Below, piece after piece: positions 1 to 37,770 of a stretch of 37,770 bases of DNA (the first letter of the stretch is position 1; every line of letters starts with the position of its first letter). The position numbers and the translations under genes were made by a program. Source of the DNA: a virus; IMG/VR virus record IMGVR_UViG_3300047157_000089, positions 1 through 37,770 of that record; one strand, written 5' to 3'. The notes below the pieces were generated by a model. That model was not told the DNA's origin. It ran no database searches and saw only the letters and a program-made list of their open reading frames with translations.

Positions 1-249
1 ATGGCAGTTAGTTACACAGACAGTTATGATGATTTAGTTTACGTTAGTAACTTTGTAAACTGCGACCATGCTATGAAGTATTATAATGACAACTGTACGG
101 ATGCCAAGATAATGCTTTGTCAACAAGAGAATTTTCTGTATATGCCAATAGGCCATAACAGTGATTCATCATTTGACTTTGAGCCAACAGATAAACAGTC
201 CTGCGGATTCGTAGGAGTTCAGAAACCTAAATTTACGGAGGTAGAATAA
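1..249 (+). CDS. hypothetical protein, 82 aa
   Basis: Open frame from the first base of the window, 82 residues, not recognised. It is acidic and rich in Asp, Asn and Tyr, with five cysteines spread over the chain and no membrane segment or signal peptide. The window opens exactly on an ATG, so the true start could lie upstream and the ribosome-binding site cannot be judged. Its stop overlaps the ATG of the next gene by one base (TAATG), so it is probably translationally coupled within the small-gene operon that leads into nrdJ. Confidence 0.6.
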   Translation: MAVSYTDSYDDLVYVSNFVNCDHAMKYYNDNCTDAKIMLCQQENFLYMPIGHNSDSSFDFEPTDKQSCGFVGVQKPKFTEVE

Positions 250-473
250 TGGGAAAAGGTAGCGGACGTAGACCACAAGAAATAACTGACCAAGAAATGG
301 AGGATGCCTGGAACGCTATCTTTGCTGGACATCCTAATGAAGACGACTTTGCAAAAGTTAAGAAGGACATTGTAAAGCGTAAAGAAGATGTCATTAAGGA
401 AGATGGCTATGGTAATGAGTTACCTAAAGCTAACGACCCTGACAGATTTGTTGATGACATTGGAGATGCATAA
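249..473 (+). CDS. hypothetical small phage protein, 74 aa
   Basis: Begins MGKGSGRRP, a basic N-terminus common in small phage proteins of unknown function, and continues as a charged, probably helical domain rich in Lys, Asp and Glu. No catalytic motif or membrane segment is visible. Both ends overlap neighbours by one base (TAATG at each junction), which supports expression as part of the operon 1-2688. I do not recognise a specific function. Confidence 0.65.
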   Translation: MGKGSGRRPQEITDQEMEDAWNAIFAGHPNEDDFAKVKKDIVKRKEDVIKEDGYGNELPKANDPDRFVDDIGDA

Positions 474-802
474 TGGCTAAAACATCTCCTACCCAGCGTA
501 CCCTTAAAAGAATGAGAGACAGTGGTGACTATAAATTAGTCCAGGTAGTAGAACACTGGAATCCATTTGGAAGAGTAAGGCAAGACCTCTTTGGTATTGG
601 TGATATATTAGGTATATCTATTACTGGAGAAACCCACTTACTACAGGTAACGTCATATGGAAATATGAATGCCCGTATTAAAAAACTAGAAGACCATGAT
701 TCAACACCTCACCTACGAGATGCCGACTGGGTATTAATTGTAGAAGGATGGAAAAAAGAAAAGAATGGTCGTTATAAATCTTATCAATTTGACTTATCAT
801 AG
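473..802 (+). CDS. PD-(D/E)XK nuclease-like protein, 109 aa
   Basis: The pattern WNPFGRVRQDLFGIGDILG, then LLQVTSYGN and later WVLIVEGWKK, resembles a family of small phage proteins with a restriction-endonuclease-like (VRR-NUC or Holliday-junction-resolvase-like) core. In it the Asp of the DLFGxxD segment and the QVT strand occupy the D...(E/Q)xK positions. Here the second motif reads Q-V-T, not E-x-K, so activity is uncertain. If active it would act on phage or host DNA in recombination or nucleotide scavenging. It sits directly upstream of nrdJ, separated by a strong AGGAGG site, which fits a DNA-metabolism role. The nuclease call rests on remembered family patterns and is inference. Confidence 0.5.
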   Translation: MAKTSPTQRTLKRMRDSGDYKLVQVVEHWNPFGRVRQDLFGIGDILGISITGETHLLQVTSYGNMNARIKKLEDHDSTPHLRDADWVLIVEGWKKEKNGRYKSYQFDLS

Positions 803-812
803 GAGGAAATTT

Positions 813-2688
813 ATGGCAACAAGCTTAGACAACTACCAACGCTTTATTCATACATCAAGGTATGCACGTTATATCCCTGAATTAAAGCGTAGAGAAAATT
901 GGGATGAAACAGTTACTAGACTGACTGACTTTATCCGTAAACATCAACCAGCATTAGGTAAAGACATAGATAAAATACACGATGCTGTATTAAACTTAGA
1001 AGTAATGCCAAGCATGAGGTTATTAATGACAGCAGGTGAGGCCTGTGAGCGTGATAACATATCTGCTTATAATTGTGCATACATTGCAGTAAGCCATAAG
1101 AGAGTATTCTCAGAAATACTATACATATTAATGAACGGAACAGGAGTAGGATTCAGTTGTGAGAGACAAGAGATTGATAAACTACCTAAGCTACCAGAAA
1201 GTATTAATAGTTGTGACGATACTATTGTTGTTGGCGACAGCAAACTTGGGTGGGCGAAGGCGTTTAAAAAACTTCTATCTAGTTTATGGGAAGGTGACAT
1301 ACCGACCATTGACTACTCTCGTGTTAGACCAGCAGGTGCTAGACTTAAAACATTTGGTGGTAGAGCATCAGGGCCTGAGCCATTAAAGAGGTTGTTTGAC
1401 TTTGTTACTGAGTCATTCATTAATGCTAGAGGACGTAAGCTAAACTCTATTAGAAGTACATGACATTGTATGTATGATTGGTGAGATAGTTGTTGTAGGT
1501 GGTGTTAGAAGCGTCAGCTCTTATATCCCTATCTAATCTTACAGACAAACGTATGAGAGAAGCTAAGATAGGTGCTTGGTATAATGAGTACCCCTGGCGT
1601 GGCCTAGCTAATAACAGTGTAGCTTATACAGAGACACCTGACATGGAAGTGTTTATGGAAGAGTGGCTATCGTTAGTAAAGTCTAAGTCTGGTGAGCGTG
1701 GTATCTTTAACAGGGTAGCATCTCAGAAGCAAGCAGAGAAGCAAGGACGAGACCCTAACCTCAGTTATGGCACAAACCCTTGTAGTGAGATTATACTACG
1801 TCCTACGGGCCAGATGTGTAATTTGACCGAGTGTGTTGTACGTGCAAATGATACTCATTCTCATTTACTAGAGAAGGTTAGGCTTGCTACAATATTGGGT
1901 ACTTTTCAATCTACCTTAACTAAGTTTCAATTCTTGTCAGCAGAATGGCTAAAGAATACAGAAGAGGAAAGGTTGTTAGGTGTATCATTAACAGGGATTA
2001 TGGATAATAAGTTTATGGCAAATCCAGACCCTAAATTTTTAGAGGAGCTAAGGGATGAAGCAAGAAGACGAACAAAAAATACGCCAAGCTTCTTGACGTT
2101 CAGGAGTCTGCTTCTATTACTTGTGTTAAGCCAAGTGGTACTGTTAGTCAGCTTGTTGACTCCGCTAGTGGTATTCATAGTAGACATAGTGATTATTATA
2201 TTCGTACTGTTAGAATTGATAAGAAGGATGCTCTTTATGAGTTCCTTAAAGGGAAGGGGGTCGCTGTGAAGATGAAGCATATCGTCCTGACAGCACCGCA
2301 GTCTTTAGCTTTCCTATTAAAAGTCCTAGAGGTAGCATTACACGAGACGATAGAACTGCTCTTGAAGAACTTGAGACGTGGTTAATCTATCAAAGACATT
2401 GGTGTCGATCATAAACCTTCTGTAACGATTAACGTTAGAGAACATGAATGGCTAGAGGTAGGAGCTTGGGTATATAAACACTTTGATGAAATATCAGGGA
2501 TTAGTTTCTTACCACACTCAGACCATAGCTATTTGCAAGCACCATATCAGCAGGTAGATAAGGAAACATTTAGGAAAGCATTAAAGGAAACACCTCAGTT
2601 AATTGAGTTTGAAGAGCTGATTGAGGATGAGGATAACACCGAGAAGCCAGGAGCTAGCTTGTACTGGTATAGCTGTGAAATCACCTAA
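813..2688 (+). CDS. nrdJ: adenosylcobalamin-dependent (class II) ribonucleotide reductase, frame-broken
   Basis: Would reduce ribonucleotides to deoxyribonucleotides with coenzyme B12, feeding phage DNA synthesis. The start at 813 follows a perfect AGGAGG at 801-806. Joined frames give about 620 residues. AYNCAY near residue 85-90 carries the N-terminal redox cysteine; NPCSEI near 1777-1794 carries the thiyl-radical cysteine and catalytic Glu; CNLTE follows; then VKPSGTVS near 2128 and FLPHSDHSYLQAPYQ near 2509. The C-terminal C-x4-C pair is visible as CTGIAC at 2660-2676 if one T missing at 2674/2675 is restored. Frame changes lie near 1450, 1512, 2090, 2268, 2390 and 2650. Both pieces always match the same family, so these look like sequence errors. 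Length and layout fit the monomeric class II type. Confidence 0.9.
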
Positions 2689-2719
2689 AAAGTGTGTACC
2701 CAAACTACACACTCTACCT

Positions 2720-2741
2720 AACCCTTTGATTTTAAAGGGTT
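2720..2741 (+). terminator. hairpin terminator after nrdJ
   Basis: Perfect 8-bp inverted repeat AACCCTTT / AAAGGGTT around a six-base GATTTT loop, 31 bases after the nrdJ stop. It is followed by TTAG and not a long T run, so it is a weak intrinsic terminator or an RNA-processing hairpin. Its place between an operon end and a promoter motif supports a transcription boundary. Confidence 0.55.
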
Positions 2742-2757
2742 TAGAGGGTTAGTTGTA

Positions 2758-2774
2758 AATTAACCATTAGTAGT
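2758..2774 (+). promoter_or_regulatory. candidate phage RNA polymerase promoter (T3-like), copy 1
   Basis: The 17-mer AATTAACCATTAGTAGT occurs here and again, identically, at 31994-32010; both copies are intergenic and ahead of operons. It begins with the same AATTAACC as the bacteriophage T3 late promoter (AATTAACCCTCACTAAAGG) and is followed by a purine-rich AGGAAGGGA that resembles a T7/T3 initial transcribed sequence. This copy would drive the late block starting with pqqA and terS. No RNA polymerase gene is in the window, so the cognate enzyme is inferred. Confidence 0.6.
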
Positions 2775-2790
2775 AGGAAGGGACATCAAC

Positions 2791-2814
2791 GATAGACTTG
2801 CATAGCTCTCTATC
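2791..2814 (+). other. leader hairpin in the late transcript
   Basis: GATAGA (2791-2796) pairs with TCTATC (2809-2814) around a 12-base loop inside the leader between the promoter motif and pqqA. A run of six T follows at about 2826. It could be an RNase III-type processing or stability hairpin of the late mRNA, as T7-like phages use, or a weak attenuator. Only the inverted repeat is observed. Confidence 0.3.
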
Positions 2815-2854
2815 TGAACTTGTTATTTTTTAACGATTATAAAGGAATAACATT

Positions 2855-2926
2855 ATGTGGACAACACCAGCAGCAACAGAAATGAGATTTGGTTTTGAAG
2901 TAACAATGTATGTAATGAATCGATAA
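2855..2926 (+). CDS. pqqA: PqqA-like coenzyme PQQ precursor peptide, 23 aa
   Basis: A 23-codon gene starting MWTTPAATE and continuing R-F-G-F-E-V-T-M-Y, ending N-R. Bacterial PqqA peptides are 22-29 residues long, start M-W-x-x-P-A, contain the E-V-T-x-Y core and often end N-R. The Glu and Tyr that PqqE crosslinks to make PQQ are residues 15 and 19 in the Klebsiella-type peptide, and here Glu and Tyr are at exactly 15 and 19. An AAGGA site lies eight bases upstream. The gene heads the late operon, between the T3-like promoter and terS. No pqqB-E gene is seen in the window, so the peptide would feed host enzymes. It is below the usual gene-caller length limit and easily missed. Identity rests on motif and length; function in the phage is inferred. 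Confidence 0.82.
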   Translation: MWTTPAATEMRFGFEVTMYVMNR

Positions 2927-3067
2927 ACAACCGCAGTACAATCTAATCCCAGGGGATGGTTTACGGTCCCAAAGGAACTAATCCGGATTAATATCGGAGC
3001 CCCCTCTTTACACTGGCTCTTTCCTTCTCCTGAGCAGTTTAAAAGCCCCACTTACATAGGAAATATT
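2927..3067 (+). other. spacer between pqqA and terS, open in frame, hairpin-rich
   Basis: 141 bases (47 codons) without a stop in the frame shared by pqqA and terS, so both genes and the spacer are in one frame, separated only by the pqqA TAA. It is visibly richer in G+C than its flanks and holds short inverted repeats: GGGA/TCCC (2950-2970 region), the palindrome AATCCGGATT, and GAGCC/GGCTC around 2997-3020. It may be a structured leader of terS or untranslated mRNA. The terS start with GGAAA upstream at 3068 does not need it. No function can be assigned. Confidence 0.4.
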
Positions 3068-3327
3068 ATGGGCGCACCAAAAGGAAACAAAACAGCACTA
3101 AAGAACAATAGAGTTTGGGGTAAGAGTAGTTAAAAAACTAGCAGTTCAAGAAGATTATAAAAGAATACATAAGGTAGCTGAAGCTTTATTCAGAAAAGCT
3201 GAAGATGGAGATATTATCAGCAATCAAAGAACTTGGAGACAGAATAGATGGAAAAGCAGAACAAACAATCAGTGGAGACTCAGACCAACCAATCACAATC
3301 GTTGTCAAAACAGGAATTGACGAGTGA
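3068..3327 (+). CDS. terS: terminase small subunit-like protein, frame-broken
   Basis: Starts MGAPKGNKTALKNNR, the Gly-Ala-Pro-Lys-Gly-Asn opening common in phage proteins that precede terL. After one frame change near 3120 it continues as a helical basic segment (KKLAVQEDYKRIHKV) and ends ISAIKELGDRIDGKAEQ followed by a short acidic tail. The ending is typical of small DNA-binding proteins annotated as terminase small subunits. About 86 residues. Small subunits recognise the packaging site and regulate TerL. The call depends largely on the position directly before terL. The stop TGA at 3325-3327 abuts the terL start region. Confidence 0.65.
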
Positions 3328-3328
3328 C

Positions 3329-4636
3329 ATGAGGTATTGGAAACAGACACAGAAGTATTGTCAACAGGTTACGAACCTAGAGAACCTCAAAAAGAAATCC
3401 ACAAAGCAGTTAAAGACAACAGCTGGACAGTGTGCAGTCGCACATCGAGAATGGGTAAAACAGTTGTGCAATCAATCAGCTCATACATTCAGCACTTAAA
3501 TGTGAGAAGAAAAATCCTCAGTTCGCATATATTGCGCCTACTTACGGCCAAGCAAAGCGTATCGCATGGAACTATCTTGTTGACTATACTCGACCCTCTT
3601 GGTGGCACTGCTAACGTAAGTGAGCTTCGTGTTGACTTTATGGGAAGGCGTATTAGCCTTTATGGCGCTGACAATCCTGACTCTATTAGGGGTATATATC
3701 TTGATGGTGTCGTTATTGACGAAATTGGTGATGTACATCCTAGCTTATTTACAGAAGTTATAAGACCAGCTCTTATCTGATAGACTAGGATGGGCATTAT
3801 TCATTGGCACACCTAAAGGTGCTAACCACTTCAAAGAGCTAAGAGACTTTGCAGATGATGACTCTAACGATGGTTGGACTTTACGAGAGTTTAAAGCAAG
3901 CGAGACAACCTTATAGCACAAACAGAATTAGAAGATGCTCGTAAAGCTATGGGCGATAACAAATACGAACAAGAATTTGAAGTATCCTTCGATAGTCCTA
4001 TCGTTGGTTCTTACTATGGTGAGATACTTAAAGATATAACATCTAGAAATCACATACGAGACATCCCAACAGAAGCTTCTACACAAAAGTTTACAGCATG
4101 GGATTTAGGAATTTCTGATAGTACCTCCATTTGGGTCTGCGAGACATAGGAGGTGAGGTCAGAATAATGGATTATTATGAGAATCATGGACAAGTCTTGA
4201 CCACTATGTTGCTTGGTTAGATGAGAACGGGTATAGAGATTATGTCCACATACTTCCACATGATGTACAGGTTAGAGAGCTACAGACAGGTAAATCCAGG
4301 TATGAGTTCCTAACGGATGCTGGTCTTAACATAGACATATGTCCTAAACACTCAGTAGAAGATGGCATCATAGCAGTAAGGAAGATGCTACCCACTACAT
4401 GGTTCAACAAAGACACCACTAAGTTTGGTGTAGAATGTCTCAGAAACTATCGTAGAGTATTTAACGAGAAACTTAACGTATACCAAGAGAAACCATTACA
4501 CGATTGGAGCATCTCATTGTGCAGATGCTCTAGCGCAATGGGTATAGACACAACAGGAACAATAACAAGAACTAACTGGTCTAAGCCATACGAAAGTACA
4601 TACGATGGTGAATCATATAAGAACCAGTACCTATGA
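3329..4636 (+). CDS. terL: terminase large subunit, frame-broken
   Basis: DNA-packaging motor ATPase and nuclease. Joined frames read ETDTEVLSTGYEPREPQKEI, then a Walker A region AHRRMGKT (3440-3465, split between two frames), an AYIAPTYGQAKRIAW segment, Walker B GVVIDEIGD near 3700-3730 and FIGTPKG near 3800. The nuclease half has FTAWDLGISDSTS (4090-4130) and HCADALAQW (4515-4550), which supply the acidic metal ligands. About 435 residues, a normal size. There are at least six frame changes (near 3449, 3467, 3593, 3775, 3913, 4150-4190, 4515, 4550). The start is uncertain: the ATG at 3329 is out of frame with the first coding piece, and a TTG lies at 3337. The stop overlaps the next gene by four bases. 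Confidence 0.88.
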
Positions 4637-4851
4637 TTAATACTGTAAAATGGTTCGGTAGTATCGTTATTATTATCTCAATGATACTCACTGCTAGTAA
4701 CATATACCCATATAACCTATACACTGCTATCCCAGGAACACTTGCATGGATATATGTATCATGTAAATGGGATGACAAGTCACTAATAGCTATGAACTTC
4801 GTAGCACTCACAATATACTTACTTGGAATAGCTAATTATTTAGCTCTCTAA
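4633..4851 (+). CDS. small integral membrane protein, 72 aa
   Basis: Starts in an ATGA overlap with the terL stop. Three hydrophobic stretches are visible at about residues 5-21, 28-43 and 52-70, with a central NIYPYNLYTAIPGTLAWIYV and a W-D-D-K-S-L-I-A-M-N segment. That pattern occurs in small three-helix membrane proteins found in marine phages and bacteria (DUF6552-like, from memory). No known enzymatic motif. Lying between terL and portal, it is co-transcribed with packaging genes. It could be a membrane-active lysis or takeover protein, but nothing shows this directly. Confidence 0.7.
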   Translation: MINTVKWFGSIVIIISMILTASNIYPYNLYTAIPGTLAWIYVSCKWDDKSLIAMNFVALTIYLLGIANYLAL

Positions 4852-4936
4852 GCGATTAAAATCATTCAAGGTAGGGTAACATACCCTAAATCAACACAGG
4901 CTCTTAAAATGCGTTAGAGCGAATATTAGCTAAAAA
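4847..4936 (+). repeat. duplicated intergenic element, copy A (before portal)
   Basis: Aligns over about 90 bases to 12230-12330. Shared blocks in order: GCGATTAAAAT, a GTAGGGTA block, CTAAATCAACACAGG (15 identical bases), a CTTA-rich patch, and AGC-AATAT-AGC. In this copy TAGGGTA/TACCCTA forms a clean 7-bp hairpin with an ACA loop (4872-4888), which is not preserved in copy B. It fills most of the 139-base gap between the membrane protein and the portal. Role unknown: promoter, processing site or translational leader are all possible. Confidence 0.6.
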
Positions 4937-4990
4937 AAACCCTTATAAATCAAGCACTTACAGAAGGCAAATAAAAGAGACAAACACCAT

Positions 4991-7076
4991 ATGAACATGA
5001 CAGAAGAACAACTAAAGGCGCTACTAGATAATTATATAGATGACAGCCAAAATGCTTACCAAGAAGTAGAAGTGACGTACAGAAGGCTACAGACTATTAC
5101 TTAGGTAGAGCCTTATGGTAATGAAGTAGCAGGTAAGTCTAGTGTAACCACTCGTGAAGTAGCAGAGGCTGTTGATGGAGCGTTACCCCAGCTCCTAAAA
5201 TATTTACACAATCAGTTGATGTTGTTGAGTTTACACCACAGAATGATGGTGATGCTACAGTAGCAGAGAATGTCACACAGTATGTCAATCATATATTTAA
5301 TAAGGACAATCCAGGTGCTATTATCATGCACAACTGGTTCTGGGATGCACTCGTCAACAAGGTAGGGATCGTTAAAGCTTATTGGGATGTAGAAGCAAGA
5401 TGCTAATGAAGAAGAATACTTTGGGTTAAGCCAAGATGAATTAGCTATGCTAATGCAAGAGCCTAGCGTTGAGATAGTAGAACAAGAAGAGTTATGGGTG
5501 AGCCTATACCAGTAGGTGTAGACCCTATGACTGGTGAGCCACTAATACAACCAAGCACCAATGCACTTATAACGTTAAGCTAAAGAAAACAGTAGATGCT
5601 AGTCAGTGTAAAGATAGAGAATGTAAGCACTACAGAGTTCATGATAGATAGACATGCTGATTGTATAGATGATGCAAGGTTTGTAGCTCAACGTAAGATG
5701 CTAACAAGATCAGAGTTAGTAGCTATGGGTTACGATAAGAATATAGTTGATGAGCTTAAACAGATGATGAGTAGGATTATGTTGATGGTTTAATTCAACA
5801 CATTAACAGATGTAAACAACACAGACCCAATCACAAGACCTAATAGCTTACTATGAGTGTTATATAGATATAGGTGATGAAGATGGTATAGCTAAGAAGC
5901 ACAGAATATGTTACGCAAGTAAACAGATACTAAGTGATGAAGAGATAGACTATGTACCATTCTATTCTCTATGTCCATTCCCAGTACCTCATACATTCTA
6001 TGGTCAGTCTATGGCTGATAGAACTATGGACTACAGTTCATTAAGTCTACCATTACCCGACAAATGCTAGACAACCTTATACTAACTAACAACAGTAGAG
6101 TTGGTGCAGTAGAAGGCCAGGTAAACTTAGATGACTTACTTAACTCAACAGCTGGTGGCATTATTAGGATGAAGAATCCTAATGCTATCGTACCTATGAC
6201 AAGTACAATCATCAGCTGGTCAATCATTCCCTATGCTTGAATACTTAGATGGTGTACAAGCTAAGAGAACAGGTGTATCAGATATGAATCAAGGCTTAGA
6301 TGCTAATGTCTTACAGAATGTAAGTCAGCAACTGCAGTAGCTACTATGACAGCACAGTCACAAGGTAAGCTAGAGTTAATAGCTCGTATCTTTGCTGATA
6401 CAGGTGTTAAGAGTCTAATGAAAGGTATATTACATCTTGTATGTAAGTACCAAGATGAACCTAGAGCTATGGCTATCAATGGTAAGCCTATGAACATAGA
6501 CCCAAGAGAATGGGACAACCAATACAATGTAAACATTAATGTAGGTTAGGTAACGGTACAGGTGATGAGAAGATTGCTATGCTACAGATGATACTAGCTA
6601 AACAAGAGCAAGATACAACAGTATGGTCTAGCTAATCCATTAGTTGATCTAAAACAATACAGAGAAACACTTGCTAAGTTCATTAACGCTTCAGGTTACG
6701 AGATGATGCACAGTTCATTAAAGAGATAGATGATGCCAAGATGGCAACAAGTAATGCAAGCTGATGCACAAGCAAGATAAGACACCACCTGAAGTAAAAG
6801 CATGCACAGGCCATTGCTAAGGCAGAGATGGAAAAGCTCAGATGAAAGCACAGACTGATGCACAAGCACAACAGTTGAAGATGCAAGAGTTACAGATGAA
6901 AGTACAAATGGAACAACAAGAACTAGAGTAGATAAGCAACAACAAGAAATAGATAGCAGCTAAAGAGTTACTGAAGATACAACAAGAGAGAGCTAAGTTA
7001 GACAGACAAGGTGAGTGCTGATGATATGAAGAACATGATACAAGCCGTTGATAAGATTGCTAAGATAAATGGCTAG
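4991..7076 (+). CDS. P22-type portal protein, heavily frame-broken
   Basis: Twelve-fold ring at the capsid vertex through which DNA enters and leaves. Joined frames give about 690 residues: YYLGRAYGNEVAGKS, REVAEAVDGALPQLLKIF, FTPQNDGDATVAENVTQYVN, ALVNKVGIVKAYWD, PTEFMIDRHADCIDDARFVA, PFYSLCPFPVPHTFYGQSMAD and DMNQGLDANVLQNV. The spacing fits the P22 gp1 portal family. The last 130 residues are Gln/Ala/Lys-rich and helical, as in the P22 portal barrel. At least ten frame changes interrupt it, far more than in neighbouring genes. The stop overlaps the start of the next gene. The late position after terL is the usual one. Confidence 0.85.
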
Positions 7077-10000
7077 GGGACAGCTAACTAAAGAGCTTAT
7101 TGATAATGCTGGGAATGTTGCTGATAAAGTAGCTGACTGGTTGCGTAAAGATAAGGAAGCACAACAAGAAGCTGTTATTCGTTTAGGCTTAGGCCCTGAT
7201 AACACAGCATCAGATAGAGCTAAGGCAATGGGGATTGATATAGATAGTCCTGAATATCATACAACTGACCTTGAAGGTAGGTTAGGTATTGAGGCTGATG
7301 GATTTAAAAACTATGATACAGCAGCAAAAACTTTCTACATTTAGATGAAGCAATGAAAAAATCCAAAGCTTCTGATAGAGATAGGTATTTAACATTAGAC
7401 GATTTAAAAGAGAGTGATTTTGATGCTGATGGAAATATAATAGGCTTTGAGAATGATGCTTTAAGGTCTTATTACAACAAAGGTAACTACACTTCTAACA
7501 AACCATTTTCATCAGAAATGACAGCACAAGTAAGTCCGTTTGAGGACCTAGATATACATTTCCATTAGTTATTAACAAATCTAAACACTTTGATTATACT
7601 AACCCAGAACATGTGAAAGACTTAATGACACCAAGACCTGATAAGTCTACATGGTCAGAGATATTCCCTGATGAGTTTGGAACTGGTGAAGTAAATCCAT
7701 TAGACCTAGAAAGAATACAAAAAGGTCAGCATAATGTTATGGAAGATTTCATTACACAAATGAATATGAAGAAAAGAGGTTACACTGGCACTAACATGAA
7801 AGAGCCAAGCAACCATGACTTTGATAATGCTACAACAACTGTAACATTTAAGCCAGAGTTATTTAGAAGTCCATTAGCTCACTTCAATCCTAAGTATGCT
7901 GGTATTGGTGGAGCTGGTGCTATATTATCTACTAATCTAATGGCTAGTCCTAACGATATAGACTTAGCTCAGGGTATTCACGATAGAGCAAACGAGAGAA
8001 GACAAGGGCCATCTCCTGATGAGATGATAACCAAGCTAAACCAAAAGAGGACTGAAGACCTATATGATTATTCACAAGATAATTACTTAGGTAACTACGT
8101 CCCTGGCACTAACAAACCATACTTACGAGGTGGTAGAGATTCACAAGACTACAGCTATGGTGGACAGTTGGGTATACCTAACTCACCAGAAGCATTAGCA
8201 CAACAAAGATTCTATAATGAACATACCTATCCTGGCATGGCAGGTGTAAGAGGTATCGGTGATACTCTTAACTCTATAGTTGATAAAGAAAAAGAACTGA
8301 TAGCAGATAGTCCAAAAGAATACACAGGTATTAGTTGGTTAGATAGGAATCCAATGCTAGATGAGGGTGAGAGAGGTACTGGCGTTGCTGAGTTCCTTAT
8401 AGGTGAGGGCGGTGACTTCTTTGATACACTCGGTAACTCACAAGAGACAACAGGTACACAACAGCTTGATGCTGGAATGTTGTTTGTAGACTTACTGTCT
8501 GGCGGTTCAACTAAAGTAGCAAGAAAGTTTGGCCAAACACTATACGATACACTAGATGGTACATATATAAACAAAGGCTTTGATAAGCTAGAAGACATAG
8601 GTGGTAAGATTGCAGATTTTGGTGGTGATGTATTAGAGGCAGGTAAGTCTGGTGCTATGGTAGTAGGTAAGGGTGTTGATGATGCACTTAGAGCTACATT
8701 CCCTCCAGGTGGTGGTGGCACACCTCAATTAGCTCCTGCTAATGCTACAATAGAAAGCCTAGTTAAAGACATAGAGAAGCCTAAGCCAACAAGACAAGAA
8801 CCATTAAAGGCTGATATACCATTAGATGATACTGGTTTAAATCCAGTAACAGGTGTTCAGGTAGTAGCTCCAAGAGTAGCATCAGACTTCTTAGATGAAG
8901 TAAACAATGCAGTCAAAGAAAAAGAGAAGCAGTTAGACAGACCATTAACAGAAGATGAGATGGCTGATGTTAGAGACAATGTTACCTTTGATAGATACAA
9001 GGACAAAGACTTTAGAGTAGCTGATGGCTTAAAAGAAGATGAGGTGCTAAGGCTAAACTCAGAGGGCAGGTTAGTAAAGCAGATAGTAGACAAGACAGAA
9101 ACAAAAGATATATTTGAATTGCTACCCAGAAAATCTAATACACTATCTAACGATGGTGTTGTGTTAGCTAATGACTTTAAGGATAGACCTATAGGTGATA
9201 ATCCCTGGGAGTTAGTCTTTGAAGAAGGGCCTGTAGGTACAGAGATAAAGCTTTCCGATGCTATTGCTAATGGTGCAACAGAAGAACAAGTAGGCAAATC
9301 ATTATTAGATAAGACTAAAATTAATGAGGTGTTTCCTGCAATACCTAAAGACATGGCTAACAGCAAGAACCCACAAGAGGTAGCTGATTTCTTTAGGGAA
9401 ACATACAGAGGACACAATGGAACTGGTATGGCTAGTATTTACCAGTCAGCTAAGGGTAGACAGAATATACAACTTAATAGAAATGTAGAGGTTGTTAATG
9501 CTGTTGCTGATATGAGAAGGTTAGACATAGAAGATGGTGGCAGTAGATTAAAACCAACTATCCAAGAGATTGAAGATAAGATTAACTTTAACCTAAGAAG
9601 TGGATGGCTTTCTTTGGCGGATGGTGATACACCTATCACATCAATCAAGCAATTAAAAGAAGAGGTGTCAGAGAAACAGTTTGCTGGTATCATGCACAAG
9701 CTAACCCATCATGCTAAGAGTGATGTATTACGCAACAACCTAGCAAAACACCTGGACAATAACCCACAACTAAGAAACAAACCTGTACCTGGTGATGACT
9801 TAGACCCACTATCTAAACAAACAAACTTTGAGATAGATGGTGTTCCAGTTGGTAAGATAATACAGAAGCTAGACACACAACTTAACGATAAGTTAAAAGA
9901 TATAGCAGATAAGGCTGGTATAACTACTGGCGAAGAGTTAACTGATAGCATTAAAGTTAGACAGCTTAGGAGTCTGTTTAGAAAGTATGCTGACTTAGTT

Positions 10001-12229
10001 AATAGTGGCCAGGTAGATGAAGCTAACAAGGTAATCAATAGTCCAAAACTTTACCCACACCTACAGAACATGAAGAGCCAAGCTGATAAGTATGTTAAAG
10101 AAGCTAAGGCGGTAAACCAACAAATCATTAATGCAGGACAAGGACTAGACCCAGTAACTGGTAATAGGCCTAAGAAGTTAAGCATTAATAAACCTACTGC
10201 AATGCATGAAATAGAAGGCCACTTAACACAAGAAGCTCATGGCATGCATCATGGAGGACAAAGCAGTCAATGGGTAGCAGACATCATGGATGTTCAATCT
10301 TTATTAGAGAATAAGATGTTTCTTAGAGATGGCAGTCATGGATTACAAGTAAGAAACCTTGACCTGTCATCAGAATCACAAAGAAGATACATGAACATGA
10401 AGGGTGAGGTAAGTGCTAGGAAGAGTGAAGCAAATGCTACTAAGGTAACAGCAGACAACATACACGAACCTAAGTCAGCTTCTGATTATAAAGAACCACA
10501 AACATTAGATGCAGATGGTAATTGGGTTAACGAAAAATTCCCTAGCTTACACCACAAAGATGCAAACACAAATGTTTCCTTAGAGCAATCAAGAATTAAT
10601 CCTTCTATGGATAATTACATTGGTAGAATTATTGCAGAGATGGAAGGCATTGATGATGTATCAAGGTTAGAAGCAGTACGCTTAAACAAGAATGCAAGAC
10701 ACAAGAAGAGCATTAAAGAAAATGCAGACTTAATTGGTGGAACTGGCCCAAGAAGCTCTAGGGTTAATTTAGGTAGAGCAACAGAAGATGCTATTAAGTA
10801 TGATGATGAAGGTAAAGAGATATTAAAACCTAAAGGTGGCATTACTAACGAGTTCATTAAGAGTATATCTGACGAGCAAGCTAAGTTAGAAGGTAAAGCA
10901 AGTTCAGCTTATCGTGCAGGACAAGGCTTAAATGGTGATGACCCAAGCATTATCTTATCTAATAAGAAACCAACCTTAGAAGAGTTAGATAACCCTAACT
11001 TAAATAAAAAATGGCAAGGCGAGAATACATCAGAAGGCAATCCTGCTTATGATGCATCAAGCTCAGAAGTAAAGAACTGGAATAGAAACAAGAGCACTAA
11101 GGATGGCCAAGATAAAGATTTAGCTGGTACATTCAATGATGCTAATGTTAAACAAAGAGATATTAATCCAGTAGATAATATTGAGTCATTGGTATCAAGA
11201 ATACAGAACCCTGCATACTTAAAACATATCAAGAGAGCTAGGTCAGCTAAGGATGATTACCAAGCAACAGATGACGAATTGATTACTAACTTAGTTAGGT
11301 CACTATCTGAGATAGAGAACAATGTTGTTACAGGTAATAACAAAGCTAGACAGTTAAAAGCTAAAGATAATACTATTGATTATATTAATAGAGTTATCTT
11401 GGACATACAAAACAGACAACCTTACAGAAGGAATGCTGGAGCTAAAAAAGAATACCAACCAAAAGCGTATGACGACAGAAAGTTAAAGGGTATTAACGAT
11501 ACTGTAATAGATGATACAAACGCACAAAAGTCAATTACTCCTGGTTATGAGTTTACAGAAACAGGCGGACTATTAAAGCCTCAAGAGGTAGACCTATCAC
11601 AGCATATTGGTGATGAGATAATCCCGATGCCTTACGATGCAACATCAAGAGGCAATCAACTTAACAAGGTTAATGACTTAGACTTAGACGTTATTACTCA
11701 TGGTGGTGATGAGCATATGGATGCTGTCAATAACATAGAGGCTAAGATAGCTGGTGCATCAAGTAAGAGTATTGTTGATAAGATTGTTAAAAGAATTAAG
11801 TCAGCAGGTTTACGAAGTGAAGCAAGAGGTGGAACAGGCCAGGTACTTGTAGCAACTAATACAATGGGTGATATGGCTGAAGGATTTTCTAAAGCTCCTG
11901 CAATGTCTGCCATACAAGTTGTTAGTCAAGGTAAGGCTGGAGCTAGGAAGTTATTTAACAAAGAGTTTAGGAACATGTCATCTAGCAAGGCTAAGTTAAC
12001 AGATGCTAAAACAGGAGCAATAGCTAACATTCTTAACGATGATAGCTTTAAGGAAGCAATGGATGATTTAGTTAAGATGCACTTAGATATGCTAATTAAC
12101 TCAGATGTAGATGATAAGACAGCAAGAGAAGTATGTTACATAAGAATCACTACTATTAACGAAATAATGGCTCATTTACAGTCTATTGCAGACCAAGAGA
12201 AAATAGACAACAAAAGATGGAAGATTTAA
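7069..12229 (+). CDS. giant polyvalent-type virion protein (ART-like and metallopeptidase-like modules), ~1,720 aa
   Basis: Starts inside the portal stop. Frame changes near 7343 and 7568 join it to an uninterrupted 7568-12229 frame. N-terminal signs of an ART-PolyVal (ADP-ribosyltransferase-like) domain: RAKAMGIDIDSPEYHTTD near residue 50, then RGYTGTN and FKPELFRSPLAHFNPKYA near residues 235-285, which parallel the family's YHGT, GYDG and FDPxxIRSxxAxFDP motifs. The first motif is degenerate. Near residue 1045 HEIEGHLTQEAHGMHHGG (10204-10257), followed by YMNMKGEVSARKSE, resembles the HEIQH...EGFARGGS...GEVEARN pattern of phage polyvalent metallopeptidase domains, with one extra residue in the zinc motif. 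The rest is hydrophilic, Lys/Asp/Asn-rich and mostly helical. Portal-adjacent position suggests packaging into the head and delivery into the host. Domain calls are from memory of motifs. Confidence 0.6.
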
Positions 12230-12330
12230 CGCTCTAGGAGCGATTAAAATTATTCCGTGTAGGGTAGGTAGGGCTAAATCAACACAGGGCCTTATATGAG
12301 CTCACAGCAAATATCAGCCAAAATAGAGCC
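12230..12330 (+). repeat. duplicated intergenic element, copy B (before scaffold)
   Basis: Second copy of the element at 4847-4936, sharing GCGATTAAAAT, GTAGGGTA, CTAAATCAACACAGG and the AGC-AATAT-AGC patch. This copy begins with a hairpin CGCTC/GAGCG around TAG at 12230-12242, immediately after the giant gene's stop. It precedes the scaffold-capsid pair as copy A precedes the portal, which suggests a shared regulatory task in the late region. Confidence 0.6.
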
Positions 12331-12348
12331 CCATTTTACGGGGGTCTC
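12326..12348 (+). terminator. GC-rich hairpin before scaffold gene
   Basis: GAGCCCC (12326-12332) pairs with GGGG...CTC (12340-12348) around ATTTTAC with a small bulge. No T run follows, so it may be an RNA-processing or pause hairpin and not an intrinsic terminator. The rest of the gap to 12418 holds two more short inverted repeats, TTACCC/GGGTAA and GCTAT/ATAGC, and then AAGGAAG, the ribosome-binding site of the scaffold gene. Confidence 0.35.
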
Positions 12349-12418
12349 AGGGCACTAATTTATTACCCAAATAGGGTAAAACGAGCTATCGTTAAATAGC
12401 AAATTATAAGGAAGAATT

Positions 12419-13428
12419 ATGACAGAGCAAATCAACCAAGAGTCTAACTCAGTTGAAACTCCAAAAGATGCAACGGAAGTTTTCACTGAAATGTTAGATG
12501 CCGAGGAATCAAACGATAAACCAGAGGTAGAAAATGAAGAAGTGGCAACGGAAGCAGTTGAGGAAACTGATGAAGAAGCATTGGAAGAAGAAGTAGAAGA
12601 GGAATCTGAAGAAGATGAACCAGAAGCTACTGAAGAAGAAGATGAAGATCTCAGAAGAAGACGAAGTAGAGGTAGAAGAACGCAAAACTTACAGAGTAAA
12701 AGCTGGTGGTGAAGAGAAGGATGTCACCTTAGAAGAATTGTGAGTGGTTATCAGAAAGGCGATGACTATACCAAGAAAAGTCAAACTTTAGCAGAACACG
12801 TAAAGCTGTGGAAGCAGAAGCTCATGCAATCCAAGAAGCAAGCATCTAAGAGAGGAATATGCTCAAGCTCGCTAGGCCAGGTTAGTCAGATATTACAACA
12901 AAATGAAGGTGATATGGTCTGACCTAGAAGAACTAAAAGAAAATGACCCAATACAATACGCTATAAAAGTAGCGGAAAAAACAGAAAACAATAAAAAGAT
13001 GCAAGTTAATACAACAAGAACAAGCTAGATTAGCTCAGGAGCAAATCAGTACACAGCTAATCAACAAGCACAATTTGTTGCATGAACAATCTAAAATGTT
13101 GACTGAAAAAGTAAAGGAATTTTCTGACCCAAAGAAAGCCGAACAAATCAAGAATGATATTCGTAGCTTTGGGAAGAGTGTAGGATTTAGTGACCAAGAA
13201 TTTCACAAGTTTATGACCATAGGCATGTTATAATATTACAGAAGGCTATGGAATACGATAAACTACAGAAAGCAAACCCAGGCGTTAATAAGAAGCTATC
13301 TAATGCTCCTAAAATGTCTAAGAAAGGAAATAAAGTTGCTAACTGATGTCTACACTAAACAGAAAAAACGACTGAAGTCATCAGGAAGTTTAGATGATGC
13401 TACCTCGGTATTCAAAAACTTTATTTAA
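12419..13428 (+). CDS. scaffolding protein, frame-broken
   Basis: Directs capsid assembly and is removed before DNA filling. The first 80 residues are strikingly acidic (long Glu/Asp runs). Joined frames then read RKTYRVKAGGEEKDVTLEEL, GYQKGDDYTKKSQTLAEHV, DLEELKENDPIQYA and a Gln/Lys-rich coiled coil, ending GSLDDATSVFKNFI. This layout (acidic N-terminus, a KxxxGGEE...TLEELxxGYQ motif, basic helical C-terminus) is typical of phage scaffold proteins that precede SU10-type capsid genes. About 335 residues. Frame changes occur near 12652, 12740, 12800, 12850, 12920, 13010, 13050, 13225 and 13345. The start at 12419 has AAGGAAG seven bases upstream. Confidence 0.78.
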
Positions 13429-13442
13429 AAGGAAACATAATC

Positions 13443-14340
13443 ATGGCAACATATGCTAACGTACGATACAGAGGGTAAACGCGAAGATTTACAAGATGCG
13501 ATTTACGACATTTCACCAACAACAACTCCATTCATGTCAACTATTGGCAGAACTAAAGCTAAAGCGACATACCACGAATGGCAAACAGATAATCTGGCTG
13601 ATGTAGATTTAACTAACGCACAACTTGAGGGTGCTGATGCAGTAGCTCCAACACTAGCAACAACAACAAAAGTTGGTAACAGAACTCAAATTTCTGACAA
13701 AGTAGTGCAAGTATCAACAACAGATGACGTAGTAGATAAAGCTGGTCGTTCTACAGAAACAGCTTATCAACTAGCTAAAGCTTCATCAGAACTAAAACGA
13801 GACATGGAAACTATCCTATTGTCTGACCAAGCACAAGTGCTGGTGACTCTACAACAGCTCGTAAGTTAGAAGGTATGCAATCTTGGGTTACTACTAACGA
13901 TGTAACAGCTGGTGATGGTGGCTGACACTAGTTTTTTAGAGCAAAACCTAAAAGATGCAATGTTATCAGCTTATGACGAAGGTGGCGAACCATCAATGCT
14001 ATTAGTTTCACCTAAAAACAAGGTGCAAGTAGTTTCTAGCTTTACTGGTATTGCAGAACAGCGTTATCAAGCTCCTAAATCTTCACCAACTACAATCATT
14101 GGTACTGCTGACGTATATCTGTCAGACTTCGGTACACTAAATGTAGTTCCTGATAGATTCTTGGACGATGCTTGTGCATTATTTGTTGACCCATCAATGG
14201 CTAACGTAGCTTACTTGAGACCTTTCAAGAAAACTAAACTAGCTAAAACTGGTGATTCAGAGAAGCACCTAATGAACGTTGAGTACACACTCGTTGTTAA
14301 AAACGAAAAAGCTCACGCTAAAGTATCAGATATAGCGTAA
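13443..14340 (+). CDS. major capsid protein, SU10/DUF5309 type, frame-broken
   Basis: Forms the icosahedral shell. After MATYAN, with a frame change near 13460, it reads GKREDLQDAIYDISPTTTPF, TKAKATYHEWQTDNLAD, NAQLEGADA, VGNRTQISDKVVQVST and SSELKRDMETILL. This motif order is that of the SU10 major head protein family (DUF5309, HK97-like fold). The C-terminal half has EGGEPSMLLVSP-type, SSFTGIAEQRY and DVYLSDFGTLNVVPDRF segments, also family-typical. About 299 residues. Frame changes near 13840 and 13925; the region 13865-13930 is hard to join and may have lost a few codons. AAAGGAAA precedes the start, consistent with high expression, and a strong hairpin terminator follows. Confidence 0.88.
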
Positions 14341-14348
14341 ATAAGTAT

Positions 14349-14364
14349 TGCCCCTTCGGGGGCA
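14349..14364 (+). terminator. UUCG-tetraloop terminator after the capsid gene
   Basis: Perfect TGCCCC / GGGGCA stem closed by a C-TTCG-G tetraloop, 9 bases after the capsid stop, and followed by TTACC with no U tract. The position matches the T7 T-phi terminator just downstream of gene 10, where partial read-through lowers expression of tail genes relative to capsid. Confidence 0.75.
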
Positions 14365-14382
14365 TTACCACTAAGGGATAAT

Positions 14383-14700
14383 ATGAAGAAATTTATAGAC
14401 CATCAAAATATGTCAACAGAAGTTGGTCTTAATGATAAAGAGGAAATAGAAAGTTTAGAGTAGGTCAAGATGTGACTGAACTCATAGAGCAAAACAAAAA
14501 AGAATACAATGAAACTAGCACCAAATGGTCAGATGAATTATTTGGAAATAAAGTAGCTAGCATACCATTTACAGCAGTAGATATACTAAATAAACAAGGG
14601 GATAATGAAAGGATTTGAGATACTTGACCAAAAGAGATTCTTTGCTTGGTTAAATGACCCTGAGAATTTGTTTTTCAGGACTAAAAAAGGACACCTATAA
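14383..14700 (+). CDS. small connector-region protein, ~106 aa, frame-broken
   Basis: Two frames join near 14450 and 14605 into one protein: MKKFIDHQNMSTEVG, RVGQDVTELIEQNKKEY, KVASIPFTAVDILNK, then FEILDQKRFFAWLNDPENLF and a final FRTKKGHL. The pattern (V-A-S-I-P, then L-N-D-P-E-N, ending R-T-K-x-G-x-L) is that of a small phage protein that regularly follows the capsid gene in T7-like and SU10-like podoviruses. Its function is not established. Treating the last 31 codons as a separate gene is possible but less likely. GGGATAAT precedes the start. Confidence 0.6.
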
Positions 14701-14703
14701 GAT

Positions 14704-15323
14704 ATGCCAGCATTTACATCATATGACAATTTAAAGACTAACATAGCAATTACTTGGCTAGGACAGACCTAACTGAGCAGATACCTATGTTTATATCGTT
14801 AGCAGAGAAAAGACTTAACAGAGATTTAAGACTTAGACAGACTTTGCAACAGTCTACATATACAATGACTAGTGGATTTAAAGTTCCAACACCAGCAGAT
14901 TTCTTGGAAATGCAAGACATACACTTAGATGCTAACCCAATTATACCCTTAACATTTCAAACAGTATCACAATTCTACAGAAGAAATGGTGGTTCAAATG
15001 CACAAGGACAGCCTATTAACTACACGTTAGTTACTGATAACTTTGTGTTAGCTCCACAACCAACTGGTGCTACAACAGTAAACATGACTTACTACAAGAT
15101 ACCTGCTCCAATGTCAGATACAGTTCCCTCTAACGAATACCTTGAGGTCTGCCCTGACTTATTGTTATATGCTTCACTAGCTGAATCAGCACCATTCTTA
15201 ATGGATGACCCTAGATTAGCAACATGGGATGGTATGTATCAAACAGGATTGGCATCAATTACAAAATCAGACGAGCAATCAACTTTCCCAGCTCAACCAC
15301 TAGCAGTACAACTCTCAACTTAA
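14704..15323 (+). CDS. head-tail adaptor protein (SU10 adaptor / gp11-like), frame-broken
   Basis: Starts MPAFTSYDNLKTNIA; a frame change near 14752 joins it to RTDLTEQIPMFISLAEKRLN, then FKVPTPADFLEMQDIHL and YLEVCPDLLLYASLAESAPF, with DPRLATWDGMYQTGL near the end. About 206 residues. This is the pattern of SU10-type adaptor/T7 tail tubular A-like proteins, helical proteins that form a ring below the portal. Position after the capsid gene agrees. Only four bases separate it from the previous gene. Confidence 0.75.
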
Positions 15324-15340
15324 AATAGGAACTTAATAAA

Positions 15341-15724
15341 ATGGACTTTTCAAACTATCTTGCTGATGCTCTCATAGATGCTACAGTAAGAAAAACAACT
15401 TACACTACACCTGCTCAGGCATATGTAGCTTTATATACATCAGACCCAACTAAAGATAACACAGGAACTGAAGTCTCAGGAGTAACTTACACTAGATTGC
15501 CAGTTACAATGGATGCACCTACAGATGGTGTTACACAAAACACGAACGAAATGGAATGGGCAATCGCAACAACAGTATGGGGTACAATTACTCATGTAGG
15601 TATTATGGATGCTGAAGTTACTGGCAATCTAATGTATTTTGCAGAATTAGTAGAACCTAAAAACATTACTGTTGGCGACCAATTTCAAATAACACCAGCA
15701 AACTTAAAATTAACATTATCATAG
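15341..15724 (+). CDS. phage structural protein with beta-rich fold, 127 aa
   Basis: DFSNYLADALIDATVRKTTY, then VALYTSDPTKDNTGTEVSG and YTRLPVTMDAP, with ISHVGIMD-like THVGIMDAEV and LKLTLS at the end. The Y-L-A-D/N-x-x-L-x-x-x-x-x-x-x-x-Y...V-A-L-Y-T-S-x-P pattern belongs to a widespread family annotated as phage tail fibre or tail-associated protein. Entirely open, with no frame change. It lies between the adaptor and the long fibre, so a role at the tail tip or as fibre attachment is plausible. Exact function unknown. Confidence 0.65.
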   Translation: MDFSNYLADALIDATVRKTTYTTPAQAYVALYTSDPTKDNTGTEVSGVTYTRLPVTMDAPTDGVTQNTNEMEWAIATTVWGTITHVGIMDAEVTGNLMYFAELVEPKNITVGDQFQITPANLKLTLS

Positions 15725-15735
15725 GGTAAATTATA

Positions 15736-18700
15736 ATGGCATTACAATTAAAAGACAGAGTAAGAACTGCCTGTTCTACAGTAGGGACAGGTAATATTAT
15801 TGTAGGTTCTAATAGGGCAGGATATCAAAATTGGGATGCTATTACTAATGGCAATACTGTTTATTACTGCATAATAGAGGGTAACGCATGGGAAGTAGGT
15901 CATGGTGTTAAAACAGATGGTGAGATAACAAGAAACGTAATTGCATCTAGCACAGGAAGTCTTATAGACCTAAAAGGCACAGAAGATGTCTTTGAAACTT
16001 ATCCTGCTGAAAAAGCAGTTATCCTGGATGTTGATGGAAACTTAACTGTTGATGGAGATGTGTTTGCTGACAATTTATACACTAAAACAGAGACAGATAC
16101 ATTATTAGATAACAAAGCTAATGTAGGTGATAGCTATACTAAAGCTGAAACTTACAGTAATGTTGAGGTAGATGGAAAGCTGTTTAAGAAAGCAGATAAA
16201 GACAGACTACGTACACTAAAGCTGAAGTAGATGCTACACAAGATGCACAAGACACAATTATTACTAGTAATACAACAGCTATTGGAACTCTATCAGGAAA
16301 GGTAGCAACTAATACCGCTGATATTGCTACATTACAAGAAGGCATATTTTTTAGCTCATCCTACACAACAGATTATCCAGCTAGCGTAAATAGAGACCCA
16401 GGCACAGGTAATATATATCTGCAAAACTTATCAGCTTTTACTTATTCATACGCTGATGCTAATCAAGTATTTATATCTAAAACAGATGAGCAAGGTAATG
16501 TAAGACAATTTACTGCCGTTAATCCTGATGACATTCTTGTATTAAATCAAGTAGAAAGTCCTAATTATGGCCGTTATAAAGTATCAACTGTTAATGATAT
16601 GGGTACTTATGTTAATATTATTATGGAATTTCAAACAGGTGAAGGAACAGTATTAGAGGGTGATACATTAGCGTTACAAGCATTTCCAGCAAGTGCTGGC
16701 GGTAGTGGCGGTGGAATACCTGAAGCTCCTATTGATGGTAAACAGTATGGAAGACAAGATGCTACAGGTGGTGGACAGAAGTGGTAGTAACAGGTGGTGC
16801 TGTAGATGGTACAGCTATTGGTATGGTAGCACCTTTTGCAATGGATAGCGTTCCAACAGGATGGTTACATTGTGATGGTTCAGAAGTATCAAGAGATACA
16901 TATAGCTTACTCTATTCTAAAGTAGGTGATACTTATGGTGTAGGTGATGGTTCAACTACATTCAACTTACCTGACTTACAAGATGAGTTCATTAGAGGTT
17001 CATCAGATACATTAGCTGTAGGTAATAAACAGGATGATGAGTTTAAAGCTCACACGTCATTTAGAAGGTCCAAGTGGTGCTAAAGTTGGAGGTACTTCTG
17101 TACCCCAGCCGCCGCTCAAAGTGGTGGAGGTAAGTGCTACAGTAACTAGCGCAACAGGTGGTGAAGAAACAAGACCTCGTAACGTAGCTATGTTGTATTG
17201 TATTAACGCTACTGCTGAATCTAGTTCAGGTGGTGGTGAAGCACAACCTCCTGTAGCTTTTAATACTTTGCTAACATCAGCTCAAACAATTTCACCCGCA
17301 ACAAAAACTACTATTCTTTATGATGATGTAAAACTTGATACTGATAGTAATTATAATTCAACTACAGGTAAATATACAATATCATCTGATGGTATTTATA
17401 GGATAGGTGCTTCTGTTAATCTCAAAAAAAATAATGTATTAATTGATGCGTTAGCTTATCTTAATATTAATAGTGAAGCTCCTCAAAGAAACAGGTTTGA
17501 TTATGATGCCTCAACAGGCACTAGCAGTAGCTTTATGGCAGTAAATATAGACTATGTTGCAGACCTAAAACAAGGAGATGAAGTTTCTATTTCTGCTTAT
17601 GGTAGGACTACAGATGATAGTGATTTAGAATTAATAGGCGGAATTGATGCGGGTAATGTATTTAACATTATTAAAGTATCAGGTGGAGCAAGTTCAGGTG
17701 GTGGAACTGCTGAACCTATGGTATGGGAAAACAAAACAGCAGAAAGAGCTTATGATACTGTTTACACTAACACAAAAGACTGTCCTATATATGTTCAACC
17801 TTACCTTGAAAGAAACTCTACAGACAGAATGTATGTTCAGTTTAAAATAGATGGTGATTTAGTATTTACAGAGGGTGGAGAGTCTGTTTCCTTTAGATAG
17901 TCCTATGTTTGTTGTTCCATCAGGTAGCACATATGAACTTGTAGACACTGTAACAGGAACAGCTCTTAAAGAATGGTTTGAAGCTAATGTATCAGGTGGT
18001 TCTAGTTCAGGTGGTGGTAGTGGAACACCAAGCTCATTTGCTAGAATAGTAGATGAGAAGCCAGAGGGTACTCAAGCTGGAGACGCTGTAGCTGGTAATA
18101 ATATTAGAGATTTAAATACAGTTGTCTATGATAAAGATAACATTGTTACAGTAGCTGGTAATGCATTTACGTTACAAGAGGGTACTTATGTAATTGACTA
18201 TTCAGCACCTACTCATATGGTTAATTCTCATAAAGTTAGTTTAAGAAACATAACTGATGGTGAATCAGTTAGTCAAGGGTCAAGTGAGTATTCTGCTAAT
18301 GCTAGTAATAGTCCAGCTTCAGTAGGCGATAATAGAAGTTTTGGTAAATATGTAGTTACTTTAACAAAACCTACAACTTATCAATTAAACCATTATGCTC
18401 AAATTGCAAAAACAGGTAATGGTTTAGGAATATCAACAGTCTCACAAGGTGCACCAAATGTTTATGCAACAGTAGACATACAAAAAGTAGGCACAGGTGG
18501 AGCAAGTTCAGGTGGTGGTACTACAGATATATTACCTGTGCTTTATTCAGGTTCTATTAGTTCTGTTGGTGTTGTTAATTATGGAACAGGTTTTACTTCA
18601 GCTAAAATTACTACAGGAACTTATAAAATTACTTTTGATACTCCTTTAGCTAATAATGAGTATGTTGTAAATTCTTTAATTAGGACAAGTGGAGACAGGA

Positions 18701-19673
18701 TTGTTTCTATAATAGACCAGACAGAAACATACTTTACATTAACAACAAAAACCGCATCTACTCTTACAGATTGTAATTTTGCTTTCACTGTAACAGGTAT
18801 AGAAACCATAGCAGTAGGTGGTGGTTCAGGTGGTGGCTCAGGTTGGAAAGAGACAGTGCTATTTGAAAATGAAGCAGGTGCAATAAACTTCGCTTTAAGT
18901 GAATCTTATGACAGCTTTGATTATTTAAGGTTTGACACTATACGAACAGATGCTGGTGTTAAGAAGTTAAATAGAAGTGATATGATTCCTGTAGCTAGTT
19001 GTTCTGACCTAGTTTTAGATAATTATAGCTCTACACATATGTATTATTCTTGTGAAGATAAAATTAACTTTACTTGCACAAGTAATACAAGTGTAGCTAT
19101 GTTTAGGGTTGTAGGTATTAATACAGGTTCAGGCAGTAGTTCAGGTGGTGATAGCATATGGACAGATGTAGATGGTGATGCAGTATTAGAAACAGATGGC
19201 AAGAAACTAACAATAGATGCTAATGTAGCTGAACTAGGTGCTAAAGCTAGAATTACTACTGACACAACTCATTAGAGTTTAATGTAGGTTCTGGTGGTTT
19301 ACCTGATATGGTTGTTAATGATGGCTTTGTTAAGCTACAAAGAGATGGTCAAGAGATTAACTTAAATCCTGCCTATGGTGGTGCTGGTGGTAATGCAGTT
19401 ATAGAATCTAATGACCCTGTAAGTCTTGTTTCTAATAGTAAATATGGGATAACAGTTGATACAGATGGTCATGTAACACTGCCTAATACCAGACCTGGTT
19501 CTGGTGCTCCTGCTAATATGAATATGGACCCTGAGGGCAGAATTTATAGGTTAACTGATGTTCGTTCAATAGACGAAGTTGAAGAAGCTATGGATAAAAA
19601 GTTAGCTATCAAGGATAAGCTTATTGAGAAACTTTCAGCAAGATTAGATAAACTAGAAAAGAAGGTTAAGTAA
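15736..19673 (+). CDS. long modular tail fibre with collar domain and C-terminal coiled coil, ~1,310 aa, frame-broken
   Basis: Likely receptor-binding fibre. Residues 1-150 are an N-terminal attachment-like region (LQLKDRVRTACSTVGTGNI, DNLYTKTETDTLLDNKA). Next, KVATNTADIATLQEGIFF and a beta-rich section lead to a phage tail collar domain (GMVAPFAMDSVPTGWLHCDG, FNLPDLQDEFIRG, 16812-17090). Then come several beta-sandwich modules, the first C1q-like (YDDVKLDTDSNYN..., SSDGIYRIGASVNL). They are separated by flexible Ser-Gly linkers of the SSGGG type. The last 35 residues form a heptad-like coiled coil (AMDKKLAIKDKLIEKLSARL). Frame changes near 16215, 16780, 17060, 17100, 17880 and 19275. The stop overlaps the next start. 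Confidence 0.75.
17223..19150 (+). repeat. dispersed Ser-Gly linker repeats inside the fibre gene
   Basis: AGTTCAGGTGGTGG occurs identically at 17223-17236, 17691-17704, 18004-18017 and 18505-18518, with one-base variants at 18823-18836 and 19138-19151. Each encodes an S-S-G-G-type linker between fibre modules. Such near-identical linkers are potential recombination points for swapping or duplicating modules. Confidence 0.7.
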
Positions 19674-20056
19674 TGTTAGGAATAGCTCCTTTTTCAGGAC
19701 TTCCATTCTCATCACTTCCTGATATAGCTGAAGTTGTAGATGGCGAAGCAGTTATATTAGCCACTGCTGACTTATCTGCATTAGGTGGTTATCCTCAAAA
19801 AGGCACTACCAATATCTATGCTATTGCTGATTTAGAAGCAGAGGGAATAGACCAAAATGGTGGTAAGGCAAGTATTACTGCAAGAGCAATATTACTAGCA
19901 AAAGCAAATCATAAGGTTGTTGGGGTAGCAATGATTGAGGGTGTAGCAACTCTTGTGGGTAGCAGTGAGATTGCTGGTGAGGGTTGGGTAAGAATTAATC
20001 CTGATACAGACGAATGGGATTATAAACAAAGTTCTGATTGGAACAAAATTAACTAG
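19673..20056 (+). CDS. hypothetical structural protein, 127 aa
   Basis: Starts MLGIAPFSGLPFSSLPD, an opening seen in small proteins beside podovirus tail-fibre genes. It continues as alternating Ala-rich segments (AVILATADLSALGG, ASITARAILLAKANHKVV) and ends with a tryptophan-containing VRINPDTDEWDYKQS tail. One-base overlap with the fibre stop suggests coupling. Not recognised as an enzyme; a minor tail or fibre-associated protein is most likely from context. Confidence 0.6.
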   Translation: MLGIAPFSGLPFSSLPDIAEVVDGEAVILATADLSALGGYPQKGTTNIYAIADLEAEGIDQNGGKASITARAILLAKANHKVVGVAMIEGVATLVGSSEIAGEGWVRINPDTDEWDYKQSSDWNKIN

Positions 20057-20067
20057 AGGAAATAATT

Positions 20068-20256
20068 ATGAATGTATTAGCAATAGTAGGTTTAGTAGTA
20101 GGTGTAGGATATGGAGTAGACAACGATTGGAAAGTAGCTAAGGCATATAAGTCTTATGAAAATTGCAGAGTTGACCATCCTAAAGTACAGAACACAATGA
20201 CATCATGGCAATATGACCCATGTAATTTAGTAGCATATAAACTTCAAAACAAATAA
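20068..20256 (+). CDS. small protein with hydrophobic N-terminus, 62 aa
   Basis: MNVLAIVGLVVGVGYGV forms a hydrophobic N-terminal segment that could be a signal anchor or secretion signal. It is followed by a soluble part with two cysteines (ENCRVD, DPCNL) that could form a disulphide in the periplasm. A GAGGAAATAATT site precedes the ATG. It sits between fibre genes. A membrane-associated or secreted role is inferred; it could be a small lysis accessory protein, but no specific family is recognised. Confidence 0.6.
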   Translation: MNVLAIVGLVVGVGYGVDNDWKVAKAYKSYENCRVDHPKVQNTMTSWQYDPCNLVAYKLQNK

Positions 20257-20266
20257 GGTATAAACA

Positions 20267-20837
20267 ATGGCAAAGACTAAAGTTTCAGAATGGGATGTTG
20301 TAGCAACCAACAACACAGATATTGATGGCATAAACATCGCTAACGATTGTCCTCCATCTTATGTAAATGATGCTATGCGAGAAATGATGGCTCAAATTAA
20401 AGATTGGCAGTTAGGTGCTGGAGGTGACCCATTCACTGTATCAGGTGCTTTTACTGCGACAGGAGCAACAAACATTACAGGCTCTTTTGCTATGGATGGT
20501 GAGTTAGGAACTAATGGCCAAGTATTAACATCTCTAGGTTCTTCAGCGACCCCTGTTTGGACTACATTACCAGCTCCTGAAAGGTACTATGGTCAGACCA
20601 AGATTCAGACTCTGTAAACATTACGGGTGGTAATATTGCTGTTACTAATGTCACTGCAACCACAGTAAATTCTACTAATACTAATGTTAACAGTAGATTA
20701 GGCATTGGTTCAGGTTGGAAAATATTTCAATCAGGTGCTTCTTTATACTTTCAGTATGGTGGAAACAATGTAATGAGAATAGATAACAATGGTGCTTTAC
20801 TACTGAAAACAATGTAACTGCTTTCAAAACTGTATAA
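20267..20837 (+). CDS. tail fibre-like protein, ~190 aa, frame-broken
   Basis: KVSEWDVVATNNTDIDGINI followed by PPSYVNDAMREMMAQIKDWQ is a standard N-terminal module of phage tail-fibre proteins, and is followed by repetitive Thr/Gly/Asn-rich beta segments (FTVSGAFTATGATNITGSF). After frame changes near 20595 and 20808 it continues NITGGNIAVTNVTATTVN, IGSGWKIFQSGASLYFQYGG and ends ENNVTAFKTV. The stop TAA overlaps the start of the next gene. Likely a second, shorter fibre or a fibre-tip protein. Confidence 0.7.
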
Positions 20838-21011
20838 TGACTTTAGAACAAATAAGAGCAGAAGTTCAAACAGAACTACGATAACCTGGCTTACCTTGAA
20901 GGGTTGCTACCTGAAATGGTTAAGCTATGGAAGACTAACAACGGAACAACTGCATACAATGTATTCTCTGATTTAGACGATAGAATACTCTTCTTAAAAG
21001 GAAAGGAATAA
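20837..21011 (+). CDS. small hypothetical protein, ~58 aa, frame-broken
   Basis: Too short and broken to appear as a normal open frame. It starts MTLEQIRAEVQTEL in a TAATG overlap with the fibre stop. A frame change near 20880 joins it to YDNLAYLEGLLPEMVKLWKT and an ending DRILFLKGKE whose TAA overlaps the next ATG. The tight overlaps at both ends are the main evidence that it is a gene. Mostly helical and amphipathic; possibly a fibre chaperone, but this is only a guess. Confidence 0.6.
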
Positions 21012-21566
21012 TGCCAGGAAGATTACCAAGCTCAGGCTCAATTTCAATAGGGCAAATAAATGCACATGAGGGATATTCGCCAACACAAACAACAAGCATG
21101 AATACTACTCTCATTAGAGCTTTTTGTGGTGCAAGAGTAACTAATTCTCAAATATCATTAGGAAGTGCTAGAGGAAAGCAAGTGACTGTTATAGGTAATT
21201 TATCTACTTCAAATTATGCAAGTAGTGTGACTATGCCACCTGTCTCTTTATATTCTTATTTTCAGCTCAAGCCAAACAGTTTCAGGATACCCACTTTATA
21301 CAACAGTTAATGTTAATGTACCGCCTACATGGTGGGCAAGTAGAAATAACCCTAGAAACATGAGTTCTACACTAGGAAGAAGCAACAGTAGAACAGGCGG
21401 TGGAACAGGCGGTAAGAAAAACTTTTATTCTACACAAACCTATTCAGGAACAACAATTAGTGGTGGCGGTTATTACAGTGGCAAAAGCACAGGCAATCGT
21501 AACGGACAAGTTACCTTACAATACATTAGTCTAGTAAAACCAAACCCTAAAGGACAAGGAAGTTAA
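21011..21566 (+). CDS. fibre or tip-like structural protein, ~185 aa, frame-broken
   Basis: SGSISIGQINAHEGYSPTQT and ISLGSARGKQ match the S-I-S-x-x-x-I-N-x-E...I-S-L-x-x-x-x-G-K pattern common in phage tail and adhesin-like proteins. After a frame change near 21270 the protein continues YTTVNVNVPPTWWASRNN and a Gly/Ser/Thr-rich tail (SRTGGGTGGKKNFY, YYSGKSTGNRNGQ). The ending TAA overlaps the next ATG. Its place among fibre genes suggests an accessory tip protein; the function is not proven. Confidence 0.6.
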
Positions 21567-23056
21567 TGAAAGCACAAAGAATATTATTTGGTGAGTGGAG
21601 ACCTGACCTACCTGACACAGAAGGAAGTCCAACTGCTAACTTAGATATGGCTTACAATATCTATTCTAGCTCTACAGGTTACGCACCATTTCCAGCTCCA
21701 AAAAGAGTTTCGGCAGACACACCAAGTGGCGAAAATATTAACTCATTGTTTGTTGCTCAAGATAAAGCAGAGGTTGTTATATTTGCTGGTACAGACAAGT
21801 ACATATATCGTCAAAACGACATATTATTAAGAGCAGGTGGCTCAATAGCAGATGTATCAAGGTCTGAGGGTTATACAACATCACAACAAAATTGGCAGTT
21901 TCTTCAGTTCGGAAAAGCTGTACTTGCCACAAATGGAATACAAAAGATTCAAAGATATGTACTAGGTGATGGTGGTTTATTTTCAGATATAACCTCTGCT
22001 CCAAGAGCTAGGACAATGGCAGTAGTTAGAGATTTTGTGGTGGCTGGTAATTGCATAGCTGATGGTGATGAAGAAAAAGGAATTGAGCCATACAGTAAAG
22101 TACAATGGTCAGATTTAAATAATGAGAATGACTGGGTAAGCTCTGATATTAACCAGGCAGACTTTCAAACATTACCTTCAGGTGGTGAAATAAGAGCTGT
22201 TCTAGGTGGTGAATTTGGGCTAGTTTTACAAGATAAAGCAGTAACAAGAATGTCATATATTGGGACTCCCTTGATATGGCAGTTTGACCAAATATCAGAT
22301 AAGACAGGATGTTTATCAGGTACATCTGCTATTACTCATAACGGCATAGGTTATTGGTTATCAGAATCAGGCTTTGTAGCTTGTGATGGTTCAACAGTAA
22401 CTCCTATTGGTGAAGGCAAGATTAACGATTGGTTCTTTAATCAATTTGACCAAACACAAGCTGAAGATATTAGTGTTGCTGTAGACCCATTAAAATCATT
22501 GATTGTTTGGAACTACCCTAGACCTGATAGTAAAACACCAGCAAGAGGTATGATGTTTTATAACTATGAAACACAGAGATGGTCAACAGGGGTAACAGAT
22601 GCAAGTGTTGTAGCTGAACTTGCAACACAAGGCAGAACATTAGACTCATTAGATACTGACTACCCTGTACTAGATACTATGCCAATGTCATTAGATTCTA
22701 AGTTATTTATTGGTGGTAAGTTTGCTTTTTGTGGTGCGACAGATGCTCATGTAGTTACATTTGACTTAGTTCCTGTAGACTGCTATCTAACGACTAATGA
22801 TATGGAGTTTGGTATGTTTAGTGTAGCAACACTAGCTCAACCTATTATAGAGAATGGCAGTGCTAACTTTCAAATAACCTCCAGGAATAAGCTTAGTGGT
22901 TTGATTGACTTTGGTGCACCATCAGTTACTTCCGAAGAAAATAGAGCAGACTTAAGAAGTGGTGGTAGGTATCACAGGCTTAGAGTGCAACCAACAGGAG
23001 CTTGGACAAAAGCAGTAGGGTTTGACTTAACAGTAACGCCTCAAGGTGAAAGATAA
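21566..23056 (+). CDS. tail/stabilisation protein (P22 gp10-like), 496 aa
   Basis: Fully open frame. The start (FGEWRPDLPDTEGSPTANLD), followed by a chain of beta blades (VIFAGTDKYIYRQND; FGKAVLATNGIQKIQRYVLG; AVLGGEFGLVLQDKAVTRM; MMFYNYETQRWST), resembles the propeller-like podovirus proteins annotated as head completion or packaged-DNA stabilisation protein (P22 gp10-type) and T7 tail tubular B relatives. It would form part of the short tail below the adaptor. Both junctions are one-base TAATG overlaps. Placement among tail genes agrees; the exact subunit identity is inference. Confidence 0.6.
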   Translation: MKAQRILFGEWRPDLPDTEGSPTANLDMAYNIYSSSTGYAPFPAPKRVSADTPSGENINSLFVAQDKAEVVIFAGTDKYIYRQNDILLRAGGSIADVSRSEGYTTSQQNWQFLQFGKAVLATNGIQKIQRYVLGDGGLFSDITSAPRARTMAVVRDFVVAGNCIADGDEEKGIEPYSKVQWSDLNNENDWVSSDINQADFQTLPSGGEIRAVLGGEFGLVLQDKAVTRMSYIGTPLIWQFDQISDKTGCLSGTSAITHNGIGYWLSESGFVACDGSTVTPIGEGKINDWFFNQFDQTQAEDISVAVDPLKSLIVWNYPRPDSKTPARGMMFYNYETQRWSTGVTDASVVAELATQGRTLDSLDTDYPVLDTMPMSLDSKLFIGGKFAFCGATDAHVVTFDLVPVDCYLTTNDMEFGMFSVATLAQPIIENGSANFQITSRNKLSGLIDFGAPSVTSEENRADLRSGGRYHRLRVQPTGAWTKAVGFDLTVTPQGER

Positions 23057-23469
23057 TGGTAATGCTAGCAAATCAAGGAAGTCAACAAAAAAACATCAAC
23101 CTTACCAATCCGTTTAGCAACCTATCACAAGACCCAGCAATACAGCAAGGGTTATTAGGAAACTGGGCATTTAACTTTGCAAATCAAGGTGACAATGGTG
23201 GGCGTTCATACTTTGAGAACTTTGCTAACTTTCCACAACAAAATCAAGGTGGTAATGTTTTTGGTGGTATGCAAAATAACAGTGCTATGAATATATTTGG
23301 GCAACAAAATAACAATAGCTTATTTCAAGGGTGGTCAGATAAATTATTATCAGCCTATGATAGTCATGTAAACACACCAAACCTAGAGGCAGATATACTT
23401 TTCCAAGATACCTTTATGGGTGGTAATAATAATAAAAAGCAAGATTTAGGTTGGGGGTTATTAGCATAA
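23056..23469 (+). CDS. Gln/Asn-rich structural protein, 137 aa
   Basis: Low-complexity composition with Asn, Gln, Phe and Gly dominating (QQNQGGNVFGGMQNN, NIFGQQNNNSLFQGW), then a more ordered WSDKLLSAYDSHV segment. No catalytic or membrane motif. Start ATG overlaps the previous TAA. Such Asn/Gln-rich proteins are frequent among podovirus minor virion proteins, and the surrounding genes are structural. Function unknown. Confidence 0.6.
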   Translation: MVMLANQGSQQKNINLTNPFSNLSQDPAIQQGLLGNWAFNFANQGDNGGRSYFENFANFPQQNQGGNVFGGMQNNSAMNIFGQQNNNSLFQGWSDKLLSAYDSHVNTPNLEADILFQDTFMGGNNNKKQDLGWGLLA

Positions 23470-23774
23470 TGGCAAAAAAAGGAATTATGTATCGCATACT
23501 ACCTTTTAATGGGATATGGACTAACAGAGATGTATCTGAAGTCGTTAATGGCATGATGGGTGGTAAGATTAATGCAACAGGAACAATGACAGTTTATGAA
23601 GGAACTAACATACTGGTAGATGAAAGAATATCAACAGAGTCAGTTATTTTATTTAGTGCAAGGTCTAATTCAGAGTTTGGATTACCTTTCATAGAAAGTA
23701 AAAGTAAAGGCGAAGCAAAGGTAGGTTATGTAGGTGAAAGTGGAACTAAATTTGATTATGTAGTATTAGGTTAA
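23469..23774 (+). CDS. beta-structured virion protein, 101 aa
   Basis: I place the start at the ATG at 23469 (MAKKGIMY), which overlaps the preceding TAA, and not at an upstream GTG. The sequence TMTVYEGTNILVDERISTES, then VILFSARSNSEFGLPFIESK and a final FDYVVLG, follows a common phage pattern (T-x-V-x-D-x-R-I-x-x-x-S-V-I-L-F...Y-V-x-x-G). It is found in small beta-sandwich tail or head-decoration proteins. No enzymatic signature. Confidence 0.6.
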   Translation: MAKKGIMYRILPFNGIWTNRDVSEVVNGMMGGKINATGTMTVYEGTNILVDERISTESVILFSARSNSEFGLPFIESKSKGEAKVGYVGESGTKFDYVVLG

Positions 23775-23776
23775 AT

Positions 23777-24157
23777 ATGGGATTATTAGACGACCCTTAC
23801 AAAGGCGGATTAAATGCAACAAACAGACCTAATCCGTTTGGTTTAAGAGCATTTCAATTACCTGATGGAAGTTATGGCGGTGAAATGATGCCAAAAGATG
23901 TTGGCTTTCATGGTTTAATACCTGGTTTGAATGGTCATAATATTACTGAATTTTCTACGGGTGGTGTTAATGGTGAGCCATTCTATCCGCTAGTAACTGA
24001 AAAGCTTTATGATGGCCAAATAAACGACATTAAGAATTTAGAAGGTGGTTTACTTGGTAACGATTCACCAGAAACACAAAGACTACACGAACACGCTTAT
24101 CAAGAGTATTTAAGAAGGCAAGCATTAGGACAGGATGCATTTTATAACAATGAATAG
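23777..24157 (+). CDS. hypothetical protein, 126 aa
   Basis: Polar protein beginning MGLLDDPYKGGLNATN with a central LPDGSYGGEMMPKDVGFHGL and PFYPLVTEKLYDGQINDIKN. Similar loop-rich Gly/Asn/Pro proteins are found in marine podovirus tail modules, but I cannot name a family. It is fully open, two bases after the previous stop, and inside an uninterrupted virion-protein operon. No membrane segment or signal peptide. Confidence 0.55.
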   Translation: MGLLDDPYKGGLNATNRPNPFGLRAFQLPDGSYGGEMMPKDVGFHGLIPGLNGHNITEFSTGGVNGEPFYPLVTEKLYDGQINDIKNLEGGLLGNDSPETQRLHEHAYQEYLRRQALGQDAFYNNE

Positions 24158-24165
24158 GGGTAAGG

Positions 24166-24600
24166 ATGAAATCACAGTTATTTGTAGTACCGCCACAATT
24201 AGTACATAAGTATTGGCATATGGCAGAACCACATTTGAAGTTAGCAATAGAGAAAGGTAACGGAGAGTTTGACCTTAACGATTTAAGATATGTATGCAGT
24301 AGAGGTGAGCAACAGCTATTGATGGTAATGAGAGATGACAAATGTCATTGTGCATTAACAACAATACAGTATAACTTTCCTAGATTTAGACAATGTATAT
24401 ATCTTATATAGGTGGTAAGAATACAAAAGATGGATTGGCAACAGTTTTTAGCAGTGGACAGAGAAATCAAGGATGTGACAGAGTAACAGGAAGTGCTGTA
24501 ACAGAATCAGTAGCTAAATTATGGGCAAAAGCTGTATGGATTTGAAAGTAAATATATAACAGTAGAACTTAAACTTAACAAGGAACAAAATGATACTTAA
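24166..24600 (+). CDS. GNAT-like phage protein (T7 gp13-like layout), frame-broken
   Basis: VVPPQLVHKYWHMAEPHLKL, then FDLNDLRYVCSRGEQQLLMV and a central core strand are followed, after frame changes near 24400, 24445-24500 and 24530, by KNTKDGLATV and VTESVAKLWA, ending YGFESKYITVELKL. The layout W-x-x-x-x-P-x-L...G-x-x-Q-L-W/L...T...W-A-x-x-x-x-G-F-E-x-K-Y matches a widespread phage protein with an acetyltransferase-like (GNAT) fold, often annotated near internal virion genes. About 145 residues; the middle is poorly reconstructable. Its stop lies inside the next gene's start. Confidence 0.55.
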
Positions 24601-25464
24601 ATTAAAAGTGTGGTTACTTAAAAAACTGCTTAACGATGTATCTAAGCATGGACATGATGGTGATGTTTACTTAGCTCACATAAATAAATTTGAAGATAAA
24701 CTACTCAAGACTGTAGGTGGTGAGGGAAGTATAAATCCTGACACTGGCTTAGTTCAGTATAAAGGTGGTGGTGGAGGTGGTAACTCACAGACAACAAATG
24801 AGTTAGACCCTAACGTAGTTCCTTATGTAAGAGATGCGTTAAGTCAGAGCAACAAAATTATACAGAGAAGGTGCGCCAGAGTATTATGGTGGACAAACAT
24901 ATTTAGACCCTAATTCGCAACAAACAAGCTATGAACCAAATGACACAAGCAAAGCTGGAAGTCCTGTGTTAAAAATGCAACAACTTAACAAACAATGATA
25001 CAGGGTGATTTCTTACAGAATAACCCTAACTTTGATGCTGTAATGAATACTGCTGGTAGAAAAGCAACAGATTTATATAACACAGCAACTAACAATACAT
25101 TCTCGGATGTAAGTAAAGCTGGAAGATATGGAAGTAATGCTCATGCAAACCTACAAGCTAATAATGCTGGTAAACTAGCACAATCATTAGCTGATACTGC
25201 TGGACAATATGCTTATCAAAACTATGCAATGAAAGAGCTAACCAAAATCAAGCAATGAACAATGCACAGAACTTTAGCAAGTAACCAATACTATGATGCT
25301 AATCAATTAATGAATGTTGGAAATAACAAGCTGGATTTGACCAAACAGCACTTAATGCAGATATTGCAAGACATGACTATGGTCAGAACGCTCAACAACA
25401 ACATTTATCTAATTACACTAACGCTGTATGGGGTGCACCAGGTGGTAGCGGAGGTGGTAAATAA
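24590..25464 (+). CDS. internal virion/structural protein, ~290 aa, frame-broken
   Basis: Starts MILKLKVWLLKKLLNDVSKH (an amphipathic helix), then DPDTGLVQYKGGGGGGNSQ, which is a motif regularly seen in podovirus virion proteins upstream of ejection proteins. After frame changes near 24865, 24995, 25245, 25285 and 25335 it continues GAPEYYGGQTYLDPNSQQ, FDAVMNTAGRKATDLYNTAT and an Ala/Asn/Gln-rich C-terminus ending GAPGGSGGGK. The end overlaps the next tiny gene. It may line the portal channel or be ejected with the DNA; this is inferred from context. Confidence 0.6.
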
Positions 25465-25546
25465 TGTGGGGCAATATAGTTTCTTTTAAGTGTAGCACAA
25501 CATACTAAAAAAACAAGCTAGCAACAATGGAGGTGGTGGCAAATAA
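25464..25546 (+). CDS. very small protein, ~27 aa, frame-broken
   Basis: A tiny gene visible only from overlaps: its ATG sits in the previous stop (TAATG) and its TAA overlaps the next ATG. It reads MWGNIVSFLSVAQHTKK and, after a single-base change in the A7 run near 25508, QASNNGGGGK. A short hydrophobic N-terminus and Gly-rich end. Function unknown; it may instead be the broken N-terminus of the following gene. Confidence 0.4.
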
Positions 25547-26054
25547 TGTTCCTCAGTCTGCTGTAAATAATAGTGCTTTGCAACCTCAAGACTTTATTGG
25601 TTCTCATTTAACTAACGATGTAAACAACCAAGCATTAATGAACAACTATTCAGGATTTACTAATGCCGTTCCAGACCCATTACAAGCTTACCCTTCGTTT
25701 GATAATCCAGTAGCATCTACAACAGAAGAGCTAGCAATGGCTGATGGCGGATATGGCGGAGGTTTTTTAGATGGCTTTGGAGATGGTATTGGTGGAGTAA
25801 CTGATTCACTTTCAGAATTTACTGGGATGGACAGGGGTGATGTTTCTTCTTTTACTTTAAGTCAAGGAGCTAATTTATTACAACCAACCCCACCAGAGCC
25901 AATAAAGCATGCTCCAGCAGGTCAAGGCATATCAAGGCCTACTGTAGATTTAACTAAAACAGCAGGAACTCCAATGACATCATTTCCTAACGGGGGAGCT
26001 AATCAGCTTACTCCAGAGCAAATTATGAAACTTAAACAACAAGGAATTTTATAA
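25546..26054 (+). CDS. hypothetical virion protein, ~170 aa
   Basis: The first in-frame codons are VPQSAVNNSALQPQDFIGSH. The overlapping ATG at 25546 is one base out of frame, so a small deletion is likely just after the start. The middle is Gly/Asp-rich (GGYGGGFLDGFGDGIGGV) and the C-terminus is SFPNGGANQLTPEQIMKLKQ. There is no recognisable catalytic motif. It is coupled to the next gene by a TAATG overlap. Probably a minor virion protein of the internal-protein cluster. Confidence 0.5.
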
Positions 26055-27255
26055 TGGATTTTTTAAAGAACATATTTGGCACAGGCGCTAATATATTTGG
26101 TGCTGGAACTTCTATGGATATGGACAAGTATAAAAAAGCTGGCTTATTAGAAAAAGCTGATTTTGACAAAGCACAAGACCAATCGTTAATGCGAGGTTTA
26201 TTAGGTGGGGCTATTGGATATTTAGCTCAACCAAAAGAATAAAGATTATGGCAGTAGCATTCCTTATATTGCAAAAGGATTTCAACATGCCACAAGAACA
26301 AGCTGGTGAAATTATAAGAGATTTTTATAAACCTAAAACTCCTAATGAAACTGCTATGAATAAAGAGAAAACAGTGATGGCATTAAGAGATAAGTATTTA
26401 AGGGAAAACCCAGAAATGTCTGAATCTGAAGCTGAAGGTAAAGCTAGAATAGATATAGCCATGAAGCCTTCTATGTCAGTAACGCAAAGCACTGGCGAGT
26501 TGCTAGAAGATAAGATTCAAATGGGTAGCAGAGCTTTTGTAGATAAAGAGTTAAATGACATTCAGGGTGAGACAAGCTTAAACCAAAAGATGGCTTATGC
26601 TTCAGAGTTAATTGAACTTGCTGGTAATGAACAAGGGTTTGGTGCAGATTTCAAGACAGATGCTATGGCCTTCTTTGATTATGTTGGTAAGCAAACAGGT
26701 GTCAACATAGTTCCAGCAGGAAATGACAGGAGTCATTTTATTAGGGCATTAAAATCTGCTCAAGTTGAACTTGCTCTTGGTAGTAAAAAGCCAGGCACAG
26801 GCCCAATGACAGATAATGACTTTATTCAATTACTTAACTCAACAGTTCAGCTTGGCAATCCACTAGCAACCAACAGAATTATCTCTTATGTCTCAAGAAG
26901 AAGAGCAGAGTTTAGAAAAAAATATGCAAGAGATTTAATGGCCTATGTAAAAGAAAATGGCTATGGCGACCATGTAAGAGGTTTTTCACTAGACTGGGAT
27001 GATAAGTACTCCAAACTCATGAAAGAAGAATTGATGGCTGATGTTAAATTGTTAGGTAAAGGCGGTATCTTACAGTACCAAAGAGATAGGATGGTAGATA
27101 AACGTCTTGGTGGCTCAAAACATAATGGCCGTAAATTTGAAGTTTATAAAAACAACGAAGGCGTACCTTCAGAAGGTTATTATGCTAATGGCGAAAAAAT
27201 GCCACAAGAAGTCTTTAATGCATGGGTAAAACAATATAATGCGAGAGGTCAATAA
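26054..27255 (+). CDS. internal virion protein, ~400 aa, frame-broken
   Basis: Two open pieces are one protein: the first ends GLLGGAIGYLAQPK and, after a frame change near 26236, continues NKDYGSSIPYIAKGFQ. It returns near 26290 to EQAGEIIRDFYKPKTPNETA. The G-Y-L-A-Q-P-K-N-x-x-Y-G-S-x-x-P-Y-x-x-K-G motif is common in podovirus internal proteins. The rest is mainly helical and charged (ENPEMSESEAEGKARID, RSHFIRALKSAQVELALG, YVSRRRAEFRKKYARDLMAY). It likely belongs to the set of proteins ejected into the host. Overlaps the following gene by one base. Confidence 0.6.
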
Positions 27256-29255
27256 TGGCAGATACATTTGAAGATGATGATGACTTATTAGAACGAAGAG
27301 CAAATATACCATTAACTGAAATTGAAGACAGCCTTGATAGTATTGAATCTTTTGAGGATGACGATGACTTGTTAGATGCTCAAAGGTCTATCCTTGATAA
27401 AGAAAAGAATAAGAATCAATACGATAGCACTCTTGACTATATTTTATCTGAAGAGTATTTAACAAAAGACTTGCCCAGGGGTTTGAAGCTTGGAGCAAGA
27501 AGTGCACTTCAAGGAATTAGTGGTGGTACTGGTATAGATTTATTAGCACAGCCTATTAGGGGTGGCCTAAATTTAATGCTAGACGAAGACAACCAAATAC
27601 CTAATAAGGGTCTTGGTCAACAAATAGGCGACCTTATGAACTTACCTTACCCAGAAACTCCTATTGAAAAAATAGGAAGCACTGTAACTGAGTTTGGTAC
27701 AGGTGCAGGGTCTATGGCTAGTTTAGCTAATAAATTAAAGATAGACCCGTTAGTAAGTCCAACAGTAGCAGGTACAGATATTTCTTTAGCTAGACAAACA
27801 GCTAACAATGTAAGACAAGCTATTCCTAACACACTTGGAGGTAGTCCATCAAGAGCTACTGTAGGCGGTGCTTCCTTTGGGGGTGCTTTTGAGGGCATAG
27901 AACAAGGTGGACAAAATATGTTCCCAAGTCAAGGCGTTCGTGATGTCGCTAAGATTGGTGGTGGTATTGGGGCATCTGCATTCTTTCCAGGCATTGGTGC
28001 TAACTTAATTAATAAGGTATCTAATATTAAGAATAGTGTTAGAAACTTACCTAATATAAATTAACTGGAACTAAACCTACTGTTGGAACTTTAAATAGAG
28101 ACCCAGCACAAGTAACTGCTGAACAAAACCTAGCAAAGTTAGCTGAAGGTGAAAACGGAGCAAACTCATTAGCAAGCATTAAGAATCAAAATAACAATAT
28201 TATTATTAATAGTTTTGATGATATGGGTGCTGGAGTAGCTAAACCAACTAAAGAAGCTGGTGAAGAAGTGTTTGGGTTATTTAAGGCTATTAATGAAAAG
28301 TTTAAAACACAAATAAAAGACTTATACAATAAAGCTTTAGGTAGTGATGGAAGAAATGCTTGGTATGATGCTGTAAGTTTTAACACAAAGTTAACAAAGA
28401 AATTAGCCGACAGCAATCTTACCAGAAGGCTTCCAGAGAGTGTTAAAAAAGAAATTGCTGATTTTGTAGACAATCCTCAATCCTTTACTGTAGATGCTAA
28501 ATCTAATTTTCAAAGCATTATAGCGCAAGATATGAGAACAGCATTAAGAAGTGGCAATGGTGCTGAGTACTCAGCACTAAAAGCAAGTAAGAGATGCGTT
28601 AGAAGAGGTTGAATTAGGAGCTGGGCAAAACTTTGGTAAAGAAGCTACTAAAGCAATTAAAGATGCTAAAAAGGCTTCTTATGAGTACAATAAAATGCAA
28701 GATAAAATACCAGCACTTTCAGACTTTAGAAACCCAAAGGTAAACTCAGAAGACTTCTTTGAGAAATTCTTTGTTCGCTCCAAAGGTGATGATTTTGTAG
28801 CTTCATATAACTCTCTTGACGATGCTGGAAAACAGGTTATTAAAAACAATTTGTTAGGGCATATTAAGAGGGCGATGACTGGTGATACTACTAACGATTT
28901 TGCTAAGGTAAGCGCAAAAGGTTTAGAGAGGGTATTGAATAACATAGGTAAGAAAAAGTTAGAAGCTGTTTTTAGTAGAGAAGAACTATTAAAAATTCAA
29001 GCATTAAAAAGGGTTGCTAAATCAGATAGCTTTATGCCTGTAGGCTCTGCTGTAAACACTTCAAACACAGCAAGCGCTTTGACAAAAGAGTTTTCTAATA
29101 AAGTGCCATTTTTAAATACCTACAAAAATAACAAAAAGGTAACTCAAGCATTAGATATTGATAACGCAATTAAACAGGCAACACAACAACCACCATTTCC
29201 TATAGGTAGTTTTTATGACCAAAGAGGAATTATGGATGGTTTGTTAAGCGAATAA
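27255..29255 (+). CDS. internal virion/DNA-ejection protein, ~665 aa, frame-broken
   Basis: Starts MADTFEDDDDLLERRA. The acidic motif F-E-D-D-D-D-L-L recurs about 23 residues later, a short internal duplication. A Gly/Ala-rich middle (GLKLGARSALQGISGGTGID, VGGASFGGAFEGIEQGG, IGGGIGASAFFPGIGANL) has hydrophobic stretches that could insert into membrane. The C-terminal half is helical and Lys-rich. Frame changes near 28064 and 28600; the joined frame ends with a stop at 29253-29255. Large size, last position in the virion cluster and mixed amphipathic composition fit T7 gp15/gp16-like ejection proteins. No lytic transglycosylase motif is seen. Confidence 0.55.
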
Positions 29256-29290
29256 GGGGTAGGGAGTTTTAACTTTATAGGAACTATTTT

Positions 29291-29434
29291 ATGGAAATGT
29301 TATGGACAGTCTCAGCACCAGCATGGCAGTGGGTAGTCGGTGTAGCCGTTGCTCTTTATGTCTGGGAAGAATACCTTGAGCATGTTTGGTATAAATTTAA
29401 ACATTGGGTTCTCAACGAACCTCATAAAAAATAA
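29291..29434 (+). CDS. small membrane protein, 47 aa
   Basis: Starts MEMLWTVSAPAWQWVVGVAV and continues ALYVWEEYLEHVWYKFK, ending HKK. One predicted transmembrane helix at about residues 10-27, then a Trp/Tyr-rich amphipathic and basic tail. AGGAACTATTTT lies upstream as a weak ribosome-binding site. A single-TM protein of this size after the virion genes is compatible with a small holin or spanin-like role, but no lysin is recognised nearby and this remains a guess. Confidence 0.6.
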   Translation: MEMLWTVSAPAWQWVVGVAVALYVWEEYLEHVWYKFKHWVLNEPHKK

Positions 29435-29502
29435 GGATAACAAATGATGAGCTTGCAATAGAACCAGAACTAAATTACAATACTAATAAAGGAGATACAA
29501 AA

Positions 29503-29712
29503 GTGAAAACATTAAAACCAGTAACAGAAAGATTAGTTAAACAGCTAGAGCAAGAGATTGTAAACTTAAACGCAGAGTGTGATGAAGCGTTAGCTAATTA
29601 CACACCTAACTATGAATTAGACTGGGATAACTCAGATGCAATCTTTTATTCTTACGAAGACCAAATTAACTGGGTGAAATCATTCATTAACGAACTTACA
29701 GGAGATAAATAA
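29503..29712 (+). CDS. hypothetical protein, 69 aa
   Basis: GTG start with AAAGGAG eight bases upstream. Acidic helical protein (RLVKQLEQEIVNLNAECDEA, then SYEDQINWVKSFINELTG). An alternative start is the ATG at 29444: with one base restored after it, the frame would run MDELAIEPELNYNTNKGD directly into this gene, adding about 20 residues, and that ATG also has an AAGGA site. No family recognised. Confidence 0.6.
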   Translation: MKTLKPVTERLVKQLEQEIVNLNAECDEALANYTPNYELDWDNSDAIFYSYEDQINWVKSFINELTGDK

Positions 29713-29713
29713 T

Positions 29714-30046
29714 ATGTTACTAACAAATAAAAACTCAGTGCTTAAACTAATAGGCCAAGACATTGTTAACGAACTAGCAGATGACTATGTTTACGGAACT
29801 GAAGAATTTAACTCAAGCTTTCCAGTAGTTGAAAGACTAAAAGAAGCTTGGTGGGAAGAAGCTGAAAACACACTATCATCTTTCCAGCTACATGACTTCA
29901 TGGGCAGAATAGACTTTGAGACAATAGCAGAACAAGCTATAGACCAGGCTGAAGAAAGATATGAAGCTTTATTAGAAGCTGAAAGCCTGGATGGATGGGA
30001 GTATGATAGAGAGACTGGTGAATATAGTGAGAAAAGATGGGTGTAA
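29714..30046 (+). CDS. hypothetical acidic protein, 110 aa
   Basis: Fully open, starts one base after the previous stop region with AGGAGAT upstream. Helical, strongly acidic, with Trp pairs (LKEAWWEEAENTLSSFQLHD; ALLEAESLDGWEYDRETGE). It is followed by a hairpin terminator, so it closes a small operon. The composition (acidic, DNA-mimic-like charge) is compatible with an inhibitor of a host protein, but nothing in the sequence demonstrates this. Not recognised. Confidence 0.6.
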   Translation: MLLTNKNSVLKLIGQDIVNELADDYVYGTEEFNSSFPVVERLKEAWWEEAENTLSSFQLHDFMGRIDFETIAEQAIDQAEERYEALLEAESLDGWEYDRETGEYSEKRWV

Positions 30047-30048
30047 CA

Positions 30049-30071
30049 AATCCCTTGCTATCAGAGGGATT
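30049..30071 (+). terminator. hairpin terminator
   Basis: AATCCCT (30049-30055) pairs perfectly with AGGGATT (30065-30071) around a nine-base loop, directly after the stop at 30046, followed by GCTCACTTTTC. Marks the end of the 29503-30046 operon. The remaining 60 bases to 30134 are AT-rich, with GTAGGGTAAAG and a run of six T, and probably hold a promoter or leader; nothing decisive is visible. Confidence 0.55.
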
Positions 30072-30134
30072 GCTCACTTTTCACATATATATGTAGGGTA
30101 AAGAAGTATATTTTTTAACTAAGCGGAGAGAATT

Positions 30135-30326
30135 ATGCAAAGAATTTGGACTCATATTTGTGTAGATAGTGACGACTACACAATCAGAAAATTTTTATCG
30201 TTACGAGAAGCAAGGCATTATGCAGAACGTAATGGTTTAAAGGTGGTTGCAACGGGTGAGAAAGCTTTAACTCAGCGTGACTTATATAAAAAAGCCATGT
30301 TAGAATGTGGTGAAGCACTTTTTTAG
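30135..30326 (+). CDS. hypothetical protein, 63 aa
   Basis: MQRIWTHICVDSDDYTIRKF, then LSLREARHYAERNGLKVV and a helical end. Ribosome-binding site GGAGAG upstream. The compact alpha/beta pattern (strand, basic helix R-E-A-R-H-Y-A) is unassigned. Its stop is 10 bases before the next ATG, with that gene's AGGAG overlapping the stop codon. Part of a run of small genes 30135-31929. Confidence 0.55.
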   Translation: MQRIWTHICVDSDDYTIRKFLSLREARHYAERNGLKVVATGEKALTQRDLYKKAMLECGEALF

Positions 30327-30336
30327 GAGTAATTTT

Positions 30337-30543
30337 ATGTTAAGAAAAAATCATAAGTACAAGGGACAACTATCAGCTAGCCATTATGGTGGTTGTACTA
30401 GCAGTAGACTTAAAATGGCTATAGACAGAATGGCAGGGTTACTACCTGACACTTTTACTGAGCAACCTGAGTATAAGTGGCGTGGTATGAACAGGGAAAC
30501 CAATTCTCAACTTGATAAACTTTATAAGGAATCACAAAAATGA
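30337..30543 (+). CDS. hypothetical basic protein, 68 aa
   Basis: I choose the ATG at 30337 because AGGAG lies at 30326-30330; the upstream codons in frame lack a site. MLRKNHKYKGQLSASHYGGC, TSSRLKMAIDRMAGLLPDTF and YKWRGMNRETNSQLDKLYKE. Basic, with a K-x-x-K-G-Q-L opening. No family recognised. Its TGA overlaps the next ATG. Confidence 0.55.
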   Translation: MLRKNHKYKGQLSASHYGGCTSSRLKMAIDRMAGLLPDTFTEQPEYKWRGMNRETNSQLDKLYKESQK

Positions 30544-30719
30544 GACAGATAAAAACCTGTACAGGATGTAGGAAGCCTTCTATATTTCAGCAACATAATA
30601 GAGGGTGGTGTTCAACAGTTCAAGGGTTTGGTTTTATGAATATGTTTGGACATTGTTTGACTAAGAAGATTGACTCACCTGAGTTAATTAAATATGAACA
30701 AAAACACGGGAGCGTATAA
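30540..30719 (+). CDS. small cysteine-rich (zinc-ribbon-like) protein, 59 aa
   Basis: Starts in an ATGA overlap with the previous stop and ends directly before the next ATG (TAAATG). MRQIKTCTGCRKPSIFQQHN contains a C-x2-C knuckle, and W-C-S and G-H-C-L further on could supply the other ligands, so a zinc-binding fold is plausible. Small phage zinc-ribbon proteins often bind host RNA polymerase or DNA; no direct evidence here. The gene is below common size cut-offs but its overlaps are convincing. Confidence 0.6.
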   Translation: MRQIKTCTGCRKPSIFQQHNRGWCSTVQGFGFMNMFGHCLTKKIDSPELIKYEQKHGSV

Positions 30720-31169
30720 ATGAGTACATTAAATGTAATGGTAGGTGAACTATTAGTAGACAAGAAAATAAGCAAAAGAACTATGATTGAAATTGAAGGT
30801 AGTGAAAAATTAATTGAGATTGCTAAAGAGCAAGCAAAAGCGTTAAGCTCTAAAGAAAAAGCTCAGTTAGTTGAAGACTATCAAGAAGGTAAATTTGAGT
30901 ATGGTGATGATGAAATTCCAGCAGTTGGTGGACACACAGCATTAAGCATCCTCAAGATGAAAGGAATAGCATTAACCAGCAAACAGCGTTCTGAGTTGGT
31001 GGGTAGCTTATCGTTAGACGACAAAAGATATTTTGGTAATTGGCTAAACGATAATGAGTATTTTACTAATGCTGTAGAAGAGGTTGGGGGTGAGTTAGAT
31101 GGCCAGTTAAGTTTTGGCAATACAACTTACGAAGATGGTGTTCAAGTTTATACTAACAATAAATATTAG
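30720..31169 (+). CDS. hypothetical protein, 149 aa
   Basis: Open frame starting right after the previous stop. Helical protein, with EKLIEIAKEQAKALSSKEKA, then ALSILKMKGIALTSKQRSEL and SLDDKRYFGNWLNDNEYFTN. The C-terminal part is Gly/Asn-rich. No signal peptide, TM segment or catalytic motif is visible, and I do not recognise a family. AGGAGG of the next gene overlaps its stop. Confidence 0.55.
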   Translation: MSTLNVMVGELLVDKKISKRTMIEIEGSEKLIEIAKEQAKALSSKEKAQLVEDYQEGKFEYGDDEIPAVGGHTALSILKMKGIALTSKQRSELVGSLSLDDKRYFGNWLNDNEYFTNAVEEVGGELDGQLSFGNTTYEDGVQVYTNNKY

Positions 31170-31177
31170 GAGGTCAG

Positions 31178-31672
31178 ATGAAAAATAAGCACAGAAAAGC
31201 AGGACAGGCCAGGGGTTACTTAGATACATTGGTAATTCGTGGTGAAGAGTTAGCTAGTTTCTTATCAAGGCGTAATAAACCTGCTCAGGTATCGTTAGAC
31301 AGGATTATGAACTTGGTTGAAAAGGCTCAGAACTATAAACATACTATAACAAAAAATGGCAAGGAATATTCTCATACTTCACCTTCTCGTATAGAGGGTC
31401 AAGAGAAACAAAGAGAAAAATGTATTGCTAGGTTGTGGGAATGTTACAATCAAGTTTTAGAAACTGAAGTTATGCATCCGACCAAGAAAGGCAAAGATGA
31501 AACTTGGAATGGTGCAAAACAAGTAAACGGGACTTGGACATCTGAACCAATTTATTACTATGGAGACCACTTTGAATATGTATTGGGTGATGAGCTTCAT
31601 GGTTATAAAGCACAAGGCAGAACCAAAGTCAAAAATTTAGATTCTTATGAAAACAAGGAGGAAAACGAGTGA
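31178..31672 (+). CDS. hypothetical basic protein, 164 aa
   Basis: Preceded by a strong AGGAGG. Basic, helical N-terminal half (HRKAGQARGYLDTLVIRGEE, VSLDRIMNLVEKAQNYKHTI, EKQREKCIARLWECYNQVLE). The C-terminal part is Tyr/Trp-rich (WTSEPIYYYGDHFEYVLGDE). Possibly nucleic-acid binding because of charge, but no domain is recognised. The TGA stop overlaps the GTG start of the next gene. Confidence 0.55.
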   Translation: MKNKHRKAGQARGYLDTLVIRGEELASFLSRRNKPAQVSLDRIMNLVEKAQNYKHTITKNGKEYSHTSPSRIEGQEKQREKCIARLWECYNQVLETEVMHPTKKGKDETWNGAKQVNGTWTSEPIYYYGDHFEYVLGDELHGYKAQGRTKVKNLDSYENKEENE

Positions 31673-31929
31673 AACCATTAAATGCATTAATTTTAGTTAT
31701 ATTAGTATTTGTATTTGCAAGAAACATGATTAACCAAGCAAGAGCTGACGACTATCAATCCTTTTACAAGGATGATGGTTCGTTAGTAACCATTGACAAT
31801 GCTAAGGAATCTGGTATTGTTATTAAGGATGGTGAGGCTGAATATTATGTTGTACCAAAGGACGATGGTTCACCAACATTCATTTATGATGATGAGCTAA
31901 TTGTATGTACCAACACTGGATGTTACTAG
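31669..31929 (+). CDS. secreted or membrane-anchored small protein, 86 aa
   Basis: GTG start inside the previous stop, with GGAGG eight bases upstream. The N-terminus MKPLNALILVILVFVFARNM is a typical signal peptide or signal anchor with possible cleavage near QARA-DD. The mature part is acidic (SFYKDDGSLVTIDNAKESGI) and ends with a C-T-N-T-G-C pair that could be oxidised in the periplasm. The last gene of its operon. Secreted phage proteins of this kind can act in superinfection exclusion; that is speculation here. Confidence 0.6.
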   Translation: MKPLNALILVILVFVFARNMINQARADDYQSFYKDDGSLVTIDNAKESGIVIKDGEAEYYVVPKDDGSPTFIYDDELIVCTNTGCY

Positions 31930-31993
31930 AAAACGAAGTAGAAAAAGTCCAATTATTTGTGTTTGTAATCAGTAACTTACAAGCACAAAAATT

Positions 31994-32010
31994 AATTAAC
32001 CATTAGTAGT
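31994..32010 (+). promoter_or_regulatory. candidate phage RNA polymerase promoter (T3-like), copy 2
   Basis: Identical 17-mer to 2758-2774, in the 99-base gap 31930-32028, followed by GAAGAGGAGG. The purine run would serve both as initial transcribed sequence and as ribosome-binding site for the gene at 32029. It would drive the replication/recombination block to the end of the window. The gap holds nothing else that I recognise. Confidence 0.6.
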
Positions 32011-32028
32011 GAAGAGGAGGTATTAAAT

Positions 32029-32351
32029 ATGTCAGATGAATTAGAAGTTGATTATGTAGAGCAAGAAGTAGTAGAAGTACCTGATGAGGAAGTTCAATGG
32101 TCTCATGAAGTTTTAATGCAGTTTGAGTTATTGATTGATTCGTTAGGAATTGCAACAGTCATGTTTTTGTTAGATAAAGAACATGAAGATATTATCAATT
32201 CTTGGGTAAAAGACAAGGTTGATATATCTAATAGAACCAAGCAGTAGTAAGGGATTTAGTTTTTACGGCAGAAATAGAAAGAGAAATAGAAAGAGAAAGA
32301 GAAATAGCAGTAGCAGTAAAACTTTTAAACTATACAAGGATGAAACTATGA
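32029..32351 (+). CDS. hypothetical acidic protein with Glu-Arg repeat, ~107 aa, frame-broken
   Basis: First gene after promoter copy 2, with GAGGAGG upstream. Acidic N-terminus (VEQEVVEVPDEEVQWSHE), then FELLIDSLGIATVMFLLDKE. A frame change near 32243 removes an apparent stop and continues VVRDLVFTAE and a repetitive helix EIEREIEREREIAVAV, ending RMKL. In this reading the TGA at 32349-32351 overlaps the next ATG as ATGA, which strongly supports the extension. Function unknown. Confidence 0.6.
32271..32318 (+). repeat. purine-rich tandem repeat inside a coding region
   Basis: Two tandem 12-base units GAAATAGAAAGA, then GAAAGA and GAAATAG, followed by AGCAGTAGCAGTA. It encodes the E-I-E-R helix repeat of the gene 32029-32351 in the corrected frame. 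Slippage in this tract could change helix length and also invites sequencing indels. Confidence 0.65.
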
Positions 32352-33070
32352 AAAGAATTATTGAAAAACCATTCTACTATAATCATATCATTAATGATTT
32401 TATAGTAGATACTATACACTTGGATTTATGTCATAAGTATGCTTACCTAACGCTTATATGGGAAGCACACAGACAAAGAGGTATTGTTACAAAACAATCG
32501 TTAGAGACACTATGTAAAAAGAATCAAGAAATAGAGTATGAAGTATATATTGATGTTCTTAACGAGTTTTGGGATGAGGATGAACATGGATATACTAACC
32601 CAAGAGTATTATTAGATTTGGAGAAAAGCTCTCAACTTAAAGTAAGTTCTAAGAAAGGTACTGATACTACCAACTTAAAAAAGATGGTTGATTCAGATAA
32701 GCGTTTGGATGAACTTAGACAGCTTAATAAAATGATGCCCTCTACAAACAACAAAAGAATAGCTGAGGCTGAGGGTTTAGTTAAGTATTGCAAGAAGTTA
32801 CAAGAAGACAAAAGATTTACTTTTGAAAGAATAAAGCAAATCATAAAGTCTTATGATGGCCATGCTGATAATTTTTATCCAGCATTAGATGTTATCTTTA
32901 ATGATACAAAAGCTAAGTTTTGGAAAGTAGCACAAGAGCCATCATCGGAAGATAAGCTAGAGTATGTAAGTAGAGCAACAAAATGGCTTACAGAAAATAG
33001 CTATAACTGGAGCAATTTAGAAGAGCGTAATAATTTAATTAAACAACATTATAAGGAGGAAGTTAGATGA
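32348..33070 (+). CDS. DUF1376-like replication-associated protein, 240 aa
   Basis: Start ATG at 32348 with AAGGA seven bases upstream, overlapping the previous stop (ATGA); the open frame extends farther upstream but without a good start. The N-terminal domain IHLDLCHKYAYLTLIWEAHR, then GIVTKQSLETLC and VLNEFWDEDEHGYTNPRVLL, resembles DUF1376/YdaU proteins found in phage replication modules, which have a winged-helix-like N-terminus. The C-terminal half is helical and basic. First position in the replication operon fits an initiator or helicase-loader role, inferred only. Confidence 0.55.
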   Translation: MKRIIEKPFYYNHIINDFIVDTIHLDLCHKYAYLTLIWEAHRQRGIVTKQSLETLCKKNQEIEYEVYIDVLNEFWDEDEHGYTNPRVLLDLEKSSQLKVSSKKGTDTTNLKKMVDSDKRLDELRQLNKMMPSTNNKRIAEAEGLVKYCKKLQEDKRFTFERIKQIIKSYDGHADNFYPALDVIFNDTKAKFWKVAQEPSSEDKLEYVSRATKWLTENSYNWSNLEERNNLIKQHYKEEVR

Positions 33071-33414
33071 AATCAGTAGACATAAAAGGTAAGCAGTACA
33101 TCATGGTTAACGAGAGAATTAAAGAGTTTAGGAAGCAACATCCTAACGGACAAATTCTTACTCAGATTATGGCTAATGCAGATGGCCAGGTAATGTTCCA
33201 GGCTAAGATTATGGTTGAGGGCGTTCTAGTAGCAACAGGACATGCTTATGAAAAAGAAGCAAGCTCATTTATCAACAAGACATCTTACATTGAGAACTGT
33301 GAGACATCTGCTATAGGAAGAGCACTAGGGGTCTACGGAATTGGTATAGATGCAAGCATAGCATCAGCCGAGGAAGTAGGTAATGCAGTTAAACAACAGG
33401 AGGACTTTTTGTGA
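33067..33414 (+). CDS. single-strand annealing protein-like (Rad52/Erf family), 115 aa
   Basis: KQYIMVNERIKEFRKQHPNG, an amphipathic beta core (QVMFQAKIMVEGVLVATGHA) and NCETSAIGRALGVYGIG followed by ASAEEV. The E-T-S-A-I-G-R-A-L-x-x-x-G-I-G motif is the hallmark of Erf/Rad52-type phage annealing proteins. It is short for the family and lacks a long C-terminal tail. It overlaps the exonuclease gene at the 3' end, the usual exonuclease plus annealase pair for recombination-dependent replication. Starts in an ATGA overlap with GGAGG upstream. Confidence 0.7.
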   Translation: MKSVDIKGKQYIMVNERIKEFRKQHPNGQILTQIMANADGQVMFQAKIMVEGVLVATGHAYEKEASSFINKTSYIENCETSAIGRALGVYGIGIDASIASAEEVGNAVKQQEDFL

Positions 33415-34051
33415 GCAACGAAGATTAATCCAGGGTAGTGATGAATGGTTTAAAGTTAGGATGGGAAAAATTACTGCGAGTAAATTATCTGACCTAATGA
33501 AGAAAACAAAATATGGGGAGTCAACATATAAAACTAGACTCAGAATGGAGCTTGCTATTGAAAGGATAACTGGTAAATCTGCCAGTCCTAATTTCATGAA
33601 TCAGGCCATGCATGATGGGGTGGAGAGAGAACCTGATGCTCGTACACTCTTTGAAGCAATGACAGGAAAAGAGGTTGCTCTTTGTGGTAGCTTTGACCAT
33701 CCTGAAATTGTAAATACAAGTGCAAGTCCTGATGGATTGCTTAGAGGGGAAAATGCTATACTGGAGATTAAATGTCCTACGCATATTACTCATGCTAAAA
33801 ATCTATTGTCAAAAACTATGGACAAGCGATACCAGTACCAGGTACAATGGCAAATAGCTTGCACGGAAAGCGACTACGGATATTTCTGTTCTTATCATCC
33901 TGACTTTCCACCAGACCTTCGCATCAAGATTGTTAAGGTTGAGAAAGATGATGAGCTAATAGCTGAAATAGAAAAAGCTGTTAGAGAATTTGATATAGAA
34001 GTAGAAGGTTTAATTAATGACATTAAAAATGGAGGTAATAAAGATGGCTGA
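33411..34051 (+). CDS. YqaJ/lambda-exonuclease-like recombination nuclease, ~210 aa
   Basis: 5'-3' exonuclease partner of the annealing protein. The GTG at 33411 overlaps the previous TGA and has GGAGG seven bases upstream. One base is missing near 33423, after which the frame reads RLIQGSDEWFKVRMGKITAS. The catalytic set is present: NTSASPDGLL (metal-binding Asp), AILEIKCPTH (E-x-K) and YQYQVQWQIACTE (Gln), in the order and spacing of YqaJ and lambda exo. The C-terminus is an acidic helix. About 213 residues, a normal length. Confidence 0.85.
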
Positions 34052-34286
34052 ACAGTATGACAACACTAACTCGTTTGCACTATTTAAAAACGACAAGGGT
34101 GATAATGAAGCAAGACCTGATTACACAGGAAACATTACACTAGAAGGTGGTAAAGAAATGCGGATGGCTTGTTGGATTAGAGAGAGTAAGTCTGGATTAA
34201 AATTCCTAAGCGGTAGAATATCAGAACCACAAGACAATTCTGGTACTAATAACGCATCAGTAGAAGGAGCTGACGTACCATTCTAA
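34044..34286 (+). CDS. SSB-like small DNA-binding protein, 80 aa
   Basis: Start ATG with GGAGG upstream, overlapping the exonuclease stop. NTNSFALFKNDKGDNEARPD, then YTGNITLEGGKEMRMACWIR and KSGLKFLSGRISEP form a five-strand, OB-fold-like pattern of a family common in phage replication modules. The C-terminus ends G-A-D-V-P-F, resembling the D-D-I-P-F tip through which bacterial SSB recruits partners. Placement between exonuclease and primase supports ssDNA binding. Annotated as inference from pattern and context. Confidence 0.55.
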   Translation: MAEQYDNTNSFALFKNDKGDNEARPDYTGNITLEGGKEMRMACWIRESKSGLKFLSGRISEPQDNSGTNNASVEGADVPF

Positions 34287-34297
34287 TCCAAGAGGTC

Positions 34298-34688
34298 TTG
34301 AACCACTTTGATGGAGTTCGTGAGACAGGTAACGGCCAATATTCATGCCGTTGCCCAGCTCATGAAGATAAGAGTGCATCACTAGGAATTAAGCAAGGAG
34401 ATGGTGATAGAATATTACTTAACTGCTTTGCTGGCTGTGATGTTAAAACAATATTAGAGAGTGCAGGACTGGAATGGAAAGACATACTCCCTGATAATAA
34501 ATTGTATCAGGCAGAGAAACATAGCTTTAATCCTTTTGCAGTATTAAAGATGATTGCGAGATGAAGTATTAATTATTGGCTTATCAAGTGTAGATATTAG
34601 AAATAATAAACCACTTAACGATATAGACCATGACAGATTATTAAAGGCTGTAGCAAATGTTAGAGATGCTTACAGTAAATGTAAATAG
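34298..34688 (+). CDS. CHC2-type zinc-finger primase-like protein, ~130 aa, frame-broken
   Basis: NHFDGVRETGNGQYSCRCPA, HEDKSASLGI and LLNCFAGCDVKTILESAGLE show the C-x-C-x2-H ... C-x4-C zinc motif of DNA primases. A frame change near 34560 joins the rest (DEVLIIGLSSVDIRNN..., ending DAYSKCK). No TOPRIM catalytic domain is present, so this is only the zinc-binding half of a T7 gp4-like primase. The start is uncertain: a TTG at 34298 opens the given frame, but I-Q-E-V-L upstream in frame looks like part of the protein. The TAG at 34686-34688 touches the 5' end of the tmRNA-like RNA. Confidence 0.7.
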
Positions 34689-34765
34689 GGGTGGTATTAG
34701 TTTTGACAGGCTGTAAAATTAAATTCGCAGACTGGACGAGGGTGCAACTCCCTCCCACTCCACCA
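34688..34765 (+). ncRNA. tmRNA-like minimal tRNA-like RNA, 78 nt, with encoded CCA
   Basis: Acceptor stem GGGGTGG (34688-34694) pairs with CCACTCC (34755-34761) in seven base pairs; the third is G-U, as in tRNA-Ala and tmRNA. A73 and CCA follow (34762-34765). The T arm is perfect: GAGGG, loop TGCAACT, CCCTC (34738-34754). After the acceptor strand comes TTTTGACAGG (34701-34710), like the conserved TTCGACGGG of tmRNA; no D stem forms. A 7-bp stem with one mismatch, CAGGCTG/CAGACTG (34707-34713/34728-34734), encloses a 14-base loop in the place of tmRNA helix 2. There is no anticodon arm, reading frame for a tag, or pseudoknot. It could be an alanine-accepting RNA, a tmRNA remnant, or an attachment site copied from a host ssrA. 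Confidence 0.75.
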
Positions 34766-34779
34766 ACTCGGAGACCAAA

Positions 34780-35688
34780 ATGGTAGCACAAACGCTAGAA
34801 GATATACTTATAACCGATAAAGAAATTTCTGGTTATATGGAAAAAAGAGATACAGGTGAACATCTTAAAATTAAAAGTCCTAATGAATACTTAGAAGATG
34901 TGAAGTCTTATTTTAATGATGACTTAACAAGTGGCTTAGGCTTTACCATTTCATAAAACTCATACAGACTTTAGAGTAAGAAGTGGTGAGGTAAGTATAG
35001 TCACTGGGTATTCAGGTCATGGTAAGTCTGCATGGCTCAACTATGTAATGTTGCATTTATTGCAACAACAGAAAAGACTATGATTGCATCTTTTGAGATG
35101 TTGCCTAAACAAACATTAGGAAGGATGTGTCAGCAAACAGGTGAGGCTATGCCTAACGATGATTACATTGCAGACTTTGTAAATAAATTAGAAAAAAGAT
35201 TGTATATGTATGACCCAGAAGGTGGAAATACTACAGCTAAAAAAGTGCAAGAGGTAGTTTACTATTGTGCTGAAAAGCTTGGTGTTAAACTTATGGTTAT
35301 TGATTCATTGATGAAGTGTGGTATACCATCAGAAGATTATGCTGGACAAAAAAGGTTTGTTGATGATTTGTGTGTGTCAGCTAGAGATTTAGGTATACAT
35401 ATATTCTTAGTGGCTCACAGTAAAAAAACAGCATCGGAAGATGAAGGAAGTAATAAATTTGATGTATCAGGTAGCTCGGATATAACTAACTTAGTTGATA
35501 ATGTATTATCTGTTCATAGAAACAAAAAGCGTGAGAGAGAGTTAGCCGAAGGTGGTATTGATGAAAAGATTATGAGTCAATCCCCATGTTCTGTTTACTT
35601 ACTTAAGCAACGTCATGGACAAGGTATTGAGACTAAGTGGGGTTTCGGTTATAAGCCTAAAACATTAGAATATACGGAGACCTGGTAG
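34780..35688 (+). CDS. replicative DNA helicase (DnaB/T7 gp4-type), ~303 aa, frame-broken
   Basis: RecA-fold helicase. It starts MVAQTLEDILITDKEISGYM with CGGAG upstream, directly after the RNA gene. After a frame change near 34950 it reads FRVRSGEVSIVTGYSGHGKS (Walker A, 35006-35029). A change near 35075 then leads to TMIASFEMLPKQTLGRM, KLMVIDSLMKCG (Walker B), HIFLVAHSKK, SGSSDITNLVDNVLSVHRNK and LLKQRHGQGIETKW. These are the DnaB-family motifs in order. Length fits a helicase domain without primase; the zinc-finger primase piece is a separate gene upstream. The C-terminal arginine-finger region (K-Q-R-H-G) is intact. Confidence 0.85.
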
Positions 35689-35689
35689 C

Positions 35690-35854
35690 ATGATGATTAA
35701 AGACTTTATTAAAGAAGTAAAGAAAACATTTGGGGATGACGTAGAGTTTAAAGCGACATCTAAAGAAGGTAAAATTTTTAGGAGCAAAGGTTATGCAAAG
35801 ATACAAAGTGACATCCGAAGAGGAGTTGGAACATCTAAGAAAGCAGATTGGTGA
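35690..35854 (+). CDS. possible small protein, 54 aa, overlapping ninB-like gene
   Basis: MMIKDFIKEVKKTFGDDVEF, then KATSKEGKIFRSKGYAKI. The ATG is two bases after the helicase stop, with GGAG ten bases upstream. The frame runs 62 bases into the next gene, which is unusual here, where overlaps are 1-11 bases; the true end may be earlier. The first 37 codons fill an otherwise empty 100-base gap. Basic and helical; no family recognised. Confidence 0.45.
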   Translation: MMIKDFIKEVKKTFGDDVEFKATSKEGKIFRSKGYAKIQSDIRRGVGTSKKADW

Positions 35855-36164
35855 GTTAGACTTATCACAAGCTTGGGAGGTAGAAGTTAAACCTTTTGCC
35901 TTTAATAGAAGCACTCAGCAAAATCGCAGGTATTGGAAACTTATCCAGGAGCTTGGCTCATATCTTGGATATGATGAAGGTGAAATGCATGAGCTTATGA
36001 AGTATAAATTTTTATCCTACAAGCAAGAGATGTTAGGTGATGAAATGGTAGTAATACCATCAACATCTAAATTAAACATTAAAGAGTTTGTAGACTATCT
36101 ATCTAAGGTTGAAGTATTTGCATCAAGCTTAGGTTTTAACTTAAATGGAGGGAACTATGCCTAA
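35793..36164 (+). CDS. NinB-like recombination protein, 123 aa
   Basis: QAWEVEVKPFAFNRSTQQNR followed by RYWKLIQELGSYLGYDEGEM and HELMKYKFL matches lambda NinB (Orf): a W-x-V-x-I strand, then R-S-x-x-Q-N-x-x-x-W and a helical region. Lambda NinB binds ssDNA and acts as a RecFOR-like mediator. Together with the exonuclease, annealing protein and SSB-like protein this makes a near-complete recombination module. AGGAGC upstream of the start. Overlaps the next gene by eight bases. Confidence 0.7.
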   Translation: MQRYKVTSEEELEHLRKQIGELDLSQAWEVEVKPFAFNRSTQQNRRYWKLIQELGSYLGYDEGEMHELMKYKFLSYKQEMLGDEMVVIPSTSKLNIKEFVDYLSKVEVFASSLGFNLNGGNYA

Positions 36165-36435
36165 ATATAATAATGAAGTATTTGATGGTGCAACTTATGA
36201 CCACAAAAGAGATTCACACAGACTAACAGGCCAGATGCAAAGAATATATGATTGCATGAGTAATGGCATGTGGTATACACTAAGAGAGGTATCAGAAATT
36301 ACTGGAGCTCCTGAAGCATCAGCATCTGCTGGTATTAGAAATCTTAGGAAGGAAAGGTTTGGTGGCTTTACTGTAGATAGAGAGCATGTTAACAATGGCT
36401 TGTATAAATACAGAATTAACAGGGACGAGTCTTAA
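36157..36435 (+). CDS. winged-helix DNA-binding protein, 92 aa
   Basis: ATG at 36157 chosen over an upstream in-frame ATG because GGAGGG lies five bases before it. GQMQRIYDCMSNGMWYTLRE, then VSEITGAPEASASAGIRNLR and KERFGGFTVDREHVNNGLYK show the helix, recognition helix and beta-wing of a winged helix-turn-helix. Similar domains in phage replication modules act as repressors or as DNA-modification-linked factors. One-base overlap with the phosphoesterase. Role inferred as DNA binding only. Confidence 0.65.
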   Translation: MPKYNNEVFDGATYDHKRDSHRLTGQMQRIYDCMSNGMWYTLREVSEITGAPEASASAGIRNLRKERFGGFTVDREHVNNGLYKYRINRDES

Positions 36436-37142
36436 TGGCTGGTTACAAAAAGGTGTTGGTAATCGGGGACATGCATTGTCCCTTCCAACATCGTAGTGCT
36501 TTACCATTCTTAGAAGCCTTAAAGAAACATTACAAAGGCTTTGACTTGGTGGTAAACATAGGTGATGAAATTGATTGCCATGCTATCTCAATGCATGATT
36601 CTAATCCTGACTTGCCAAGTGCAGGTGATGAGTTAGAATTAGCTAAGGCTGAGATACATAAGCTAGAAAAGATTTTTCCAAAGATGACCTTAGTAGATAG
36701 TAACCATAGTAGCTTGGTCTTTAGAAGAGCATTGAAACATGGTTTACCAAAAGGTTTCTTAAAATCTTATAACGACTTTCTGGAGGTAGGTAAGGGATGG
36801 AATTGGGTTAATGACCTAACGATTAATTTGTCTGATGGCGAGAGATGTTTTTTTACTCACGGAATGTCAGCAAATGTCCTACAAGTAGCACAGCGTATGG
36901 GACTAAATACAGTCCAGGGCCATTACCATAGTAAGTCTAGTATTCAGTATTACAGCAATCCTGACAAACTTGTTTGGGGTGCTCAGACTGGATGTTTAAC
37001 TAACCAACAGTCGTTAGCATTTGAGTATGCTAAGAACTTTAAGGACAGGTTTGTTATGTCATCGTTAGTAATTGTAGATGGTCAACCTAAGCTTCATCCA
37101 ATGATTATTAAGAATCATAAATGGATAGGTAGGATTATCTAA
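36435..37142 (+). CDS. calcineurin-like metallophosphoesterase, 235 aa
   Basis: All family motifs are present: VIGDMHCP (D-x-H) near residue 10, VVNIGDEID (G-D-x-x-D) near 38, DSNHSS (N-H) near 87, FFTHGM (H-G) near 135 and GHYHSKSS (G-H-x-H) near 152. These bind a two-metal centre. Phage members hydrolyse phosphodiesters or nucleotides; the substrate here is unknown. It lies between the winged-helix gene and the HNH gene in a DNA-metabolism operon, so DNA end or nucleotide processing is likely. Full-length, no frame change. Confidence 0.85.
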   Translation: MAGYKKVLVIGDMHCPFQHRSALPFLEALKKHYKGFDLVVNIGDEIDCHAISMHDSNPDLPSAGDELELAKAEIHKLEKIFPKMTLVDSNHSSLVFRRALKHGLPKGFLKSYNDFLEVGKGWNWVNDLTINLSDGERCFFTHGMSANVLQVAQRMGLNTVQGHYHSKSSIQYYSNPDKLVWGAQTGCLTNQQSLAFEYAKNFKDRFVMSSLVIVDGQPKLHPMIIKNHKWIGRII

Positions 37143-37426
37143 TGGCTACTAAAGCAGAAAAGTTACGCATGCAAAAGATGGTTGAGTTTGGGTGTGTGGT
37201 TTGTAGGTGGTATTGTGAGGAAGATGACTTACCACCATGCAACATACATCACATCAGAGACCATACTGGTATGGGTATGAAAGATGCAGACATGATACCT
37301 TTATGCCATACTCATCACCAGGGCAAGTTAGGGATACATCAGATAGGTAAGAAAACATGGGAAGCACGCTACGGAACACAGCGTGAATTACATCAACGAT
37401 TAATGGAGGAACTTTTTAATGAGTGA
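37142..37426 (+). CDS. Ref-like HNH nuclease (RecA-dependent nuclease family), 94 aa
   Basis: FGCVVCRWYCEEDDLPPCNI, HHIRDHTGMGMKDADMIPLC and HTHHQGKLGIHQIGKKTWEA hold a C-x2-C pair, the HH of the HNH core, PLC-x-x-H-H-Q-G and the downstream His. This is the layout of phage P1 Ref and related proteins, which cut DNA at RecA-formed D-loops. The HNH set looks complete. The neighbouring NinB-like, exonuclease and annealing genes fit a recombination role. Seven-base overlap with the DUF3310 gene. Confidence 0.75.
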   Translation: MATKAEKLRMQKMVEFGCVVCRWYCEEDDLPPCNIHHIRDHTGMGMKDADMIPLCHTHHQGKLGIHQIGKKTWEARYGTQRELHQRLMEELFNE

Positions 37427-37634
37427 GTTAGACAAACAGGTTGCTGGCAGTCATTACCAAGACTATGCCATTCAACCTTTGGAGTTTATAACTAAAAACA
37501 AACTATCTTATATACAAGGAAACATTATAAAATACGTTGTACGTTATGAGCAAAAAAATGGCATTGAAGATTTAGACAAAGCTATTCATTATATCAACAT
37601 ACTAAAGGAGGTAAGTCGTGAAAAGAAAATATAA
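37419..37634 (+). CDS. DUF3310 protein (phage nucleotide-kinase-like), 71 aa
   Basis: QVAGSHYQDYAIQPLEFITK, then NIIKYVVRYEQKNGIEDLDK and AIHYINIL match DUF3310: G-S-H-Y, I-Q-P-x-E-F, G-N-I-I-K-Y-V-x-R-Y-x-x-K-N-G-x-x-D-L-x-K-A. The family is common in T7-like phages and often labelled nucleotide kinase, but its biochemical role is not established. Full length, overlaps both neighbours; GGAGG upstream. Confidence 0.8.
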   Translation: MSELDKQVAGSHYQDYAIQPLEFITKNKLSYIQGNIIKYVVRYEQKNGIEDLDKAIHYINILKEVSREKKI

Positions 37635-37770
37635 AGGGTTATGCAACATAGCAACAACAACTATACTTCAGCTTGTCATTGTATTATTGCTGATAGTATT
37701 TTACGGAGTATTTGCATTAGGTGTATTAGCAGAAGAGAAAGGTAGCAAGGTAGGAGTAGGTGGTTTTGTT
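37618..37770 (+). CDS. membrane protein, truncated by the window end
   Basis: GTG start at 37618 with AAAGGAGG six bases upstream, overlapping the DUF3310 gene. After a basic start (MKRKYKGLCN) a strongly hydrophobic segment ILQLVIVLLLIVFYGVFALG forms a transmembrane helix or signal anchor, followed by A-E-E-K-G-S-K-V-G-V-G-G. Fifty-one codons are visible and no stop is reached. Function unknown. Confidence 0.6.
   Translation, partial: MKRKYKGLCNIATTTILQLVIVLLLIVFYGVFALGVLAEEKGSKVGVGGFV

Follow-up and report, generated by a model that had tools for sequence, protein, structure and literature searches.

The window, the whole stretch of 37,770 nt analysed here, is an IMG/VR virus record. Contigs of related phages run across its ends, and we therefore regard it as a genome of about 37.8 kb that is either complete or circularly permuted. 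The locus of interest lies among genes for SSB, primase, helicase and NinB/Orf. An RNA gene fits tightly between the primase and helicase genes (Table 1): its first base, G1, is the final base of the primase TAG stop codon (34686-34688), and the helicase ATG (34780) is located 14 nt downstream of the encoded CCA. Relative to L011, L029, L031 and L038, the primase and helicase frames had small indels at ~34558, ~34927 and ~35070. The ribonucleotide reductase was split into two ORFs at window ~1463-1499. The broken frames in this record are either sequencing errors or real damage.

Table 1. Positions in the window of the RNA, its parts and the two adjoining genes.
Feature	Position	Strand	Evidence
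DNA primase gene, indel-broken frame	34298-34688	+	PHROG 6088 DNA primase, E 2.9e-14; alignment to relatives
TLD-only tmRNA (mini-tmRNA), 78 nt	34688-34765	+	RF00023 48.2 bits; R1 49.7 bits; covarying orthologues
Acceptor stem 5' strand GGGGTGG, G3 opposite U70	34688-34694	+	7/7 pairs; orthologue changes at pairs 5 and 6 two-sided
D-like loop with U17 and G19 equivalents (SmpB contacts)	34695-34706	+	T16 and G18 (alignment) invariant in 9 orthologues; PMC8363625
H2 (P2) stub 5' strand CAGGCTG	34707-34713	+	Compensatory changes at 7/7 pairs in orthologues
Apical loop TAAAATTAAATTCG, replacing tag and pseudoknots	34714-34727	+	Sequence mostly conserved within the window phage family
H2 (P2) stub 3' strand CAGACTG	34728-34734	+	Orthologue covariation; RNAalifold
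GAC linker, A = A334 equivalent (SmpB pocket)	34735-34737	+	A49 invariant in 9 orthologues and 57/57 minis
T arm GAGGG-TGCAACT-CCCTC	34738-34754	+	Sequence pairing; orthologues
Acceptor 3' strand CCACTCC, A73, CCA	34755-34765	+	Sequence pairing; orthologues
DnaB-like helicase gene, indel-broken frame, intact stretch 35032-35688	34780-35688	+	PHROG 239 primase/helicase, E 2.8e-31; alignment to relatives

The RNA on the plus strand at 34688-34765 is a tmRNA cut back to the tRNA-like domain (TLD); in bacteria, tmRNA serves to release ribosomes that have become stuck. Using Rfam cmscan, the tmRNA model RF00023 matched exactly these positions, above its gathering score of 47, and was covered end to end (model span 1-374) with about 300 middle positions deleted. 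This was the sole Rfam match across the window. A second model, R1, was seeded with 12 other phage RNAs, excluding the window, and also detected it (E 3.4e-16 for RF00023 and ~2e-10 for R1, though E-values from covariance models are rough). With R1, tRNAs and the 3' ends of full tmRNAs mostly scored about 36 bits or less. ARAGORN detected neither a tRNA nor a tmRNA for this RNA, which is expected when both tag and anticodon are absent.

A first-pass annotation of the sequence had proposed a 78-nt, tmRNA-derived RNA of the alanine type, lacking both message and anticodon, and the end-to-end RF00023 match, the G3-U70 pair and the ARAGORN result agree with it. Its acceptor stem of 7 bp was likewise borne out, with all seven positions pairing, G3-U70 included, followed by A73 and CCA. 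The T arm had been called perfect; this holds for the stem, but the loop, TGCAACT, is unusual, the usual form being TTCRANT. The 43-nt spacer separating the acceptor from the T stem has no tag frame, pseudoknot domain or anticodon arm, as the annotation had it, but a helix within it had been overlooked: the spacer consists of the D-like loop and an H2 stub with six of seven pairs standard and a 14-nt loop. The RNA thus retains the covariance-model match of a complete tmRNA and lacks its tag frame and pseudoknots. It also lacks the anticodon arm and D stem of a tRNA, its middle helix being the covarying H2 stub, and its 5' acceptor strand precedes the 3' strand, in contrast to the order in permuted two-piece tmRNAs. 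The folding energy of the single sequence was weak (z -1.64), and the weight of the structural claim rests on the comparative evidence instead.

Related loci were gathered using the helicase gene, and not the RNA itself, as the query. The content of the primase/helicase junction varied among these relatives, which had a mini-tmRNA, a tRNA-Tyr, both or neither. Junction mini-tmRNAs were found in L296, L298, L300, L316-L320, L323-L325 and L328-L331, and many relatives of the window phage lacked one. The junction tRNA-Tyr was recorded with or without a mini-tmRNA (L316:694-776, L323:1358-1440, L299, L314, L332). The window RNA was identical to that of L029 at 78 of 78 positions, with flanks 82% identical, and it lay inside the longest stretch without variation in a five-way alignment.

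Nine distinct junction mini-tmRNAs retained all three helices. In their alignment 97.6% of cells were paired and 13 of the 19 pairs were altered on both sides, including acceptor pairs 5 and 6 and with compensatory changes at every one of the seven H2 pairs. The covariation score was 0.532; shuffled alignments gave 0.166 and slid versions no more than 0.130. RNAalifold, unaided, returned the identical three-helix fold from the orthologue alignment. Two junction mini-tmRNAs departed from the common form, as the T-loop consensus was lost in L300 and the T loop of L320 apparently had 6 nt. Some versions may therefore differ functionally.

Pattern scans of IMG/VR followed by a structural filter yielded 51 unique mini-tmRNAs, 34 of them below 85% identity. 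One of these (L281) was rejected since ARAGORN placed it within a full tmRNA, leaving about 33 non-redundant phage mini-tmRNAs. The scan patterns placed no constraint on the N of GACNGG or on the base preceding GGAC. These two bases formed Watson-Crick pairs, of all four types, in 34 of the 34 non-redundant sequences, while shuffling gave a mean of 9.3 and a maximum of 21 such pairings (20,000 shuffles). A model-based alignment of 57 mini-tmRNAs (L281 included) had 92.9% of cells paired and a covariation score of 0.556 versus 0.139 shuffled, but it was fitted to the structure and hence leans towards it. Acceptor pairs 4-7 varied with compensation. G3-U70 was present in 57 of 57, although the filter that gave the 51 sequences demanded G-U at this pair; two other filters did not, and the remaining full-acceptor matches from these were tRNAs or plainly unrelated sequence.

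Many other pattern matches were rejected as tRNAs, and those from genome contigs were mostly the 3' halves of ordinary full-length tmRNAs. When 19 virus records were compared with RF00023, all matches above the cut-off were mini-tmRNAs. In 398 Pseudomonadota genomes model R2 gave two weak matches of 44-46 bits, L375 and L376, and the latter was taken to be the acceptor part of a tmRNA in permuted form. A tRNA was present within 2 kb at 21 of the 51 loci. Neighbouring genes were otherwise diverse and included terminase, major head protein, primase, replication initiator and nucleases. In many mini-tmRNAs beyond the window family, H2 was closed by a small hairpin with A-rich flanks, AAACCGCGCAAGCGAC and AAAGCCGCACGCGGAAC (A3, A5; for example L240:806-887 and L258:4277-4358). 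One viral contig bearing a mini-tmRNA also had a Pistol ribozyme (L007:5883-5946; RF02679, 59.4 bits).

BLAST searches with the mini-tmRNAs detected unannotated copies in the Streptomyces phages BRock, LuckySocke, GiJojo, pSt2308, Tomas, Naboo, Riptide and Alone3, and another in the Stenotrophomonas phage Jojan60. A hypothetical protein was annotated over or overlapping the mini-tmRNA in GiJojo, which was known from BLAST only, and in Jojan60. Those of the Streptomyces phages with inspected surroundings were located in tRNA arrays, and that of Jojan60 directly upstream of the primase gene. Riptide possessed both a mini-tmRNA (L292:3299-3378) and, ~11.5 kb away, a full tmRNA with the tag ANSKFAFALAA (L292:14863-15131). 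Other isolate matches, such as Marzo and Bongo, were rejected because they were full tmRNAs. In the Tunturiibacter phage Tunturi_4 (L294:619-1380) a permuted tmRNA adjoined a gene for a possible second rescue factor, annotated as an RF-1 domain peptide chain release factor.

We conclude that the window RNA is a selected RNA and neither a chance match nor an att scar. An attachment-site copy or a decaying ssrA relic is very improbable. It is true that ssrA is a common integration site, and the full tmRNA of a relative could yield a mini-tmRNA through internal deletion. However, both halves are present and paired with compensatory changes, and integrases were absent from the scanned window proteins and from the 25 commonest families among 107 proteins neighbouring the mini-tmRNAs. 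In addition, Mycobacterium phage DS6A, whose RNA is of this kind, has a tRNA-Lys as its integration site (PMC10865867). The first-pass annotation had also argued against an attachment site from the presence of the 5' half, a reading upheld by these findings and by the occurrence of the RNA in many unrelated phages. The compensatory stem changes it had proposed to look for in related phages were recovered; absence from relatives, which it had considered damaging, does occur in some, yet those with the RNA show compensated changes. Its other alternative, a trimmed relic, is unlikely in view of the covariation.

Positions in the mini-tmRNAs were mapped to U17, G19 and A334 by E. coli tmRNA numbering. 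All three equivalents were kept in 9 of 9 orthologues. They were also kept in 55, 56 and 57 of the 57 mini-tmRNAs, respectively, although these wide-set figures are biased, since the scan patterns demanded parts of TNGAC and some also GGAC; the bias is lower for the orthologues, which were chosen by helicase, and for the Tomas and Riptide copies, found by BLAST. The equivalent of A15 was not conserved. In tmRNA, A15, U17 and A334 form the pocket for SmpB Trp122, the change G19C abolishes binding, and AlaRS recognises the G-U third pair (PMC8363625). SmpB contacts the elbow of the TLD, and a crystal structure shows TLD, SmpB and EF-Tu on the ribosome (PMC3968760). Most of the invariant features of the mini-tmRNAs are therefore those on which alanine charging and SmpB binding depend.

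These features bear on whether the window RNA could act as processing punctuation, a tRNA-like signal for RNase P and 3' nucleases to cleave the transcript between the primase and helicase genes. The tight fit between the two genes, with the primase stop overlapped, would suit such a signal, as would the tRNA-Tyr in the identical gap of some relatives. Punctuation would require neither G3-U70 nor the SmpB-contact bases, yet both are retained, and the contexts of mini-tmRNAs elsewhere are mostly unrelated; we give this explanation only a slim chance.

We suggest that the window RNA, as a TLD-only tmRNA with a short closed H2 helix, probably competes with the host tmRNA and damps trans-translation. 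It would be co-transcribed, probably, with the primase and helicase genes, then trimmed in the fashion of a tRNA and charged with alanine by AlaRS. The charged RNA would engage EF-Tu and SmpB, and the SmpB-bound form would enter stalled ribosomes and offer no resume codon, as an accommodated Ala-mini-tmRNA without a message cannot supply one. Host tmRNA would be outcompeted for SmpB and stalled ribosomes, and trans-translation would be damped during infection. Among the mechanisms considered, competition is the best supported because the charging and SmpB features are fixed, there is no message, and the TLD-only form of DS6A is reported in PMC11915505 to inhibit the endogenous tmRNA of E. coli; inhibition by the window RNA is suggested by analogy with that form. 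According to PMC4131195, a similar molecule perhaps titrates SmpB. Counting against competition are the full tmRNA alongside the mini-tmRNA in Riptide, which is unexpected under a plain anti-tmRNA role, the many relatives of the window phage without the RNA, and the lost T-loop consensus in L300.

The retention of charging and SmpB features would also fit a tagless rescue RNA, which with SmpB takes the nascent chain on stalled ribosomes while other factors clear the peptidyl RNA, so that translation is helped. Mitochondrial tmRNAs without a coding sequence (CDS) are conserved alongside SmpB and are thought to aid with incomplete mRNAs (PMC11915505), and mini-tmRNAs are frequent in phage tRNA arrays, as translation helpers are. 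On the other hand, an RNA with neither resume nor stop codon has no known release route, and the sole tested phage form is reported as a tmRNA inhibitor (PMC11915505). We consider a rescue role unlikely. We attach a small probability to a decoy outside the host tmRNA pathway. Its target might be, for example, a nuclease cleaving tRNA-like RNAs or a defence protein whose fold resembles that of SmpB. The presence of both RNAs in Riptide fits a role apart from rescue, and CoCoNuT defence systems have SmpB-like domains that are predicted tmRNA binders (PMC11090510), but no such system was tied to any host in the analysis, and conservation of G3-U70 calls for AlaRS, of which a pure decoy would have no need.

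The origin of the RNA may be seen in a relative, G401, whose helicase was 81% identical over the matched part. G401 had no junction mini-tmRNA; it possessed a full-length one-piece tmRNA with the tag ANDSMFALAA (L377:1057-1403, equal to G401:29556-29902, minus strand). The first 40 nt of this tmRNA aligned reasonably to the mini-tmRNAs of the window family, which makes it plausible that they descend from a phage-borne tmRNA through loss of its interior. The closest match in the phage collection was the 3' end of the Mosig tmRNA, identical to the window RNA at 33 of 35 positions, odd T loop included. This match had suggested a rejoined SAR11 two-piece tmRNA, an idea that was dropped as unnecessary after the one-piece tmRNA of G401 was found.

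With about 33 non-redundant versions, some from cultivable isolates, selection is evident on the parts read by AlaRS and SmpB. We tentatively propose, with a little less than even confidence, that many unrelated phages carry a selected, alanine-charged and SmpB-capturing RNA of ~80 nt, that trans-translation is a common target of takeover and that DS6A represents a widespread class. If mini-tmRNAs inhibit or redirect ribosome rescue, they would constitute an RNA-based strategy that recurs among phages and is directed against the quality control of bacterial translation, and they would form a natural collection of minimal SmpB ligands. The question is open to testing now, since unannotated copies are present in isolates such as BRock, Tomas and Riptide of Streptomyces and Jojan60 of Stenotrophomonas.

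In the open-access literature a TLD-only tmRNA has been described in one phage only, DS6A (tmRNA Website tmID 11587; PMC4131195, PMC11915505), and no wider phage class was reported there, although some of the isolate mini-tmRNAs may already be in the supplements of PMC11915505. Like the window RNA, the DS6A RNA is phage-borne, extends barely beyond the tRNA-like domain, has no tag frame and lies elsewhere than at an ssrA att site. DS6A is a different phage with a different host, it was set beside the window RNA by description, and the E. coli test concerned the DS6A form only. The CDS-less tmRNAs found in mitochondria of jakobids and oomycetes and in plastids of Mallomonadaceae share a tRNA-like domain without a tag frame; these are organelle-borne and thought to serve the ribosome rescue of the cell with SmpB (PMC11915505), whereas the window RNA is virus-borne. 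The full-length tmRNAs of G401, which belongs to the window phage family, and of the Pelagibacter phages Mosig and Melnitz are phage-borne like the window RNA, but they retain the tag frame, and those of Mosig and Melnitz are permuted and two-piece. As a kind, the TLD-only tmRNA is therefore already known from DS6A, and what is new here is its occurrence in a marine phage, how broad the class is, and the evidence of selection.
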